Source: a virus
Reading direction: 5' to 3' (one strand)
Virus record (IMG/VR): IMGVR_UViG_3300042475_003206
Coordinates: 1 to 62,810 of that record
DNA length: 62,810 bases
Shown: one piece after another, positions 1 through 62,810 of the stretch
Layout of the letters: each line of letters begins with the position of its first letter
Numbering within the stretch: position 1 is the stretch's first letter
Translations under genes and position numbers: made by a program
Notes under the pieces: generated by a model
Database searches by the model: none
Told to the model about the DNA's origin: nothing
Seen by the model: only the letters and a program-made list of their open reading frames with translations

Positions 1-2
1 AT

Positions 3-38
3 TCTTTGGACGAATCTGATGATGATATTGACGAATAA
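3..38 (+). CDS. 3' end of an acidic protein (partial)
   Basis: Only the last eleven codons are in the window; they read SLDESDDDIDE and end in TAA. The tail is strongly acidic. T4 gp32 single-stranded DNA-binding protein has an acidic C-terminal tail and lies a few genes upstream of rnh in T4, so a gp32-like protein is possible, but this is inference from position and a very short peptide. A clamp or other replication protein would fit as well. Confidence 0.5.
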   Translation, partial: SLDESDDDIDE

Positions 39-52
39 TTTAAAAAATACAA

Positions 53-1063
53 ATGATTAAAACTCTTGTTATTGACGGCAACAATCTACTGAAGATTGGA
101 GTTTGTGGTGTCAAAGATTTTTATAATAACGGAGAACATGTTGGTGGGATTTGGCATTTCTTAAACACAACCAGAAGATTTTTGGATGAAGGAAACTACA
201 ATAAGGTTGTGGTTTGTTGGGATAGTGAAAGTAACTCAACACAACGAAGATTATTTTATCCTAATTATAAACTTAACCGAAGACAAGCAAATACCGAAGA
301 ACAAGTAAATTCATTCTCATATCAAAAGACAAGAGTAAAACAATACCTTGAAGAGATGTTTATAAGGCATATTGAAATTGATGATTGTGAGGCCGACGAT
401 ATTATTGCATACTATTGTAAAATATCTAAAGACGAACACAAAACTATATTCTCAAGTGATAGAGACCTTACACAGCTTATCTCTGAAGATGTGAGTATCT
501 ATTCGCCAAGCACTAAAAAACATTATAAGAATGGAGATATGATTAAAATGTATGATGTTGAGATACCACACTATAACGTTAAGACTTGGAAAATATTATC
601 TGGTGATAAGTCAGACAACATTAATGGAATTTATTATTTGGGAGAAAAAACATTAGTTAAGTTATTTCCTGAGTTACTTGACAAAGAGGTAAATATCGAC
701 GATATTTTAACAAAAGGAGAATTACTCTTAAAAGAAGATAAAGACAATCAATCTTTAAAAAACTTATTAAGTGGTAGAACTAAAGATGGTATTTTTGGTG
801 ATGAGTATTACAAGATAAATAAAAAACTTGTGGATTTATCGGAACCACTAATAAGTGAAGAAGGGAAAGAATTAGTTGAATCTTATTATTCCGAGTCGAT
901 GGATCCCGACGGAAGAGGACATAGAAATCTAATTAGATTTATGATGAATGACGGGTTTTTTAAATACCTACCAAAGGGTGACGACGCTTGGGTTAGTTTT
1001 TTAAAACCATTCTTAAAGTTAACAAGAAAAGAAAAAACAAATTTTAAAAACAAAAAAAAATAA
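53..1063 (+). CDS. rnh: RNase H-like 5'-3' flap nuclease (FEN/PIN family)
   Basis: Predicted metal-dependent 5' nuclease that removes RNA primers and flaps behind the replication fork. The 336-residue protein shows the family's acidic motifs in order: VIDGNN at residue 6, VVCWDSE, DDCEADDII near residue 105, FSSDRDLTQL, and the helix-hairpin-helix entry GDKSDNI near residue 186. Size is close to T4 RNase H (305 residues). The C-terminus is very lysine-rich. It opens a replication gene run, upstream of an unknown gene and the helicase. The start ATG follows the preceding stop by 14 bases. Family assignment is secure; the exact in vivo role is inferred from T4. Confidence 0.9.
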   Translation: MIKTLVIDGNNLLKIGVCGVKDFYNNGEHVGGIWHFLNTTRRFLDEGNYNKVVVCWDSESNSTQRRLFYPNYKLNRRQANTEEQVNSFSYQKTRVKQYLEEMFIRHIEIDDCEADDIIAYYCKISKDEHKTIFSSDRDLTQLISEDVSIYSPSTKKHYKNGDMIKMYDVEIPHYNVKTWKILSGDKSDNINGIYYLGEKTLVKLFPELLDKEVNIDDILTKGELLLKEDKDNQSLKNLLSGRTKDGIFGDEYYKINKKLVDLSEPLISEEGKELVESYYSESMDPDGRGHRNLIRFMMNDGFFKYLPKGDDAWVSFLKPFLKLTRKEKTNFKNKKK

Positions 1064-1070
1064 AAAACAA

Positions 1071-1520
1071 ATGAAGGAACAAGATATAACAAAAGTAGAG
1101 TTTTTGTTAATGTGTAATGACAACATTGTTGTCCAAAGATTTTTTAACGTGAGAGGTTTTAATAGAAACGCTTACAAATCTGAAGAACTTTATGACCATG
1201 TTAGTCGTCTGTGTCGAGAGTTAACATACGACTTAAAAATGAGGTCTGTTGTTTATATGTTAGAAAATCGATATGAAATTTTAGAAAATTCAGAACTACT
1301 AAATACATCCATTACCAATGGACCTGAAAATTTTAATTTAATTCTTAAGGTTGGAGACATGACAATTTGTCATAGGCAGTTTGACGCAAAACCATACCCC
1401 CCAAAGGTCAGATATACCGTAGACCTACGCCCAAAGTTAAAAACGATCATGTCGGACTTTACTGACATTTTTTCAGGCCAAAAATTTAATTATTTTTATC
1501 CAGAATTAATCAAAAACTAG
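1071..1520 (+). CDS. Unknown protein between flap nuclease and helicase
   Basis: I do not recognise this 149-residue protein. It starts 7 bases after the nuclease stop, so it is probably cotranscribed with it. The sequence is soluble-looking, without signal peptide or membrane segment. It has a positively charged middle (SRLCRELTYDLKMRS), three cysteines (residues 15, 48 and 100) and an aromatic C-terminus (FNYFYPEL). Its place between two replication enzymes suggests a replication accessory role, such as a helicase-loader-like protein, but nothing in the sequence proves that. Confidence 0.8.
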   Translation: MKEQDITKVEFLLMCNDNIVVQRFFNVRGFNRNAYKSEELYDHVSRLCRELTYDLKMRSVVYMLENRYEILENSELLNTSITNGPENFNLILKVGDMTICHRQFDAKPYPPKVRYTVDLRPKLKTIMSDFTDIFSGQKFNYFYPELIKN

Positions 1521-1523
1521 GAG

Positions 1524-1530
1524 TATTTAT
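1524..1530 (+). promoter_or_regulatory. TATTTAT element upstream of the helicase
   Basis: TATTTAT lies 25 bases before the helicase ATG, in a 35-base gap between genes. It matches the element found before many structural genes in this window, although its spacing is the longest of the listed sites, so it is one of the weaker examples. Confidence 0.3.
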
Positions 1531-1555
1531 CTTTACAAACGAAAGGAAAAAAAGT

Positions 1556-2944
1556 ATGGCGACGGGCAAAAATTTTGAATATTTAGGTAACACATTTCAG
1601 TTACAACTACTAAATCAAATTATATTAGATAAGGATTTTTCACATTCAATAATTGATGTAATAGAGAACAACTATTTTGAAAACAAATATTTCAAAATAA
1701 TAATACAGATGATTAGAGAGTATTATGTTAAGTTTGATCACACACCATCTTTTGAGACACTTGAACAGGTTACAAAATCAGAACTACAACAAGAAATTGC
1801 ATCAAAAATAGTTCTTGACACTATTAAGAAGATTAAAGACGCACCTATCGATGGTGTGGGGTTTGTCCAAGAAAAGGCGTTAAAGTTTTGTAAACAACAG
1901 GAACTTCAAAAGGTAATGGGTAAGGCTCAAAAGATTATTGACGGAGGTGAGTTTGAGAATTACGACACTCTTGAAGAGTTAGTTAGGGAGGCATTACAAG
2001 TTGGAGCAAAAGACACATCAATGTTGAATGTATTCTCAAATCTTGAACAAGTTCTTGATGAAGACTATAGACACCCAATTCCAATGGGAATACCAGGTAT
2101 TGACAGACTATTAAAAGGTGGTTTAGCGAGAGGTGAAATTGGGGTTATTTTAGCACCAACAGGTGTAGGTAAGTCTACAATTTTAACTAAGATTGCGAAC
2201 CACGCATTTAACTTAGGTAATAACGTTCTCCAAGTGTTCTTTGAGGATAATTCAAAAATAATACAGAGAAAACACTTTACCTTGTGGACAAAAATCCACC
2301 CTGATGATTTGTCAGAGAGAAAAGAAGAAGTGATGACTAAAGTTAAAGAGATTGAGGATAGTATGTTAAACAAACTAATCATGAAAAAATTACCATCGGA
2401 CACAGTAACGATGTTACAATTAAAAAATCAAATTAGAAAAATGATTGCTGATGGGGTTAAGGTTGATATGGTTGTTTTAGATTACATTGATTGTGTTGTT
2501 CCTGATAAGAATTTGGGTGACGAATGGAAAAGTGAAGGTTCGGTTATGAGGGGATTTGAGGCCATGTGTCACGAACTTAATTTAGTGGGATGGACAGCAA
2601 CTCAAGGTAATAGACAATCTATTTCGTCTGAAGTAGTAACAACAGATCAAATGGGTGGATCGATTAAGAAAGCACAAGTTGGGCACGTTATTATAACTGT
2701 AGCCAAGACTCTACAACAAAAAGAGTTAAAGTTAGCAACAATAGCGATAACAAAATCAAGAATTGGTGATGATGGAGTTGTATTTGAGAATTGTAAATTT
2801 GATAACGCAATGATAGATATCGACACCGAAAGTTCTATGACATTTTTAGGAATGGAAGAACAAAAAGAAGAAAGAAATAAAAATAGAGTTAGAGAACTCT
2901 TATCTAAAAGAAAAGAAAAAGAAATTCAAACACAAAACAATTAA
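1556..2944 (+). CDS. 41: Replicative DNA helicase (DnaB/T4 gp41-like)
   Basis: Hexameric 5'-3' helicase of the RecA-fold DnaB family, which unwinds DNA at the fork and partners with the primase encoded at 32586-33485. An N-terminal helical domain (about residues 1-165) is followed by the ATPase core. The core begins near residue 180 (GIPGIDRLLKGGLARGE) and has Walker A APTGVGKST with lysine 206, Walker B MVVLDYID near residue 310, and a sensor-like TATQGN near residue 350. At 462 residues it matches T4 gp41 (475). The C-terminus is charged (KRKEKEIQTQ). The start ATG is preceded by GAAAGGAAAAAAAGT, a purine-rich stretch. Confidence 0.93.
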   Translation: MATGKNFEYLGNTFQLQLLNQIILDKDFSHSIIDVIENNYFENKYFKIIIQMIREYYVKFDHTPSFETLEQVTKSELQQEIASKIVLDTIKKIKDAPIDGVGFVQEKALKFCKQQELQKVMGKAQKIIDGGEFENYDTLEELVREALQVGAKDTSMLNVFSNLEQVLDEDYRHPIPMGIPGIDRLLKGGLARGEIGVILAPTGVGKSTILTKIANHAFNLGNNVLQVFFEDNSKIIQRKHFTLWTKIHPDDLSERKEEVMTKVKEIEDSMLNKLIMKKLPSDTVTMLQLKNQIRKMIADGVKVDMVVLDYIDCVVPDKNLGDEWKSEGSVMRGFEAMCHELNLVGWTATQGNRQSISSEVVTTDQMGGSIKKAQVGHVIITVAKTLQQKELKLATIAITKSRIGDDGVVFENCKFDNAMIDIDTESSMTFLGMEEQKEERNKNRVRELLSKRKEKEIQTQNN

Positions 2945-2962
2945 CAAATAAATTTAAATAAA

Positions 2963-4822
2963 ATGGATATTTCGCAAAAAATATTAAGTGACATTACTGT
3001 CTTTATGAAATACGCTAAGTTTCAACCCGAAAAAAATCGTAGAGAAACTTGGAAAGAGTTGGTGACTCGTAACAAAGAAATGCACCAAAAAAAATACCCT
3101 AAAATTACAAGTGAAATCGAAGAGGTGTATAAAATGGTATACGATAAAAAAGTATTACCATCAATGAGATCTTTACAGTTTGGTGGTAAATCAATTGAAA
3201 TTTCACCAAACAGAGTTTACAACTGTGCTTATATGCCAATTGACCATGTTGACTCTTTTTCTGAAACAATGTTTTTACTTTTAGGTGGAACAGGAGTTGG
3301 TTATTCAGTTCAAAAACATCACGTTGAAAAATTACCCGATCTTAAAAAACCAAACAAAGAAAGAACAAGACGATACCTAATTGGTGACTCTATTGAAGGA
3401 TGGGCAGACGCTATTAAAGTATTAATGGAATCTTATTTGGGATACAAATCGTCAACACCTATATTTGATTTTTCAGATATTAGACAAAAGGGGGCAATGC
3501 TTGTTACATCGGGAGGAAAGGCACCAGGACCACAACCATTGAAAGATTGTATTCATAATATCACAAAAGTTTTGGATAACAAAAAAGATGGTGAAAAATT
3601 AACACCAATTGAGACTCACGATATTGTATGTCATATTGCAGATGCGGTATTGGCAGGAGGTATTAGAAGAGCGGCACTTATTTCATTATTCTCGGCTGAC
3701 GACGAAGAAATGATTTCTTGTAAATCAGGAAGTTGGTGGGAACAAAACGCACAAAGAGGTAGAGCAAATAACTCAGCGGTACTACTTAGACACAAAATCA
3801 CTAAAGAATTCTTTATGGGTTTATGGAAACGTATTGAGTTGTCAGGAGCAGGAGAACCGGGAATTTATTTATCTAACGATAAAGATTGGGGAACAAACCC
3901 TTGTTGCGAAATCGCACTTAGACCATTCCAATTCTGTAATTTGTGTGAGGTTAACGCTTCAGACATTGAATCACAAGAAGATTTTAACGAAAGAGTTAAA
4001 GCGGCATCATTCATTGGAACACTACAAGCTGGATATACAGACTTCCATTATTTAAGAGATATTTGGAAAAGAACTACCGAAAAAGATGCACTTATTGGTG
4101 TTGGAATGACAGGTATTGGTTCAGGAGTTGTTTTAGGTTATGACATGAAAAAAGCCGCAAAGATGGTTAAAGAAGAAAACGAAAGAGTTGCAAATCTTAT
4201 TGGTATTAATAAATCGGCAAGAACAACAACCGTTAAACCATCTGGTACTTCATCATTAGTTTTGGGAACATCATCAGGAATTCATGCTTGGCATAATGAT
4301 TATTATCTAAGAAGAATCCGTGTAGGTAAGAATGAATCAATCTATTCTTACTTGGCGAATAATCACCCTGAGTTGATTGAAGATGAGTTTTTCCGTCCTC
4401 ACGACACTGCGGTAATCGCTATTCCACAAAGAGCGCCAGAAGGATCTATCATTAGACACGAATCTGTTTTTCAAATGTTAGAACGAGTTAAAAAGGTATC
4501 TCAAGAATGGATTAAACCGGGTCATAGAAACGGACAAAATAGTCATAACGTATCCGCAACAATTTCAGTTAAAGAGGATGAATGGGATTTAGTTGGTGAT
4601 TGGATGTGGAATAATAGAGATTTCTATAACGGACTATCGGTATTACCATATAACGGAGGAACTTATACTCAAGCTCCTTTTGAAGATTGTACGAAAGAAG
4701 ATTTTGAAAGATTAGTTAAAACATTGTCAGATGTTGATCTTACAAAAGTTATTGAGTTACAAGATAATACAGACCTTAGAGGTGAAGCCGCTTGTGCTGG
4801 TGGAGCATGTGAAATAGTATAA
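2963..4822 (+). CDS. nrdJ: Adenosylcobalamin-dependent ribonucleotide reductase (class II)
   Basis: Reduces ribonucleotides to deoxyribonucleotides using a B12-derived radical, supplying precursors for phage DNA. Recognisable sites are NCAYMP with Cys88 (the first redox cysteine), the active-site block TNPCCEIAL with Cys314 as the likely thiyl-radical residue, Glu316, and Cys325. The spacing 314/316/325 equals that of C408/E410/C419 in the monomeric Lactobacillus enzyme. The C-terminus CAGGACEIV (Cys611, Cys616) matches that enzyme's CEGGACPIK reducing tail. At 619 residues it is shorter than the roughly 740-residue bacterial form, so some insertion or regulatory sequence is missing. The residue after the radical cysteine is a second cysteine. 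T4 itself uses a class I enzyme. Confidence 0.92.
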   Translation: MDISQKILSDITVFMKYAKFQPEKNRRETWKELVTRNKEMHQKKYPKITSEIEEVYKMVYDKKVLPSMRSLQFGGKSIEISPNRVYNCAYMPIDHVDSFSETMFLLLGGTGVGYSVQKHHVEKLPDLKKPNKERTRRYLIGDSIEGWADAIKVLMESYLGYKSSTPIFDFSDIRQKGAMLVTSGGKAPGPQPLKDCIHNITKVLDNKKDGEKLTPIETHDIVCHIADAVLAGGIRRAALISLFSADDEEMISCKSGSWWEQNAQRGRANNSAVLLRHKITKEFFMGLWKRIELSGAGEPGIYLSNDKDWGTNPCCEIALRPFQFCNLCEVNASDIESQEDFNERVKAASFIGTLQAGYTDFHYLRDIWKRTTEKDALIGVGMTGIGSGVVLGYDMKKAAKMVKEENERVANLIGINKSARTTTVKPSGTSSLVLGTSSGIHAWHNDYYLRRIRVGKNESIYSYLANNHPELIEDEFFRPHDTAVIAIPQRAPEGSIIRHESVFQMLERVKKVSQEWIKPGHRNGQNSHNVSATISVKEDEWDLVGDWMWNNRDFYNGLSVLPYNGGTYTQAPFEDCTKEDFERLVKTLSDVDLTKVIELQDNTDLRGEAACAGGACEIV

Positions 4823-4832
4823 TAAAATTAAA

Positions 4833-5054
4833 ATGACAGTAAGAGCATCTAAAGATTGGATACAACAGTTATATGTTCAGGAGACAACAAAAAAATCTCC
4901 TGAACCTGACTTTTATAAGGATAAAGACGGTAATATAGTAATGACAGAATCTTATCACATTAAGAGAGGAAGTTGTTGTGGTAGTAGATGTTTACATTGT
5001 CCTTACGAACCTCTTTACCAAAAGGGAAATAAATCATTAAAATCTCAACATTAA
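4833..5054 (+). CDS. DUF5522-type small CCG protein
   Basis: A 73-residue protein whose second half carries SYHIKRGSCCGSRCLHCPYE, very like the DUF5522 signature (HxxRGxCCGxxCxHCPY) of small proteins common in Bacteroidota. The four cysteines in CCGxxCxxC probably bind a metal. Function is unknown. It starts 10 bases after the reductase stop and ends inside the terminator, so it is the last gene of the replication run. A link to nucleotide reduction is suggested only by position. Confidence 0.85.
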   Translation: MTVRASKDWIQQLYVQETTKKSPEPDFYKDKDGNIVMTESYHIKRGSCCGSRCLHCPYEPLYQKGNKSLKSQH

Positions 5055-5071
5055 GTTGGGATTTTTTTTTT
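5042..5071 (+). terminator. Rho-independent terminator after the DUF5522 gene
   Basis: ATCTCAAC and GTTGGGAT form an 8-base stem (with G-T pairs) around the loop ATTAA, followed by an unbroken run of T. The stem includes the gene's own TAA stop codon. It closes the replication and reductase run before the tail genes. Confidence 0.8.
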
Positions 5072-5075
5072 GGTA

Positions 5076-5082
5076 TATTTAT
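5076..5082 (+). promoter_or_regulatory. TATTTAT element upstream of the amidase
   Basis: TATTTAT sits between the terminator and the amidase ATG, 17 bases before the start codon. Coming right after a terminator, a new promoter is expected here, which makes this one of the better-placed copies of the element. Confidence 0.45.
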
Positions 5083-5099
5083 ATAATAAACTAATTGTT

Positions 5100-5888
5100 A
5101 TGAATCTACAAGAAAACCTTAATAGGATAAAAGAATTAATGGGGGTTATTAATTTAATTAGTGAATCTGAAGAAGACCAGATTGTTAATAAAGAATTTGA
5201 AATTTCAAATAATCATGATGACGATGTTGTTAAATTACAAAAAATACTTATTGATAAAAATTATGATATTGGAAGTTATGGACCAGAAAAAAATGGTGTA
5301 GATGGTAAATATGGTGACTTAACAAAAAAAGCTCATGAATCTTTAATTTCTGGAATAACTCCCGATAAGTTTAATAAAAATTCCAAAATAGATAATGTTG
5401 ATAATAATATAGAAGATAATAAATCTACAGTTGATTTGTCACAAATTAATGATGTTTCATCAAGTTCAACATATAAAAGAAAAAATGAAAAAATTGGTGC
5501 AAAATATTTTATAATACACCACACGGCTGGTGGTAAAAAACAAGAAGATATTGTAAATATTTTAAACAATAGAGGGTTAGGAATTCAATGGGTTATAGAT
5601 CGAGAAGGAAAAATATTTCAAACCTTACCTTTAAAGGGTCGAGGAGCACATATTAAAGCAATTGGAAGACAAGCCCCAAAAGATGTGTCAAATTCTACCG
5701 CTGAAGGTGTTGAAATAATTGCAAATGATGATGACGATGTTTTAGAAGTTCAATGTAAAGCGGCTTTAATCTTAGTTAAAAAATTAGGATATTCTTATGG
5801 TCAAATTTATGGGCATGGTGAGGTTTCAAAAAATAAACAACCAACTGAAGGTCAAAAGTGTAAAACATATATAAAAAATAATTTGTGA
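5100..5888 (+). CDS. N-acetylmuramoyl-L-alanine amidase with peptidoglycan-binding domain
   Basis: Predicted zinc amidase cutting the bond between muramic acid and the peptide in peptidoglycan. A PG_binding_1-like segment (VVKLQKILIDKNYDIGSYG, then GVDGKYGDLTKKA) occupies about residues 40-85. The Amidase_2 domain spans about 135-262, with the zinc histidine pair in FIIHHTAGG, a second-ligand region IYGHGEVS, and a cysteine in EGQKC that matches the third ligand of T7-lysozyme-type enzymes. The N-terminus (NLQENLNRIKELMG, then LISESE) resembles N- and C-terminal tags of other proteins in this window. The start at 5100 was chosen because an earlier TTG would lie inside the terminator. Beside the gp25 gene, a tail-associated lysin is likely. 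Confidence 0.88.
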   Translation: MNLQENLNRIKELMGVINLISESEEDQIVNKEFEISNNHDDDVVKLQKILIDKNYDIGSYGPEKNGVDGKYGDLTKKAHESLISGITPDKFNKNSKIDNVDNNIEDNKSTVDLSQINDVSSSSTYKRKNEKIGAKYFIIHHTAGGKKQEDIVNILNNRGLGIQWVIDREGKIFQTLPLKGRGAHIKAIGRQAPKDVSNSTAEGVEIIANDDDDVLEVQCKAALILVKKLGYSYGQIYGHGEVSKNKQPTEGQKCKTYIKNNL

Positions 5889-5925
5889 TATTTTTATAAT
5901 TTTTACTTAAAAAAAACTTAAGTTA

Positions 5926-5932
5926 TATTTAT
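5926..5932 (+). promoter_or_regulatory. TATTTAT element upstream of the gp25-like gene
   Basis: TATTTAT lies 7 bases before the gp25-like ATG, in a 51-base gap that also contains the A-rich inverted pair ACTTAA / TTAAGT. It begins the long plus-strand baseplate block, where a late promoter would be expected. Confidence 0.45.
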
Positions 5933-5939
5933 ATGTGAT

Positions 5940-6398
5940 ATGTCAAATGGTATAACTTATGGTATTTCTTTTCCTTTTGTAGATTCTTTTACAGGAAGGT
6001 ATTTAGACGTTACAAACTCAACTGAAGGAGAGATTAGAGGAAGCCTTGTTCATCTTTTATTAACAAGAAGGGGAAGTAGATATTTTTTACCAAATTTTGG
6101 GACAAGATTATATGAATATATTTTTGAACCATTAGACGGACCAACATTTTCGGACATTGAATCAGAAATCCAAGACAGTATTAGGACGTATATGCCAAAT
6201 TTACAAATAACAAATATAAGCGTAGAGCCCGCATCGGCCGGTTTAGAAGATAAAGGAACCACAATTAATCAATATGGTGAGAGAGAATTTAAAGTCACAA
6301 ATATTGCAACTTTAGAACACACCGCAAAAATTAAAATAGATTATAGAGTTCTTGATTCTGCTTTTGAATCACAAGATTTTATTATAATCAATATTTAA
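5940..6398 (+). CDS. 25: Baseplate wedge protein, GPW/gp25 family
   Basis: A 152-residue protein of the family that joins the baseplate wedge to the inner tail. The hallmark stretch is at about residues 30-85: GEIRGSLVHLLLTRRGSRYF, LPNFGTRLYEYIFEP, and an acidic helix ending IRTYMPNLQI. Length agrees with T4 gp25 (132) and P2 gpW (115). It is followed after 6 bases by the gp6-like gene, the same W-then-J order seen in P2 and many contractile systems. In T4 this protein sits where sheath contraction begins. Confidence 0.92.
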   Translation: MSNGITYGISFPFVDSFTGRYLDVTNSTEGEIRGSLVHLLLTRRGSRYFLPNFGTRLYEYIFEPLDGPTFSDIESEIQDSIRTYMPNLQITNISVEPASAGLEDKGTTINQYGEREFKVTNIATLEHTAKIKIDYRVLDSAFESQDFIIINI

Positions 6399-6404
6399 TA
6401 GTAT

Positions 6405-8246
6405 ATGGCAGAAAAAAAAATATCCTATACGGTAAGAGACTTTCAAGGAGTAAGAACGGAATTAATAAATTTTACAAGAACTTATTATCCTGATTTAATT
6501 CAAAACTTTAACGACGCCGGTATTTTTTCGGTGATGTTGGATTTGAATGCTGCGGTAACAGATAATTTAAATTATCAAATAGATAGGAGTATCCAAGAAA
6601 CGGTTCTTCAGTTCGCACAACAAAAAACATCAATATATAATATTGCAAGAACCTATGGTTTAAAAATTCCAGGTCAAAGACCATCTGTTGCATTAATTGA
6701 TTTTTCAATTACAGTTCCGGCTTTTGGAGATAGAGAAGATTTAAGATATTGTGGGGTTTTAAGAAGAGGATCCCAAGTTAATGGTGGTGGACAACCATTT
6801 GAAACTGTTTATGATATTGATTTTACATCACCAATAAACGCAGAAGGATCACCAAACAGGGTTAAAATACCAAATTTTGACTCAAGTGGGAAGTTATTAA
6901 ATTACACGATAGTCAAAAGAGAAGTCGTTGTTAATGGTATCACAAAAGTTTTTAAAAGAGTTATTACACCAAATGATGTTAAACCATATTTAGAATTATT
7001 CTTACCTGAAAAAACTATTTTGGGAATAACAAGTGTTTTATTAAAATCAGGAACTCAATACTCAACAATACCAAATCCACAAGATTTTTTAACATTAGGA
7101 CCTGAAAGGTGGTTTGAGGTAGACGCTTTAGTTCAAGACAGAGTTTTTATTGAAGACCCAACAAAAGTGTCTGATCAACCAGGTATTAAAGTCGGAACGT
7201 ATATTACAACATCAAATAAATTTATATCTGAATATACGTCAGAAAGTTTTTGTAAGTTAACATTTGGTGGAGGAAATATTTCAGCAGAAGAACAACTTAA
7301 AGAGTTTGCTCGTGACGGTAAAGGGTTTGACTTAAGTAGATACACAAATAACTACGCCATGGGTGCGGCGTTAACACCTAATACCACACTATTTGTTCAA
7401 TATAGGATCGGTGGTGGTTTAGGTAGTAATCTTGGTATTAATACTATTAATCAAATTGGAACGGTTTCGTTTTCTGTTAATGGACCATCTGAAGTTTTTA
7501 ATAAAAGTGTTATTAATAGTTTACAGTGTAATAATGTTACTGCAGCAATTGGAGGAGCTAATCCACCAACAATAGAGGATGTTAGAAATATGGTTTCATT
7601 TAATTTTGCGGCACAAAACAGAGCTGTAACTGTTAATGATTATAATTCTATTTTAAGAAAAATGCCGGCCCAATTTGGAGCTCCGGCAAAAGTTGCTATA
7701 ACAGAAGAAAACAACAAAATAAGAATTAAAATGTTGTCTTATGATTTAAATGGGAGTTTAACTAATGTTATATCAAACAGTTTAAAACAAAATGTGGCTA
7801 ACTATTTATCAAATTATAGAATGATAAATGATTATATATCAATTGAGGCGGCAGAAACAATAGACTTAGCGGTTACTGTTGATGTTGTTTTAGATAATAG
7901 TCAAAATCAAGGTGCTATAATTGCAAAAACAATTCAAATTGTTGGAAATTTCTTTAACCCATTAGTTAGGGAGTTAGGACAAAATGTTAATACTTCAGAA
8001 CTAAAAAGACTAATTCAAACAGAAAATGGAATTGTTAGCATTTCAGACATTTTATTTTTTAATCAAGTCGGTGGTCAATATTCATCAAGTCAAACATCTA
8101 TGCCATATTCAGACCCTGTAACACGACAGATAAGACCAACCGCAGATACTCTATTTGCAACACCAACTCAAATTTATCAAATTAGATATCCTAATAAGGA
8201 TATAAATATTAGAGTATTGAATCTTACGTCAGTTAATTTCTCCTAG
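6405..8246 (+). CDS. 6: Baseplate wedge protein, gp6/baseplate J-like
   Basis: 613 residues, close to T4 gp6 (660). The opening VRDFQGVRTELINFTRTYYP, with DAGIFSVMLDLNAAVTDNLN, is typical of gp6-like wedge proteins, whose dimers form the ring holding the baseplate together. The middle is beta-rich (about residues 100-340). The C-terminal third contains the baseplate-J-like stretch VNDYNSILRKMPAQFG and the later repeat-like sheets with IQIVGNFFNPL. It follows gp25 by 6 bases and precedes a long gap with its own promoter-like element. Assignment is by sequence character and by order. Confidence 0.88.
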   Translation: MAEKKISYTVRDFQGVRTELINFTRTYYPDLIQNFNDAGIFSVMLDLNAAVTDNLNYQIDRSIQETVLQFAQQKTSIYNIARTYGLKIPGQRPSVALIDFSITVPAFGDREDLRYCGVLRRGSQVNGGGQPFETVYDIDFTSPINAEGSPNRVKIPNFDSSGKLLNYTIVKREVVVNGITKVFKRVITPNDVKPYLELFLPEKTILGITSVLLKSGTQYSTIPNPQDFLTLGPERWFEVDALVQDRVFIEDPTKVSDQPGIKVGTYITTSNKFISEYTSESFCKLTFGGGNISAEEQLKEFARDGKGFDLSRYTNNYAMGAALTPNTTLFVQYRIGGGLGSNLGINTINQIGTVSFSVNGPSEVFNKSVINSLQCNNVTAAIGGANPPTIEDVRNMVSFNFAAQNRAVTVNDYNSILRKMPAQFGAPAKVAITEENNKIRIKMLSYDLNGSLTNVISNSLKQNVANYLSNYRMINDYISIEAAETIDLAVTVDVVLDNSQNQGAIIAKTIQIVGNFFNPLVRELGQNVNTSELKRLIQTENGIVSISDILFFNQVGGQYSSSQTSMPYSDPVTRQIRPTADTLFATPTQIYQIRYPNKDINIRVLNLTSVNFS

Positions 8247-8299
8247 AGATTTATTTTTTTTTAATAAGGTGTATGTTTCTATGAAAATGGGAAATAAAC

Positions 8300-8306
8300 T
8301 ATTTAT
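8300..8306 (+). promoter_or_regulatory. TATTTAT element upstream of the giant tail protein
   Basis: The motif lies 18 bases before the ATG at 8325, in a 78-base gap that otherwise holds a T-rich run (8250-8261) and no gene of convincing length. Confidence 0.4.
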
Positions 8307-8324
8307 CAAAAAAACAATTTTTTA

Positions 8325-11300
8325 ATGCCAAAATCATATAGAATAAGAACCGAAGTTGGTATTGATAAGTATATCAATGTAAACTTAGAACAAGATTGGG
8401 AATCTTTAGAAATACTTTCTTTAAAAATTTTATCAAATGATATATATACAAGATTTTGTGCGGATTACGGTATTGTTACGGGTAGAGTTTTTGTAAATAA
8501 CGGTTTTGGTTTACCAAATGCAAAAGTTTCTGTTTTTATTCCTTTAGAACCTACAGACGAATTAGATCCTGTTATTAACGAACTTTATCCTTTTAAAACT
8601 ATTTCAGATACCACTGAAGAAGGTTATAGATACAACTTACTCCCAAAATTGCCATCATATAACGGACACACATCTACCGGATCTTTTCCAAACAAAGGGG
8701 ATGTATTAATGGATGGTTCTTACATTGAGGTTTTTAACAAATACTATAGATTTACCGTAACAACAAATGATAGTGGTGATTTTATGATTTTTGGGGTTCC
8801 AGTTGGAACACAAACAATAGTAATGGATATTGATTTATCTGATATTGGTTGTTTTTCTCTTTCACCACAAGACTTAATACAACAAGGTTTAGCGACAGAA
8901 ACGCAAGTAAATGGTGCCAGATTTAAATCCTCAACTAATTTAAGAGAATTACCACAAATTAAAAATTTAGTATTTGATGTTGATGTTAGACCATTTTGGG
9001 GTGACGCAGATCTTTGTCAAATTGGTATTACAAGAGTGGATTTTGATTTAACAAAACAAGCAAATATTAATATACAACCTACCTCAATATTCATGGGGTC
9101 TATTATTTCTACAACAGATGATGATGCGTTAAAGGTTGGTTGTAAACCAAAAAACAATACGGGTAATCTTTGTGAGTTAGTTTCTGGTCCTGGTGAAATA
9201 AGTGCAATACGACAAACCATATTTTCCGATAATAATGGATTGCCGATATTAGAAAAATATGAAATAGAAGAGGGAGGAAAAGTAATTGATGGTGACGGAA
9301 CATATTTGTTAAATGTTCCAATGAATATGGATTACGTTTTTACAAACGAATTTGGACAACAAATAATATCTAATGACCCTAAAAAAGGAATTCCAACAAC
9401 AGGTAAATATAGGTTTAAGTTTAGATGGCAAAATGAACAAGGACTACAAAGTAGTTTTTTAAAGGCAGACTTTTTGGTTCCAAACGTAAAAGAATATGGA
9501 TGGACATCTTCCGGTACTGATCCATTTACAAATAATCAATCATCGGTTTACAACTATCCCACAATTCCAATTGGGCAAACATCAGGAACAACGGTGCCAT
9601 TTTTTATTAATTTTGGTTTATCCGTTTTAAATACGATAAACGTAGAATCATATCAAATTTTAATTAATGGTCAACCATATATTGGAACTTTAAACTCAAT
9701 ACCAATATTGGTCGGAGACACATTTCAAATTATTGCAACCCCAGTGGACTCAACTCAAGTTCAAAACATATCGTTTACGCAGTATCCACAACCATTATTT
9801 GAATTGTATAAATCATATGCGTTTACAACAGATTGGGATGATTATGTAAATGTTACAGAGGCGATTAATTGTGAAGATACTTTTTATGCTTTTGGTTATA
9901 ATAAAGTTTACACTACCGCCATGTTTTTGGATCGATATAAAAATGGGATAGGAAGAGCGAGACACTTAGGTATAAAAGAAATTGACAATAGATCGTGTAA
10001 ATCAAATACTAACACGTTTCCAGTAAACGACATAATTAGAAATTTTGATTTTATATTCTTCGTATTCAACATATTGATTAACATATTAACATTTCCAATC
10101 TTAACACTTTTATTTGTTGCGCATTTAATCGCATTTATGTGGCCTATATTAAAATATGTTCTTATTGCATTGGGAATTTATTTAACCTATGACGCTGTTG
10201 TGTCGGGACTTCAAGCGTTCCAAACGGGAGCTGCGGCCATAAACGCCGGACTTGGTATACTAAGTATTGGACTTGGTGTTGTTGTTAATGCTGGATTCTT
10301 AGGGGAAACAATACGATTAATATTATGGGGTTTTGCTCAGATTGCAATTGCGGCGTTTAAAATAGCGTTAGCCGCAGCATTTACTGCATTTGCAGTACTT
10401 GCGGCGATTAAAGTTAAAGGATTCCCAAGAATTGGTCTACCAATGATTGCATATCCTGATTGCACTAGTTGTGATTGTGATTGTAAAAACGCGGAATTAG
10501 ATGATGATTTTGACACAAACTCAGTTCAGAATGAAATTACAGCCGCGGCGCAAGGAGGATCTTCAAGTTTTTATGACATGACATTAATTCCTGCAAATTC
10601 AGTAATAGCCCCAATTAACTCTGCTGGATCCTACGAATTATCACACCCTAATTTAAATAAAAACTCAGACAACGATGAACCATACCCATGCTTTCCACCA
10701 CCATTAACAGGGCCATATAAAAGTTTGGGAACTTTAATTGGTGATCAAGATATAAACCAAGACTTAGCAATTCAGGCTTCTTTAGATTATAGAAGAATAG
10801 TTTCGGGGTATGATGTCTTATCTTCAACCAATCCAAATAGATTATATCAAAATGAAAAATATCTTTTACATGCTCCACAACCATTCCTATGGTCCGCAGA
10901 TAAAGATGGTTTGTTTGCGAGTAATTCTGATGAGAGATACTTTGCGTATCCAATAGACCCAACTTTCCCACAAAGATTAAATGACTTTAACCTAAGGAAT
11001 AAATATTTTAACTCAGGTGGACAAGTAAATCAAATTGAAACAACAATTAATCAAACTTCAGGATCAACACCATTTTTAGACCAAGTTGTTGTTGTTTTAA
11101 TGAACCCTGGAACATCATCTCAAATTGGTGTTGGTAATCTATGTTCGTTCCAAGACCCAAATTTTACAGACCCACTATCACCTAATCGATTAATAAACCT
11201 AACGGGGGCAACATTAAATCAATTTGGAACAAACGCAATTACTGGTACCACATTAACAGGTCAAACAACTGTTACCATAAATTATGCAGATCCGACTTCC

Positions 11301-13973
11301 CAGACGAACTCATTATCAAGTCAAGTAGTCCTTAATTTACCACAAGTTAGTCAATTATCAGTTTCAGGTAATAGTAGTGTGGAACAAGCTTATCTACAAT
11401 ACCCAACCGATGTTGAGTATTTTCAACTTATAACAGGTTTAACGGTAAGTAATTTCTTAACTTTACAAAATACAACAGCTATATCGGCTTACTTTCCAAG
11501 TGGGTATTTGTCATACGACATTAGATATTTAAGACCGGGATGTCCTGTGTCATCACCTAACTTTGCTATGGGAACCATTAGTGATGTAATAACAAAGGTT
11601 AATAACTATCAAGGTTTAGAAGTCTGTATTTTTGTTAGAGGTGTTGATGCGTTTACCCAAAAACAAACGGTTAAATATGATTTATCTAAAATATTTGGTT
11701 ACACATCGTTAAATAATAGTGTTAGTATTGAAGGATCTTACTATATAAATCAACCAATACAGGGTTATACCATTTTTGCTTCAGGTGATAAACCTGTTAG
11801 TCACGTAAGTGCTACTAATAACGTATCTAACTTATATTTCCCTTCATTTACATTTACACCTGACGCTCCAAGTTTTAGTGCTTTTACATCTACTTTACCC
11901 TATTTTTATTTATGCACCGACGATACTTTATTATCGGGTATTGGTAACTATAGTCCGCTTGGAGGATCACCACCACCAAGTAACTGGCAAACATCATTAC
12001 AACTAACAGTTGGTGGTAATTTAACAAATTTAATTAGTGGAACAAATTATACGTTCCCCCCATTAGTTGCTGGGGCTTATGTTGGTGGTAGCGCATTTTT
12101 AGCTTGGAATTTAAATCAATCTACATTTACTAAAATAATTAAAACTGATAATATTAATACAAATACAACAAATTGTCCTGGTGGGTGTGATCAAAATTGT
12201 CAAGAAAAAGAATACTATAATAATTGTGATGGGTGGTTTAACAATCCATCAGTTGGGGGTAACCTTTCGGCGTTATATTCACCAGCTTATTATAGATATG
12301 GATTAACAGGTGTCCAATTCCAACACACTAATCTTGTAATGAGAAGTGATAGGTTACCAACATCAACTAAAATAGAAAATGGTGTTGAGTCTCATACAGG
12401 ATATGGTCTTCATCAAAATAATAATTTTGCTATTTATGCTGATACCGGTCTTCAGACAGAACCTACAATATCTGCAGGTGGCGATTTACCAAGTGGAGAT
12501 TCATATGATGAAGACCCAATAACATTTGGATTGACAGAAACATTAACTTGTGAAGGTATGGTTCCTTTAGAGTGTTATAGTGGTTCAGGATCAAATGTTG
12601 GTATTTTACCTGCAGGGTCATGTTCTGTTCCTGCAAATAGAATGATAAATGGTTGTTATTGTTTATTAAATAAAACATACTTAGCCCAATTTGATGACGA
12701 CGCAAGATTATTTTTAGAATGGAAAGTTAGGTTTACTATGAACTTTGCCGCTTGTAGAGGAGTATTTGCTCAAACATTCCAAAACAATTGGATTAACGGA
12801 GTATTATATATGTTTAGCTTTAACAAAAGAACAACACTTGGTCTATTACAAGAACCCACATATAACTACTGTAAAGATGTGATCGTTTTTAATGAGTTAA
12901 GAAATATATTTTTTTATAGATCTTCACCTTGGAATGGTGTGACACAAAATTTTATAGGAAAAAACTCCCCAACAATTTCACCATTAATACCCGCTAGTAT
13001 TGCTAATGATTTTCCAGGAACAGGATATAACAAAAAACAAATACAGTTTCCAACGACCGTTGTTGATTTAGGGCCTAGAGATAGTTTTATTAATGAAATT
13101 TGTTGTTCAGCTGGCGAAAATGGTTTTGGTTCGTATTATTCTGACCAAATTAAATCGACCTCATATCAAGATAATTCTGATATTGTTCAGCTTGGTTTTT
13201 TATCTAGAATTCTAAACGAAGGTGTTAGACAAAGAATAATACCAATTTCTAATGGAGGAAATAATAGTGAGGGTAAGGGAATCGTACAATTCTTTAATAG
13301 CACTAGAGGTGGATACAGAATTGATGGCGATTGGTCTCAAATGTTATCAATAAATTCAGAATGGAAAGTTTTACCTTTTATCACCGAAAATATCCCTAGT
13401 AACCAATATATTTATTTTGGAGATAATCAAAACGGAATACCAAACTCAATCCAACCTGACGATATTAAACCAATAATGGGGTTATTCTTTACCGCTAGTA
13501 CACCTGATATAAGATATAGAAAAATAATGTCACCTGGAATTGAAACATATAACTTTAGTCCTTTATTAGAACAAAAATTTGGTTATCCAAAGTCACAAAA
13601 CGTGCCACATTATAAGTGGTCAATTACACTTCCCACAACATATGCCGGAACCGCAAACATTTTTGGATCTGAGGATAATAATTGGTATACAGATGCAATA
13701 CCAGGTCAAGGATTTTTTATGAAAAAATATCAAGATTTGGATTTCATATCCCCTAATGAAAAATATCAAACAAGTTTAACCCAAGTTGGATATCTTGCAA
13801 GTTTTGATATTAATGGAGACCCACTCCCAATCACCATTCCTGCTCCTGCCACAGGAGCACCTGGATCATCACCTATTGTAGTAGGAGCTCCTTACCACTT
13901 CTACTTTGGATTAAATAATGGAAAAACAGCCATTAATAGGTTTTATAAACTTTATGTCCCCACAGTAGAATAA
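8325..13973 (+). CDS. Giant tail or baseplate protein with hydrophobic core
   Basis: The largest gene, 1,882 residues, in the baseplate block. The N-terminus has a beta-sandwich-like segment (YGIVTGRVFVNNGFGLPNAK, with VPVGTQTIVMDID near residue 165) resembling carboxypeptidase-regulatory-like domains. A long beta-rich stretch follows. Residues about 573-694 are extremely hydrophobic, with room for about four membrane helices (FIFFVFNILINILTFPILTL through AAAFTAFAVLAAI), and end in a cysteine cluster CTSCDCDC. The remaining 1,150 residues are Asn/Thr/Ser-rich with many aromatic residues, as in fibre or tailspike-like proteins. A structural role is sure from context; a role in host-envelope insertion is inference. 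I know no named family for the whole protein. Confidence 0.82.
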   Translation: MPKSYRIRTEVGIDKYINVNLEQDWESLEILSLKILSNDIYTRFCADYGIVTGRVFVNNGFGLPNAKVSVFIPLEPTDELDPVINELYPFKTISDTTEEGYRYNLLPKLPSYNGHTSTGSFPNKGDVLMDGSYIEVFNKYYRFTVTTNDSGDFMIFGVPVGTQTIVMDIDLSDIGCFSLSPQDLIQQGLATETQVNGARFKSSTNLRELPQIKNLVFDVDVRPFWGDADLCQIGITRVDFDLTKQANINIQPTSIFMGSIISTTDDDALKVGCKPKNNTGNLCELVSGPGEISAIRQTIFSDNNGLPILEKYEIEEGGKVIDGDGTYLLNVPMNMDYVFTNEFGQQIISNDPKKGIPTTGKYRFKFRWQNEQGLQSSFLKADFLVPNVKEYGWTSSGTDPFTNNQSSVYNYPTIPIGQTSGTTVPFFINFGLSVLNTINVESYQILINGQPYIGTLNSIPILVGDTFQIIATPVDSTQVQNISFTQYPQPLFELYKSYAFTTDWDDYVNVTEAINCEDTFYAFGYNKVYTTAMFLDRYKNGIGRARHLGIKEIDNRSCKSNTNTFPVNDIIRNFDFIFFVFNILINILTFPILTLLFVAHLIAFMWPILKYVLIALGIYLTYDAVVSGLQAFQTGAAAINAGLGILSIGLGVVVNAGFLGETIRLILWGFAQIAIAAFKIALAAAFTAFAVLAAIKVKGFPRIGLPMIAYPDCTSCDCDCKNAELDDDFDTNSVQNEITAAAQGGSSSFYDMTLIPANSVIAPINSAGSYELSHPNLNKNSDNDEPYPCFPPPLTGPYKSLGTLIGDQDINQDLAIQASLDYRRIVSGYDVLSSTNPNRLYQNEKYLLHAPQPFLWSADKDGLFASNSDERYFAYPIDPTFPQRLNDFNLRNKYFNSGGQVNQIETTINQTSGSTPFLDQVVVVLMNPGTSSQIGVGNLCSFQDPNFTDPLSPNRLINLTGATLNQFGTNAITGTTLTGQTTVTINYADPTSQTNSLSSQVVLNLPQVSQLSVSGNSSVEQAYLQYPTDVEYFQLITGLTVSNFLTLQNTTAISAYFPSGYLSYDIRYLRPGCPVSSPNFAMGTISDVITKVNNYQGLEVCIFVRGVDAFTQKQTVKYDLSKIFGYTSLNNSVSIEGSYYINQPIQGYTIFASGDKPVSHVSATNNVSNLYFPSFTFTPDAPSFSAFTSTLPYFYLCTDDTLLSGIGNYSPLGGSPPPSNWQTSLQLTVGGNLTNLISGTNYTFPPLVAGAYVGGSAFLAWNLNQSTFTKIIKTDNINTNTTNCPGGCDQNCQEKEYYNNCDGWFNNPSVGGNLSALYSPAYYRYGLTGVQFQHTNLVMRSDRLPTSTKIENGVESHTGYGLHQNNNFAIYADTGLQTEPTISAGGDLPSGDSYDEDPITFGLTETLTCEGMVPLECYSGSGSNVGILPAGSCSVPANRMINGCYCLLNKTYLAQFDDDARLFLEWKVRFTMNFAACRGVFAQTFQNNWINGVLYMFSFNKRTTLGLLQEPTYNYCKDVIVFNELRNIFFYRSSPWNGVTQNFIGKNSPTISPLIPASIANDFPGTGYNKKQIQFPTTVVDLGPRDSFINEICCSAGENGFGSYYSDQIKSTSYQDNSDIVQLGFLSRILNEGVRQRIIPISNGGNNSEGKGIVQFFNSTRGGYRIDGDWSQMLSINSEWKVLPFITENIPSNQYIYFGDNQNGIPNSIQPDDIKPIMGLFFTASTPDIRYRKIMSPGIETYNFSPLLEQKFGYPKSQNVPHYKWSITLPTTYAGTANIFGSEDNNWYTDAIPGQGFFMKKYQDLDFISPNEKYQTSLTQVGYLASFDINGDPLPITIPAPATGAPGSSPIVVGAPYHFYFGLNNGKTAINRFYKLYVPTVE

Positions 13974-13974
13974 T

Positions 13975-15777
13975 ATGGAAATAAATCCTACAACAAGAAT
14001 AATTGAGTCGACACAGAGATATAAGGGGGCCCCAAAACAGGACCAACAACTTAATATTCCTTTAGTCCAAACACAGAAAGAACTTATTGAGTTTGATAGA
14101 AGTGTTGATTTAAGTCTTTCTACCGTTTTTGATGAGGAAAGACAGTTATCTTTTACTTTTAGACCTGTTTGTAAATTTATGATGGTTTTTGAAAACGCAT
14201 ATACAGGGTCAACCGTATACCCACCATTTAGGGATAATTTATATTATACAAATGCAATTAAAAATGCCTCTTCATACTATCCCTCAGGAAACGTTCCATC
14301 AGTCCCACCACAACCAATTAATCCAAATATACCTTGGGATGGATTTCCACAATACCCTGAGTTTGATTTAATAAGAACAGACAATGATGTTTCAGGGTAT
14401 ACGATTGGAAATGGAAGACATTTAGATTTTAAATCAGTAAGTGCTACAACATATAATTGGTCACATTATTTAAGTTATGCATTTGCAAATGAATACAATA
14501 AGAAATTATACGCAATAGAACCTAATACAAATATTTCTTGGAATTGGACAGCATCGGACGGAATACCATATGTAATATTGTTTGGTTCGGATCAAACAAC
14601 AAGATTTATTAGTTTTAAATGTCCGGTAACACATGGTTTGTCCGCTGGAGAATTTGTATTACTATCCACAAACTATAATGGGAATTCATTTTTCCAAGTG
14701 TCAAGTTTAGGGGACGGAGGAGCAGGATCTGAAAATTATATTTTTAATGTTCGTAATGTTGGATATACAGGATCAACATTTTTAACTCTAAGTCAGGGAA
14801 CATTTAAAAGGGTTTTAATTCCAGCAAACTCCGCAGATACTATTAGTGAGTATTATGTTAGAAAACATAAAATATTAACAAATTCAGAATGTGCGGTATT
14901 AGTAAATGCTGGATATGAACAAAATGTTTATAATAATAAACAAAAATGTGAAATAAAAGAATTAACTCCTAATCAAATAAAAAGAACATCAGTTAAAGAA
15001 GGATCAAGATCTTATAGTCTGTCTTTTAATTGTGATGTTAATACACAAACACTTTTAGATAATCAAAAAAGACCAATTAGTCAATTATATTTTACAACAC
15101 TTTGGAGGGGTTATTTTGGATGGACACAAAAATTAAAACAAGGTTGGCATTTTAACACCTATTTAGATAAAAATAAACCTCAGATTTGGTGGGATCAAAA
15201 TAATGTAAACTCAAACACAATAATAAATCAAAGTCAATATAATTCTTTATTGGGTAACGGTCCATTTTTTTATAACGATTTTTTAGTTAGCGGGGACACA
15301 ATAGATGGTGATTTTTGTGAATGGAATAATTTTGAACAATTAGAAAGAGTTATATCAGAATATCAACATAAAATAACCTACAATAATAGTTGGTTCACTT
15401 TATCTGCTACAACACAAGATTATTATAATACTTATGGTTATTTTTACCAACCACACAAAGCAATACAAATCAGATCTTTTTCTGATTACATTGAAGAAGG
15501 TGATAGTCTAAATGTTGTTGGCATTCCTGACTATTCTTATTACTCAACAACTAACGCACTTTTTAGGTGGAAAGACTTATACCCATATGGTTTTATAGAC
15601 ACCGATGGAATTGGGGTTGATTATCCCTATTTAAATGATGCTCATTACCCATTTTTAAATTCAATTTTTAGAATTACACCAGAAACTTACAACATACCAA
15701 GTGACTATGGTTTGTCAGGGGCAGTCCCAATAAACATAAATACAATACCAGAACCTATCGTTGATGATTGCGAATAG
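13975..15777 (+). CDS. Baseplate or tail structural protein, unknown
   Basis: 600 residues starting one base after the giant gene's stop. No signal peptide or membrane segment. It is rich in Tyr, Asn and Trp with short beta-prone runs (FSLTFRP-like, YIFNVRNVGYTGSTFLTLSQ), and ends acidic (PEPIVDDCE). It overlaps the next gene by 17 bases, showing tight coupling in the tail operon. Probable structural part of the baseplate periphery by position and composition; I do not recognise a family. Confidence 0.82.
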   Translation: MEINPTTRIIESTQRYKGAPKQDQQLNIPLVQTQKELIEFDRSVDLSLSTVFDEERQLSFTFRPVCKFMMVFENAYTGSTVYPPFRDNLYYTNAIKNASSYYPSGNVPSVPPQPINPNIPWDGFPQYPEFDLIRTDNDVSGYTIGNGRHLDFKSVSATTYNWSHYLSYAFANEYNKKLYAIEPNTNISWNWTASDGIPYVILFGSDQTTRFISFKCPVTHGLSAGEFVLLSTNYNGNSFFQVSSLGDGGAGSENYIFNVRNVGYTGSTFLTLSQGTFKRVLIPANSADTISEYYVRKHKILTNSECAVLVNAGYEQNVYNNKQKCEIKELTPNQIKRTSVKEGSRSYSLSFNCDVNTQTLLDNQKRPISQLYFTTLWRGYFGWTQKLKQGWHFNTYLDKNKPQIWWDQNNVNSNTIINQSQYNSLLGNGPFFYNDFLVSGDTIDGDFCEWNNFEQLERVISEYQHKITYNNSWFTLSATTQDYYNTYGYFYQPHKAIQIRSFSDYIEEGDSLNVVGIPDYSYYSTTNALFRWKDLYPYGFIDTDGIGVDYPYLNDAHYPFLNSIFRITPETYNIPSDYGLSGAVPININTIPEPIVDDCE

Positions 15778-16570
15778 AATTAAAATAGTAAAAAATGATA
15801 TTAACAAGTTTGTAAATATTCCTGTTAACATGCAGTGGGATTTTATGGGTCGTGATGATAGTATTTCCGAATATGAAACAAAGGCGATTAAAGAGGTTAC
15901 CGGAATTGCTGCAGATTTTGAAGTTGCTAGATTTTCTAATAATATTTTTCAAAACTTTAATACCGACATAAATTATGAATTTAATTTTTATGATGATACA
16001 GCTCCAATAACCGCAAATACAATTGGTAATTGGTCTAGCACTTATTTAAATGAAGGATTTTCCGTACAAGACATTTATTATTTTTCAAAACCTTTTACTA
16101 AATCATTCTTCAAGTTAGATTTTTATGACACACCAGACGAACTAACACAACAACTATATCTTTCAATAATTTTGCCCATACAACAAGGTCTCACACAAAG
16201 TGTTTTATTATCTCCTATTCTACCACAAGTCCAAATTAAAAAACCAACAATGGTTTTAGATAGTATTGGAGCAGATAAAGAAGGTTTTTATATTTATTGG
16301 TTAAGAAGCAAAAACTTTATTGATGTGTCTAAATTTTATATGACAGCTAAGTTTTTTAATGCAAGACTTGGAATTTTTAAACAAATGACTAACACAAGAC
16401 AAGATTTAATTACTCCAAACAAATTTCAATTCAATAATGCCGATTACCTTTATTATAGGGTGGATTTAAATTATCCTAATAAAACTTACGAAGTGATTTC
16501 TACCTCAACTCAACTTAGAGTTGGAGATAGTATATCACCGATAATCTGGTACGAATATGTAAACCCATAA
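15761..16570 (+). CDS. Tail or baseplate protein, unknown
   Basis: 269 residues; start either at 15761 or at the second ATG at 15764, both inside the previous gene. The N-terminus (IKIVKNDINKFVNIPVNMQW) is followed by beta-prone segments, and the C-terminus ends in SISPIIWYEYVNP. Its last base is the first base of the next gene's ATG (TAATG), so translation is probably coupled. No known domain is visible. A baseplate part by context. Confidence 0.8.
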   Translation: MMIANRIKIVKNDINKFVNIPVNMQWDFMGRDDSISEYETKAIKEVTGIAADFEVARFSNNIFQNFNTDINYEFNFYDDTAPITANTIGNWSSTYLNEGFSVQDIYYFSKPFTKSFFKLDFYDTPDELTQQLYLSIILPIQQGLTQSVLLSPILPQVQIKKPTMVLDSIGADKEGFYIYWLRSKNFIDVSKFYMTAKFFNARLGIFKQMTNTRQDLITPNKFQFNNADYLYYRVDLNYPNKTYEVISTSTQLRVGDSISPIIWYEYVNP

Positions 16571-17745
16571 TGGAATCTACTGACTATAAGTTTATTATAT
16601 CACCTGAAAATGTAAAAAGTGATCTTACTTTTGTAGGTTTTACTGGTGAAACTGATATTACAAATTTTATAGACCCTTGTTGTCTTACAAATTCAACACA
16701 AACTTTATCTGACATTGGACAAACAGGTGTTTATCTTCCTATGTCTTATATTTTAAGTGGAAACACAGGTGGAACATCATTTTTAACGGGACTTTCTGTT
16801 AATATAATGATAACGGAATCTGCGGTAGATATCGGATATTATTCTCCTTTTGATGGGATGATAATACAAGCTGACGTTTTAAATAATTTTATCGCCACTG
16901 CCGACACAATTAATCCATATACTTATGTTTTTTATAATACATCTGATTTAGAACTTATTAAGTTTTTGAGTTTGGTTACATTCACATTAGATTGGGGTGA
17001 TGGATCACCAACTCAGGTAGTTTTAGGTATTACACCAATAACTCACACTTACCCGACAGCACAAAATAATTATACAATAACATTAACCGCCAATTCGCCT
17101 TGGGGTATATCAAAGGTTCAAAAACCAATTTTAACTCCATTCACAAATGTGACAATACCAAACCCACAGGGATCTATAACATTCTTTTCGGCGTCAGGTA
17201 GTTGGACTGGAACACCTGTTAGTTATGATTATATTTTTACGGGAGATTCAAACACTAATATTAATGATTATTATTCATTTAATAATACAACAGTTCCATT
17301 TCCAATTACAGGTTTTACGGAATCTAATTTAAATGACTTGGCACAATTTGGACCTAAAATTAATTTAGTTGGTGGTAAATTTAAATTGGGTGTTCAGGTA
17401 ACAGGAACAACAGGTGGAGTTGGAACTTTTTATGGTGTTGATCCATCAGGAACTTATACCGCATATACAATTAACGACATGATTTATCACGACTATGAAG
17501 ATTATACAATTTATGTTGTAGATTCTTATGGGTTTTTACCGGGAGAAATTGTGATGACAGGAATAACAAAAGATGAGGGATTATTAAACGTAATCGATCA
17601 GGGAGAGATAATTACAGACGTTTATATTGAAAGAGGAAAAAATACTCCACTAGAAAATATAATGAGATTAGGAGAAGTTGATAACGTTGGCGACTTAGAA
17701 AAATACGGATACAAATATTTTAAGGTTGAAAAAATATCAACTTAA
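16570..17745 (+). CDS. Tail protein with PKD-like immunoglobulin domain
   Basis: 391 residues. Around residues 138-180 there is a clear PKD-type pattern: FTLDWGDGSPTQ, then THTYPTAQNNYTITLTA, where WGDG and the tyrosine before the thread-like strand are the family hallmarks. Such Ig-like folds are common add-ons of phage tails and bind sugars or stiffen fibres. The rest is beta-rich. The C-terminus (MRLGEVDNVGDLEKYGYKYF) is charged. It is followed by a promoter-like element, so it may end a transcription unit. Confidence 0.8.
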   Translation: MESTDYKFIISPENVKSDLTFVGFTGETDITNFIDPCCLTNSTQTLSDIGQTGVYLPMSYILSGNTGGTSFLTGLSVNIMITESAVDIGYYSPFDGMIIQADVLNNFIATADTINPYTYVFYNTSDLELIKFLSLVTFTLDWGDGSPTQVVLGITPITHTYPTAQNNYTITLTANSPWGISKVQKPILTPFTNVTIPNPQGSITFFSASGSWTGTPVSYDYIFTGDSNTNINDYYSFNNTTVPFPITGFTESNLNDLAQFGPKINLVGGKFKLGVQVTGTTGGVGTFYGVDPSGTYTAYTINDMIYHDYEDYTIYVVDSYGFLPGEIVMTGITKDEGLLNVIDQGEIITDVYIERGKNTPLENIMRLGEVDNVGDLEKYGYKYFKVEKIST

Positions 17746-17746
17746 A

Positions 17747-17753
17747 TATTTAT
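17747..17753 (+). promoter_or_regulatory. TATTTAT element upstream of 17777
   Basis: The motif begins 1 base after the preceding TAA stop and lies 23 bases before the ATG at 17777. An AAAGG stretch follows it and could serve as a ribosome-binding site. Confidence 0.4.
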
Positions 17754-17776
17754 AAACAAAGGTAAAAAATTAAAAT

Positions 17777-18682
17777 ATGGCAACAGGAAATTATGGAACT
17801 ATAAGACCGGCAGATGTAAGTCCCGAAGACGTGCAAATTGTTATGGTATATACGGAGTCAAGAGATGACACACAAAACTTTGTTTTAACGACATTAAATG
17901 CTCAAGATGTTTTACGACCATACTTTAATAATAATGAAACAGGAGGTAGTAACGTTGAAATTTTAGGTGGTTTATATAATTTAAAACTACCCGCCGATTC
18001 TTTTAACAAACTTGGAATTTATACTTTAATGATACGACCTAACGAGATCAGAACTGTAATTACAGATTGTGGGGTTTTATCGTCTTTACCAAATGTGAAA
18101 GGTATTGTTATTGATTTAAATAATGTTTCTAGTGAATATAAAAATAAATTTGTAAATCAAGGTTTAGTTGGGTTTAGAGTTGAGTATTTAAATTCTGATG
18201 GAACAAAAATACCAAACTTTTTTAGAATAGTTACCTCATCTTTTTATTGTGAACCTGTTGTCCAAAATCTTACAAATACAATACAAAAATCAATAAGATA
18301 TAGATATGTTGAGGGTTCTACCAATTTATTGTTTTGCACTTTATCGCCATCATCATCACCAACAAATAAGCCAAGCGCAACCCCATTTATTGGACAACCT
18401 AACCAAAGTATTATATTAACAAATACTTACTTTAACCCTATTACAACTGAAATTGAAATTGTTGATCAAGACATATCTACCTTAGCAATTGCTCTTTATG
18501 GTAATCAAACCAAATCTATTGAGGATGGTATTTACACTATTTACGATTCTGATAATAATATTTATAAACAATACAATTTGTATGAGATTAAAGACCAATT
18601 TAATAGTCTTCTTTATGAAGTAAGACAAAATCGTGGAGAAAATATAGATTTTTCTAAGGCATTTAATAATATAACCGCTTAA
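17777..18682 (+). CDS. Tail or baseplate protein, unknown
   Basis: 301 residues, mixed alpha/beta composition. The N-terminus (GTIRPADVSPEDVQIVMVYT) and a central compact region (FNKLGIYTLMIRPNEIRTVI) look like an ordered domain. A short SPSSSPTNKPSATP linker near residue 195 separates it from a C-terminal region with YTIYDSDNNIYKQYNLYEIK. The linker resembles the Pro/Thr stalks of the fibre genes downstream. It shares one base with the next start (TAATG). Structural by context; no family recognised. Confidence 0.8.
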   Translation: MATGNYGTIRPADVSPEDVQIVMVYTESRDDTQNFVLTTLNAQDVLRPYFNNNETGGSNVEILGGLYNLKLPADSFNKLGIYTLMIRPNEIRTVITDCGVLSSLPNVKGIVIDLNNVSSEYKNKFVNQGLVGFRVEYLNSDGTKIPNFFRIVTSSFYCEPVVQNLTNTIQKSIRYRYVEGSTNLLFCTLSPSSSPTNKPSATPFIGQPNQSIILTNTYFNPITTEIEIVDQDISTLAIALYGNQTKSIEDGIYTIYDSDNNIYKQYNLYEIKDQFNSLLYEVRQNRGENIDFSKAFNNITA

Positions 18683-21672
18683 TGGCATCTAATAATATAT
18701 ATTGTCCACCACAAAGTAGTGCGGCCAACCAATTCTCAAACAATTTGGTTGGAGTTCAGTTAGTTACTGGAGGAGGATTAACACAGGCTAATTTTAATTT
18801 TACAACCGGAATTAGTGAAAAACAAAATAGAACTTTTACTATTGGAACTTTTTCTGATCCAATAAATTTAGAGTCGATGAATATCCAAAACCAAGTAGAG
18901 GCGGCAGATATATTATCAACAAATTATAGAGTATATCCTAATTATGATTTATCGCAGGTTACTAACTTTACCCAATACGGATCTTTAGTTAAAAGACTTT
19001 CTGTTTCAGTAACAAAAATTATTAACTATTATCCTGGTGGTCTTGAGGTTAATCCTGTTACCCCAAAATTTGTTAAACAAGAAACCGCAATAAACATATC
19101 ATACGATCAACAATCTAACGACACAACCTTAGAGATATATTTAACATCAATTCAAAATCCTTTTGAAATTGATTATTCTCAAAACGCAGAAACAAACATG
19201 ATGTTTTATGAGATGCCAGTTTCACCTTTGAGAAATATGAAGTTGGAATATAAAAAGTATGTTCTTTATGTAAACGGAACCCAATACCCTTTAAATTATT
19301 TATATCCAACAACAAGCAACTCAACCACATTAAAAATAATAGTTGATGGAAATCCATTCAGTGGTTATACCTCAACATCAGATTATTTGGTAGTAAGACC
19401 TAATGACTTTGAAATAAATAAAGTTTTTAATTTAAATTTTGATTCGGTAGAGAATTTTTTATTAAATAGAAATATAAATCCACCATATACCGCCCAATTT
19501 TTTGTGCCTACTGAACAAGATGATGGTAGTTATCTCATTATAAAAGAAAGTGTTATGTGGCCAAGATCTGGATTATGGAACTTAGACATAATATCGGGAT
19601 CATTTGACAATTATTTAGAAAAAATTAATGCTTTTTCATTAAATTTAGATCAATATAATACTAATTTAATATCTAGGTTTATGACAACAGGGGCGTTAAA
19701 AGAATTTGACACTCCAGATCAAAAATTTGAAAAACTATTACAAATATATGGTAGAAGTTTTGACGAAACAAGAAGTTTTATAACAACATTAGGTAATATT
19801 AATAGTGTTAATTACACAATTAAAAATGATATACCATCACAACTTTTAAAAAATTTAGCACAAACTTTAGGTTGGGTTACTAATTTTTCGCCAATATCTC
19901 AGGACGAACTATTACAAGCTGTGTTTACAACACAACCAAATAAGTTTTCAGGATTACAAATAGGGCCAACACCCGAAGAAATTAATTATCAATTTTATAG
20001 AAATTTAATTATTAATTCTGCATATCTTTTTAAGTCTAAAGGAACTAGAAAATCAATTGAGTGTTTGTTAAGAATGGTTGGAGCTCCCGAAGCTCTAATA
20101 GACTTTAATGAATACATATATGTTGCCGATACAAGAATTAATATGTCGGAGTTTGATCAACAATACGCCCAAATAAGTTTAGGGAATTATACACAAGAAT
20201 TTCCGGTCTTAGAAACAACCAATGTATTTTCAATACATGGAATACAATATACTGGATTTACAACCACAACAACTAATGCCAATGTCTTAACCACAAGAGA
20301 TGATTATCCGTTAGATAATTTTGGGTGTCCTAAAATGCCACTAACCTCTGACGATTATTTTTTCCAAATTGGTGGTGGTTGGTATCAATCAACTCCTGAC
20401 CATAGAATGCCAGAATTTGCGATACCAACAAATGAGGTGTTTGTTGGAGACAACCCAAATTTTCAAACACAACTATTGCCTTTTAATTATGGGCAAGAAT
20501 ACTTGTATAGGTATCGGTATTTTCCATATATGGATTTAGGGTTTAAACTAAGAAATGTTATTGATAATAAAAAAAGTTGGATTGATACAAACACAACCCT
20601 TAGAACTTCTTCAGATGGTGGGTTTACATCTTATTATTTCGTTGGGGAGGAATGTTTAACTTTAAATGTTAAAAATGTGGATATTATGATTAACCCTGGT
20701 CAAGGTTTATCATATGATGTTTGGTCAATGTCAAGAGAATATAACTACCCAATACCCGAACAAGGATTATTTTACACACCACCTTCACCATGTTACACAC
20801 CACCAAACCAATATCCAAAGGCGGGTGGGGTAGATTGGACAAGAATAGTTCCAAAACCAAAACAAAAAACTTTTTTTGAGTTTGCTCAAACTTTTTGGAG
20901 GAACATGATTAACACAAGAAATAGGCAATTTATCACCGATGGTAAAACTGGTGGATACCCAACACTCCAATCAATATATTGGAAGTATTTGGAATCTTTA
21001 ACTCAGGCAGGTATACCAAACAATAATTTTACATACAAAACAATGATTGATTTTGTAAACGGTATGGGTGATTATTGGATTAGATTGGTAGAACAAATGG
21101 TACCAGCAACTACAATTTGGAATACAGGTGTTAGATTGGAAAATTCAATATTTCACAGACAAAAGTTTGTATGGAGAAGACAAGAAGGATGTAAATTCTT
21201 ACCAATACCATGTAAACCTTGTAGTCTTACAACACAACTTTACGTATTAGATTGTCCGGTCCAAGAAGTTGTTTGTGGTTTATATCCTTGGAATAGTAAT
21301 CCTAACATTACATCATTTGCCGTTGTTTTAACTCAAACATTACAAGACTTTTTTATATCTCAAAATGTGGACCCAAATAGTTGTCAATTAAACACAACAA
21401 CAAGCACTTGGTATGTTGATATTAGAATTAATGGTGTTGTAATTTCATATTATGAGTTTTTTAATGGAATTGGAACAGGAAGTTTTCCAACACCACAACA
21501 ATGGGTTACTGCGGTTAAAGACTCTTTTATTAATTTACTAACTTTAGGTTATAGTTATAATATTGATGAAGACACAGAAGAATTAATCGTCTTTAATAAT
21601 AATTGCATACCTAATTTTGACGACTTCGAATTGAATGTTGGAATAAACTTTGAAATATTCTGTAACGGATAA
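18682..21672 (+). CDS. Baseplate wedge protein with P2 gpI-like (tail protein I) segment
   Basis: 996 residues. Around residues 430-480 it has FYRNLIINSAYLFKSKGTRK followed by SIECLLRMVGAPEALIDFNEY. This resembles the phage tail protein I family (P2 gpI), whose signature includes an aromatic helix, then hKGT and a small helix. Upstream, YGRSFDETRSFITTLGNINS fits the same family. With gp25/W and gp6/J at 5940-8246, this would complete the W-J-I wedge set, making it a counterpart of T4 gp7. The flanks are beta-rich extensions; the C-terminal part has cysteine pairs (CKPCSL). The wedge assignment is inference from a partial match. Confidence 0.75.
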   Translation: MASNNIYCPPQSSAANQFSNNLVGVQLVTGGGLTQANFNFTTGISEKQNRTFTIGTFSDPINLESMNIQNQVEAADILSTNYRVYPNYDLSQVTNFTQYGSLVKRLSVSVTKIINYYPGGLEVNPVTPKFVKQETAINISYDQQSNDTTLEIYLTSIQNPFEIDYSQNAETNMMFYEMPVSPLRNMKLEYKKYVLYVNGTQYPLNYLYPTTSNSTTLKIIVDGNPFSGYTSTSDYLVVRPNDFEINKVFNLNFDSVENFLLNRNINPPYTAQFFVPTEQDDGSYLIIKESVMWPRSGLWNLDIISGSFDNYLEKINAFSLNLDQYNTNLISRFMTTGALKEFDTPDQKFEKLLQIYGRSFDETRSFITTLGNINSVNYTIKNDIPSQLLKNLAQTLGWVTNFSPISQDELLQAVFTTQPNKFSGLQIGPTPEEINYQFYRNLIINSAYLFKSKGTRKSIECLLRMVGAPEALIDFNEYIYVADTRINMSEFDQQYAQISLGNYTQEFPVLETTNVFSIHGIQYTGFTTTTTNANVLTTRDDYPLDNFGCPKMPLTSDDYFFQIGGGWYQSTPDHRMPEFAIPTNEVFVGDNPNFQTQLLPFNYGQEYLYRYRYFPYMDLGFKLRNVIDNKKSWIDTNTTLRTSSDGGFTSYYFVGEECLTLNVKNVDIMINPGQGLSYDVWSMSREYNYPIPEQGLFYTPPSPCYTPPNQYPKAGGVDWTRIVPKPKQKTFFEFAQTFWRNMINTRNRQFITDGKTGGYPTLQSIYWKYLESLTQAGIPNNNFTYKTMIDFVNGMGDYWIRLVEQMVPATTIWNTGVRLENSIFHRQKFVWRRQEGCKFLPIPCKPCSLTTQLYVLDCPVQEVVCGLYPWNSNPNITSFAVVLTQTLQDFFISQNVDPNSCQLNTTTSTWYVDIRINGVVISYYEFFNGIGTGSFPTPQQWVTAVKDSFINLLTLGYSYNIDEDTEELIVFNNNCIPNFDDFELNVGINFEIFCNG

Positions 21673-23870
21673 TGAGTATATCAATTCTACAATATAATGT
21701 AACAGGAGATTGTGAAAATCTAAATGTTGGCGCAGTTTATTTACAAGTAAGTGGAGATACACCTCCATTTGCGGTTAATTGTATTTCACCGTCTTGTCCT
21801 TTACCAACATCAGCATTAACCGCACCATACATATACTCATACGAGAATATTTCAGGTGGAACTTATTTTTTACAAATAACGGATGGTAGTTCGGCGTTTG
21901 AGATCAAATCGGTTTATATATCAACAGGAACTACCGTAAGTATAGATTCTTCAAATACAACATGTGGATTAGATAACGGAGAGGTTACAGGATTTACTTC
22001 TGGTGTTTATGGATTTTCAACCTTTATTTTATATGACGGAGATGATAATTATATAAATTCAGGAACATCGGTATCAACAGATTATACATTTACATCGTTA
22101 TCTGCCGGAACTTATTATGTTTCTGCAAACGATGGTGGTGGTTGTGATGGAGAAAGCGCTTCTGTAATAATTAATCCGTCTAATCCATTTACCTTTAGTG
22201 GGTATGTTGTTAATGACGCATCTTGTTTGGGAACGGGAAGTGGTAAAATATTTTTAACAGGTTTAACTTTACCTGTATCGGCATATACAATAACTTGGAG
22301 TCCAAGCGGCCTTTTAACTCAAACCGGAGCCACTGTAACTGGATTAACTGCCGGCACTTATATTGCAACGGTAACGGAACCTAATGGTTGTTCTAACAGT
22401 GTGTCATTTACTGTTAATACTGTAACACCAGTATCTTCGGGTGGATTTATTGTTATAAATCAACCAACTTGTTTTCAAAACGATGGGGAAGTTGAGTTTA
22501 TTGTTATAAATGGAACTCCACCCTATTTCTTTAGTGCTTCTACAGGCCAAGTGGAAATCACATTTGGATCATCGGTTAATTTCACAGGACTAACTTCAGG
22601 ATCATATTCATTTTTAGTTACTGATGCTGGCCTTTGTACCACATATGATAGTGTTAGTTTATTAACCCCAAATTCATTTACCAATGTTGCAATTAATACC
22701 ACAAATTCTAATTGTTCTGTAAATGATGGAATAATCCAAGTGTTGGTTGATAATGGATTAAGCACCGCAACAAATTTACAAATATCAATTTCAGGAACAT
22801 CAGGAATTCAACAAACGGGAACTTTAAACAATTCAAACCAATATTTTTACGGTTTAGCGAATGGAACATACTTAGTAACCGTATCTTCAATTGCGTGCTC
22901 ATACACGGCAACAACAACAATAAGTTCTACAAACCTATATACTTTAAGCACGGCTACAACAGGAACAACTTGTGGTCAAAATAACGGCATATTAGATGTA
23001 AAAGTATCAACTGGAGGCACATTACCATACTTATTTACATTAGTCGGACCTAGTTATGCTCCAATATCAATCACAACACCAGTCAGCACTTTTACAGGGT
23101 TAAAATATGGTAATTACGTATTAACAGTTCAAGACTCAGGAATACCATCATGTGTTCAAACTATTGCAATTTTTATTGGAAATAGTCAATCAATGTTTTT
23201 TAGTTTATTTGCAACACAACCCACGATTGGTAATGACGGATCAATAACTGTTCTAATTACAAATGGAACCCCACCATTCACTTATATATGGAGCGGTGGA
23301 ACAACATCATCACAAACGGGAAGCACTGTGTCAGGGCTTACCGCAGGAACTTATAGTTGTACGGTTATTGACACCAGTGGTTGTACTTTAACAAAATATA
23401 AAACTCTTACCGGAACAAAAAAATATTCAAATTATAGATATTATAATGTTTGTAGTAACGAATTTAGAAATAGTGGGGATATTACAAAACGAGGAATTAG
23501 ATCCATGTATTTAGAAGGTTTTTCAGATCTTACAAGTGGGGATACAAATTGCATAATAAACGAAGCGACTTTTTCAATATACGCCCAAATAAGTTCTCAA
23601 TCTGCTCAAACAGAGTTTTACACTTCCTCAGGAGCTACCGACTACCCTAACGATCAAATTTGGGCAGAAACAATTGTTAATACTTTAGATTCATTTTTAG
23701 GTATATCGGGAACAACCGTAGACATACCCTCAAATAGGATTACAATAAATACAACTTGTGAAGACATACCAAAGGGATGTGAAATAGTTCCAATAAATCC
23801 GTTGCAAGATAATGAAGTAATTGTAAAATTGGTTATTGATTATAACATATCTTGTGTAAGTTGTATTTAA
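21672..23870 (+). CDS. SprB-repeat adhesin or tail fibre
   Basis: 732 residues built from about six to seven repeats of 70-80 residues. Each has a cysteine and DNG/NDG start, a TPPY-type turn ([13 protein letters not shown]), a GLTAGTY loop and a V-x-D-x-x-x-C end (for example CTVIDTSGC). This is the SprB repeat pattern of the gliding adhesins of Bacteroidota. The last 160 residues form a different domain ([12 protein letters not shown] onward) rich in cysteine. It follows the gpI-like gene with a one-base overlap. A host-range or surface-binding fibre is the natural reading, and the module was probably acquired from a Bacteroidota host. Confidence 0.88.
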
Positions 23871-23871
23871 A

Positions 23872-24630
23872 ATGCCAAATCAAATAACAATAACAAGTAT
23901 TTTTGGACTAACCCCACCATTTAGTGCATATTGTTGTAATGTTTATGGTAATCAATGTGTCTATGTTGGTTCGGCAATAATTCCGCCGATTACTATAACA
24001 CTACCACCACAATTTAACACCGCACCAGCTGTTGGTTTATTAATAATAGACTCAATTGGGTGTGAAAGATTTGAAGAAATATATTGTGCTCCACCAACCC
24101 CACCACCAACCCCATCACCAACTCCTACACCAACAGAAACCCCTACACCTACTATAACCCCAACACAAACGGTAACGGAAACACCTACTGTTACACCAAC
24201 CAATACAGTTACACCAGGATTAAGCCCAACCGAAACACCAACTCCCACACCAACACCTACTCTTACACCTACAAATACGGTAACGACCACACCTACACCA
24301 ACTTATACGCCTACACCAACTTATACTCCTACAGAAACTCCCACACCAACATTAACGCCAAGCCTAACACCCACACTTACACCTACAGAAACGCCGACAC
24401 CTACACCCACAGAAACGCCTACACCAACACCAATACCTTGTGATACTTATTGGTTATTTGATGGCGGTCCAGCAGGAGCTACTTTTGATTATACAGATTG
24501 TGATGGGTTCTTACAAATTCTTTTGGTTGGTATTGCTAGTTCCGAATATCGTTGTGGATACCTTTTACCCACACCAACACTAATATCAGGTAGTGGGACA
24601 TTTTCAGATTCAGGTCCTTGTCCCCCTTAA
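23872..24630 (+). CDS. Pro/Thr-rich fibre with two cysteine modules
   Basis: 252 residues in three parts. Residues 1-73 are a small module ([20 protein letters not shown], CxxxxxxxC, a final [11 protein letters not shown]) whose paralogue is the separate minus-strand gene at 32292-32510. Residues 74-188 are almost pure Pro-Thr with Glu, Ser and Asn ([12 protein letters not shown]-like), a stiff extended stalk likely to be O-glycosylated or simply rod-like. The C-terminal module has FDYTDCDG then a later cysteine, as in the fibres at 25667 and 31019. Alternative frames through the stalk are open only because of the repeat. Confidence 0.82.
24091..24437 (+). repeat. ACACCAACN-type repeats coding for a Pro/Thr stalk
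   Basis: About 350 bases of imperfect 6-base and 12-base units coding PT and PTET. Reverse-complement relatives of the same units occur at 31214-31276 and 31583-31745 in the minus-strand fibre gene, and a short direct relative at 28341-28500. Confidence 0.85.
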
Positions 24631-24671
24631 TTTGAATTCACTTATTAAAAATAACTATTATTATTTCACTA

Positions 24672-25652
24672 ATGAAAAATATATTATTTGTAACAGCACA
24701 ACCTGATGTACCATACTTTATTTGGCAAATAAAACTATATGTGAATAATTTTATTGAAAAGGGGATTGACCCAAATCAAATACATGTTGTTTTAGGATTA
24801 GTTCTTGGTAATACAAAACCATCTGAAGAATCTTTAAAATTAAAAGAGTTTGGTATTAATGTTCATCATTTCTCTGATTTTAGAAGAAAAAAACATTATA
24901 TACCATCTATAAAACCATTTCTTATTTCGTGTTGGTTAAAAACAAATCTTGATTACGGAAAATTATTTTTCCTTCACGATGCTGATATTATGTTTAATAA
25001 TTTGCCTGATTTTGAAAAAATGGTTAATGACGATAAGATATATTTATCTGACACAGTTGGGTATATTGGTTATGATTATATTATTGATTGTTGTAAGAGA
25101 TATGAAAAACAACACCATAATTCTAAAAAAGAACAACTTTTACAAGAGATGGTTGACGTTGTTGGACTAAATAAGGAAATTGTTAAAGAAAATAGAGAAA
25201 ATGCGGGTGGTGGGCAATACTTAATTAAAAATACTGATTCTGATTTGTGGGATAAAATATATCGAGATTCAACTATATTATATGATCAAATGTTAGATTA
25301 TCAAAAAAGGTTTCCAATTTCACCAGGAGAGATTCAATTTTGGACTGCAGAAATGTGGAGTTTACTTTGGAATCTTTGGTTACATGGACATAAAACAGAA
25401 ATAACAAAAGAGTTAGATTTTTCTTGGGCAACTGATAGTATTGAGATATATGAAAAACGACCTATCTTACATATGGCAGGAGTTACTAACGACTTAAAAA
25501 CAACAAAATTTTACAAAGGTGATTACATTAATTTAGACCCAATAATGAAATTAAAAGAAAATCCAAACTATTTTGACTACATAGATTCAAATAGTGCGAC
25601 TATAAAATATATTGATAATATGAAATCATTTATTAAAAAATACAACATTTGA
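24672..25652 (+). CDS. Glycosyltransferase-like protein
   Basis: 326 residues. It begins with a Rossmann-like strand (NILFVTAQPDVPYFIWQIKL) and has FFLHDADIMF near residue 100, a strand ending in a DxD, the usual metal and nucleotide-sugar motif of GT-A glycosyltransferases. A glycine-rich AGGGQYLI segment with GEIQFWTAEMWSLLWNLW follows, then a late HMAG. No signal peptide, so cytoplasmic. It stands among fibre genes with Pro/Thr-rich stalks, which suggests it glycosylates fibres or changes host glycans. Both are inference. Codon use and AT content do not stand out from neighbours. Confidence 0.7.
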   Translation: MKNILFVTAQPDVPYFIWQIKLYVNNFIEKGIDPNQIHVVLGLVLGNTKPSEESLKLKEFGINVHHFSDFRRKKHYIPSIKPFLISCWLKTNLDYGKLFFLHDADIMFNNLPDFEKMVNDDKIYLSDTVGYIGYDYIIDCCKRYEKQHHNSKKEQLLQEMVDVVGLNKEIVKENRENAGGGQYLIKNTDSDLWDKIYRDSTILYDQMLDYQKRFPISPGEIQFWTAEMWSLLWNLWLHGHKTEITKELDFSWATDSIEIYEKRPILHMAGVTNDLKTTKFYKGDYINLDPIMKLKENPNYFDYIDSNSATIKYIDNMKSFIKKYNI

Positions 25653-25653
25653 T

Positions 25654-25660
25654 TATTTAT
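25654..25660 (+). promoter_or_regulatory. TATTTAT element upstream of 25667
   Basis: The motif is 6 bases before the ATG, the same spacing as at 27754. If it is a -10-like element, the transcript would have almost no leader. Confidence 0.4.
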
Positions 25661-25666
25661 TAAGTA

Positions 25667-27733
25667 ATGGTTGAAGATTGTTATATATTATATTCATGTG
25701 ATGGGAGTTACGAACCAATAATTTCTAACTTTAGTGGATTGAGCGCGAATACCTCATCATACGTTAATATAGAAATATTAGACCTATCTATAACCGCAGA
25801 TACTTGTTTTTATGTTTTAAGTTTAGGTAAAATAGATTGTGACCCAACCTATGACATTACTATAGTTTCTGGTGATTGTAATTGTCTATGTTATTGTTAT
25901 TTTATAAGATCTGCCACAGAAACAACAAATGTCACTTATGTTAATTGTGATGACCAAATAACTATAGATACTATTCAAGAAGGTTTAACATATAATATTT
26001 GTAGTAAAACTTACCCTAAATTTGATACAATAACTCAAATACCGATTAAGTTAACCGACATATGTGAAAACGGACAATGTCCACCAACAATCCCAACTGT
26101 AAAACCACCAAATGAATGTGACGTAATTACAATATTTCCTATGGGTGTTGATTGTATTGTTCAAAATCCAACTAACGATAGAACATTTGACGGAGCGGCC
26201 GCATTATCAATTACCGGAGGAACACCACCTTATACGGTATTTTGGGAGATAGGTAGTTTTGCCCCAGCATTGGCTAATATTGGTGTTGGTCAATATTCAG
26301 CAACTGTTGTTGATTATTATGGTGATTTTAGTTCTAACACAATTTGTGTGTTAACGGCAGAAACACAAATATTATCTGCAATGTGTTTTGTGGTGTCAGG
26401 AATAGTAAAAGATCAATTGGTTTATATTAATAGTCCAAGTATTGGACTTAAAAATGGAAGACCACATTATTTTTTACAATATGGTCTACAAGAATTAGGT
26501 TATGTTTTTTGGAATGAAGCAACTCAAGAATGGTATTTTTGTCAAACTATAGAATGTCAAACATCTCCTTATAATATATTAGATTATGACGAATTTTACC
26601 CTACAGGAACTACTGGTAGTTGGGTTATTGCGGCAGACACCGAAATTTTAATTCAAGAGTCATATATTGGACCATGTCAAATACCTGTTATTCCAAAAAG
26701 TAGTTACGATTTATGTGTTAGTTTAGAGGTTATTGATTATAGTTTAGAAATACCAGCAATTTCTGTGGTTCAGATAGATTTACAACCTGGATTAATAATA
26801 AATGGGGAAGAAAGTTGGACTTCATCAACTAGTCAATACCTTTTATATTGGAATACAGGATCAACACCATCACAATGGACATTAACTGGATATTCCCCAA
26901 CAACAATTTTTATAAATAATGACCCATCATATCCTCCTTTAAGTAATTGGCAGATTTTAGGACCTCCTAGTGTTGTATCTATTACAGTTAGAGAAGGTAG
27001 TTGTGGTTCATCATATTTAGTAAGTGTTGGAGCTAGTGATAATGATGCTGTTTGTGGTGGTTTTGGAAGTATATCGGTTACTGCCGCTGGTGGAACACCT
27101 CCATACACATTTTCTGTTGACGGAGGTTTATCTTATCAACCATCTCCTATGTTTAATAATCTTTTACCAGGAATATATTCGGTAACCGCCAAAGATTCTA
27201 ACAGTATAGTTGGGACTTTTGGAAACGTAACAATTACCAATACTCCCCCAACAACATACACATTAACATTGAATGTTAATTACGTAAACAACACATTTTC
27301 TATTACAGCACCAACCTTACCAGGAGGGGTTACTTTTACTGTTAATTTAGTAATGATTTCAACTTTATCGTATTACCCAATATCGTTAAACCCTAGTCCA
27401 AGTTATAATAACACAACAACAATTGATGGGTCGTACACTATGAATTTCATTAGTATAACAACAAACACAATCCCACTTACAGGTCCTTGTACCGCCGACG
27501 GAGCTATAAATATAATACAATATCAAAGAACATACGAAAGATCTATAACCTTAGTTAGTAATCAAACTGTTACAGGATCAACAACTAATTTTATTATTAA
27601 TCAACCAAGTGGTAATTGCGAAGACGCAATTGCATATTATACCATAAATATGGATAAACCAATCGTAAATGGATGTTCGTGTTGTGAGTTAATATTAATA
27701 AACCCAGTGACACCAAAACCACCAAGTTTTTAA
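25667..27733 (+). CDS. Fibre or adhesin with SprB-like repeats and cysteine module
   Basis: 688 residues. The N-terminus is cysteine-rich (CNCLCYCYF), followed by TYVNCDDQ and NICSKTY, a relaxed version of the YTDCNG...C module of the neighbouring fibres. Two SprB-like repeats are visible, one near residue 180 (ALSITGGTPPYTVFWEIG) and one near 465 (ISVTAAGGTPPYTFSVDGG, then NNLLPGIYSVTAKD). Between them lies a beta-rich region. The C-terminus ends in CSCCELILINPVTPKPP. It has its own promoter-like element and is a probable tail fibre component. Confidence 0.82.
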   Translation: MVEDCYILYSCDGSYEPIISNFSGLSANTSSYVNIEILDLSITADTCFYVLSLGKIDCDPTYDITIVSGDCNCLCYCYFIRSATETTNVTYVNCDDQITIDTIQEGLTYNICSKTYPKFDTITQIPIKLTDICENGQCPPTIPTVKPPNECDVITIFPMGVDCIVQNPTNDRTFDGAAALSITGGTPPYTVFWEIGSFAPALANIGVGQYSATVVDYYGDFSSNTICVLTAETQILSAMCFVVSGIVKDQLVYINSPSIGLKNGRPHYFLQYGLQELGYVFWNEATQEWYFCQTIECQTSPYNILDYDEFYPTGTTGSWVIAADTEILIQESYIGPCQIPVIPKSSYDLCVSLEVIDYSLEIPAISVVQIDLQPGLIINGEESWTSSTSQYLLYWNTGSTPSQWTLTGYSPTTIFINNDPSYPPLSNWQILGPPSVVSITVREGSCGSSYLVSVGASDNDAVCGGFGSISVTAAGGTPPYTFSVDGGLSYQPSPMFNNLLPGIYSVTAKDSNSIVGTFGNVTITNTPPTTYTLTLNVNYVNNTFSITAPTLPGGVTFTVNLVMISTLSYYPISLNPSPSYNNTTTIDGSYTMNFISITTNTIPLTGPCTADGAINIIQYQRTYERSITLVSNQTVTGSTTNFIINQPSGNCEDAIAYYTINMDKPIVNGCSCCELILINPVTPKPPSF

Positions 27734-27753
27734 ACATAAAAAACAATTTATAA

Positions 27754-27760
27754 TATTTAT
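27754..27760 (+). promoter_or_regulatory. TATTTAT element upstream of 27767
   Basis: The motif is 6 bases before the ATG within AATATTTATTATTAA. The 33-base gap contains no other signal. Confidence 0.4.
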
Positions 27761-27766
27761 TATTAA

Positions 27767-30334
27767 ATGGCATACATAATTAAAAATACTTCAGGTTTAG
27801 TTAACACACGAGTTACCGATACTGGTAGACAAAAATTGTCGGAGGGTAATTTTAATATTTCTTATTTTGCAATAGGGGATAGTGAAATTTCATACAACAC
27901 ATTACCACAAACCTACAATCAATCTGATACGGTAATTTTAGAGCCACAATTTAATTCACAAAACAACTCAGGGGTACCGGAATCAAATAGACAATATCTT
28001 AAATATCCTTATTTGGTGGATCAAGAACAAACAAACATATATGGTATACCATTTATGGATTCACAAGTAGAATCGGTTTTTAACCGAGCGGCCATGAGAG
28101 GGTTTTTTACAGGAAATACAAGTGCTACTACCGTAAATTGGAAAGCTTTAACGAATAATCAATACGTATCAACACCAAACTATGTTGTGGATATGTATTC
28201 TTTAAGTGGTTCTAACGAAATTAATGTCTATAGAATTGATTGTAATTCATTAAATAATACAACACCACAAATTGGAGATTTTATTACAATATATTATGAT
28301 GGATTGGCAAAAAATGATTGTAATTGTGTTGGATTCCCAACGCCTACACCGACACCAACACCAACGGCAACAATAGGAACAACACCAACACAAACTAATA
28401 CCCCCACCGCATCAAATACTAATTCTGATCCGTGTGCGTCACCAACGCCAACACCATCACCAACAAGAACCCCTTGTTTAACCCCATCACCAAGTGCGGC
28501 TTGTCCTTTACCGGAACCCCCAAGTTGTGAAAAAATGATGTTTAGTTGTTACCCAACACTTACATATAGAATCATAAATGTTTGTCAAGATAAACTTACA
28601 TTAGATAGATCAACACCTGATTATACAAATTTTTCAGTTGAGTGTATTGCAAGGGCATTAATTTATCCTCCAAAAATGACACCACTTTATGATAGTTTTA
28701 CCCCTGAACCTCATTGGAGTAAAAGTGTTATTGATTTTGAATCAGTTTGTGATACAGATCAATTTGATGTTAAAATTTGGAACATGAATATTCCTTGGAC
28801 TGAAAATCCGGCCGGACTTATTTCAACAATTTATGACGATTACACAAAATTTGGGTCAATTGCTTATATTGGACAAAAAGAATATTTAGGATATACTACA
28901 AGTGCTCAAACATCAACAGATGATGTTTATTATTATAATTCTTTTGGAGATAAAAAAGTTGTTACACCAAAAGAACAAAAAGCAATTGCCATTATTCACT
29001 ACACTAATCAAACAATTGATTTCTTTTATGGTGAAAAATTCGCAATGCAACCTTACGATAGTCAAAATCCTGAAAACACACAAGGACAAGCAAGAAATTT
29101 TAAATTATATATGCCAACTTTAATGTGGCATAAAAACACCGAATGTTGTTTTGGTCAAACATTCTATGTTGATCCACCTAATTTTGATGGTAAAAATCTA
29201 TTCCAAGTCCAATATACTAAATCGAATGTATCGTCAAACATGAATCAACCTGGTTTGAGATACTTTAACTTGTGGGATACATTTGCACAATCAAATGGTT
29301 TACCAAGTAGAATTGGAAAAGTATATCCTGATTCACAAATGATAGTTATTGATGATGAAGAAGTTGTTGCGGCTCTTTCATATAAATCAAATAGGAATTG
29401 GACATTACCGGCACCACAAATTTCTTTAATTACACCAAACACTTGTGGAACCTCAAATACAACCGGGGTTTTAACTGGTGGTTCAGAAACACTTTGGATA
29501 ACATATAGGTTATCAAATAATTATGATTTTACAAATTCACTACATTGTAATTATTACAGTAGTTTAGTTGGAACCGAAAATGTTTGCACACCGGACACAC
29601 CACAAAATGTTGCGGTTAGATTTGGTGGAGAATTTTATTGTTTGGTTCAACCAGGATACTCTCCAACAACAACTACAACAACATATAGTCCGTTAACGAC
29701 AACTACAACTAATAGTCCTGTTACAACAACTACAACAAACTATAGTCCGTTAACAACAACGACAACTAATAATCCTGTTACAACAACAACAACACATTGT
29801 CCAACTTGTATTGTTCCAACAGGTTTTTACGCCACACAATTTGAAGTGTTGGCACAAAAGACGTTAAATGGTGTGAGACCTAACCCAACACAATGGAAAC
29901 TTATAGATTTTACAGATCAAATAAGTGGTATGTTTGTCAATGGATATGTGACACAAGAATCGTTAACGGCAACAACTTTTGTTATTACTTCAGAAAATTA
30001 TTCGTCAGCCCCATTTTATAATTTAAATAATTATGTTGACTTAGTTCCTTTAAATACCACAACTCCAAAGTTAAATTTTGGTGATGAGTATTATTTTTAC
30101 GGTAGTTTAGAAACTGATATTCAAGCAACAATTTATGAAATGAAATATAAAATAAATCTAAGTTCAACCGAGTTTTTGGTTTCTCAAAACCCAACATGGA
30201 CTTTTGGAACTAAATCTTATGTTTCTGAAATTGCGTTATTAGACGAAAATAAAGATATTTTGGTTATGTCAAAATTACAGTCACCGGTTCTTAGACAAGG
30301 AATACAACAATATGTCGTAAAACTTGATTTGTAA
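27767..30334 (+). CDS. Tail fibre with two low-complexity linkers
   Basis: 855 residues. The N-terminus (TRVTDTGRQKLSEGNFNISY, FAIGDSEISY) looks like the virion-attachment end of a phage fibre. Residues about 190-250 form a PTPTPTPT and TNTPTAS stalk with cysteines. The middle (about 250-625) is a globular, aromatic domain. Residues about 633-680 are a threonine linker of TTTTTT blocks separated by YSPL, NSPV and NNPV, followed by HCPTC. The final 170 residues form a separate domain ending in RQGIQQYVVKLDL. A long distal fibre is likely. Linkers give sites for recombination with the other fibre genes. Confidence 0.83.
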   Translation: MAYIIKNTSGLVNTRVTDTGRQKLSEGNFNISYFAIGDSEISYNTLPQTYNQSDTVILEPQFNSQNNSGVPESNRQYLKYPYLVDQEQTNIYGIPFMDSQVESVFNRAAMRGFFTGNTSATTVNWKALTNNQYVSTPNYVVDMYSLSGSNEINVYRIDCNSLNNTTPQIGDFITIYYDGLAKNDCNCVGFPTPTPTPTPTATIGTTPTQTNTPTASNTNSDPCASPTPTPSPTRTPCLTPSPSAACPLPEPPSCEKMMFSCYPTLTYRIINVCQDKLTLDRSTPDYTNFSVECIARALIYPPKMTPLYDSFTPEPHWSKSVIDFESVCDTDQFDVKIWNMNIPWTENPAGLISTIYDDYTKFGSIAYIGQKEYLGYTTSAQTSTDDVYYYNSFGDKKVVTPKEQKAIAIIHYTNQTIDFFYGEKFAMQPYDSQNPENTQGQARNFKLYMPTLMWHKNTECCFGQTFYVDPPNFDGKNLFQVQYTKSNVSSNMNQPGLRYFNLWDTFAQSNGLPSRIGKVYPDSQMIVIDDEEVVAALSYKSNRNWTLPAPQISLITPNTCGTSNTTGVLTGGSETLWITYRLSNNYDFTNSLHCNYYSSLVGTENVCTPDTPQNVAVRFGGEFYCLVQPGYSPTTTTTTYSPLTTTTTNSPVTTTTTNYSPLTTTTTNNPVTTTTTHCPTCIVPTGFYATQFEVLAQKTLNGVRPNPTQWKLIDFTDQISGMFVNGYVTQESLTATTFVITSENYSSAPFYNLNNYVDLVPLNTTTPKLNFGDEYYFYGSLETDIQATIYEMKYKINLSSTEFLVSQNPTWTFGTKSYVSEIALLDENKDILVMSKLQSPVLRQGIQQYVVKLDL
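28341..28500 (+). repeat. Short Pro/Thr-coding repeat
   Basis: Imperfect ACACCAACN units coding [19 protein letters not shown] and SPTPTPSPT. Related to the longer stalk repeat at 24091-24437 in the same direction. Confidence 0.7.
29663..29802 (+). repeat. Threonine-linker repeat (ACAACT units)
   Basis: Four to five blocks of ACAAC and ACAACT coding for runs of five to six threonines, separated by TATAGTCCGTTA and AATAGTCCTGTT type spacers (YSPL, NSPV). The alternation YSPL, NSPV, YSPL, NNPV shows a higher-order period of about 66 bases. Confidence 0.75.
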
Positions 30335-30389
30335 GATAAACTACATTTTTTTTTATAATGTCTTATAATATTTAAATACCATTAAATTT

Positions 30390-30995
30390 ATGAATAAAAA
30401 TTTAAAAAACTCACCCAAAGTATTGGGATTAGACATCTCAACAAAAACAATTGGTTGGGCTTTATTTGACATCCAAACTAAAGAACTTTTAGAACTTACT
30501 CACATATCTCCAAGACCTAAGTTAGATAATGACAAAGACAAATTAAAAGAATTATTGGTAAAATCTGAAATTTTTGCCGAAAAATTAAAAGAATATAAAA
30601 ATCTTGGAATTGTTAGAATCGTAATAGAAGAACCCCTTTTAAATTCAAATAATGTTTATACGGTTCAAACCCTATTAAGATTCAATAGTTTTGTTTTTAA
30701 AGAAATATATAATATTTTAGGTATAGTGCCAGAATTCATATCTACGTATAATTCAAGAAAGTATGCGTTTCCTGATCTTATTAAAGAAAATGATAAAAAT
30801 AAATTTGTTTTATTTGGAGGATTACCAAAAAATATTGATAAAAAAATGATAATCTGGGAAAAAGTTGCTAAACTTGAGCCACAAATAAAATGGTTATACA
30901 CAAAAAATAATACTCTAAGAAAAGAAAATTTTGATCAAACAGATGCCTATACATGCGTATTGGGTCTTATGAGATTAAAAGAAATTTGGGTATAA
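30390..30995 (+). CDS. ruvC: RuvC-like Holliday junction resolvase
   Basis: 201 residues with the RNase H-fold pattern of RuvC-like junction endonucleases: VLGLDISTKTIGWALFD with Asp15, IVIEEPLL with a catalytic Glu near residue 80, and the C-terminal FDQTDAYTCVLG with the last acidic residue. RuvC-type enzymes cut four-way junctions in recombining or branched DNA and would replace T4 endonuclease VII (gp49) in freeing DNA for packaging. It stands alone at the end of the plus-strand fibre block, facing a minus-strand fibre cassette, with 23 bases between the two stops. Confidence 0.88.
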   Translation: MNKNLKNSPKVLGLDISTKTIGWALFDIQTKELLELTHISPRPKLDNDKDKLKELLVKSEIFAEKLKEYKNLGIVRIVIEEPLLNSNNVYTVQTLLRFNSFVFKEIYNILGIVPEFISTYNSRKYAFPDLIKENDKNKFVLFGGLPKNIDKKMIIWEKVAKLEPQIKWLYTKNNTLRKENFDQTDAYTCVLGLMRLKEIWV

Positions 30996-31018
30996 ATTAA
31001 TCGTTAAATTTCTTGTTT

Positions 31019-32290
31019 TTAACACACAAACGGTGATTGAATAATTGTAACATTCTGAGGATTGTTCGATGTTGGTGTTGTTGTTGAACATACTGGTATA
31101 GATGAGTATGGTGAAATTGATTGCGACGACTCACCATTACAATCTGTGTATCTAATACTTACTTTAGATGGGCTATTATTACTTGCGGTATATTTATATA
31201 ACACACACGGGGTCGCACTTGGAGTTGGTGTTGGTGTCATAGTTGGAGTCGTTGTTGGTGTTGGAGTTAGATTAGGTATACAATCTAAACAAGCTCCACT
31301 AACACTAGAACCAATTTCAGTTATAAGGACAATTGAGTCAACACCACTAATATTTTCAAATAGACCATCGTAAATAACACAATAACCTTGACCATTTATA
31401 GTTGCGTTATAAACATATCCTTCTTTTGCTTGTGTGGTTCCTGAAACTAAAACAAGATCCGAAGTGTAATAGTCAATACCTGTGAAACAATCTTTGAATT
31501 TTTTACTGTTAGCACATTGTATTATTTCATTAATGGAGTTAAATATTACTTCTCCTGAAAAATTACAACTATATGATAACATTGGTGTTGGTGTTGGGGT
31601 TGGTGATAGAGTTGGTGTTTGTGACGGTGATATATTTATCACAGAAACATTCATTGATAGTCCACCACAAATATTAGATACCGTTGGAGTTGGTGTTGGA
31701 GTTGGTGTTGGAGTATTTGTTGGAGTAGCACTAGGTGTTGAAGGTATGTAACAATCAAATATAGCGTCAAAATCAAAATTTTCACAAGGCGATGTTGTTG
31801 TGGTTGTTGTTATGCATATACCACCATACATAACAGTGTCGTCAAAATCGGGACATACAGAAGAGCTACCATAAGGACCAAATTGATCACAAGGGTTACT
31901 AAGAGTTTGGGATAAACACCACCTTGTTTCACCTGACGAATAGTAAATAACAAACCCTGTGGTTTGTCCTGTGAAATAAGAATTTACATCATAAGTTCCG
32001 GCATATTGGTAAGTATCGTTATAGATATTATCGTTTTGAATACAATAAAATTGGGTGCAATCACATGCTTCTATAAATTCAATCTTACCAGTTAAATCAG
32101 TCCCATATTTGGTTAAACCATCTGAAAAAGTTGCGGATACCAACTCAGTTCCTGTAGTACAAGCAACATCTGTATAAATTACCGTTCCTGATAACAAATC
32201 ATTACCATATAAGGTAGTTGTTAGTGCCGAAAAACACAGATTAACAAAATCAGTTCCAATTGAAAAATCACCTAAATTATTACAAGCCAT
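31019..32290 (-). CDS. Minus-strand Pro/Thr-rich fibre protein
   Basis: 423 residues, cysteine-rich. An N-terminal domain (about 1-160) ends with ICITTTTTTSPC. A first [10 protein letters not shown] stalk lies near residue 190, and a second and a third follow after short cysteine modules. The C-terminal module IRYTDCNG, then SIPVCSTTTP, matches the YTDCDG module of the fibre at 23872. It is one of only four minus-strand genes in the window and is embedded between plus-strand blocks. It starts one base after the stop of the upstream minus-strand gene at 32292, so the two form an operon. Possible alternative or inverted fibre cassette. Confidence 0.82.
   Translation of the reverse strand: MACNNLGDFSIGTDFVNLCFSALTTTLYGNDLLSGTVIYTDVACTTGTELVSATFSDGLTKYGTDLTGKIEFIEACDCTQFYCIQNDNIYNDTYQYAGTYDVNSYFTGQTTGFVIYYSSGETRWCLSQTLSNPCDQFGPYGSSSVCPDFDDTVMYGGICITTTTTTSPCENFDFDAIFDCYIPSTPSATPTNTPTPTPTPTPTVSNICGGLSMNVSVINISPSQTPTLSPTPTPTPMLSYSCNFSGEVIFNSINEIIQCANSKKFKDCFTGIDYYTSDLVLVSGTTQAKEGYVYNATINGQGYCVIYDGLFENISGVDSIVLITEIGSSVSGACLDCIPNLTPTPTTTPTMTPTPTPSATPCVLYKYTASNNSPSKVSIRYTDCNGESSQSISPYSSIPVCSTTTPTSNNPQNVTIIQSPFVC
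31214..31276 (-). repeat. Pro/Thr-coding repeat, opposite orientation
   Basis: Plus-strand GTTGGAGTTGGTGTTGG-type units, the reverse complement of the stalk repeat at 24091-24437. Together they form a pair of diverged inverted repeats about 7 kb apart. Confidence 0.7.
31583..31745 (-). repeat. Second and third Pro/Thr-coding repeats, opposite orientation
   Basis: Two GTTGGTGTTGG-rich patches (about 31583-31620 and 31681-31745) in the minus-strand fibre gene, separated by 60 bases of ordinary sequence. They code SQTPTLSPTPTPTP and [13 protein letters not shown]. Confidence 0.7.
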
Positions 32291-32291
32291 A

Positions 32292-32510
32292 CTAACTAAA
32301 AGTTTCTGTTACCACACAATCATTATCATCCACAACTTTCACCTCAAAGGAGGCCATACCATAAAAAACTGAAGGTAGGTCAAAAACATAAGGAATATCA
32401 CCACTATTAATGGTTGCAATATAAATACAAGTGGTAAAACCTGTATCGCAAGTATATACGTCAAATGGGCTTGCCCCTGAGAGTCCGTTTAATGTTATTT
32501 GTGTTGGCAT
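32292..32510 (-). CDS. Small cysteine module protein, paralogue of a fibre N-terminus
   Basis: 72 residues: MPTQITLNGLSGASPFDVYT, CxxxxxxC, IPYVFDLPSVF and VKVVDDNDC. Spacing and residues parallel the first 73 residues of the Pro/Thr fibre at 23872 ([29 protein letters not shown]). Here the module is a free-standing gene, possibly a fibre tip, adaptor or chaperone-like partner for the adjacent fibre. No signal peptide. It is the first gene of the minus-strand pair and has its own promoter-like element. Confidence 0.75.
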   Translation of the reverse strand: MPTQITLNGLSGASPFDVYTCDTGFTTCIYIATINSGDIPYVFDLPSVFYGMASFEVKVVDDNDCVVTETFS

Positions 32511-32517
32511 ATCAGTA

Positions 32518-32524
32518 ATAAATA
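32518..32524 (-). promoter_or_regulatory. TATTTAT element on the minus strand
   Basis: On the minus strand TATTTAT lies 7 bases before the ATG of the minus-strand gene, close to the 5-7 base spacing seen at four plus-strand genes. Its orientation follows the gene, which argues that the element is directional and functional. Confidence 0.45.
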
Positions 32525-32585
32525 TAAAAGAAACTAAAACTTTGTGTAGTTGATGTATTGAAACTTTATGATTATATTATAAGAG

Positions 32586-33485
32586 ATGGACGAGTTTGAT
32601 ACTATTGTTGAAATTATTAGTGAATTTTTGGGTGAACCAAAAAAAGTTTATGAAAATACTTCACAGGTGTCTTGGAATTGTCCAGTGTGTGATGAAGGTG
32701 GGAATAAAGGTAATTTAGAGGTTAATATAGAAAAGTCACTCTTTCATTGTTGGAGTTGTGGTGACTATGAGGGAACTCACGGGTCTTTGGGTAAGTTATT
32801 TGATAAATTTGGTAATAAGAAACAAAAGAAATTATATCAGGTATTAAAACCTGAAACCATAATAAAACGAGAGAGAAAGAAAAAAACATTAAAACTACCG
32901 GACAGATTTACACAATTTAAAGATTCAAGTAAGGTTTATCCAATTAGAAGACAAGCAATGAATTATCTAAATAGTCGTGGTATCACAGATGATATGATTG
33001 AAAGGTATGGTATTGGTTTTTGTGATAACGGAGACCACGCTGGTCGTATTGTAATTCCATCGTATAATAAAAAAGGAGAACTTAATTACTATATTGCAAG
33101 AAGTTGGGATCCAATGTCAAGGGCGAAATATAAGAACCCTGAAGCAGAAAAAGATAAAATTATATTTTGGGAAAATCTTATTGACTGGAACAAAGATATA
33201 TTTTTGGTTGAGGGTGCTTTTGATGGGTTATTTTTAGATAATGTAATCCCTTTGTTGGGTAAACACATGTCCGAACTTTTATTTGAAACAATATATATGA
33301 ATGCCAAAAGTAATGTTATTATTTGTTTGGATGCCGATGCATGGCAAAATGCGGTTAAACTTTACCACGAGTTAAATGGTGGTGAATTATGGGGTAGAAT
33401 AAAATTGGTTAAACTACCTGACAACAAGGATATCGCCGACCTAAGAGGTGAAATAAAAGATGAATATTATCATATAATAAAATAA
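32586..33485 (+). CDS. 61: DNA primase (DnaG/T4 gp61-like)
   Basis: Synthesises RNA primers for lagging-strand replication with the helicase at 1556-2944. 299 residues. The N-terminal zinc-binding domain has Cys32, Cys35, Cys55 and Cys58 (WNCPVC, FHCWSCG). A TOPRIM catalytic core has IFLVEGAFDG with the metal-binding Glu near residue 209, and IICLDADAW near residue 248. Between them a basic linker (KRERKKKTLKLP) is followed by the RNA-polymerase-like segment RRQAMNYLNSRGI. Size is close to T4 gp61 (342). The last base overlaps the start of the next gene (TAATG). Divergent from the minus-strand fibre pair, with 75 bases between. Confidence 0.92.
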   Translation: MDEFDTIVEIISEFLGEPKKVYENTSQVSWNCPVCDEGGNKGNLEVNIEKSLFHCWSCGDYEGTHGSLGKLFDKFGNKKQKKLYQVLKPETIIKRERKKKTLKLPDRFTQFKDSSKVYPIRRQAMNYLNSRGITDDMIERYGIGFCDNGDHAGRIVIPSYNKKGELNYYIARSWDPMSRAKYKNPEAEKDKIIFWENLIDWNKDIFLVEGAFDGLFLDNVIPLLGKHMSELLFETIYMNAKSNVIICLDADAWQNAVKLYHELNGGELWGRIKLVKLPDNKDIADLRGEIKDEYYHIIK

Positions 33486-34348
33486 TGGATTTAAAAAAAA
33501 TTGCACAAGAAATAAGAGACATCATCTCTGAAAGACAAAAAGAATTCCAACTTACCTTTGAGGAGGAAAGTCATAAATATACCATGTTGGACGATAAAGG
33601 TGATTTAAGAAGTGATTTTCCTTCTGTATCTAAAGTCATGAAACTTTTTTACGACGAGTTTCCAACTGAACAGGCGGCATTTAATAAGGCTGGTGGAGAT
33701 CCCGATGAGGCAGAAAGATTAGTCAATGAATGGGCGGAGTTAGGAAGAAAATCAGCTAACTTGGGGTCTCGTTGTCACTTCTTTTTAGAGGAACACACTC
33801 TTAAAGAGTTTGGGATTGATAAAGTGGTTCGTCAACCAATATTTGATTGTGATGCCGAACAAATCATCAAAAGTGATACTATGATAATTGCTGGTAAAAG
33901 ATATATTGAATTAATCAAAGAAAGAGGGTGCGTGTTGATTGATACTGAGATTGTTTTAGGGCACCCTGAACTTGGATATACCGGTCAACCCGATAAGGTA
34001 TGGTTGGTTATTGGAACAAACGGAAAGGTCGGTATTTTGATAACAGACTGGAAATCAAATAAGCCAAAAAACTTTGAGGTTACTCGTTATACAAAAAAAA
34101 TGAAAAAACCTTTTGAAGATTTACCTGACAACGCATTGGGTCACTATAACACTCAATTACCCTTTTATGGTAAACTAATTTTGAAAATGTTGGAAGGATC
34201 AAAATATGAAGACATACAACTTTTAGGTTGTATTATTGTGTTAATAACAGAAGAAAGAGAGTATCACGAACATCGAGTTTCTAAAAAAACTATAAATAAA
34301 ATTCTTGAAATGGATATAAAACAACATTTGACTAAACTTAAAAAATAA
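33485..34348 (+). CDS. PD-(D/E)XK (RecB-like) exonuclease
   Basis: 287 residues. The core shows the PD-(D/E)XK signature: ELGYTGQPDKVWLV (Asp in the PD position), then ILITDWKSNK (D-x-K) about 20 residues later, followed by the helix motif LGHYNTQLPFYGKLIL typical of RecB-family and Cas4-like nucleases. Upstream, LGSRCHFFLEEHTL contains the helix with a histidine often seen before the core. Probably a DNA exonuclease or end-trimming nuclease acting in replication or recombination. Its start overlaps the primase stop by one base, so it is coupled with the primase. Confidence 0.82.
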   Translation: MDLKKIAQEIRDIISERQKEFQLTFEEESHKYTMLDDKGDLRSDFPSVSKVMKLFYDEFPTEQAAFNKAGGDPDEAERLVNEWAELGRKSANLGSRCHFFLEEHTLKEFGIDKVVRQPIFDCDAEQIIKSDTMIIAGKRYIELIKERGCVLIDTEIVLGHPELGYTGQPDKVWLVIGTNGKVGILITDWKSNKPKNFEVTRYTKKMKKPFEDLPDNALGHYNTQLPFYGKLILKMLEGSKYEDIQLLGCIIVLITEEREYHEHRVSKKTINKILEMDIKQHLTKLKK

Positions 34349-34361
34349 ACTATTATTGAGT

Positions 34362-34451
34362 ATGGGAACTACAACTACACCAATTTGGTATACCAACACA
34401 AGTTGGGACACCACAACAATTAAAATAAATGTAAATTATATTATAAAATGA
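34362..34451 (+). CDS. Possible 29-residue leader ORF
   Basis: A short reading frame, MGTTTTPIWYTNTSWD then TTIKINVNYIIK, whose TGA stop overlaps the next gene's ATG as ATGA. The overlap suggests translational coupling or a leader peptide. The threonine-rich start also looks like a scrap of a fibre linker. No homology is claimed; it could be noise. Confidence 0.3.
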   Translation: MGTTTTPIWYTNTSWDTTTIKINVNYIIK

Positions 34452-34666
34452 GCGACGACATCATAAGACCAAAAATTAACTTGAAAGAACAAAAAACGAT
34501 CAAGTGTGAAAAATGTGAATCAAAATACTTCAAAGAAGTAACAATGTTAAAGAAAGTTCCTAAATTATTAACAGGAAGTCATGAAGACACAATTGTGCCA
34601 TTTCCTACATATATGTGTAATGAGTGTGGTTATGTGAATAAAGACTTTGAATTATTTATTGACTGA
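34448..34666 (+). CDS. Small zinc-ribbon protein
   Basis: 72 residues with two CxxC knuckles 33 residues apart (IKCEKCES and YMCNECGYVNKD), the arrangement of a zinc ribbon. The knuckle GYVNKDFELFID end resembles small transcription- or translation-associated ribbons. Probably binds nucleic acid or a protein partner; function unknown. Its TGA overlaps the next gene's ATG (TGATG). Confidence 0.75.
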   Translation: MSDDIIRPKINLKEQKTIKCEKCESKYFKEVTMLKKVPKLLTGSHEDTIVPFPTYMCNECGYVNKDFELFID

Positions 34667-34812
34667 TGAGATTAGGGGACATGACAATTAGTGAAGCTTA
34701 TCCACATCTTAAAATTGTGGCATTGGCGTATGATTTAAAATTAAACAGGGTTAAAGATTTTAAGTTTGCTAGACTTATCTTGGCCAATCTTTATAATAGA
34801 GAATCATGTTAA
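34666..34812 (+). CDS. Small unknown protein (48 residues)
   Basis: Reads MRLGDMTISEAYPHLKIV, then ALAYDLKLNRVKDFKFAR and LILANLYNRESC. Helical and basic. Both ends overlap neighbours: the ATG overlaps the zinc-ribbon stop by one base and the end overlaps the next ATG by seven bases. Such tight packing argues for a real gene. Function unknown. Confidence 0.6.
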   Translation: MRLGDMTISEAYPHLKIVALAYDLKLNRVKDFKFARLILANLYNRESC

Positions 34813-35042
34813 CATACAAAGAATTTTATATTTGGTTAGAGGGTTATCTTTATGGTAAACTTGAAAATAAACAGATTGATATATCACCAATTGTTGAAAA
34901 GATGAGCCATGTTAAGGAGGAAAAACATGAATCAATTAAAATCACACCATTTGAGAGAATACCAATTCCAATAAACCCAATTACAATAAACCCATTTTCA
35001 GAAGATGACGATTTGGGATATCCACCAAAAATAGTAATGTAA
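34806..35042 (+). CDS. Small unknown protein with Pro/Ile tail
   Basis: 78 residues. An aromatic helix (TYKEFYIWLEGYLYGKLE) is followed by a charged linker and an unusual tail with IPIPINPITINPF and an acidic EDDD. The N-terminal helix is the kind found in small phage proteins that bind a partner. No signal peptide or membrane segment. It ends two bases before the next ATG. Confidence 0.65.
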   Translation: MLTYKEFYIWLEGYLYGKLENKQIDISPIVEKMSHVKEEKHESIKITPFERIPIPINPITINPFSEDDDLGYPPKIVM

Positions 35043-35044
35043 TT

Positions 35045-35422
35045 ATGAAATCAAGTATAATATTAAACATCTTTTTGTTTTTTATTACATTCACATCTGT
35101 ATCTCAGATAATAGGAGCGACATATAAGCTTGATAGTATAGAAATTGCTCAATATGATTTACCGACAGAGGTGACATGGTATAACGCTAAAAGAGAGTGT
35201 AAAGAATTAGGTAAAGGTTGGAGATTACCAACTAAAGACGAATTAGAAAAAATGTATGAAAATAAGGACCTTATCGGTAATTTTGTTAATACTAATTATT
35301 GGAGTTCTACAGAGTATAGTTCTGATTATGTTTGGATGCAAGTGTTTACACACAAACTTATAGCAATAACCTTAAAAGAAGGTCATATTAATGCTAGAGC
35401 AGTTAAAACAATAAAACAATAA
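35045..35422 (+). CDS. Secreted DUF1566/Lcl-like C-type-lectin-fold protein
   Basis: 125 residues. An N-terminal signal peptide (hydrophobic IILNIFLFFITFTSV, residues 4-18) directs export. The rest matches the DUF1566 (Lcl C-terminal) pattern: WYNAKRECKELGKGWRLPTK, DELEKMY, YWSSTEY and a final NARAVKT. This family has a C-type-lectin-like or FGE-related fold and binds proteins or sugars at surfaces. Phage copies are rare cargo. It stands between a small unknown gene and a methyltransferase in a replication region, so it may be an accessory (moron) gene affecting the host surface. Role unproven. Confidence 0.78.
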   Translation: MKSSIILNIFLFFITFTSVSQIIGATYKLDSIEIAQYDLPTEVTWYNAKRECKELGKGWRLPTKDELEKMYENKDLIGNFVNTNYWSSTEYSSDYVWMQVFTHKLIAITLKEGHINARAVKTIKQ

Positions 35423-35432
35423 AATAATAAAA

Positions 35433-36053
35433 ATGACTAATTTAAAAAAAGTATTTACTGAAATATACGAAAGTAATTCTTGGACTAGTTCCGAAAGTAG
35501 GTCAGGACTTGGTTCTGAATTGCTTAGCACTGAAACAATACGAAAAGAACTACCAGAAGTATTTAAAAAATTCAACATTAAAAGTGTTTTGGATATACCA
35601 TGTGGGGATTTTAATTGGATGAATAATGTTGACTTAAAAGAGGTCCATTATATTGGTGCTGATATTGTGGAAAATATGATTGAGGACAACAAAAATAATT
35701 TTAAAGATTATGAATTTAAAGTTTTAGATATAACTGAAGACGATCTACCCGAAGTAGACTTAATTTTTGCTAGAGACATTTTAGGTCATTTTGATTATGA
35801 AAATATTGAAAAAACAATAAAAAACATAATTCGTAGTGGCAGTAAATATTTGTTAACAACTTCTTTTACAAAATGGGAATATAATGTAGACATAAAAAAT
35901 GGTGATTGGAGACCAATAAATTTAATGTTAAAACCATTTTTATTTAAACCAATTTATCTAATTAATGAAAATTGTTTTGAAGGAGATTTTCAATATAATG
36001 ACAAATGTCTTATATTATTTGACTTAAATAAACTTTATTGTGGATTAAAATGA
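35433..36053 (+). CDS. Class I SAM-dependent methyltransferase
   Basis: 206 residues. Motif I is VLDIPCGDFNWM near residue 50; motif II is YIGADIV; motif III/IV is LPEVDLIFARDILGHF; and WRPINLMLKPF is a late conserved block. The opening FTEIYESNSW with SRSGLGSELLSTE is characteristic of a class I methyltransferase family often found near bacterial surface-sugar genes. The substrate is therefore probably a small molecule or sugar rather than DNA, since NPPY is absent. Its TGA overlaps the gp47 ATG (ATGA). Confidence 0.82.
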   Translation: MTNLKKVFTEIYESNSWTSSESRSGLGSELLSTETIRKELPEVFKKFNIKSVLDIPCGDFNWMNNVDLKEVHYIGADIVENMIEDNKNNFKDYEFKVLDITEDDLPEVDLIFARDILGHFDYENIEKTIKNIIRSGSKYLLTTSFTKWEYNVDIKNGDWRPINLMLKPFLFKPIYLINENCFEGDFQYNDKCLILFDLNKLYCGLK

Positions 36054-36829
36054 TTAAAACTTTAGTTCACTTTTCTGATTTACATATCAGATTATATAAG
36101 GATCACGATTTATACCGTTCAATATTAGAAACGGCGATTGAGCAATGGAAAGAATTGTCTCCTGACCGTATAATTTTTACGGGTGATTTAGTTCATTCTA
36201 AAAACCAAATGACACCTGAACTTATTGAGTTCGTTGCTTGGATTTTAACTGAATGTTCTAACATTGCTAAAACAATAATTATACCTGGTAACCACGACTT
36301 TTTGGTAAACAACACTGAAAGATTGGACGCACTTACACCAATTATTAATTCTTTGAATAACCCAAACATTGTATATTATAGAGACAGGGGTGTGTATGAG
36401 GATGATAATGTTAGTTGGTGTGTGTATTCACAATATCAGGGAAATATACCACCAGAAATCACTGAAGCAAATGGTAGACGTATTGGATTATTTCACGGAC
36501 CTATTTCAGGGTTAAAAACAGATCTTGGTTTTGAGTTTGGTGAAGAAGCTTACGAGATTGAAAAGTTTGATGGTTTGGAAACGGTATTATGTGGTGATAT
36601 TCATAAACGTGCTGAATTTCAAATTAAGGGAGGTAAAGGGTATATGATTGGATCCACAATCCAAAATAACATTGGTGAAAGTATTGGAAGACACGGATAT
36701 GGGATTTATAATGTTGAAACTAAAGATTATTCTTATGTAGATGTGCACAACCCAAAACCGTTTTTAAAGTTCACCATAAAATCTTTTGAAGATATTGAAA
36801 ATGGAACCGAATTACTCAAAAATATTTAA
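36050..36829 (+). CDS. 47: Recombination nuclease subunit (T4 gp47/SbcD/Mre11-like)
   Basis: Metallophosphoesterase subunit of the gp46-gp47 complex that resects DNA ends for recombination-dependent replication. Motifs in order: HFSDLHIR (Asp10, His12), FTGDLVHS, IPGNHDFL, and LCGDIHKR. 259 residues from the chosen ATG at 36050, which overlaps the preceding stop as ATGA; a TTG twelve bases earlier is less likely. T4 gp47 is 339 residues, so the C-terminal capping part is short. Its partner gp46 is at 38311-40683, separated by three small genes, as T4 also has small genes between 47 and 46. Confidence 0.9.
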   Translation: MIKTLVHFSDLHIRLYKDHDLYRSILETAIEQWKELSPDRIIFTGDLVHSKNQMTPELIEFVAWILTECSNIAKTIIIPGNHDFLVNNTERLDALTPIINSLNNPNIVYYRDRGVYEDDNVSWCVYSQYQGNIPPEITEANGRRIGLFHGPISGLKTDLGFEFGEEAYEIEKFDGLETVLCGDIHKRAEFQIKGGKGYMIGSTIQNNIGESIGRHGYGIYNVETKDYSYVDVHNPKPFLKFTIKSFEDIENGTELLKNI

Positions 36830-37559
36830 TAAAGAAATTCTCAACAGTATTGATAGTTTTTGTAAACTCAATAATATTGATGATGTTGATAGTTTTATTA
36901 AAAACGTTTTTCAAGAAGGGTTTAACATAAAGAAGTATGGTCTTTTGGAAAAAACACTTAATGAAGGTGAAAAACACTTAAAACCAAGTGTGATTGAAGA
37001 AAAACGAGTGGAAATTGAGGTAATCCGAGAAATACGGGTGGAAATACCGGTTGAAGTTATTAGAGAGGTTGAAAAAATAGTTGAGGTTATTAAAGAAGTG
37101 CCTGTTGAAAAAGTGGTTATACAAGAGGTAATTAAGGAGGTTCCTGTTGATAGAGTGGTTGAGAAAATAATTTATACTACTGACGATATTCAAATAAACG
37201 AACTTGGCGGAAAAATTGCCGAGTTGGAAGAAGAAAGACAAATATTTTCCACTAAAATTGCCGATTTGGAAGAAGAAAGACAAATATTTTCCACTAAAAC
37301 TGAAGAAATGGAAAATAATTTCCAAAATGAAATATCTAAAAAGGATAAAGAGTTAGGTGATCTTAGACAAAAATTAGATGACCCTGTGACAAATGATAAA
37401 ATAAAACTCCTCCAAGAAACGCTCCAAAACTTGAGAGGTGAACTACAACAAAAGAACGAACAAATAAGGGAGATAGAAAAAATAAACCGAGACCTTTTGA
37501 ATGGTAATCAAAATCAAGCATACCTTCTGAGGGGATCAAATTTAAATAAAAGAGTATGA
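36801..37559 (+). CDS. Coiled-coil protein with EVIREVPV repeats
   Basis: 252 residues from the ATG at 36801, inside the last 29 bases of gp47; an in-frame TTG lies 15 bases earlier. A helical N-terminus (about 1-70) is followed by a repeat region (about 70-125) of E-V-I-[RK]-E-[VI]-P-V units, then a long coiled coil with an exact 14-residue internal duplication (KIAELEEERQIFST). No membrane segment. A structural or scaffold function in the replication-recombination cluster is possible. The membrane protein at 44300 has the same EVIREVPV repeats, so the two may interact or share a module. Confidence 0.72.
   Translation: MEPNYSKIFNKEILNSIDSFCKLNNIDDVDSFIKNVFQEGFNIKKYGLLEKTLNEGEKHLKPSVIEEKRVEIEVIREIRVEIPVEVIREVEKIVEVIKEVPVEKVVIQEVIKEVPVDRVVEKIIYTTDDIQINELGGKIAELEEERQIFSTKIADLEEERQIFSTKTEEMENNFQNEISKKDKELGDLRQKLDDPVTNDKIKLLQETLQNLRGELQQKNEQIREIEKINRDLLNGNQNQAYLLRGSNLNKRV
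37212..37295 (+). repeat. 42-base tandem duplication in coiled coil
   Basis: Two adjacent 42-base copies differing at one base (GAG versus GAT), coding KIAELEEERQIFST and KIADLEEERQIFST. In-frame and recent. Confidence 0.9.
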
Positions 37560-37915
37560 TAACACAAATTTTAGTATGGTTCATAATGAGTTATGGATTA
37601 ATGAACATTATGGTCTACGGATCAATTTTTCAAGGATTAAGAGATTTTTTAAAAAGATGGGGAGATAATAAACAATTGCCTTTTAATTTTTTAGGTAATT
37701 TCCTATCAGGTTTAATCAATTGTCCATTATGTTTTTCAACATGGGGTGGATTTGTTTTATCCTTATTGATATTCTCGCCAACAAATCATATATTTAACAC
37801 ACCTTTAAGTTATTCATGGTTCTTTGATGGTATTACATCCGCAGGTGCTGTATGGGCGATAAATGGTATAATAGAATGGTTTGAAGAAAATAGACCAAAT
37901 AATAATAATAATTAA
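37556..37915 (+). CDS. Small membrane protein, DUF1360-like
   Basis: 119 residues with three hydrophobic segments (about 3-24, 50-75, 88-108). The central INCPLCFSTWGGFVLSLL resembles the CPxCxSxWxG core of DUF1360-type membrane proteins. The C-terminus ends in an asparagine run (NRPNNNNN). Its start overlaps the preceding stop by four bases (ATGA). Inner-membrane location is likely; function is unknown. It could be a holin-like or exclusion protein, but the position between gp47 and gp46 gives no support. Confidence 0.72.
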   Translation: MITQILVWFIMSYGLMNIMVYGSIFQGLRDFLKRWGDNKQLPFNFLGNFLSGLINCPLCFSTWGGFVLSLLIFSPTNHIFNTPLSYSWFFDGITSAGAVWAINGIIEWFEENRPNNNNN

Positions 37916-37925
37916 TAAAAGTAAA

Positions 37926-38309
37926 ATGGGAAAAGAAGCAAAAAAACACAGAGCAAAGGTTGCAAAAAGAAATGCAAAAGTAAAAGAACAAAAATCAGGA
38001 ATGCAAAAAGCCTTTGATTTATTGATGAAACAACAAATTGATGCTATGGCAAACGAAGAAAATCTTAAGGCACAAATTGGTGATCAAGAGTTAAATTTTG
38101 AAGTTGTTGAAGAAAAAACAATTGATCACGCATTTAAATTTACTCCAAACGAAGAAGAATCTCAAAAAATTAACAAAGAATTTGAAGGTAACGTCTCATT
38201 TAAAGAAGAAAATCCTGAATTTATGTCTATAAATCAAATTACAATAGATGATTTTGAATCTAACAATAACGAACCTATTGAAGACCAAATTTCTGAGATA
38301 GAAAAATAA
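37926..38309 (+). CDS. Small charged protein upstream of gp46
   Basis: 127 residues from the ATG at 37926. The earlier in-frame start at 37881 would lie inside the membrane-protein gene and add a hydrophobic tail, so it is less likely. The first 30 residues are lysine-rich (KEAKKHRAKVAKRNAKVKEQ), the rest acidic (EEESQKINKEFEGN, NNNEPIEDQISEIEK). No known domain. It could bind nucleic acid through the basic end. It ends one base before the gp46 start. Confidence 0.65.
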   Translation: MGKEAKKHRAKVAKRNAKVKEQKSGMQKAFDLLMKQQIDAMANEENLKAQIGDQELNFEVVEEKTIDHAFKFTPNEEESQKINKEFEGNVSFKEENPEFMSINQITIDDFESNNNEPIEDQISEIEK

Positions 38310-38310
38310 A

Positions 38311-40683
38311 ATGGATTTGTTTAATCCGCCAAAATTATTCAATTACAATATAATGATAAAAGATTTAGATTTTTCCAAGTTTGAAAACCCAACTATACAG
38401 GTCGTATGGGAGGATTTACCGGAAAACTTTACACAAGATAAAATCAAAAGTGTGAAACATTACTTCCAAAAAAAGTATAATACCACTAATGTAAATGTTT
38501 TAACTAAGTCAAAGAATGTTGAAACAGATGAGATACAAAGTATTGATGTGTCTGTGAACATATCTGATTCAAATTATCAACTTGACTTACTGAAGAAGTT
38601 TGTTGATGCCAAAGGGTATTCTAACTACCAAGATGATGTTTTATCGATCAATAAAATGGTTGATAATAAAATGTTGGAAGAAGAAGGTAATCAGGCTCAA
38701 TTTAAGAAGTGGTATATTAGAAATATAGAATTCTCCAATTTCTTATCGTATGGTGAGAACCAAAAATTAGATTTTGATAAATTGAGTGGTATTGTGGTGG
38801 TTGAATCAGATCCACCTAATTTTGGTGGTAAAACAATTTTAAGTGTGGACCTTCTAATGTTCTTATTCTTTAATGAAACCACAAAAACAACAAAGGCGGA
38901 AGAAATATTTAATCGATTTACGGATAAAGATAAAGTAACGGTTAAAGGTGAAATCACAATTGACGGTGAGGATTATATTATTATTAGAAACATTGAAAGA
39001 AAGTTATCTAAGAAGAACGAATGGAATGTTAAAACCGAATTGGACTTCTTTAAGAAGTTATCTGACGGTAGCTTACAGAACTTTACTGGTGAACAAAGAA
39101 GGGAGACGGAAGCGTTCATTAAAACGTCCATAGGAACAAAAGAAGACTTTCTAATGACAATCCTAACAACGGGATCAAATCTTGAGGAGTTGTTGGAATC
39201 AAAACCAACCGCAAGAGGTCAGGTGTTGTCTCGTTTTATGGGTCTTGAATTCTTAAAAAGAAAAGAGGAAGTTGCCAAAGAAATTTACTCTGAGTTTTCA
39301 AAACAAAAGATATCAAACATATATTCGTCAGAGTCATTAAAATCTGATAATGAAGGTTATGAAACCAAAATTACAGAGTTAAGTGGGGAAATTGTGAAAT
39401 TTAACACAGATTTGGTAGTTATTGATGCATCAATTTTAAAAGGGAAAGAATACCGTGATGATATTATAAAGAAAAAACACGGTAATATCGATAAGGAGAT
39501 TAGTCTATTGGATCCAGAAAAAACTAAACAAACAATAAATGGGATTGGTTTTGAAAAATCTGAATACATTACCAAAATGAATGAAATTAAGGTGGTTAAA
39601 CCATCTGAGTTTTATCATGAGGATAAACACGATGAAGTAAAAGAACAATACAAAGAGGTTTATCAAGAGAAAGTTCAGATAGATACAAACATTAAATCAA
39701 TAGAAGAACTTAAAAGTTCAGTTGAGGGTGGAATCAAATGTGAGCATTGTGGTATTGAATTAATGAATGCTGCAATTACTAACGCAAAGATTGCCGAACT
39801 TGATGGTTATATCATGCATAAAAACCAAAAAGAGGGGTTAATGCAGGTTTTAACTAACAAAGAACAGTCATTTGTGCAACTTAAGAAAGACTTTGATGAA
39901 TATGAGAAAAACAAACTCATCAAAGAGAAATATGAATTGAGTATTGAGAGTTGTGACCTTAAAATTGGTGGGTTAAAAGATAAACTTAAAAGGTGGGAGG
40001 AAGTTCAAGATAAAATTAAAGAGAATACCTCAATAGACACAATTTTGATTAAAGCGGATCTTAGGTTGGACGAGTTGGAATTAAAAAAGAAAGGGGTAAA
40101 CGCAAGTATTTCCGAAAATAAGTTTAATATTAAAAACTTGGTTGAAAAGATTGATAACAACAAAAAGATGATTGTTAAAATCAAAGAAGAAGACGAAAAA
40201 GAAAAGATATATAAAATATATTTGGAGGCATATGGTAAAAATGGGGTAACCAAAATAATTATGAAGACTATGATGCCAATCATTAACTCGGAACTCCAAA
40301 GGTTAATGGAAGATAGTTGTTACTTCAAATTAGAGATTATAATTAACGATAAAAATGAGGTTGAATTTATACAAATTGATAATGGTACGGGAATTGAGAA
40401 GTTAATGACCAGTGGGTCAGGATTTGAAAAAACAATATCATCTTTAGCGTTGAGATCGGTACTTAGTAAGATATGTACTTTACCACATCCCGGGATTATT
40501 ATTTTTGATGAGGTTTTTGGTAAAGTGTCAAATGATAACCTTGAAATGGTTGCCGAGTTTTTTATCAAGATAAAAGAATATTTTGATAAGATTTTCATCA
40601 TAAGTCACAATCCTTTGGTGTCTCAACTTAGTAATTGTGTTGTTAAGATTACAAAAGAAAATAATATTTCAAAAGTTTTGTAA
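38311..40683 (+). CDS. 46: Recombination nuclease subunit (T4 gp46/SbcC/Rad50-like)
   Basis: ABC-type ATPase partner of gp47. Residues about 150-300 hold the N-terminal ATPase half (FLSYGENQKLDFDKLSG; P-loop region NFGGKT near 170). Two coiled-coil arms flank a zinc hook (KCEHCG, Cys477 and Cys480). The C-terminal half has the signature SGSGFEKTISSLALR and Walker B IIIFDEVFG near residue 731. The P-loop is unusual: a proline stands where the first glycine of GxxxxGK[ST] is expected. 790 residues against 560 in T4, the excess including a 130-residue N-terminal extension with a compact KSVKHYFQKKYNTTNV region. A later ATG at 38353 is possible. Confidence 0.92.
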   Translation: MDLFNPPKLFNYNIMIKDLDFSKFENPTIQVVWEDLPENFTQDKIKSVKHYFQKKYNTTNVNVLTKSKNVETDEIQSIDVSVNISDSNYQLDLLKKFVDAKGYSNYQDDVLSINKMVDNKMLEEEGNQAQFKKWYIRNIEFSNFLSYGENQKLDFDKLSGIVVVESDPPNFGGKTILSVDLLMFLFFNETTKTTKAEEIFNRFTDKDKVTVKGEITIDGEDYIIIRNIERKLSKKNEWNVKTELDFFKKLSDGSLQNFTGEQRRETEAFIKTSIGTKEDFLMTILTTGSNLEELLESKPTARGQVLSRFMGLEFLKRKEEVAKEIYSEFSKQKISNIYSSESLKSDNEGYETKITELSGEIVKFNTDLVVIDASILKGKEYRDDIIKKKHGNIDKEISLLDPEKTKQTINGIGFEKSEYITKMNEIKVVKPSEFYHEDKHDEVKEQYKEVYQEKVQIDTNIKSIEELKSSVEGGIKCEHCGIELMNAAITNAKIAELDGYIMHKNQKEGLMQVLTNKEQSFVQLKKDFDEYEKNKLIKEKYELSIESCDLKIGGLKDKLKRWEEVQDKIKENTSIDTILIKADLRLDELELKKKGVNASISENKFNIKNLVEKIDNNKKMIVKIKEEDEKEKIYKIYLEAYGKNGVTKIIMKTMMPIINSELQRLMEDSCYFKLEIIINDKNEVEFIQIDNGTGIEKLMTSGSGFEKTISSLALRSVLSKICTLPHPGIIIFDEVFGKVSNDNLEMVAEFFIKIKEYFDKIFIISHNPLVSQLSNCVVKITKENNISKVL

Positions 40684-40702
40684 CTAATTAAAATATTATC
40701 CG

Positions 40703-40710
40703 TATATTTG
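40703..40710 (+). promoter_or_regulatory. Bacteroidota-type promoter (TATATTTG)
   Basis: TATATTTG fits the Bacteroidota -7 box TAnnTTTG. An upstream TTTTG ending at about 40680 gives a spacer of 22 bases, slightly longer than the usual 19-21. Only four bases separate the box from the ATG at 40715, so the transcript is probably leaderless or nearly so. Confidence 0.65.
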
Positions 40711-40714
40711 TGGT

Positions 40715-41305
40715 ATGGAAAATAAAATCATCAAATTTAAAGTTACTAAAAAAGAATCAAAAAATTACTCTGATGTCCAAGAACACACTTGGATTTTAGA
40801 TAATCAGTTAGATATAGATTATGTCCTGTCACACCCCAAGTTTTCAAAATTTAAACTAGCGGCAACAATTGTCAAATCTGAAAATGCCGCAGGTTTTAAA
40901 ATATCTTTAGAACCTGAATTCGTAAATAAACCATTTGTTATCTATATAGTTGTTAAATGTAGTAAAGTTTTAAAAGGTGGTAAATCAAAAAATAAATTAG
41001 ATACTAGATCTTATGGTGCGGGAACTGAAAAAAGTTGGACCATGAAAGGGACCCCATCGGAAACTAATTATGTTTGGTCACAAATATTTAGAGAATCTTT
41101 AAATGACGGATACCCAATAACTTTTTATGGTTATGTTGTCCCATCATCACTACATACTTATCCATCGTTTGATGGTGAAATAGTTACTGAGTTAGTTGCC
41201 GGTCATTATGAAACTGAAGAAAAAAAATTAAATTCACTATTAAATTCACTTAACGGTAAAAAAGTGATTGGTGAAGGAGATCTTCTCTGTAAATTAAAAA
41301 AGTAA
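40715..41305 (+). CDS. Unknown protein with host-type promoter
   Basis: 196 residues, soluble, mixed alpha/beta. Segments such as FKLAATIVKSENAAGFKISL and FYGYVVPSSLHTYPSFDGEI suggest a compact domain, with a lysine-rich loop (KVLKGGKSKNK) in between. No recognised family. It begins at a strong Bacteroidota-type promoter and is followed by a hairpin, so it forms its own early-type transcription unit separating gp46 from the methyltransferase pair. Early host-takeover or anti-defence roles would fit the promoter but are speculation. Confidence 0.78.
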   Translation: MENKIIKFKVTKKESKNYSDVQEHTWILDNQLDIDYVLSHPKFSKFKLAATIVKSENAAGFKISLEPEFVNKPFVIYIVVKCSKVLKGGKSKNKLDTRSYGAGTEKSWTMKGTPSETNYVWSQIFRESLNDGYPITFYGYVVPSSLHTYPSFDGEIVTELVAGHYETEEKKLNSLLNSLNGKKVIGEGDLLCKLKK

Positions 41306-41319
41306 ATTTATTTTACTCT

Positions 41320-41346
41320 GCTCGGATATATTTACTTTATCCGAGC
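41320..41346 (+). terminator. Strong hairpin downstream of 40715 gene
   Basis: GCTCGGATA and TATCCGAGC form a perfect 9-base stem around a 9-base loop. The following sequence (TATTTATTAG) is only moderately T-rich, so it may be a weak terminator or an RNA-processing or stability hairpin. A TATTTAT copy at 41347-41353 lies directly after it, 29 bases before the next ATG. Confidence 0.55.
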
Positions 41347-41382
41347 TATTTATTAGAATAATAAATATATAAAACTTATAAT

Positions 41383-42300
41383 ATGAAATTTGATTGCTTA
41401 CTAACTAACCCACCATACCAAGATTCTTCACACGTTGAGAAGAAAAACACTCTTTGGAGAAAATGGATTTCCTTTAATGAAAAAATTGTTAAGGATAATG
41501 GTATCACATCTTTGGTTATACCATCTTCATGGATGGGTTCAGGACCTATACTTAGGGAAAACTTTTTGGAAAACGGAAAAGTTAAATATAATTTAACTTA
41601 TATTAATAGAGATGAGTGTAAAAAACATTTTCCAAATGTTGGTTCCACATTTTCATATTTTGTAATGGAGAATAAAAGTTACCAAAATAAAACTTCAATT
41701 TTATCTAAAAACATCGATGGAAAAATTGAAGTTGTTAATAATTTAAATTTAAATCAATCACTTTTAGAAGTTTTCCCTAGAGATTTAACTGATTTAGGAT
41801 TGTCAATAATAACCAAAACTTTAGGGTTGGGGGTTGAAAAATTAGGTATTATTAATAACACATTTAATCATAGTGTTCACAGAACTAAATGGAGTTTGGA
41901 TCAAACTGAAGAGTTTTGTTTCCCTATTCAAAATACCCCGTCAAAACTTTATTGGTATAATTACGCTCACCCACATCAAGGATTAGAGAAACTACTAATA
42001 CCAACAACAACATATTTCAGGAAACAATCGATTAGTAGTTACGGAGTCACCCAAAGTTTTTGTTATTTGTTAATTGAAAATAATTTGAATCCTAATATTG
42101 TATTAAATAACATAAATAATAAACTATTTGATTATTTAAATGAGTGTTTTAGGTATGCAAATTGGAATTCAGTTAATTTACTTAGAAAATTACCTAAAAT
42201 ACCTTTAACTCAAGATCTTACTGATAACGATATATTTGAGTTTTTTAAATTGACCACTGAAGAAATAAATCATATTAATAAAATTATTACATGGAGATAA
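41383..42300 (+). CDS. DNA N6-adenine methyltransferase, catalytic half (NPPY)
   Basis: 305 residues. The protein starts directly at the catalytic strand: FDCLLTNPPYQDSSH, where NPPY (residues 9-12) is motif IV of amino-methyltransferases. It goes on with TSLVIPSSWM (motif VI-like), and a C-terminal recognition-like region ending LLRKLPKIPLTQ and DNDIFEFFKLT, as in Eco57I/TaqI-like enzymes. The SAM-binding motif I is missing; it is found in the next gene, which overlaps by ten bases. The two halves probably form one enzyme. The start ATG has no alternative upstream with motif I. Confidence 0.8.
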   Translation: MKFDCLLTNPPYQDSSHVEKKNTLWRKWISFNEKIVKDNGITSLVIPSSWMGSGPILRENFLENGKVKYNLTYINRDECKKHFPNVGSTFSYFVMENKSYQNKTSILSKNIDGKIEVVNNLNLNQSLLEVFPRDLTDLGLSIITKTLGLGVEKLGIINNTFNHSVHRTKWSLDQTEEFCFPIQNTPSKLYWYNYAHPHQGLEKLLIPTTTYFRKQSISSYGVTQSFCYLLIENNLNPNIVLNNINNKLFDYLNECFRYANWNSVNLLRKLPKIPLTQDLTDNDIFEFFKLTTEEINHINKIITWR

Positions 42301-42716
42301 TTGATTATATTTCTCATGTTAGAAATAGAGACTACATGAGTGGGATTGAAAGGGATTCACACCGAATTAAAGTGACTGCGGAGATTTTTACAAAAACTGA
42401 ATTGGTTGTAGAAATATTGGATAAAATAGAATTGACACAAACTGATATTTTTTTTAATCAAGATAAAACATTCATAGACAATTCCTGCGGTGATGGACAA
42501 TTCCTATCCGAAGTTGTCATTAGAAAGATGGAAAGAAGTGGATGTTCTTTAAACCAAGCTCTTAACACAACATATGGTGTTGATCTAATGGAAGATAATG
42601 TAAATGAGTGTAGAAAAAGACTTGCTGGACCAAACCCAACTACTGAAATATTGGAGATTGTTAATAAGAATATTGTTTGTCACGACGCTCTAACTTATGA
42701 TTACTCATTTGAATAA
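42291..42716 (+). CDS. DNA methyltransferase, SAM-binding half (motif I)
   Basis: 141 residues. RIKVTAEIFTKTELVVEILD is the motif X-like start of gamma-class adenine methylases, TFIDNSCGDGQFL is motif I (SAM-binding loop), and TYGVDLMEDNVNECRKRL is motif II. The protein ends at NIVCHDALTYDYSF (motif III), exactly before the point where NPPY would follow in a fused enzyme. NPPY is instead in the upstream gene. Translation is likely coupled, because ATG lies in ATGGAGATAA that ends the first half. Unlike the usual order, the SAM half is encoded second. Confidence 0.8.
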   Translation: MEIIDYISHVRNRDYMSGIERDSHRIKVTAEIFTKTELVVEILDKIELTQTDIFFNQDKTFIDNSCGDGQFLSEVVIRKMERSGCSLNQALNTTYGVDLMEDNVNECRKRLAGPNPTTEILEIVNKNIVCHDALTYDYSFE

Positions 42717-42755
42717 AAAAATTTAAAAAAATAGAACCAATTCCAACTTTATCCG

Positions 42756-42763
42756 TATATTTG
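42756..42763 (+). promoter_or_regulatory. Bacteroidota-type promoter (TATATTTG)
   Basis: TATATTTG in ATCCGTATATTTGTAAAAC; the ATCCG just before it also precedes the box at 40703. No clear TTTG box is seen upstream. The leader to the ATG at 42786 would be about 18 bases. Confidence 0.6.
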
Positions 42764-42785
42764 TAAAACAATTTAAAACACACAT

Positions 42786-43301
42786 ATGAATTACTTACTT
42801 TTTGTATATTACGACAACACCGTAGAAAACTCGGAAGAGAAAACAAACGAAATTGGAGGATCAATTGCTGATCAAATGAGTTCTAAGGAAGTTAAATACA
42901 TGTTTGGAGACAAACATGCGATATTTCACTTCGCATCTGGATTACCTATTGATGAAATGGCGGGATGGATAGACATCATCGTAGATGACTTGGATTGTTT
43001 TGAGTATTTTTTAATACCAAAACCAAGAAATTCAGCATCAAATCTTGATAAAGACAACTTAGATCACCTTCTTTCGTTAAAGAAGACTATTAAGAAAAAA
43101 CTTACACCAAAATTAAGAACAAAAAACCTAAAAGATGGTGAATCATTTATGGATATTGCAGATCTAATTTTTAATTTTAAAAAGAAGGAAGTTTGTAATA
43201 TGACACTTGATGATTTACTTGATAAAATAGGTGAAGAAGGCCTCGGTTCTTTAACAGAACTTGAAAAACAAAAATTAGACGAATATTCAAAATCAATTTA
43301 A
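42786..43301 (+). CDS. Unknown protein upstream of sigma factor
   Basis: 171 residues. The N-terminal part (LLFVYYDNTVENSEE; YMFGDKHAIFHFASG) looks like a small ferredoxin-like alpha/beta domain. The last 35 residues (LDDLLDKIGEEGLGSLTELE, KQKLDEYSK) resemble the short C-terminal helix-turn-helix-like tail (DUF6576-like) that ends many Bacteroidota rhomboid proteases and other proteins. It has a host-type promoter and is followed after 9 bases by the sigma factor, so they are likely cotranscribed; an anti-sigma or cofactor role is possible but unproven. Confidence 0.75.
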   Translation: MNYLLFVYYDNTVENSEEKTNEIGGSIADQMSSKEVKYMFGDKHAIFHFASGLPIDEMAGWIDIIVDDLDCFEYFLIPKPRNSASNLDKDNLDHLLSLKKTIKKKLTPKLRTKNLKDGESFMDIADLIFNFKKKEVCNMTLDDLLDKIGEEGLGSLTELEKQKLDEYSKSI

Positions 43302-43310
43302 TTAAAATAT

Positions 43311-44111
43311 ATGAAAGACAAAAACACAGGATCACACATTAATCAAGAAGAAATATCCCATTACCTTAAAGATATTAGAAAAATTAAGGTAATGACTGTA
43401 GATAGAGAAAAAGAGTTGGCAAAAAAAATAAAATCTGACAACACAACACTCTTAGAAAGAAAACGAATTGAAAGAGAATTAATTGAAGGGAATCTTCGTT
43501 TTGTTATTACTGTTGCGAAACAATATCAAAATCAAGGGTTAGATTTATCTGATCTTATTGCGGAAGGAAATTTAGGGTTAATGAAAGCAATTAAAAACTT
43601 TGACTGGAATAAAGACCTTCGTTTTATTTCTTATGGTGTTTGGTGGGTTAAACAATCTATTATCCAATCATTAAACGATAACTCAAGAACTATTAGACTT
43701 CCGGTCAATGTTGTCCAAGATTTGCAAAAAGCGAAAAAAGAAGTTGAACAACACGGAAAAAAACTTTCTGACAAGTTCTCAACTCTTCCATCAATTATAG
43801 ATCTTGATATGTTTATAAACGAAGATGGCGACACATTATTGGATATGATTGAAAACAAAGACGCAGAACGACCAGATGCGGCATTTGACACTAAAGATAT
43901 TTTGAAAAAAAAACTTATTGACCTTTTAGATGTTTTAGATGAAAGAGAAAAAGTTATCGTTGGTGATTATTTTGGATTAACAGGAACACCCAGAACATTG
44001 GAAGATATTGGTTCAGATTTTGGACTAACAAAAGAAAGAGTTCGTCAGATTAAAGAAAAGGCATTAAGAAGGTTAAGAAATGAATCTTCCGAATTGTTTG
44101 ATTATTTATAA
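43311..44111 (+). CDS. Sigma-70 family RNA polymerase sigma factor
   Basis: 266 residues, like a compact primary sigma factor of Bacteroidota (about 287). Region 1.2 is ISHYLKDIRKIKVMTVDREK. Region 2 is NLRFVITVAKQYQNQG, IAEGNLGLMKAI and FISYGVWWVKQSIIQ. Region 4 is TLEDIGSDFGLTKERVRQIK with EKALRRLRNES. Region 3 is diverged (VNVVQDLQKAKKEVEQHGKK onwards), so extended -10 or spacer reading may differ from the host. It would redirect host polymerase to phage promoters. Encoded directly before a structured RNA and terminator. Confidence 0.92.
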   Translation: MKDKNTGSHINQEEISHYLKDIRKIKVMTVDREKELAKKIKSDNTTLLERKRIERELIEGNLRFVITVAKQYQNQGLDLSDLIAEGNLGLMKAIKNFDWNKDLRFISYGVWWVKQSIIQSLNDNSRTIRLPVNVVQDLQKAKKEVEQHGKKLSDKFSTLPSIIDLDMFINEDGDTLLDMIENKDAERPDAAFDTKDILKKKLIDLLDVLDEREKVIVGDYFGLTGTPRTLEDIGSDFGLTKERVRQIKEKALRRLRNESSELFDYL

Positions 44112-44119
44112 AAAAAAAG

Positions 44120-44262
44120 TCGATTTAAGGGTTGAACCGAGATTACCCTTACAACTCGGCGGAATGAGACACGATGTTCTCTAGGTGAGAATCCTCAATC
44201 ATATCTATATGGTGTGATGAAACTACACTCCCCCATTGGTACCAGTGGGGGTTTTATTTTTT
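44120..44262 (+). ncRNA. Structured RNA candidate with pseudoknot, ending in terminator
   Basis: A GC-rich, gene-free island in AT-rich DNA. Two interlocked stems are possible: TAAGGGT (44126-44132) with ACCCTTA (44145-44151), and CCGAG (44137-44141) with CTCGG (44155-44159), which is an H-type pseudoknot or a pair of alternative hairpins. Downstream, TTCTC/GAGAA (44177-44191) and CATA/TATG (44200-44211) hairpins are enclosed by ACAC (44169-44172) with GTGT (44212-44215). GTGT can alternatively pair with ACAC at 44225-44228, hinting at a switch. I do not recognise a known class. It may be a 3'-derived small RNA of the sigma transcript or a leader of 44300. Confidence 0.55.
44230..44262 (+). 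terminator. Rho-independent terminator
   Basis: CCCCCATTGG and CCAGTGGGGG form a 10-base stem with minimal loop, followed by TTTTATTTTTT. The strongest terminator in the window; it ends the sigma-factor transcript and the structured RNA. Confidence 0.9.
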
Positions 44263-44274
44263 CTTTATCTTTTA

Positions 44275-44281
44275 TATTTAT
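44275..44281 (+). promoter_or_regulatory. TATTTAT element upstream of 44300
   Basis: The motif follows the strong terminator and lies 18 bases before the ATG at 44300, where a new promoter must exist if the upstream transcript ends. Confidence 0.45.
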
Positions 44282-44299
44282 CTATTATAGTTTATTAAT

Positions 44300-45541
44300 A
44301 TGAAAGAAAAATTTTTGCCTTGGTTTTTATTGTTTTGCGCTCTTGGGTTGTCAGGAACTGCCGCGTATTATAGTGTTGTTGGTTTATCAATAGTATTTGT
44401 TGGTGTAGCGTTACCCGTTATTATTATGGGATCATTTCTTGAGATATCTAAAATTGCGATTGCAACATACCTTCACGATAAATGGAAAGAGACATATGGA
44501 ATTTTAAAGATTTATATGTCCATTGCCCTTGTTACTCTTTCTTTAATAACTTCACTTGGAATATATGGACTTCTAAGCACGGGATTTCAAGGTAATATTG
44601 CAAAACTTGAAATCAACGAAAAAAGAATTAAAAATGTTGAAGTAAAAAAGAAAAGGTTTGAAGAAGTTAAAAACGAACTAACAAAAGAAAAAAACACTTT
44701 AGACGGAGACATTACTAAGTTAAGAGACGGGGTATCTAATAACACAACAACACAATCTGTAGATAGAAAAACCGGACAGGTAATTACAAGAGCCAACGAC
44801 GGTAATAGAAAATTATTTGAATCTCAACTATTACAAGCACAAGTAAGAAGAGACACAATAGCAAAAAGAATTGATAATATGAATGACAGTATTACTAATC
44901 TTGATATTGAAATTTTAAATATGGAATCAAAAGAAATTTCGGGAAGTGAGTTGGGAGCTTTAAAGTATGTTAGCGAACTACTTGATTGGGATATTAAACG
45001 AACCGCAAATCTTTTTATTTTAATTCTAATATTTGTATTTGACCCATTGGCAATAACATTAGTAATTGCCACAAATCAGGCTTTTAAAGGTAAAAGAAAA
45101 AAAGAAGATGATGTTAAACCTGAATATGAGAAACACCCATTCCAAGACGAAGTTGAGATTCCTGAAAGTTATTTAACGCATCATACCATACATGATACCA
45201 TACATGATACCATACATGACGCCATACAAGTAGAAGCTGAAATTATTGAAAGAATTGTTGAGGTTCCTGTTGAAGTAATAAGAGAGGTTGAAAGAATTGT
45301 TGAGGTTCCCGTTGAGGTAATTAGAGAAGTTCCTGTTGAGGTAATTAGAGAAGTTCCTGTTGATAGAATTATAGAAATAATTAGAGAAATACCGGTAGAA
45401 ACTACTATTGAAGTTCCCTTTAAATATTACATAAATGATTTGGGACAAGTTTTTGATGAAGAAGGTATTGAGATGGAAAATCTTTTATTCAATAAAAAAA
45501 TTGAAGAAATTGAAAGAAAAATTTTAAAATACAAAAAGTAA
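44300..45541 (+). CDS. Membrane protein with coiled coil and EVIREVPV repeats
   Basis: 413 residues. Three N-terminal membrane helices (about 5-27, 30-50, 69-93), a coiled coil (about 95-215) and a fourth helix (about 233-255, FILILIFVFDPLAITLVI). After this comes a cytosol-facing or periplasmic tail with THHTIHDTIHDTIHDAI, EVIREVPVEVIREVPVDR repeats, and a final helix. The same repeat occurs in the coiled-coil protein at 36801. It heads a unit leading to the lysis genes, so a role in the envelope is likely, but no known family is visible. Confidence 0.75.
   Translation: MKEKFLPWFLLFCALGLSGTAAYYSVVGLSIVFVGVALPVIIMGSFLEISKIAIATYLHDKWKETYGILKIYMSIALVTLSLITSLGIYGLLSTGFQGNIAKLEINEKRIKNVEVKKKRFEEVKNELTKEKNTLDGDITKLRDGVSNNTTTQSVDRKTGQVITRANDGNRKLFESQLLQAQVRRDTIAKRIDNMNDSITNLDIEILNMESKEISGSELGALKYVSELLDWDIKRTANLFILILIFVFDPLAITLVIATNQAFKGKRKKEDDVKPEYEKHPFQDEVEIPESYLTHHTIHDTIHDTIHDAIQVEAEIIERIVEVPVEVIREVERIVEVPVEVIREVPVEVIREVPVDRIIEIIREIPVETTIEVPFKYYINDLGQVFDEEGIEMENLLFNKKIEEIERKILKYKK
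45185..45220 (+). repeat. 12-base tandem repeat, three copies
   Basis: ACCATACATGAT in three near-identical copies (the third ends in GAC), coding TIHD repeats with a histidine every four residues. Confidence 0.9.
45311..45358 (+). repeat. Exact 24-base tandem duplication
   Basis: Two identical adjacent copies (GTTGAGGTAATTAGAGAAGT followed by TCCT), coding VEVIREVP twice, within a longer imperfect repeat. Exactness means very recent expansion or slippage. Confidence 0.9.
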
Positions 45542-45544
45542 AAT

Positions 45545-46138
45545 ATGGAAGTGATTGAAACTCTAATACCATCAAACTTAAAAAAAACAAAAGATAAAAA
45601 ACAAATTGTTTTAACTCACACTTCTAGAAACATATTTGATTATGTAACATCTTTAAAATTAAGATTTAACGGTGACCCAATAAAACTACCACATTATTTA
45701 GTCTCAAGAGATGGTAAAGTTATAAGAACAATTGATGATTTAACAAATAGTAATTTTACAATTAATAAGGTTGTTAATGAAAAATCTATTGTTATTTGTT
45801 TAGAAAATTTAGGTTGGTTAGAAAAAGTTTTATTAAAAAATCATCACACTAATTGGATTGGTAATATTTATAAAGAGAAAGTTTTTGATCGTAAGTGGAG
45901 AGATTACTTTTTTTGGCAACCATATACGGATATTCAGTTGGAAAAAACAGCGGAATTATGTAAGGAGTTGTGTAAAAAACATAAAATAAAGTTGAAATTT
46001 ATTGGTCATAATACCAAAGTAAAAGGTGTTGAATCTTTTTTAGGTATCATCACCAAATCCAACTTTGACGATTTTGTAACGGATTTAAGTCCGGCATTTG
46101 ATTTTGAAAAGTTTAACAAATTATTGAATTATGAATAA
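45545..46138 (+). CDS. AmpD-like N-acetylmuramoyl-L-alanine amidase (lysis)
   Basis: 197 residues, the second amidase of the window. Amidase_2 features: LTHTSRN with the first zinc histidine, HYLVSRDGKVIRTID (the strand and turn usual in this family), ICLENLGWL, FIGHNTK with the second histidine, and TDLSPAFDF, matching AmpD's DPGPAFDW, whose aspartate is the third zinc ligand. No signal peptide, so it needs a holin-like pore or other release. Followed by two spanin-like membrane proteins at 46700 and 47055, which supports an endolysin role. It overlaps the next gene by 8 bases. Confidence 0.82.
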   Translation: MEVIETLIPSNLKKTKDKKQIVLTHTSRNIFDYVTSLKLRFNGDPIKLPHYLVSRDGKVIRTIDDLTNSNFTINKVVNEKSIVICLENLGWLEKVLLKNHHTNWIGNIYKEKVFDRKWRDYFFWQPYTDIQLEKTAELCKELCKKHKIKLKFIGHNTKVKGVESFLGIITKSNFDDFVTDLSPAFDFEKFNKLLNYE

Positions 46139-46703
46139 ATATGATGAAATACAATCTCTTCTAAACGCATCAAGAAGAGCTCTTGGCGGAAATCTACAAG
46201 AAAGTCAAAATAGAGACATTCTAAAAAAATATAGTCTTTTAACAGAACAATCTTTTGAAAAAGAATTGGGACAAGAATTTGAGGAAGAACCAAATAAAAA
46301 AGATTCTGAAGATATTGGTAAACCAAAAGACAAACAAAAAATGTTTAAAATACAAGGAAATGTATTAGTTCTTCATGGAAACGACAAATCAGACATACAA
46401 CTTACAACTGACGAAAAAAATGCGTTTATTGAAAGTGTTGATGAGTTTAGAACTAATGTTGCGGAACTTGTTGAGTTTGATAAAATGAATGTATTTCCTG
46501 AAAATGTTGAGTGGAAAGGAAAAATATTAGAATTAAATATAAATTTTTTTTATACAATAAATGAGCCACATGGAATTTATTTAAATGGTGATATGGTAAA
46601 GATAGATGAGGAGTATTTAGAAATGGTCGGAAAACTACAATCAAATTATGAAAAATTTAAAACTAAATGGGGTAAAATAGTATCATCAAGACAAAAAACA
46701 TGA
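46131..46703 (+). CDS. Unknown protein in lysis region
   Basis: 190 residues. The N-terminus contains NLQESQNRDILKKYSLLTEQ, with short L-x-E sites like the tag regions seen elsewhere in the window, then an acidic stretch (EEEPNKKDSEDIG). The C-terminal two-thirds is a compact domain (MFKIQGNVLVLHGN; INFFYTINEPHGIYLNG). No membrane segment. It overlaps the amidase start-to-stop wise and the next membrane protein by four bases. Could be virion-associated; function unknown. Confidence 0.72.
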   Translation: MNKYDEIQSLLNASRRALGGNLQESQNRDILKKYSLLTEQSFEKELGQEFEEEPNKKDSEDIGKPKDKQKMFKIQGNVLVLHGNDKSDIQLTTDEKNAFIESVDEFRTNVAELVEFDKMNVFPENVEWKGKILELNINFFYTINEPHGIYLNGDMVKIDEEYLEMVGKLQSNYEKFKTKWGKIVSSRQKT

Positions 46704-47053
46704 AAAACATTTTAAAAGATAATTGGAAAATAATTACCCTTAGTGTATTAGGGGTTATATTTATTTATTTACTAATTAGAGTTTTTACTCCAATACCAGA
46801 TAGATCTGAACTTAATAAATATAAATTAGATCAGATTAACAAAAACATTGAGGGAATGAAAAAACTTCAAAAAAGTCTAAGCGATTCTATTCAAGTTTAT
46901 CAACACAAAATAGATCAAGTTGATAAAAATATTTCAAACATAAAGATTGAAAAAAAAGAAGTTAATAATTACTATACCCAAAAAAAAGAAGAAATAAAAA
47001 CCGCGGACAAAAAACAAATAGACAGTCTGTTTAAAATTAGATACAATTTTTAA
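46700..47053 (+). CDS. Spanin-like membrane protein 1
   Basis: 117 residues. A single N-terminal membrane helix (about 9-30, WKIITLSVLGVIFIYLL) followed by a periplasmic coiled coil (GMKKLQKSLSDSIQVYQHKI and KNISNIKIEKKEVNNYYTQ). This N-in helix-plus-coil architecture, next to an amidase, is that of an inner-membrane spanin, which helps fuse or disrupt membranes at lysis. It lacks a recognisable family match, and the assignment rests on shape and neighbourhood. Confidence 0.65.
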   Translation: MKNILKDNWKIITLSVLGVIFIYLLIRVFTPIPDRSELNKYKLDQINKNIEGMKKLQKSLSDSIQVYQHKIDQVDKNISNIKIEKKEVNNYYTQKKEEIKTADKKQIDSLFKIRYNF

Positions 47054-47054
47054 T

Positions 47055-47471
47055 ATGAAAAAAATAATACTTATAATTTACTTTATTTTAATTGGTTTTG
47101 TTGCCGAAACCCAAGTTAAAAAAACAACAGACACAACACAACTATGTATTCCTTATAATGTTGCTCAAAAAATGTTATTAGATTTAAATGATTATGATAA
47201 ATTAAAAGAATTGTCAAAATTAGATAAAGAAGAAATTAATGAGTTAAATAATAAAATTAATTTATTAGAAAAAACTAATAATGTTTGGTCTGAAAAAAAT
47301 TCTTTAAGTGACAGAATAATAAAAAGTAATGAAGAAAAATTTAATATAGTTGAAACTGAAAATAAAGATTTAAGAAAAGAAAATAAAAGACTAAAAACAA
47401 AAAACGGTTTGTTTAACATAATTTCTGCGGCAATTATTGCCCCATTAACCTATTTACTTATTATTAAATAA
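47055..47471 (+). CDS. Spanin-like membrane protein 2
   Basis: 138 residues. An N-terminal signal-like segment (KKIILIIYFILIGFVA), then TQLCIPYNVAQKMLLDLNDY, a coiled coil (EINELNNKINLLEKTNN to ENKDLRKENKRLKTKN), and a hydrophobic C-terminal helix (FNIISAAIIAPLTYLLII). The CIP...DL...YD pattern followed by a coil is common in small lysis-cassette proteins of Bacteroidota phages. It directly follows the first spanin-like gene. The cysteine after the signal could be lipid-modified, but the lipobox is not classical. Confidence 0.65.
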   Translation: MKKIILIIYFILIGFVAETQVKKTTDTTQLCIPYNVAQKMLLDLNDYDKLKELSKLDKEEINELNNKINLLEKTNNVWSEKNSLSDRIIKSNEEKFNIVETENKDLRKENKRLKTKNGLFNIISAAIIAPLTYLLIIK

Positions 47472-47716
47472 TGGCTTTAACACAATCAGATAAAAAAGAA
47501 ATTGAAGTTTTGATTAGAAAAGAAATTAAAGATTTTTTTAATTCCTCAACATCAAAACAATTTGAAAATAAACTTATGGATAAAATACACGACGATTTAA
47601 AAAAAGGAAAACTAAGAGGTGAGGTAAAAGAAGTTATCCTTAAATCATTCCAAGAGTATTTTACAGTTATGTATCAACAAAGAGGATTTTGGGAACAAAA
47701 ATTTAGAAACGTATAA
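47471..47716 (+). CDS. Small helical protein
   Basis: 81 residues, almost entirely helical and charged (SDKKEIEVLIRKEIKDFFNS; EVKEVILKSFQEYFTVMYQQ), ending in RGFWEQKFRNV. ATG overlaps the preceding TAA (TAATG). No signal or membrane segment. It could be a regulator or oligomeric virion part. The family is not recognised. Confidence 0.7.
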   Translation: MALTQSDKKEIEVLIRKEIKDFFNSSTSKQFENKLMDKIHDDLKKGKLRGEVKEVILKSFQEYFTVMYQQRGFWEQKFRNV

Positions 47717-47749
47717 TAAAAAAAATAGTTAAGTTTTAATTTATAAATT

Positions 47750-48388
47750 ATGGAAAAGCGTAGTAATGAAAATACATCCAGAGACTATTTAGAATATTTA
47801 AAAAATAAAAACGATATTTTAGAAATCTATAATTTAATAAGAAGTAAAAAATATTCTAAAAATCAAATAAAAACAAAATTACGCAATTATTTAAATAATC
47901 CCGAAGATTTAAATGAATTTTTACATTCAATCTTAAACAGTAAGCCCACAAAAAAAGAAGAAAACACTGAAGCAACTTCCTCAGGTGGATCCGGACAATT
48001 TTCATCACCATTATTTTCAACAACAAAAGAAAATGTGGTAAAAACGGTTAGAGAAGGTATTAAAGAAATACAAAAAGTTGAAACTAAAGAAGCCACATCA
48101 TCTTCATCATCGGGCCAATATAGTCAACCAGCTATTTGGGCAAAATCTACAAATAAAAAAGATTGGAAAGGTGCGTCAACAAAATATATGCCAGGAGCAA
48201 AAAGAGTCCAAGTTAGAAGTAAGTGCAAAAAATTTCCATATTGTAATCAAGGAGATATAAAAGCGTTAAAAATATTTGAAAGTGAGACCGTACAAAACGC
48301 GATAGATAGTGTCTCGAGTGGTTATGGGTATGATAAAGACTATATTTCAAAAATTGTGTTTCGTGAAATTGAAAAAAGACAAAACTAA
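47750..48388 (+). CDS. Protein with two EATSSxxSGQ modules, probably virion-associated
   Basis: 212 residues. A helical N-terminal domain (about 1-65), then two copies of a glycine/serine motif: EATSSGGSGQFSSPLF near residue 75 and EATSSSSSGQYSQPAIWAK near 112. Then a basic segment (KRVQVRSKCKKFPYC) and a C-terminal helix. The E-A-T-S-S-x-x-S-G-Q-[FY]-x-x-P motif recalls short linear motifs of phage structural proteins, which suggests binding of two copies to the same partner. Partner unknown. Confidence 0.68.
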   Translation: MEKRSNENTSRDYLEYLKNKNDILEIYNLIRSKKYSKNQIKTKLRNYLNNPEDLNEFLHSILNSKPTKKEENTEATSSGGSGQFSSPLFSTTKENVVKTVREGIKEIQKVETKEATSSSSSGQYSQPAIWAKSTNKKDWKGASTKYMPGAKRVQVRSKCKKFPYCNQGDIKALKIFESETVQNAIDSVSSGYGYDKDYISKIVFREIEKRQN

Positions 48389-48391
48389 AGA

Positions 48392-48398
48392 TATTTAT
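48392..48398 (+). promoter_or_regulatory. TATTTAT element upstream of 48415
   Basis: The motif sits in AGATATTTATAATAAAA, 16 bases before the ATG, in a 26-base gap. Confidence 0.4.
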
Positions 48399-48414
48399 AA
48401 TAAAAAAACAAAAA

Positions 48415-49959
48415 ATGAATAAAGAGCAATATATCAGATCAAGATTTAAAGATTTACTTAACGAAACTTTAGAGGAAAGAGCGAATGACATTAAAAAGAA
48501 TTTTTCTAAAGAAGTTAGGCTTAACCCCAAAAATAAATTTGACTACATAGAAGAAGGCAAAAGTATGTGCGAATCATGTGGTGGAATGATGTCGGAAGGT
48601 AAATGTAACGAGGGGTGTAATCTAGAAGAAAATAAAAGTATGTGCGAATCATGTGGTGGAGAAATAAACGAAGGTGAAGCATGTGAAGAATGTGGAAGTA
48701 TGTATAAGGGAGACATTAGAGAACTTGGTGGTATGGATGACGGACACCCAAGATTTGGAAAAGAAAACTTTAACCAAATGACTAAAGATCAAGTTGAAAG
48801 ACTTCTTAGAGGTGATGATGAAGAAGATGAAGATGAATACGATGATTTTGAATTTGAAACTCCTGTGAGAGATGCAATCAGATCTCATAAAGGTAGGTTC
48901 GAAACTCCTGTTAGAGATGTAATCAGATCTCGCGGAAATAGATATAGAGATCTTGAAGATGACATGAGCGAAGGTGTTAATTTTGAAATAGATGAAAAAC
49001 TATATGGTAATCAAAGTAGAATAGACAAAAACAAGAACAACAGAATTGATAGTGAAGATTTCAAAATGTTAAGAAAACAACAAGATGAAGAACAACTTTA
49101 TGAAATTGATTTTGAAAAAGAAGAAAACACTGAAGGTAATGCTTTTACAGGGGCTTTGTCTAACGCTAAAAAACAAAACAAAGATGAATTTGAAGTTGAC
49201 GGTAAAAAATTTAAGGTTAAAGAATCAATACTATATACTGAATCTGATTTACTTGATCTTATTGAAAATTTAGTGATTGAAGAAAAGAATACATTTAAAA
49301 AATCAGAACCAAAAGGATATAAAGAATACGAAAGAGTGCATAATGCAGATAAAAAAGAAAATGATAATTATCTAAAAAGCGTTGCTAAAAAAATGACTGA
49401 TTATTTAAAAGGATCGTCAGATTCAGGATCTAAGTATGAAATGAAAGAAACCAAAAAATTTCCAACTGAAAATGGTGGAATGAAAAAAGGAATTAGAAAA
49501 AAATATACACCATCAGATGCTGTTGACGAATATATTGACGCTTTTTCTTATCCAGGACAAACTAACTTGGTTTATGATGAAATCAAACCTAATGATGAAA
49601 AAATTAAAGGTCAATTAGTTGGAAGTAGTACTAACGGAAACGCACAAGTTGATAAAGACGGTAACGCTTTAGGTAATGTTGTACCAAGTAAAGTTGGGGA
49701 GAAATTCTATAATAATTTCAAAGATAACTTATATGGTCAAGAACAGATGAATGCGTCTTATAAAAGACAACCACAACCTATTGATCAAGCTGGTGAAGAA
49801 ACTGAAAGAGGAACACTTAAGTCTAAAAAAGGTAAAAAAACATCTCAAAGTATTTTAAACAAGTTGGAAGAAAGTAAAAACATTAAACAGGAAACTCAAT
49901 TAAATGAAGAGTTTGGTAGAATGCAAGAGTTAATGGGATATAGTAGAAAAACCCAATAA
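48415..49959 (+). CDS. Repeat-rich acidic protein, probably virion or head-core
   Basis: 514 residues. N-terminal tag-like MNKEQYIRSRFKDLLNE with an L-x-E site; two CESCGG knuckles (from exact 27-base copies) plus CEECGS suggesting a zinc ribbon; an acidic block (DDEEDEDEYDDFEFE); two FETPVRD[AV]IRS repeats; then a long, charged, low-complexity stretch. The C-terminus NEEFGRMQELMGYSRK resembles the N-terminus of the amidase at 5100 (NRIKELMG). The composition resembles scaffold or internal head proteins. It is followed by a terminator. Confidence 0.7.
   Translation: MNKEQYIRSRFKDLLNETLEERANDIKKNFSKEVRLNPKNKFDYIEEGKSMCESCGGMMSEGKCNEGCNLEENKSMCESCGGEINEGEACEECGSMYKGDIRELGGMDDGHPRFGKENFNQMTKDQVERLLRGDDEEDEDEYDDFEFETPVRDAIRSHKGRFETPVRDVIRSRGNRYRDLEDDMSEGVNFEIDEKLYGNQSRIDKNKNNRIDSEDFKMLRKQQDEEQLYEIDFEKEENTEGNAFTGALSNAKKQNKDEFEVDGKKFKVKESILYTESDLLDLIENLVIEEKNTFKKSEPKGYKEYERVHNADKKENDNYLKSVAKKMTDYLKGSSDSGSKYEMKETKKFPTENGGMKKGIRKKYTPSDAVDEYIDAFSYPGQTNLVYDEIKPNDEKIKGQLVGSSTNGNAQVDKDGNALGNVVPSKVGEKFYNNFKDNLYGQEQMNASYKRQPQPIDQAGEETERGTLKSKKGKKTSQSILNKLEESKNIKQETQLNEEFGRMQELMGYSRKTQ
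48559..48660 (+). repeat. Exact 27-base dispersed repeat
   Basis: The same 27 bases, beginning AAAAGTATGTGCGAATCATG, occur at 48559-48585 and 48634-48660 and code KSMCESCGG. Complete identity including third positions shows recent duplication. Confidence 0.9.
48850..48930 (+). repeat. 48-base period repeat coding FETPVRD
   Basis: Two 33-base copies (48850-48882 and 48898-48930), differing at four positions, code FETPVRDAIRS and FETPVRDVIRS. The flanking bases are related but diverged. Confidence 0.75.
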
Positions 49960-49985
49960 TTTACAATAAAATACCTTAACTTATT

Positions 49986-50023
49986 ATTATCCATAGTTAG
50001 TAACAGCTATGGATAATTTTTTT
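49986..50023 (+). terminator. Terminator hairpin overlapping the next start codon
   Basis: ATTATCCATAG and CTATGGATAAT form a perfect 11-base stem around a 10-base loop, followed by seven T. The ATG at 50009 lies within the 3' arm. It ends the 48415 transcript, and in any read-through RNA it would also hide the next start codon. Confidence 0.8.
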
Positions 50024-50476
50024 AACTACATCACAAAAAACTTAGAAATCGAAGAAGTTGATATATGGTTTAAAGCCAACAACATAATTCCTGAAAAAAT
50101 GGAACTGTATTACGATTTATCATATAGTTTGTATTTATTAATTCAAAAAACCTATTTGGGTAATGGAGAAAATAATAAAGAAACTAAAGTCGAAATGTCC
50201 GAAGAAGATAATACAAAACATTTCAATTGGTGCTGGAGTAAAACAATTGAAAATTTTAATAAAGAAAATATAAAATTTCAAAATGATGGAGATCATTACG
50301 ACTATTTTTTTTCTCTATTTAATGAATTATATTATAAACAAAACAAAGAAACAATAAGAAATTCTATAGACGTTTTTTTCCTTGATTTATTTAATCGTGA
50401 AAAACCATTCACACAAGTAGATTTAGATTTGATTTATAATATTTATAAAACTTTGGATAAAAATTTAGTGATGTAA
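50009..50476 (+). CDS. Unknown protein; start within a hairpin
   Basis: 155 residues. Aromatic and acidic, with FNYITKNLEIEEVDIWFKAN, EEDNTKHFNWCWSKTIENFN and FFLDLFNREKPFTQVDLDL. No known domain, no signal peptide. The ATG is part of the terminator stem, so either expression is controlled by that hairpin or translation begins elsewhere; the next in-frame ATG is 30 codons on. Function unknown. Confidence 0.7.
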   Translation: MDNFFNYITKNLEIEEVDIWFKANNIIPEKMELYYDLSYSLYLLIQKTYLGNGENNKETKVEMSEEDNTKHFNWCWSKTIENFNKENIKFQNDGDHYDYFFSLFNELYYKQNKETIRNSIDVFFLDLFNREKPFTQVDLDLIYNIYKTLDKNLVM

Positions 50477-50536
50477 TATTTACAAACTAGAAAATATAAT
50501 TAATTTAATCTAAATAAACTATTAATAAAATAAAAC

Positions 50537-50707
50537 ATGGACACGTTAAATAAAATCAATGAATTAACAGAACAATTGGTCTTAGACGGTAAAAAGTTTT
50601 TTGACGGAAACAAAAGTGCTGGAACAAGAACAAGAAAAATTGCTCAAGAATTAAAATTGTTATTACAAGAATTAAGAACTGAAATTTTAACAGAAAAGAA
50701 AAAATAA
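50537..50707 (+). CDS. Histone H1-like small DNA-binding protein
   Basis: 56 residues: MDTLNKINELTEQLVLDGKK, FFDGNKSAGTRTRKIAQELK, LLLQELRTEILTEKKK. This matches the small histone H1-like (Hc1-type) proteins of Bacteroidota in length and in the hallmark central block GNK[AS]AGTR[AT]RKA, followed by a helix and a lysine end. Such proteins bind and compact DNA. A phage copy may coat phage DNA, alter host nucleoid or mimic the host protein. It is followed after two bases by a membrane protein. Confidence 0.85.
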   Translation: MDTLNKINELTEQLVLDGKKFFDGNKSAGTRTRKIAQELKLLLQELRTEILTEKKK

Positions 50708-50709
50708 TT

Positions 50710-50904
50710 ATGGTTCAAATGAATATTTTCTTCTTATTTGTGTTTATACTTTCTTTAGTTTTTGTGATTAATAATATATTAAAAGTTATTAAAAATATAT
50801 TAAGTTCAGATCCACATAGAATTACATACTCAACATGGGAGAAAATATTCAATTATTTTTTTATAACTTATTTAATAACATATATAATAACTTTAACAAC
50901 ATAG
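50710..50904 (+). CDS. Small two-helix membrane protein
   Basis: 64 residues with two hydrophobic segments (about 4-27 NIFFLFVFILSLVFVINNIL, and 46-63 YFFITYLITYIITLTT), the short linker carrying HRITYSTWEK. The shape is compatible with a holin or a superinfection-exclusion protein, but it lies 3 kb from the amidase pair. It starts two bases after the histone-like gene and ends one base before the next. Confidence 0.7.
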   Translation: MVQMNIFFLFVFILSLVFVINNILKVIKNILSSDPHRITYSTWEKIFNYFFITYLITYIITLTT

Positions 50905-50905
50905 A

Positions 50906-51334
50906 ATGTATAACGAATTTAAAGACATATTTCAATTTCTAATTTCAGTTAGAAAACTTAAAACATATATTAGTATTGATGTTGAATTTCCATTGACTTG
51001 GAAAATCCCAAAAAGATTTGTTCAAGAAGACAAGATTATAGAAAATCAAAAAGTTAACGATAACGCACGATTTTTTTCTTTTGTCAGTGAATTTAATGAA
51101 GTAATTCTTAATCAAACGGTAGAAAATATTAAAAATATTATTTCATATAATAAAGAAATTGAAATGAAAGAAAGACTTTTAAAACAAAAAATAGACGAAC
51201 TTAAAAGAATTTTTGAATCAGAAGATTTAGAACATTTACAAACTCTTAAATTTGAATTGCTAGAAGAAAAATTAAACGATGGAGAAGAAGATTTTAACGA
51301 AAGAAGAACAAACCATAAATTGGTTGAAGAGTGA
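50906..51334 (+). CDS. Unknown protein with coiled-coil end
   Basis: 142 residues. An ordered N-terminal half (FKDIFQFLISVRKLKTYISI, then VEFPLTWKIPKRFVQ) is followed by a long charged coil (ENIKNIISYNKEIEMKERLL, KQKIDELKRIFESED). No known family. It overlaps the next frame by 56 bases, unusually much for this genome, so one of the two ends may be misjudged. Confidence 0.7.
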   Translation: MYNEFKDIFQFLISVRKLKTYISIDVEFPLTWKIPKRFVQEDKIIENQKVNDNARFFSFVSEFNEVILNQTVENIKNIISYNKEIEMKERLLKQKIDELKRIFESEDLEHLQTLKFELLEEKLNDGEEDFNERRTNHKLVEE

Positions 51335-51476
51335 ATTTGAAAAAGATAAGATTGAGTTAGAAAATCAAAAACAAAAATTTGCAGACTCAATTAAAAACTT
51401 AGATAAAAAAGACATAATCAAACCCATCGCAAAACTTACAATATGGCAGAAGATCAAGAAAGTGCTCCTAGCGTAA
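51279..51476 (+). CDS. Small charged helical protein
   Basis: 65 residues (EEQTINWLKSEFEKDKIELE, KKDIIKPIAKLTIWQKIKKV), amphipathic with a basic, aromatic C-terminus that could attach to a membrane. It overlaps the upstream gene by 56 bases and the downstream gene by 34, both in other frames. I keep it because the composition is protein-like and no other frame covers 51335-51442. Confidence 0.55.
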   Translation: MEKKILTKEEQTINWLKSEFEKDKIELENQKQKFADSIKNLDKKDIIKPIAKLTIWQKIKKVLLA

Positions 51477-51793
51477 TAGAAAATTTAGCGTTGGTGACAG
51501 ATGCCATACAAACTATGTTCCCCGATGGAAAAATAATTTGTGTATACGAATTAAACGACCAAGACTTCAAAAAAGTCCAAGAAAATTTTAGAAAAATAGA
51601 TAATCAACACAAAAGATTTTCAATAGACATGTCAGGTTTAGAACACGTATTTATTCATGAGGATATAAATTTAACATTATTAACTCCTGATATTAATAAT
51701 GTTGACAAAAAATCAAATAATAAAAGTATTTTATTTAAAATAAAAACAAAAATATCATCTTGGTTTAAAAGTGGTGGATCTTCGATAAAGTAA
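51443..51793 (+). CDS. Unknown protein with basic tail
   Basis: 116 residues. An alpha/beta N-terminal domain (VIENLALVTDAIQTMFPDGK, IICVYELNDQDFKKVQENF; FSIDMSGLEHVFIHE) is followed by a linker and a basic C-terminal helix (KSILFKIKTKISSWFK). No signal peptide. The last 39 bases overlap the end of the minus-strand gene at 51755. Function unknown. Confidence 0.72.
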   Translation: MAEDQESAPSVIENLALVTDAIQTMFPDGKIICVYELNDQDFKKVQENFRKIDNQHKRFSIDMSGLEHVFIHEDINLTLLTPDINNVDKKSNNKSILFKIKTKISSWFKSGGSSIK

Positions 51794-52393
51794 TTTTTTA
51801 TCAATACCCAAATTTTCTAAAATACTATACAAATATTTTTTTTGTGGTTTTGATGTTTCAGAAACAACAATACAATTATAAATTGACTTATCTTTTAAAA
51901 ATTCATTTAAAACGTCTAAAAATCTTTTAGATTCATTTTCATTCTTTAATGAAAATAAATAAACATTATTATCTTCCTGTAAAACCACTTTGTTATTTAG
52001 TTTAGAAATTAAAATTACACCTTTCTTAAAGATATAATTTTCATAAAATTTATTTAGTGTGATCTTTTCTTTTTTTGTTACATCGTATATAGTTTCCTCT
52101 ATTTTGTAATTAGAAATTTCCATAATTTTATAATCTAAATCATCAAGTTCTATTTTTATTTGCCTACCAAGATCATCTCTAACAAATAAAGGATTAAACG
52201 TAGTATTTTTTTTTTCTAAAATACACAACTCAAAATCACAATCTTTCGCATTCTCAACATCTTTTTTGAAATAAATGGTTTTGTTGTTATTAATTTTGGT
52301 GTCAAAAAATTCTTTAGCCTTAACAAAAGTAACAAACTTGTTTATTATTTTCTTTCTTACTTTATTTTTAAATAAAACCACTAAATAATTCAT
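51755..52393 (-). CDS. Minus-strand unknown protein
   Basis: 212 residues from the ATG complement at 52391-52393; a farther start at 52471 would overlap the DnaJ-like gene and add a poor, aromatic extension. The protein is lysine- and asparagine-rich, with strands such as FELCILEKKNTTFNPLF, VILISKLNNKVVLQEDN and YNCIVVSETSKPQKKYLYS. No known family or signal peptide. It stands divergently from the DnaJ-like gene with 29 bases between, and converges with the gene at 51443. Confidence 0.72.
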   Translation of the reverse strand: MNYLVVLFKNKVRKKIINKFVTFVKAKEFFDTKINNNKTIYFKKDVENAKDCDFELCILEKKNTTFNPLFVRDDLGRQIKIELDDLDYKIMEISNYKIEETIYDVTKKEKITLNKFYENYIFKKGVILISKLNNKVVLQEDNNVYLFSLKNENESKRFLDVLNEFLKDKSIYNCIVVSETSKPQKKYLYSILENLGIDKKLLYRRSTTFKPR

Positions 52394-52422
52394 AAAAAAA
52401 TAATAATAATAAAATTGAATAA

Positions 52423-53346
52423 ATGAATAATAACAATTATTACGACATTTTAAACGTTGAAGAAACTGCAACTCAAGACGATATTAAAAAAAAATATAGA
52501 AAGTTAGCAAAAGAAAATCACCCTGACATTGGAGGTGACGAAGAAACTTTTAAAAAAATATCCACAGCTTATGATGTTTTAAGTGATGAACAAAAAAGAC
52601 ACAGATATGATCAAGAAAGAAAAGGCGTTTTCGGATCATCTAACAATTTTAACGATATTTTTAATAGTATGTTTGGTAATGGACAAAGTAATGGTAATAG
52701 AGCCGCCCATACGTCAAATATCACAGTAAGTATCGGGACAATAAATTCATATAAAGGAGGAAAACATAGTCTTTCATATAGAAGACAATCTAGTTGTGAT
52801 CCATGTAATGGGACTGGAGGAGAAAAAAAAGTTTGTAATTTTTGTGGTGGAACAGGTAATATTGTGAGACAATTTGGAAATGGATCATTTCTTCAGCTCA
52901 TGCAAGTTGTTTGTGAGACATGTCATGGAAAAGGATTCTTTATGATTAACGCATGTTTTTTATGTAATGGCGTTGGAACTAAAACAGAAATGAAAACTTT
53001 AGACATTTCATTACCACACGGTATTGATAATGGTCAGTTTTTAAGGGTCACCGGTATGGGTGATTTTAAAAATGGATCTTATGGTGATTTGGTTGTTAGA
53101 GTTGATTTAAAACCCCAAGATGGTTTTACTAAAGTTGGGAATCATTTAGTTTATGACTCATTCATTACTTTGGAAGATTTAAAATTAGGAACTGTAAATG
53201 TTCCCCATCCTGATGGAGAACTAAACATCAAATTACCAAAAAATATTGATACATCAATACCTTTAAGAATTAAGTCAAAAGGATTTAAATTAGAAAGTGT
53301 TGGGGATCTTATAGTAAATCAATATATAAAATATAGTAGGGATTAA
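52423..53346 (+). CDS. dnaJ: DnaJ-like co-chaperone
   Basis: 307 residues. The J-domain (about 5-65) has NHPDIGG with His33-Pro34-Asp35, the site that stimulates DnaK. A short Gly/Asn-rich linker follows (about 75-105). Four zinc-binding CxxCxGxG units are present: CDPCNGTG, CNFCGGTG, CETCHGKG and CFLCNGVG. Then come the C-terminal substrate-binding sheets (LPHGIDNGQFLRVTGMGDFK). A second C-terminal domain is shortened relative to E. coli DnaJ (376). No DnaK is in the window, so it probably recruits the host's. Likely assists phage protein folding or assembly, in analogy to other phage J proteins. Confidence 0.93.
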   Translation: MNNNNYYDILNVEETATQDDIKKKYRKLAKENHPDIGGDEETFKKISTAYDVLSDEQKRHRYDQERKGVFGSSNNFNDIFNSMFGNGQSNGNRAAHTSNITVSIGTINSYKGGKHSLSYRRQSSCDPCNGTGGEKKVCNFCGGTGNIVRQFGNGSFLQLMQVVCETCHGKGFFMINACFLCNGVGTKTEMKTLDISLPHGIDNGQFLRVTGMGDFKNGSYGDLVVRVDLKPQDGFTKVGNHLVYDSFITLEDLKLGTVNVPHPDGELNIKLPKNIDTSIPLRIKSKGFKLESVGDLIVNQYIKYSRD

Positions 53347-53522
53347 AATAAGGATATTAAATCTTTAATTGCTACTATAAATCCGTATATGGCAAAAAAA
53401 GTAAAAATTCCACCAAATATTAAAACAAATGTTTGTGTATTCTTAACTTGTTTACTCTCTCTACATGTTGGACATTTAACTTGTGTTGGTTCTGTTTTGT
53501 TGTTGTATATTTCTTCTTCCAT
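53343..53522 (-). CDS. Small minus-strand CPTC zinc-knuckle membrane protein
   Basis: 59 residues read on the minus strand: MEEEIYNNKTEPTQVKCPTC, then RESKQVKNTQ, then the membrane segment TFVLIFGGIFTFFAIYGFIV and AIKDLISLF. A single CxxC knuckle is followed by one membrane helix (about 31-52). The protein-like sequence is far better than that of the overlapping plus-strand frame at 53389-53571, which has hydrophobic and cysteine runs only by mirror effect. It overlaps the DnaJ-like stop by four bases, tail to tail. Function unknown. Confidence 0.65.
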   Translation of the reverse strand: MEEEIYNNKTEPTQVKCPTCRESKQVKNTQTFVLIFGGIFTFFAIYGFIVAIKDLISLF

Positions 53523-53602
53523 AATTTGTTATAATAATAATTATACATTAAAACAATTTATAAGTGAATAATTTTTGAATTGACATATCAACATAGAATT
53601 CG

Positions 53603-53610
53603 TATATTTC
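53603..53610 (+). promoter_or_regulatory. Bacteroidota-like promoter (TATATTTC)
   Basis: TTG (53579-53581), 20-21 bases, then TATATTTC, one base off TAnnTTTG. It lies 13 bases before the ATG of the Dam-like methylase at 53624. Confidence 0.5.
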
Positions 53611-53623
53611 TAATAAAAAAACT

Positions 53624-54463
53624 ATGTTATCATATATTGGGGGAAAAAGTAAGATAGGAAAGTGGATAGTTCCTTTCTACGATAAGAATATGGAAACGTA
53701 TGTTGAGACGTTTGGGGGCATGTTTTGGTGTTTCTTTAATATGGACCTAAAACAGTTTCCCAACCTGAAGAAAGTTGTTTACAACGACTTTAATCCACTA
53801 AATTATAACTTATTTAAGTGTATTCAAAACCCAACGGAGTTATTGGGGGCAATCAACTCAATTGATTGTCAAAAATTTGGTGTGGAAATTACACCACCAT
53901 TATATAAAGAACAATTTATCAGGTTTCAGGCTGAAATATTTGCTGAAAATTTCAGCGTAGAACCTGGCGATTATGATGTTGCCGCAAAATACGTTTATAT
54001 TTTAACTCAAGTATTCAGTGGGTCAAAACCTGAGACAAGTTCTTTTATTGACCTTAAAGGTAAGTACAAGTCAAAATATTTGACGTTTAGAGATAAACTA
54101 TTAAAACCGGATTGGATAGAACATTTCTTAAAGATAACTCACGTTGAGAATATGGATTTTGCTGAGGTTATTGAAAAGTATGATTCGCCTAACACTTATT
54201 TTTATGTAGATCCTCCATACTGGAAAACAGAGAACTATTACTCCAACCATGACTTTGATCGTCAAGATCACGAAAGACTTTCAAAATCTTTAATAAGTAT
54301 GGAAGGTAAATTCAGTTTATCATATTATGATTTTCCTTTATTATCCGAATGGTTTCCAAAAGATACATATACATGGGAGAAAAAAGAATTCGCTAAAGCT
54401 GCTGCCGCTAAAAAGGGTAAGGCTCAAACTATGGGCGAGGAGCTATTAATAATGAATTATTAA
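53624..54463 (+). CDS. dam: DNA adenine methylase, Dam/D12 class
   Basis: 279 residues. It opens at MLSYIGGKSKIGKWIVPFY (motif X of D12 methylases), with VETFGGMFW (motif I) and VVYNDFNP (motif II). FYVDPPYWKTENYY has DPPY, the catalytic motif IV. The middle (about 85-155) would be the target-recognition part. The C-terminus is short and alanine/lysine-rich (AKAAAAKKGKAQTMGEEL). T4 dam is 259 residues. It protects phage DNA from host restriction or marks it for packaging. A second, separate methylase of the NPPY type is at 41383-42716. Confidence 0.9.
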   Translation: MLSYIGGKSKIGKWIVPFYDKNMETYVETFGGMFWCFFNMDLKQFPNLKKVVYNDFNPLNYNLFKCIQNPTELLGAINSIDCQKFGVEITPPLYKEQFIRFQAEIFAENFSVEPGDYDVAAKYVYILTQVFSGSKPETSSFIDLKGKYKSKYLTFRDKLLKPDWIEHFLKITHVENMDFAEVIEKYDSPNTYFYVDPPYWKTENYYSNHDFDRQDHERLSKSLISMEGKFSLSYYDFPLLSEWFPKDTYTWEKKEFAKAAAAKKGKAQTMGEELLIMNY

Positions 54464-54481
54464 TTTTTTCAATTAATCTAA

Positions 54482-54488
54482 TATTTAT
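54482..54488 (+). promoter_or_regulatory. TATTTAT element upstream of 54503
   Basis: In TAATATTTATTATAAAA, 14 bases before the ATG at 54503. The spacing equals that at 55907 and 60927 within one base. Confidence 0.4.
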
Positions 54489-54502
54489 TATAAAATTACA
54501 TT

Positions 54503-55882
54503 ATGTCTTTAAGATTTACCAACCTATTAAGGGACCTTATTGTTGAAAGTTCAAGATTTCAAGTATTGTTCGATAAATTTGTTAAACCAAAAGAAAAAGG
54601 ACAAAGAGGTTTCATGCCTTTTGAAACTTTATTCGCACTTATTGTTGCCGACCCAACTACAAAAGTTCCTGAAGGAATGGATATTGATAATGTTAAACCT
54701 GATCAAATGGAAAAGGTAAAAATTGGAAAATATGCTCAGTGGTTAATCAAAAACTTTATGACACCTAAGTTACCGGCAGATCATCCTTTAATGGTTAGTG
54801 ATCCACAATCAAGTCAATACAAACAAGCATTGACGCAATTTCAATCTCTTTTCATGGAAGATTTATATAAGGTCACAATAAATCTTCAAAAATATGAAAG
54901 ATTTAAAAATAGGTTAGCACAAGAATATAGGGATATAAATAAATTAAGTATTGAGACTTTACAAGATCAAGTCAAAGATTTTAGTTTAGAAAAAACTAAA
55001 GCAACCGCTGACGAGAAAAAAGAAGCGTCTGTAACATATGCTCACCCTGGGGCTAACATTGTTTATAGAGGTCAAGATTGGACTGTTGCTAAAATTTCAG
55101 ACAAAGGTCCATTAGGTAAAGAAGCGGCATGTTTCTATGGTGGATCTCATAATGAAGGAAGACGAGGGGAAACTACTTGGTGCACATCATCACCTGGTCT
55201 TAGTTGGTTTGATAGATACATCGGTAGAGGACCATTATATGTTGTAATTCCAAACAAAGCAAGATCATTCAAATCTTACGGAAAAGAAACAGGTGAAGTT
55301 TCAGGTTTACCAGCGGACAGATACCAATTTCACTTCCCTGATAATCAGTATATGGATGCGGATGACAGACCAATTAATTTAATTGACTTTTTAAATACAA
55401 ACGAAGAAGGTTTAAAACAATTCTTTAAGCCTGAGTTTATGTCATCATTGTCAGGTGAAAAAGGAGAAAAAGTGGCTATTGACTATCCTAGTGATTCAGC
55501 TTCTAAATTTATTGCCTTATACGGATTTGACGAATTCTTCGCTACTTTACCACAAACATTAAAAAGATTTACATTTAAAAACACATCAAAAGATAAACTT
55601 TCTTTAAATATTCCAAACGACATTGGTAGATTTAAAGAATTAACCGCAATTAATTTTGTTGGTTGTATTGCTTCTTTGCCTGACTCAATTTGTCAACTAC
55701 AAAATTTACAATATTTATCTTTGGTTAATAATCCAGACCTTCAGATGCTACCAGATTGTATCGGAAACATGCCAAACCTTATGGTTTTAAATCTTTCAGG
55801 GTCTGATCGTAACAAAGTTCTACCACAATCAATCTTAAGTAGAGAAGAAGAAGATGAAGATTTTAACTTATTTACACATTAA
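54503..55882 (+). CDS. WCT-motif protein with leucine-rich repeats
   Basis: 459 residues. The N-terminus MSLRFTNLLRDLIVES carries an L-I-V-E-S site like the tags of the genes downstream. About 1-175 is helical. About 175-305 is a globular domain with VTYAHPGANIVYRGQDWTVA, GETTWCTSSPGLSWFDRYIG, RGPLYVVIPNKARSF and YMDADDRPINLIDFLN. I recall this WCT...GPLYVVI pattern from other phage proteins of unknown function. About 345-450 holds three to four leucine-rich repeats (LPDSICQLQNLQYLSLVNNP). LRRs mediate protein binding, so an effector-like function is plausible but unproven. Confidence 0.8.
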   Translation: MSLRFTNLLRDLIVESSRFQVLFDKFVKPKEKGQRGFMPFETLFALIVADPTTKVPEGMDIDNVKPDQMEKVKIGKYAQWLIKNFMTPKLPADHPLMVSDPQSSQYKQALTQFQSLFMEDLYKVTINLQKYERFKNRLAQEYRDINKLSIETLQDQVKDFSLEKTKATADEKKEASVTYAHPGANIVYRGQDWTVAKISDKGPLGKEAACFYGGSHNEGRRGETTWCTSSPGLSWFDRYIGRGPLYVVIPNKARSFKSYGKETGEVSGLPADRYQFHFPDNQYMDADDRPINLIDFLNTNEEGLKQFFKPEFMSSLSGEKGEKVAIDYPSDSASKFIALYGFDEFFATLPQTLKRFTFKNTSKDKLSLNIPNDIGRFKELTAINFVGCIASLPDSICQLQNLQYLSLVNNPDLQMLPDCIGNMPNLMVLNLSGSDRNKVLPQSILSREEEDEDFNLFTH

Positions 55883-55906
55883 AGTAGATTATTTAAAACA
55901 TTATAA

Positions 55907-55913
55907 TATTTAT
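55907..55913 (+). promoter_or_regulatory. TATTTAT element upstream of 55929
   Basis: In TTATAATATTTATTAATAAA, 15 bases before the ATG; it starts the run of tagged proteins. Confidence 0.4.
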
Positions 55914-55928
55914 TAATAAAATAAAAAT

Positions 55929-56975
55929 ATGAACAGAAGAATTTTAATATCGGAAAATGAAAGATCTAGAATTTTAGGTCTACACGAAAATCGTAGAATG
56001 AAAGAATGGGGATTGATTAACGAACAAGTTATACCAACCGGTTATGACTCGATTGAAGCTTGTAAAGCGGAAGCTCCAAAACTTGCTGCTAGTAAGGTAT
56101 TTGCAGGACAGTCTTGGGATGTTGTTAAGGCAAAATGGGTTGAGTCTAACTGTAATGGAACAACTCCTTGTAATGTAGGAACGGAAGCATCAAATATTAA
56201 TTTAAGAAAGGCAATGTGTGAAGGAACCTTTACTATGGGTGCACCTGCGGCTGCCACACCATCAGAATATACTGTTTACAAAGGTGGAGTCCCATCTAAA
56301 ATGACTGTTGATCAGATTAGTCAAGGACTTGCAGATGGTACTATAAAACCAACTGATAAAGTGTGGGACATTAGTAAAGGTCAAGGTTCTGATGCCATAG
56401 TTCCATTATCAACTTTAACTTTAGACACTAAAATACAAGCATCAATTAAAACTATTGCTCCAGAATTAGCGGGAGAAGAAAAAACATATGAAATATCTGC
56501 GGATGGTAGAGCTGCCGCAATAAAATATACAAAAGAAACATTAACAAAGGCGATCGCAGATGGCACTTTGAATAAAGATTCGGCATATGTTATTATTGTA
56601 GACCCAGCAACACAAGCAAAATCATATCAAAAAGTAATGCTTAACGCTGACTTAGTTCCAATTATTAATTCGGCTTCTGGTGCTCAACCTATAGCGGCAG
56701 AAAGAAAGTCAACCAATATTCCTGAACTTGATGCTTGGTTGAAAGGACCAATTGGATCTGCATGGGATAAACTTACAGACCCAAAACAAAAAGAAAGTAT
56801 GTTTGACTCATTTGAAAAAACCGACCCAACAATTACTAAATTAAAAGATACGGTAGGTAAGGGACCATTAAGATCTGCGTTAGGAATGGCTGCTGACACA
56901 GGATTTGGTAGAGGATTACAAAGGTTAAGAGGAAAAGTTGGAGCGGCAATAACTGGTAATCAACCAGTTGCTTAA
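55929..56975 (+). CDS. Tagged protein with GYF_2-like domain
   Basis: 348 residues. The tag MNRRILISENERSRILGLHE is the longer version of the motif in the following genes. Residues about 115-160 (YTVYKGGVPSKMTVDQISQG, LADGTIKPTDKVWDISKGQ, PLSTL) resemble a GYF_2-type domain, which binds proline-rich peptides; a second, weaker copy follows at about 193-245 (TKETLTKAIADGTLNKDSAY). There are three cysteines before it. The C-terminus is Gly/Ala/Arg-rich and basic (GFGRGLQRLRGKVGAAITG). Probable virion or packaged protein. Confidence 0.75.
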   Translation: MNRRILISENERSRILGLHENRRMKEWGLINEQVIPTGYDSIEACKAEAPKLAASKVFAGQSWDVVKAKWVESNCNGTTPCNVGTEASNINLRKAMCEGTFTMGAPAAATPSEYTVYKGGVPSKMTVDQISQGLADGTIKPTDKVWDISKGQGSDAIVPLSTLTLDTKIQASIKTIAPELAGEEKTYEISADGRAAAIKYTKETLTKAIADGTLNKDSAYVIIVDPATQAKSYQKVMLNADLVPIINSASGAQPIAAERKSTNIPELDAWLKGPIGSAWDKLTDPKQKESMFDSFEKTDPTITKLKDTVGKGPLRSALGMAADTGFGRGLQRLRGKVGAAITGNQPVA

Positions 56976-57002
56976 TAATCTATCTTATTTTTATATAAAA
57001 AA

Positions 57003-57224
57003 ATGATTATTTCAGAGCAACAAATTAGAAAAATAATTAAAAGAGTGATTTTTGAAGATAGAAAAGAATCTATGTTAGAAAAAATGAAAAGAAAATTAAA
57101 AGGAATATCCGACGATAAATTAATTTATAATATGGAAAATGAATTACCTTGGGATTGGAAAGGATCAAAAGAGGCATACTTTGAAAAACACGAAGATAGA
57201 AAATATTCAAAAGGATCAAACTAA
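57003..57224 (+). CDS. Small tagged basic protein
   Basis: 73 residues. MIISEQQIRKIIKRVIFED is the tag in a short form, leading into a basic, helical body (EKMKRKLKGISDDKLIYNME, NELPWDWKGSKEAYFEKH). No known domain. Small basic bodies with such tags recall T4 internal proteins. It has 27 bases to the upstream stop and 18 to the next start. Confidence 0.7.
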   Translation: MIISEQQIRKIIKRVIFEDRKESMLEKMKRKLKGISDDKLIYNMENELPWDWKGSKEAYFEKHEDRKYSKGSN

Positions 57225-57242
57225 TATGTGTAATAAATAATT

Positions 57243-57833
57243 ATGAAAAACAAACTATTTTTAACCGAATCTGAAAAATCAAGAATTAGTGATTTACACA
57301 GAATGGCAATTGTTACTGAAGGTAAAAACACTTTAAATGAGGCTAATTTAGTAGACATTCAAAATTTACTAATAAAAAAAGGAATGTTGGGACAAAAAGT
57401 TGCTGACAATAAATTAGGTCCATTAACTTTAAATGCGATCTATTCTGCATTAACACAAACTCAGCCAACACAAACTCAACCAACAGGGGCTCAAGGAACA
57501 GGGACTCAAGAAACAGGGACTCCAGGAACTGGAGCTCAAGTACCACCAACTCAAGGAGCGCCAGTATATTATCCTTGGGTAAAAGAAGGTGGAAAACCTG
57601 TTCAAAACATAATAGATGCTAAAAAAGCCGACCCAAATTTTCAAAATTGGTTAACTGAATTAAAAAAACTCACCACAGAACAATTGACCAAAATTCAACA
57701 AGACCTTAAAGCGGCTTTTTTAGAATCAGCTATAGGTGTTAAATTGGATAGCACCGAGGCATATCAACCATACATGGTTGCACTACAAACAATTAGTACT
57801 GCAATGGAAATGGTTAAAAAACCTCTGGTTTAA
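57243..57833 (+). CDS. Tagged protein with PG-binding-like domain and TQP/GTG linker
   Basis: 196 residues. Tag MKNKLFLTESEKSRISDLHR. Residues about 38-65 (VDIQNLLIKKGMLGQKVADN, KLGPLTLNAIYSAL) look like a PG_binding_1-type helical fold. A linker (about 66-103) has TQTQPTQTQPTGAQ and TGTQETGTPGTGAQ repeats. The C-terminal helical domain (NFQNWLTELKKLTTEQLTK) follows. A cell-wall-binding virion protein is plausible; a packaged protein is also possible. The gene is followed by a strong terminator. Confidence 0.72.
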   Translation: MKNKLFLTESEKSRISDLHRMAIVTEGKNTLNEANLVDIQNLLIKKGMLGQKVADNKLGPLTLNAIYSALTQTQPTQTQPTGAQGTGTQETGTPGTGAQVPPTQGAPVYYPWVKEGGKPVQNIIDAKKADPNFQNWLTELKKLTTEQLTKIQQDLKAAFLESAIGVKLDSTEAYQPYMVALQTISTAMEMVKKPLV

Positions 57834-57892
57834 ACAACACCAATAACACATGTGTAACCTAAATAGTGGTAATAAATCAAACTTAAATAAGA

Positions 57893-57920
57893 ACCCTCAC
57901 TTCGGTGGGGGTTTTTTATT
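57893..57920 (+). terminator. Rho-independent terminator with UUCG loop
   Basis: CCCTCAC and GTGGGGG (one T-G pair) form a 7-base stem around the very stable TTCG tetraloop, followed by TTTTTTATTT. Confidence 0.9.
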
Positions 57921-57928
57921 TAACAAAG

Positions 57929-57935
57929 TATTTAT
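57929..57935 (+). promoter_or_regulatory. TATTTAT element upstream of 57941
   Basis: The motif lies between the terminator and the ATG at 57941, five bases from it. The promoter for the tagged operon 57941-60360 must be here. Confidence 0.45.
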
Positions 57936-57940
57936 CTTAT

Positions 57941-58498
57941 ATGAAAATAGTTATATCTGATAACCAATATAGTCTTTTAAAAGAATCAGTTGCCATTAAA
58001 AATATTGAGGGAATTAAAAATCATTGGAAAAACCAATTAAAAAAAGGTAAAAAAATTAGATTTGATAAAGAAGACTTAGAATTTTGGGGTATTACTACCA
58101 GACAAGAAAAATTTTATGCTCAAACGGCTTTTCAGGAATTAGTCGGAGATGAGGCGTTTACTGAAAAATTCATTAAAAACTTATTAAATAAAACATTTTC
58201 AACAAAAGATTTTAACGATATAATTAATATTGGTGGTTATGATTTTGAGTGGATAATAACTGAAATGGAATATCGTGATTTTGATTTCTATTTATATGGA
58301 AAAACATTACCGGGAGGAACTGTTACTCTTATGGATGGTAGAAACTTATCTTTAGATGAAGCAACAAATGACGAAGATCTATATTGGGAAATACAAGAAG
58401 AAGTTAATGGTGTTGTTCAAGACTGTATGGACAAAATAATTTTACCTGTTACAGGGTATGAGGTAGAAGTATCATCAATAGTAATATCGGAAGAATGA
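57941..58498 (+). CDS. Tagged unknown protein
   Basis: 185 residues. Tag MKIVISDNQYSLLKES. The body has YAQTAFQELVGDEAFTEKFI and FDFYLYGKTLPGGTVTLMDG. No signal peptide, no membrane segment. The start at 57941 was chosen because an upstream in-frame TTG lies within the terminator. The TGA overlaps the next ATG (ATGA). Acidic, soluble body of unknown fold. Confidence 0.75.
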   Translation: MKIVISDNQYSLLKESVAIKNIEGIKNHWKNQLKKGKKIRFDKEDLEFWGITTRQEKFYAQTAFQELVGDEAFTEKFIKNLLNKTFSTKDFNDIINIGGYDFEWIITEMEYRDFDFYLYGKTLPGGTVTLMDGRNLSLDEATNDEDLYWEIQEEVNGVVQDCMDKIILPVTGYEVEVSSIVISEE

Positions 58499-58899
58499 AA
58501 ATAATAATATCTGAACAACAATATGTAATGTTATCTGAGTCAAAATTAGATCCAATGCAAAATCTTATTAACATGGCTTTTGATGAGGTAAAAGAAAAAT
58601 GTGAGGGAGGTTCTTATGTAAGGTCACACCACAATTACATATGTGACCCAATAGAAATGATTGAAGAAATAAAGGTGGTAGATGTATCAAAAACAACGTC
58701 TATGGGTTACCTTGAAAAAAAAGAATTATCTCAAATGCACATTACCGTTGATATTCATCTTGAATCTATATATTTATTTTACGATTTAGATAATTTTATT
58801 TATCAGTTACAGGGGGAAGCAAGAAACATATTAGGTGGAAGTATTGTATCTATATCAATAGGAGAAGTAATCAATATAAGAAAAGAATTTAACTGGTGA
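58495..58899 (+). CDS. Tagged unknown protein
   Basis: 134 residues. Tag MKIIISEQQYVMLSES. The body contains YVRSHHNYICDPIEMIEEIK, IHLESIYLFYDLDNFIYQL and GGSIVSISIGEVINIRKEF, suggesting an alpha/beta fold with a helix between strands. Overlaps both neighbours by four bases and one base respectively. Function unknown. Confidence 0.75.
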   Translation: MKIIISEQQYVMLSESKLDPMQNLINMAFDEVKEKCEGGSYVRSHHNYICDPIEMIEEIKVVDVSKTTSMGYLEKKELSQMHITVDIHLESIYLFYDLDNFIYQLQGEARNILGGSIVSISIGEVINIRKEFNW

Positions 58900-59474
58900 T
58901 GAAAATTATATTAACTGAAGATCAATATAAGAATCTTTTTGAATCCAATTTTGAAAAAAACAAAAGGTTGGTGGGAAAAATGTGGGATGAAGGTATGAAC
59001 TTGGGTGAGATGTCATCGTTGATTGGTTTAGATGAATCTCAAATAATATTACTTCTTAAAGATAAAAATATAAAAATTGATTGTAAATTTGCTGAGGATT
59101 TAGTCCTAACTCTTATGTATAGAACTGATTTTATTAATAAAAATTATAATTTCAACAATGGTCAAATGTTTCTAAACTTAAATTGGGGAGGTTCTAGTGG
59201 GTCTGTAGCATTTGAGTTTAATGATAAGGAATATAAGTTAACAGGATGGGCAACACCTTATTGGGGTGGTGATTGTGAAACTCCTGTTGAGGGTAATTAT
59301 TTTGAAAATAAAAAAACAGATGAATATGTTAATGAATACGGGAATTCAGATAAAAAAATAGAATACACACCATCAAGTTTTAACTCAATACAGGAACTTA
59401 TTGATTTTTTAAATAACGATTACCCTAAACAATTAATCAAACCAATAAAAGAATTGATTGAAGGTTATATTTAA
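58899..59474 (+). CDS. Tagged unknown protein
   Basis: 191 residues from the ATG at 58899; a GTG one codon earlier would only add a methionine. Tag MKIILTEDQYKNLFES. A helix-turn-like segment follows (KMWDEGMNLGEMSSLIGLDE, SQIILLLKDKNIKID), reminiscent of a small DNA-binding fold, then a beta-rich part (LNWGGSSGSVAFEFNDKEYK, ATPYWGGDCETPV). The end is acidic. Six bases to the next gene. Confidence 0.75.
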   Translation: MKIILTEDQYKNLFESNFEKNKRLVGKMWDEGMNLGEMSSLIGLDESQIILLLKDKNIKIDCKFAEDLVLTLMYRTDFINKNYNFNNGQMFLNLNWGGSSGSVAFEFNDKEYKLTGWATPYWGGDCETPVEGNYFENKKTDEYVNEYGNSDKKIEYTPSSFNSIQELIDFLNNDYPKQLIKPIKELIEGYI

Positions 59475-59479
59475 AATAT

Positions 59480-59776
59480 ATGAAAATTATAATAACTGAA
59501 GACCAAGTGGCGTTAATAAGAAGGTTAAGTGAGTTAGAAGAAATTCTTGATAAAATTATTAAGGTATTAAATGATGATATAAACGATAGTGGTCCGGGTT
59601 ATAAACCTGATAATTTTGGTGTTTATGAAAGGTGGGTGATGGATAGAGTCAAAAGAGAGTTTAAAAATGATAATCCAAAGATTGAATTTCCAAATCACGA
59701 TTTTATGATGTTAATGTCGGGACAATTTAACAATAAAATTAGAAAAGGTTTTAATAAAGTTAAAAAGAGAAGATGA
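59480..59776 (+). CDS. Small tagged protein
   Basis: 98 residues. Tag MKIIITEDQVALIRRLSELE. The body is helical and charged (ILDKIIKVLNDDINDSGPGY; YERWVMDRVKREFKNDNPKI) and ends very basic (KIRKGFNKVKKRR). The L-x-E site appears as LSE. Overlaps the next gene as ATGA. Confidence 0.75.
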   Translation: MKIIITEDQVALIRRLSELEEILDKIIKVLNDDINDSGPGYKPDNFGVYERWVMDRVKREFKNDNPKIEFPNHDFMMLMSGQFNNKIRKGFNKVKKRR

Positions 59777-60360
59777 AAATAATATTAACAGAAAGACAAC
59801 AGAACTTAATAACGGAAAACTTAACAGATGAGAATCTTCGTAAGTTTTGTTATCAAATTTGGAATAAACAAAAAAAGATGGGAGAAGAGCCTAATCTTGA
59901 TGATATGATTTATGATATTACGGACATAAAAAAAAATACAAGGGAAGATTACGATACTATTAGACCAATTTGGTATGAATACAATGGAGGTTATGATAGA
60001 TTATTTAAAAAACTTAAAGATGAAATTGACACTAAAGAATATAAGTTAGTTGAGGCTGAATTTGATTTGGAAACTAAAATAAAGGTTGTCCATCTTGACA
60101 TTGTAGGACATTTTGTTGAAATTATGGTTGATGTTGATCCTCGTGGAACTATAGAATTTCATGGTTGGGATGAAGAAACTGAGGAAGAATACGTGGTAAA
60201 CGACACAATAGACGCTGCTTATCATGAGGCGTTACTTAATTATGAAGGTGCCGATTTTCAAGGAATGATTAGAAGTTCAGTATATGATTTATTTTATAAT
60301 TTATTAGAAAAATACGGAATTCCAATTGATGTGGATATTGACTTAAAAGAAATTTATTAA
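59773..60360 (+). CDS. Tagged unknown protein
   Basis: 195 residues. Tag MKIILTERQQNLITEN. The body is acidic with a beta-rich core (VVHLDIVGHFVEIMVDVDPR, GTIEFHGWDEETEEEYVV) and a final helix (SSVYDLFYNLLEKYGIPIDV). The core resembles none of the families I know. Last of the tagged operon 57941-60360. Confidence 0.75.
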   Translation: MKIILTERQQNLITENLTDENLRKFCYQIWNKQKKMGEEPNLDDMIYDITDIKKNTREDYDTIRPIWYEYNGGYDRLFKKLKDEIDTKEYKLVEAEFDLETKIKVVHLDIVGHFVEIMVDVDPRGTIEFHGWDEETEEEYVVNDTIDAAYHEALLNYEGADFQGMIRSSVYDLFYNLLEKYGIPIDVDIDLKEIY

Positions 60361-60372
60361 TACTTTTTAAAT

Positions 60373-60612
60373 ATGGGACCAATCGAAAAAAAAATTTTAG
60401 AATTATCAAAAACAGAAGGACTTTCTGAAGAAACTTTAATGACTTTAACTATTTTGAAAAATCAAATTAGAGATGATGAACGAAGACTTGCAAACAATGC
60501 ATATGAAAAAGGTTTTCACGATAAAGAAATGAATCGAAAACCTACTTGGAATTACTTTGAAAATAATTATAGTAGTTATTTGTCAAATATTAAATTTGGC
60601 CAGATAAGTTAA
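60373..60612 (+). CDS. Small helical protein
   Basis: 79 residues (EKKILELSKTEGLSEETLMT, IKNQIRDDERRL-like, YEKGFHDKEMN). Helical and charged, with a tryptophan/tyrosine-rich end (TWNYFENNYSSYL). It lacks the MKII tag. It ends before a host-type promoter. Confidence 0.7.
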   Translation: MGPIEKKILELSKTEGLSEETLMTLTILKNQIRDDERRLANNAYEKGFHDKEMNRKPTWNYFENNYSSYLSNIKFGQIS

Positions 60613-60618
60613 TTTTTG

Positions 60619-60626
60619 TATCTTTG
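60619..60626 (+). promoter_or_regulatory. Bacteroidota-type promoter (TATCTTTG)
   Basis: TTTG (60595-60598), a 20-base spacer, then TATCTTTG: a full match to the Bacteroidota consensus TTTG-N19-21-TAnnTTTG. The ATG at 60631 is four bases downstream, so transcript and coding sequence would begin together. Confidence 0.7.
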
Positions 60627-60630
60627 TGAT

Positions 60631-60915
60631 ATGGAAGACTTAACTAAACTTGAATTACCCGAAATTAAAATTCTTTGTAAACAATACGGAATAGGTATTG
60701 TTGGAGATCAAAAATCTTTAATCAAAAAACTCAAATATTTCTTAGAACCTATTGGAGATGTATTAAACACGCATCCTGGAAGAAAATTAGCCAATGGTAA
60801 AAAAATTGTTGGAGTTAAAGTTAACAACCAAGAAGAAATTAATTCTATTAATAAGAAAAAGGGTCAATTTTTATATTATTCTTTGGGTTATCACTATTAT
60901 ATTGTGACAGAATAA
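60631..60915 (+). CDS. SAP-like small DNA-binding protein
   Basis: 94 residues from the ATG at 60631; a TTG at 60616 would overlap the promoter and is rejected. The first 37 residues (LTKLELPEIKILCKQYGIGI, VGDQKSLIKKLKYFL) follow the SAP helix-extension-helix pattern (Lx2Lx[DE]L...G...K...LI.[RK]L), a DNA- or RNA-binding module. The rest (GRKLANGKKIVGVKVNNQEE, INSINKKKGQFLYYSLGYHY) is basic. Transcribed from a host-type promoter, so probably an early protein. Target unknown. Confidence 0.78.
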   Translation: MEDLTKLELPEIKILCKQYGIGIVGDQKSLIKKLKYFLEPIGDVLNTHPGRKLANGKKIVGVKVNNQEEINSINKKKGQFLYYSLGYHYYIVTE

Positions 60916-60926
60916 TAAAACCATGA

Positions 60927-60933
60927 TATTTAT
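60927..60933 (+). promoter_or_regulatory. TATTTAT element upstream of 60948
   Basis: In TGATATTTATTAAATAAAA, 14 bases before the ATG at 60948. Confidence 0.4.
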
Positions 60934-60947
60934 TAAATAAAATTGAT

Positions 60948-61484
60948 ATGAGAAAACAAATACTTGAAGAACTAAAAGAGATGAGGTATCTTTTTAATTA
61001 CGATAGAGGAAAAATTATTTCTGAACAAAATCAAAACCTTAATGAAATGATTGATTTAGAAAAAGGGTCTTTTGGTTATGAAGATATGGATGATGGTAGT
61101 GAAAAGTTTCCTTCATTTAGTCCTAATGGTGATATGGATACAGGTGAAGATTTAGCACCTTCTTTTGATTCAGATGGTAATTTTTTAGGTATGGTAAAAC
61201 CTAATCGAGATGGTATGGAAGGTGATGAGGATGAATTAGAAGAAGACGCTTTTGGTGGTGATTATAAAGATGATTTAGAAGAAGAAATTGATTTTGATGT
61301 TCCTACTATGATGCCAGGGACAAAAGAAAAAGAAAGGACAATTACAAAACCTGGAACCAAACCCGATAAGGACTCACCATACAAACCTAAACCTGGACCA
61401 AAGAAAAACCCAAAAGCTAAAAAAGGTGATATGCCTGATTGGTTAAGTTTTGATGAACTTGGAATTAATCTTAAGCAAAAATGA
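60948..61484 (+). CDS. Acidic low-complexity protein, probably head-core or tagged
   Basis: 178 residues. The N-terminus MRKQILEELKEMRYLFNYDR, then KIISEQNQNLNEM, shares I-S-E-Q and L-x-E with the tags. The body is highly acidic with Asp/Glu/Gly runs (DDGSEKFPSFSPNGDMDTG, EGDEDELEEDAFGG), then a Pro/Lys linker (KPGTKPDKDSPYKPKPGPKK), and a short end (MPDWLSFDELGINLKQK). Such composition is seen in scaffold and core proteins. Overlaps the next gene as ATGA. Confidence 0.72.
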   Translation: MRKQILEELKEMRYLFNYDRGKIISEQNQNLNEMIDLEKGSFGYEDMDDGSEKFPSFSPNGDMDTGEDLAPSFDSDGNFLGMVKPNRDGMEGDEDELEEDAFGGDYKDDLEEEIDFDVPTMMPGTKEKERTITKPGTKPDKDSPYKPKPGPKKNPKAKKGDMPDWLSFDELGINLKQK

Positions 61485-62728
61485 GAAATATTAAAAAAAG
61501 ACTATATACAGAAGTAATCTCAAAAAAAAATTTATTAAGGATTATGGAAGCTCCTATTGACTACGAAGGACCTGAAAGAATGGCTGGAGATGTTGAGAGA
61601 AAAATTACGGGAAGAGAAACCCCATATCATAATTTTCCTGCAATTCCAAATATGGATAGAGACTTTATTGAGTTAATATCTTCAAAAAGATTCAAGGACT
61701 CAGTTGATAAAGTTAGAACGGCAATGGGAGATACAAGAACTATTCAAGGGGGAAACGCTCTTATGCAATTGCTGGGAACTGTGGGTCAAGCAATGCAAAA
61801 ACTTGTTATGATTCAAATGAAAAACAAAAAACAACTTGAAGACCTTGCAATTGATCTTGTTAAAAACGAATTAGGAATTCCTGAAGGAGCAATGCAATTC
61901 AAAGCCGAACTTGTGTCAAGTACTATGGGAGCAGCAGAAGGGATGCAAAGTGAGCCTGAAATGCCAAGTGAAGAAGAGGTTGAAGAATTAATGGGAGATA
62001 TGGAAAACTTTAATTTGGAAAGAGAAAAAAGAAGATTCATTAATTCACTTATTCAAGGTGCAGCTTTTAAAGGAGGACATATGTATAATCTTGTTAAAAA
62101 TGAGATCAATGACATTAATCCACAACTTATGAACCTATACGCTGTGACACAATCTTTAATGGAACATGCATATTGGATATTCCCTGACATGGAAGGAATG
62201 GCTGGCGGTGGCGGTGGTCAAATGGGCCAATCTGAAGTTGATGAAAAAACAGACCCACCAACAGTTAAAGCTAAGGCGGTTACATTCCCATTATTAGTTC
62301 ATGAATTGGTAAAGGGAGTATATGAGATTTTTGGATCACACGGATTACCTGACGACCCAAGACAACAAGAAATGATATTAAACGCTGAAGATACTTTACC
62401 TTCAGAAATTTGGGACTCAAGGTTAGGTCCTATTTTTTGGGAAAAGTTTATGGCATCATATCCTATGGAGTTGTTTGATGAAGACAAAAAACATATACAG
62501 CATTATTTGTTTATGCGATTCTCGGCATTAAATGCGGAAGAGTTCATGAAGGTATCAAAAATGATTTTAAAAGGAGATCCATTAGGGCAACAATTTATTC
62601 AAGGAATGGTCAATGAGATTGTTAAAGATCTAAAAGATAAAGACTATAACGATGCCATGGGTTATGATGAAGATGATGAAGATGATGATGATTTGAGTGG
62701 GGTTGACTTTAGTGATTTGGGACTTTAA
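61481..62728 (+). CDS. Large helical protein, probably structural
   Basis: 415 residues. N-terminus MRNIKKRLYTEVISKKNLLR, with a Y-T-E and I-M-E site. The body is alpha-helical and methionine-rich (GNALMQLLGTVGQAMQKLVM, FKAELVSSTMGAAEGMQSE) with a glycine run (GMAGGGGGQMGQ), a well-ordered part (FPLLVHELVKGVYEIFGSHG; WDSRLGPIFWEKFMASYPME; HYLFMRFSALNAEEFMKVSK), and an acidic tail (EDDEDDDDLSGVD). A virion structural protein is likely; family not recognised. Followed by a terminator that includes its stop codon. Confidence 0.78.
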   Translation: MRNIKKRLYTEVISKKNLLRIMEAPIDYEGPERMAGDVERKITGRETPYHNFPAIPNMDRDFIELISSKRFKDSVDKVRTAMGDTRTIQGGNALMQLLGTVGQAMQKLVMIQMKNKKQLEDLAIDLVKNELGIPEGAMQFKAELVSSTMGAAEGMQSEPEMPSEEEVEELMGDMENFNLEREKRRFINSLIQGAAFKGGHMYNLVKNEINDINPQLMNLYAVTQSLMEHAYWIFPDMEGMAGGGGGQMGQSEVDEKTDPPTVKAKAVTFPLLVHELVKGVYEIFGSHGLPDDPRQQEMILNAEDTLPSEIWDSRLGPIFWEKFMASYPMELFDEDKKHIQHYLFMRFSALNAEEFMKVSKMILKGDPLGQQFIQGMVNEIVKDLKDKDYNDAMGYDEDDEDDDDLSGVDFSDLGL

Positions 62729-62746
62729 TAAGTCCCATTTTTTTTT
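62719..62746 (+). terminator. Rho-independent terminator
   Basis: GGGACTT and AAGTCCC form a 7-base stem with loop TAAT, followed by A and nine T. The stop codon of the upstream gene is within the loop region. Confidence 0.88.
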
Positions 62747-62787
62747 ATAAGGAATTTTTTTCCTATAATTATTAAAAATGTTAAGTT

Positions 62788-62810
62788 ATGAAAAATATTG
62801 ATTGTGAAAT
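62788..62810 (+). CDS. Start of the next gene (partial)
   Basis: ATG AAA AAT ATT GAT TGT GAA reads MKNIDCE to the window's end, after a terminator and an AT-rich spacer. An alternative ATG at 62778 gives only seven codons. Nothing can be said of function. Confidence 0.45.

Follow-up and report, generated by a model that had tools for sequence, protein, structure and literature searches.

The question raised by this locus is why eight genes lying between positions 55929 and 60360 begin with variants of a short peptide, in front of bodies that look different. We analyse the whole stretch of viral DNA, here called the window (62,810 nucleotides, a fragment). A preliminary description had read the peptides as capsid-targeting tags of the T4 kind, removed by a gp21-type protease. 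The genes of the tag island and its surroundings are as follows, with a slash at each putative cut:

54503-55882, + strand: conserved gene, 459 aa, N-terminus MSLRFTNLLRDLIVE/S, possible propeptide at 54503-54547; upstream border of the island
55929-56975, + strand: tagged gene, 348 aa, start MNRRILISENE, F4-type tag MNRRILISENERSRILGLHENRRMKEWGLINE/Q at 55929-56024
57003-57224, + strand: tagged gene, 73 aa, start MIISEQQ, tag MIISEQQIRKIIKRVIFE/D at 57003-57056, outside the strict pattern and recognised by eye
57243-57833, + strand: tagged gene, 196 aa, start MKNKLFLTESE, F4-type tag MKNKLFLTESEKSRISDLHRMAIVTE then LNE/A, at 57243-57341
57941-58498, + strand: tagged gene, 185 aa, start MKIVISDNQ, F1 tag MKIVISDNQYSLLKE/S at 57941-57985
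58495-58899, + strand: tagged gene, 134 aa, start MKIIISEQQ, F1 tag MKIIISEQQYVMLSE/S at 58495-58539
58899-59474, + strand: tagged gene, 191 aa, start MKIILTEDQ, F1 tag MKIILTEDQYKNLFE/S at 58899-58943
59480-59776, + strand: tagged gene, 98 aa, start MKIIITEDQ, F1 tag MKIIITEDQVALIRRLSE/L at 59480-59533
59773-60360, + strand: tagged gene, 195 aa, start MKIILTERQ, F1 tag MKIILTERQQNLITE/N at 59773-59817
60373-60612, + strand: small conserved gene (MGPIEKKIL...) without tag; downstream border of the island
60948-61484, + strand: acidic protein, 178 aa, possible propeptide ending ISE/Q or LNE/M
61481-62728, + strand: conserved core protein, 415 aa, putative propeptide ending IME/A, at 61481-61549

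The genes at 57941 and 58899 are read from ATG starts internal to slightly longer GTG frames. All eight open reading frames start as had been described, and their N-termini are related far above chance: over residues 2-21 the summed pairwise score is 787, against a mean of 430 (sd 20, maximum 498) in 500 shuffles of the same N-termini and a mean of 376 (maximum 466) in 500 random sets of eight from the 56 other window genes. Among 681 proteins, those of the window and of its two large relatives G001 and G002, there are 315 N-terminal pairs at or above 50 between different bodies, against 1 for residues 41-70 and 2 for the C-termini. Shared tags on unrelated bodies are seen only at the N-terminus, where a short peptide is common to proteins with different mature parts. 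At a threshold of at least 45, where the counts include some signal peptides, we find 134 pairs in G001, 60 in G002 and 13 in Flavobacterium phage immuto, and 2, 2, 3 and 2 in four large contigs without a match to the gp21-type protease family, S77. Strict patterns give 37 and 30 tagged genes in the two large relatives; pairwise similarity gives 56 and 40, some of which are signal peptides. The tag is real, and it is wider than the single family first proposed, with several families of peptide spread over dozens of genes in each genome. Common N-termini by themselves are no proof, since an S77-bearing control (G037) in which the F2 match is absent has many of them, mainly MLPFP, for another cause. 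A set of 81 pairs of tagged and untagged homologues, considered as cases of tag loss, was dropped; both cases that were checked, L006 and L025, are start-choice artefacts, because the tag is present in frame upstream.

The content of the island varies between relatives. Across 22 loci it holds 112 genes, 102 of them tagged, in 13 body clusters, with 0-8 genes per phage. Comparison of the window's tagged proteins with PHROGs gives matches below E 0.001 only for the border gene at 54503 (phrog_6688, function unknown, 2.4e-9) and for the reading frame at 5070-5888 (endolysin and amidase families), and Pfam gives nothing over cut-off besides Amidase_2 at 5139-5888. The 54503 protein has a leucine-rich-repeat-like C-terminal stretch (Pfam LRR_14, 1.7e-6, under its cut-off), and the acidic protein at 60948 has no family match below E 0.1.

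The tags end in the gp21 motif [LI]-x-E, in the form [LIVM]-x-E. F2 (RLTESDL), the clearest family of the relatives, has it at the same place in 20/20 bodies, and the search pattern did not ask for it. Column information in F2 falls from 3.2 bits at the Glu to 0.7, 0.5, 0.4 and about 0 in the columns that follow; conservation drops directly after the invariant [LIV]-x-E. In F1, 16 of 17 body-distinct tags have a second [LIVM]-x-E 8-36 residues after the anchor, compared with 6/17 and 8/17 in two internal windows. Some F1 orthologues have no second site close to the start; the second [LIV]-x-E claimed earlier is usual but not universal. The 11/11 sites of F3 are discarded as evidence, because the F3 pattern itself contains the Glu. 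At the tag ends P1 and P3 are fixed and P2 is free. The same is seen in 28 distinct versions of the 61481 family, where P1 is Glu and P3 is L, I or V in 28/28, P2 takes seven different residues, and the whole site reads [LIV]-x-E/[AD] in 28/28; the propeptide lengths (23-43) are set aside, since each was read from the longest in-frame start. A general test failed: taken together, all 162 orthologue pairs between G001 and G002 preserve [LI]-x-E no better close to the N-terminus (56/122) than deeper in the protein (61/130 and 132/314). Tags often carry two [LIV]-x-E, and either Glu is a candidate cut site. The looser versions that had been listed at 5100, 46131, 48415, 54503, 60948 and 61481 hold up as an [LIV]-x-E close to the start (54503 IVE/S; 60948 ISE/Q; 61481 IME/A; 48415 LNE/T; 5139 ISE/S; 46131 LQE and LTE); taken singly they are weak evidence.

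The gp21-like prohead protease that had been expected is found in the large relatives. S77 scores over the Pfam cut-off in 6 of the 7 tag contigs longer than 270 kb; it is seen in only 14 of the 23 of at least 62 kb (11/20 and 3/3) and in only 4 of the first 16 relatives. The tagged contig G018 (274 kb, S77 not found) appears, from parallel match positions in unaligned sequences, to be nearly a copy of G017 that was truncated ahead of the protease. In the window, S77 (PF03420) has no match, and a control likewise matched nowhere. His85 and Ser140 of T4 gp21, which we take to be the catalytic residues, are invariant in G001, G002 and immuto. The relatives also have a gp23-type major capsid protein (PF07068, 2.8e-73) with the same cut site: E65/A66 of T4 gp23 is aligned with INE/A in G001 and G002 and with VSE/A in immuto. 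In the head operon of L173, a tagged gene lies between the protease and scaffold genes.

By capsid protein, Microcystis phage Mel-JY01 is the nearest isolate, followed by Flavobacterium phage immuto. Immuto, the one of the two that we examined, has tags that differ from those of the window; 15 of its proteins occur in shared pairs, 4 of them signal-peptide-like and 2 tail-protein-like. A search of INPHARED with one F2 tag (24 aa) gave no match. Among 81 genomes from the family to which a Prevotellaceae MAG belongs, 4 carry F2-like tags. S77 was not found in these four genomes; that search matched nowhere, and the absence is therefore unproved. The bacterial tagged genes in Prevotellaceae adjoin transposases. 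Literature searches with the tag letters, in a collection that leaves out most subscription journals, found no paper; among the titles and abstract openings listed by further searches none concerned these tags, and none of ten papers listed in another search named phage immuto.

We consider it likely that these N-terminal peptides are T4-type capsid-targeting propeptides, greatly expanded. Four other explanations are less likely. A translation leader conserved as nucleic acid, for instance for ribosomes carrying the phage's own S21, has some appeal in a phage group described as encoding its own ribosomal protein S21 (Chen et al. 2022, PMC9723584). It is largely refuted, and hardly credible, as the peptide ends at a fixed Glu and about half of the fourfold sites of the tag codons vary with the peptide kept (279/560 and 111/223 comparisons, for two tag families in G001 and G002); the peptide rather than the DNA is conserved, as had been claimed. 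It is very improbable, too, that we see a single gene family whose first element is conserved while its bodies diverge fast, the N-terminus being only the slowest-evolving part of one fold. What speaks for a single family is that many F1 and F3 proteins fall into one body cluster, c202, that the tag helix of the 57941 model is continuous with a body helix, and that 57941 and 59773 look distantly related: profile comparison gives 82% over 86 columns, beyond the tag, and helices and strands follow each other in much the same order in the two models. The bodies had been said not to resemble each other, which holds in that BLASTP among nine window bodies finds nothing significant (best E 0.15) and probably fails for this pair of likely distant relatives. 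Searches of solved structures find no fold match for either (best E 0.29 for 59773, 0.31 for 57941), and in the 59773 model the first 20 residues are less confident than the body. Against a single family, 58495 and 59773 align over the tag alone (21 N-terminal columns; 58495 and 57941 over 30), the tags fall on 20 body clusters in F2 and 17 in F1, so the tag is not just the opening strand of a fold common to all, and homologous bodies carry different tags. G001_20091 (F1) and G002_251189 (F3) match at 61% over 442 aa, and L127_2903 (F2) and G002_241346, with a MNLQEQIRRILKE start, 52% over 192 aa.

Two further explanations accept the peptide as an address. If it pointed to another site, such as a membrane, a replication compartment or the host surface, [LIV]-x-E would be no protease site, and the rare tags in bacterial genomes with no prohead protease found would fit. 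We regard this as quite unlikely given the conservation drop at the Glu, the fixed P3 and P1 with a free P2, the capsid-protein site of the same type and the tagged gene in a head operon. If instead the tag recruited assembly factors to the prohead core that are later degraded or removed, the tagged proteins would be scaffold helpers, not cargo, much as the T4 core proteins gp22, gp67 and gp68 are reported to be cut to pieces by gp21 (PMC9958956). This too is unlikely: the tagged bodies are numerous, the set varies between relatives, and at least one is enzyme-like (DHH, a weak match under the Pfam cut-off). The capsid-targeting interpretation of the preliminary description is supported in part, by the protease, the capsid-protein site, the drop at the Glu and the 61481 family; the families are several, and at least two of the bodies are probably homologous. 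What weighs against it are the window fragment, the tag contigs and the four bacterial genomes in which S77 was not found, the G037 control, the failed general test of [LI]-x-E and the F1 orthologues that have no second site close to the start.

T4 internal proteins enter the host together with the DNA. Their capsid-targeting sequence was shown for IPIII, is identical in IPII and inferred for IPI, and is cut by gp21 (S77); N-terminal propeptides of 10-19 residues direct the proteins to the core and are then removed (PMC9026906, PMC9958956). The tags are like these in placing a short N-terminal propeptide with an [LI]-x-E end on different mature parts, beside a gp21-type protease and a gp23-type capsid site. 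They are unlike them in that the peptides, compared by eye, have no clear homology to MKTYQEFIAE/A, belong to several families, often hold two [LIV]-x-E and stand on tens of genes rather than a handful. The propeptides of T4 gp24 (MAKINELLRE/S, 10 residues removed), gp21 (MNEPQLLIE/T, 9 residues; PMC9958956) and gp22 (MLKEQLIAE/A, cut inferred from the motif) are similar to the tags in length and ending, gp24 resembling the LIRHILKE type by eye; each belongs to one head protein, whereas here we predict a cargo repertoire. In the giant phages SPN3US and phiKZ, several inner head proteins are likewise processed after Glu by a related protease, and the SPN3US paralogues gp53 and gp54 are reported to have an identical 15-residue N-terminus (PMC5694885); there, head and ejection propeptides are mostly long and are cut at A-x-E or S-x-E, with another P3 residue. 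The window phage very probably belongs to the bS21-encoding freshwater Bacteroidetes phages; the signs are contigs of up to 296 kb, a window GC of 31.0% and a reverse-strand S21-like gene that neighbours those for protease, portal and capsid. In the main text of PMC9723584, a term search gives no hit for capsid targeting, propeptide, N-terminus or tag.

On the capsid-targeting explanation, late in infection a tag ending in [LIV]-x-E would bind the growing prohead core and bring the fused protein in, so that tag-bearing proteins would enter the head. Once the prohead is complete, the gp21-type serine protease would cut after the Glu and release the protein inside, as the motif, the protease and the capsid-protein site suggest. 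The released proteins would remain in the DNA-filled head and, we would guess from T4, might be injected into the next host with the DNA. Tentatively, we see a platform in which a handful of exchangeable address tags, removed by cleavage, sits on some 30-50 different, quickly exchanged proteins per genome, mostly loaded and injected, the Prevotellaceae tag genes being hitch-hiking or captured cargo; this broader proposal may or may not hold. If true, a rule combining a tag family ending in [LIV]-x-E with an S77 protease would predict head cargo among the hundreds of uncharacterised proteins of large Bacteroidetes phages, make virion cargo readable from sequence alone and convert a portion of these genomes that lacks annotation into a list of genes open to test. 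The tags would also offer a new way to package proteins into phage heads in hosts for which T4 tools fail, and the cargo would perhaps consist of proteins for host takeover and counter-defence that act within the first minutes of infection.

We read the tags as candidate T4-type capsid-targeting propeptides ending in [LIV]-x-E. The eight tagged ORFs named in the preliminary description by their starts (55929, 57003, 57243, 57941, 58495, 58899, 59480 and 59773) are all present with matching starts, and the summed pairwise alignment score of their residues 2-21 is 787, above every control on the same score (at most 498 in 500 shuffles, and 466 in 500 random draws of eight from among the remaining window genes). 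The bodies behind the tags had been described as unlike each other, which stands for BLASTP, where the best pair among nine window bodies with the first 20 residues removed has E 0.15, but not for one pair of proteins. The profile alignment of 58495 and 59773 is confined to the tag (21 columns, 93%), and that of 57941 and 58495 to 30 N-terminal columns (70%). For 57941 and 59773 it extends over 86 columns (82%), and their AlphaFold models place helices and strands in similar order, which makes distant homology probable for this pair. In both models, mean pLDDT is 61-70 for residues 1-20 versus 83-95 for most ten-residue body blocks; the tag helix stands apart in 59773 (7-15) and is continuous with a body helix in 57941 (7-34). 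Elsewhere in the window, an Amidase_2 endolysin-like protein (5139-5888; 2e-11) has the N-terminus MGVINLISE/S, possibly also a propeptide.

The window, a fragment from a virus record, carries at the right end an unannotated 415-aa core protein (61481-62728), which as a query matches 54 IMG/VR loci. Distant relatives of this protein occur in two uncultured phages of 634-642 kb (LR745206 and LR756502), where roughly one third of its length aligns at 26-30%. Two large relatives were retrieved piecewise and then gene-called: G001 (contig of locus L032; 291,867 bases, 380 genes called) and G002 (contig of L017; 272,576 bases, 351 genes called). The predicted head module of G002 is T4-like, and the order of head genes is the same in G001.

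Head module of G002, and ribosomal protein S21-like genes recognised by eye near the S77 protease, on the opposite strand
G002, terminase (PF03237)
G002, portal gp20 (PF07230, 2.6e-76)
G002, S77 protease (PF03420, 1e-22)
G002, acidic scaffold-like protein, assigned from position and composition, no family
G002, capsid protein gp23 (PF07068, 2.8e-73)
G002:185218-185532, + strand, S21-like gene
L173:2658-2840, + strand, S21-like gene

The arrangement of S21 and head genes, the contig size and the window GC of 31.0% are consistent with the bS21-encoding freshwater Bacteroidetes phages of Chen et al. 2022 (PMC9723584). In a term search, the main text of that paper mentions neither capsid targeting nor propeptides, and neither N-termini nor tags.

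The gp21-like prohead protease that the preliminary description looked to is encoded by large relatives. S77, its family, is above the Pfam cut-off in 4/16 first relatives, both of those >270 kb included, and in 11/20 further tag-bearing contigs of at least 62 kb (4/5 of those >270 kb); adding G001, G006 and G011 from the first 16, matched by the tag search as well and all with S77, gives 14/23 tag contigs. As controls, the twenty longest of 80 contigs listed for an arbitrary DNA word were scored: 5/20 have S77 (1/7 of those with ≥60 kb) and 0/20 have the F2 tag; the S77 contrast is modest because the majority of contigs are fragments. His85 and Ser140 of T4 gp21, which we take to be catalytic, are invariant across G001, G002 and the Flavobacterium phage isolate immuto, and in the capsid-protein alignment the known T4 cut E65/A66 coincides with INE/A (G001, G002) and VSE/A (immuto). 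Among relatives of the 61481 protein, the propeptides range from similar to difficult to align, and in 28/28 distinct versions the final residue is Glu. P3 is L in 20, I in 7 and V in 1, seven residues alternate at P2, and the Glu is followed by Ala in 27 and by Asp in 1.

The ends of the tags were compared in alignments with one protein per body cluster. In F2, the RLTESDL family (20 bodies), Glu at anchor+17, a position absent from the pattern that selected these proteins, and [LIVM] at P3 are each found in 20/20, and column information is 3.2 bits at this Glu, then 0.7, 0.5, 0.4 and about 0. In F1, the MKIIITExQ family that is the window's main one (17 bodies), a second [LIVM]-x-E lies within residues 8-36 past the anchor in 16/17, versus 6/17 and 8/17 in two internal windows. 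The residue past the Glu is often Ser (7/28), Asn (4/28) or Glu (3/28) in F1, and Glu (7/21), Ser, Asn or Asp (3/21 each) in F2. Across all 162 G001/G002 orthologue pairs, kept [LI]-x-E has no general excess near N-termini, and the signal therefore belongs to the tagged set, not the whole genome. The earlier claim that the peptide is conserved and the DNA is not agrees with the tag codons, which vary most at third positions and differ at about half of fourfold sites.

When the N-terminal 30-mers of 681 proteins (G001, G002 and the window together) are compared between different body clusters, 315 pairs score ≥50 and 203 score ≥60, versus 1 and 0 for residues 41-70 and 2 and 0 for C-termini. 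Counted per genome, signal peptides included, N-terminal pairs ≥45 number 134 in G001 (56/310 proteins), 60 in G002 (40/288), 13 in immuto (15/187), and 2, 2, 3 and 2 in four large controls that gave no S77 match. S77 is present in a fifth control, G037, whose 37 such pairs belong to other kinds, mainly MLPFP; in this 371-kb contig (L295-L313), eleven proteins with an MLPFP start and one with MLPFT lie between 281 and 300 kb and represent a different type of shared N-terminus. Further tag-bearing genes, also anticipated earlier, amount by strict patterns for five tag families to 37/321 proteins in G001, 30/295 in G002 and 7/65 in the window. At least 471 F2-type places are confirmed among 600 candidates listed in viral contigs, and 1 among 42 candidates in a bacterial and archaeal genome collection, the two scans using non-identical peptide patterns.

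F2-like tags occur in 4/81 genomes from the family of a Prevotellaceae MAG; S77 is found in 0/4 of these, and the controls of the same search are also without a match. The loci are L353, L359 (with L358), L360 and L361, and in 4/5 loci examined the tag is close to a transposase-like ORF, IS1595-like by eye. In L358/L359, the tag is located at an internal Met within a longer open frame.

F2-like tags in two of these loci
L360:8304, MKRTVRLTESKLKHIISETVKRILKEE
L361:660, MKQIIKLRESDLHRIVKESVKKIIKEG

Both border genes of the window's tag island (54503-55882 and 60373-60612) are found in 22/55 loci (the 54 plus the window), where the island holds 112 genes, 102 tagged by the strict pattern, in 13 body clusters, with 0 to 8 genes per phage. 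By alignment, homologous bodies bear different tags. The automatic list has 8 such pairs, several being partial matches only. The L127 pair was taken from a second list, because its MNLQEQ start is missed by the strict patterns.

Homologous bodies with different tags
G001_20091 (F1) and G002_251189 (F3, a further family), 61% identity over 442 residues
L127_2903 (F2) and G002_241346 (MNLQEQIRRILKE start), 52% over 192 residues
L025_9371, L021_11554 (F1) and L123_5761 (F2), about 30% over 167-169 residues

A 98-aa F2-tagged gene, L173:757-1053, is embedded in a head operon, with the S77 protease gene on one side and the scaffold gene on the other, and adjoins a 71-aa gene also present in G002. 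Near the capsid genes, we also note by eye the following protein starts.

G002:177477-177920, + strand, start MNNLNRIIKKVIKE/T
G002:178439-179209, - strand, start MNKLDQIIKKVIKE/S
G001:150229-150984, - strand, counterpart of the preceding, directly adjoining the capsid gene, start MIERTIKNILKE/A

The starts of the last two differ, and their endings are of the same kind.

N-terminal propeptides of T4 are described in PMC9026906: those of the internal proteins, 10-19 residues long, target them to the core and are then removed, ten residues of IPIII are enough and foreign proteins follow, and IPI protects DNA after injection. According to PMC9958956, only IPII and IPIII share the conserved targeting sequence. 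In giant phage SPN3US, according to PMC5694885 and PMC10052503, head proteins are processed after A-x-E and propeptides are mostly long. PMC9026906 suggests targeting sequences as a possible route for T4-like phages to load various proteins into capsids. New in the present phages are the number of genes with such candidate tags, which runs to tens, the existence of several tag families, and how widely they are spread.
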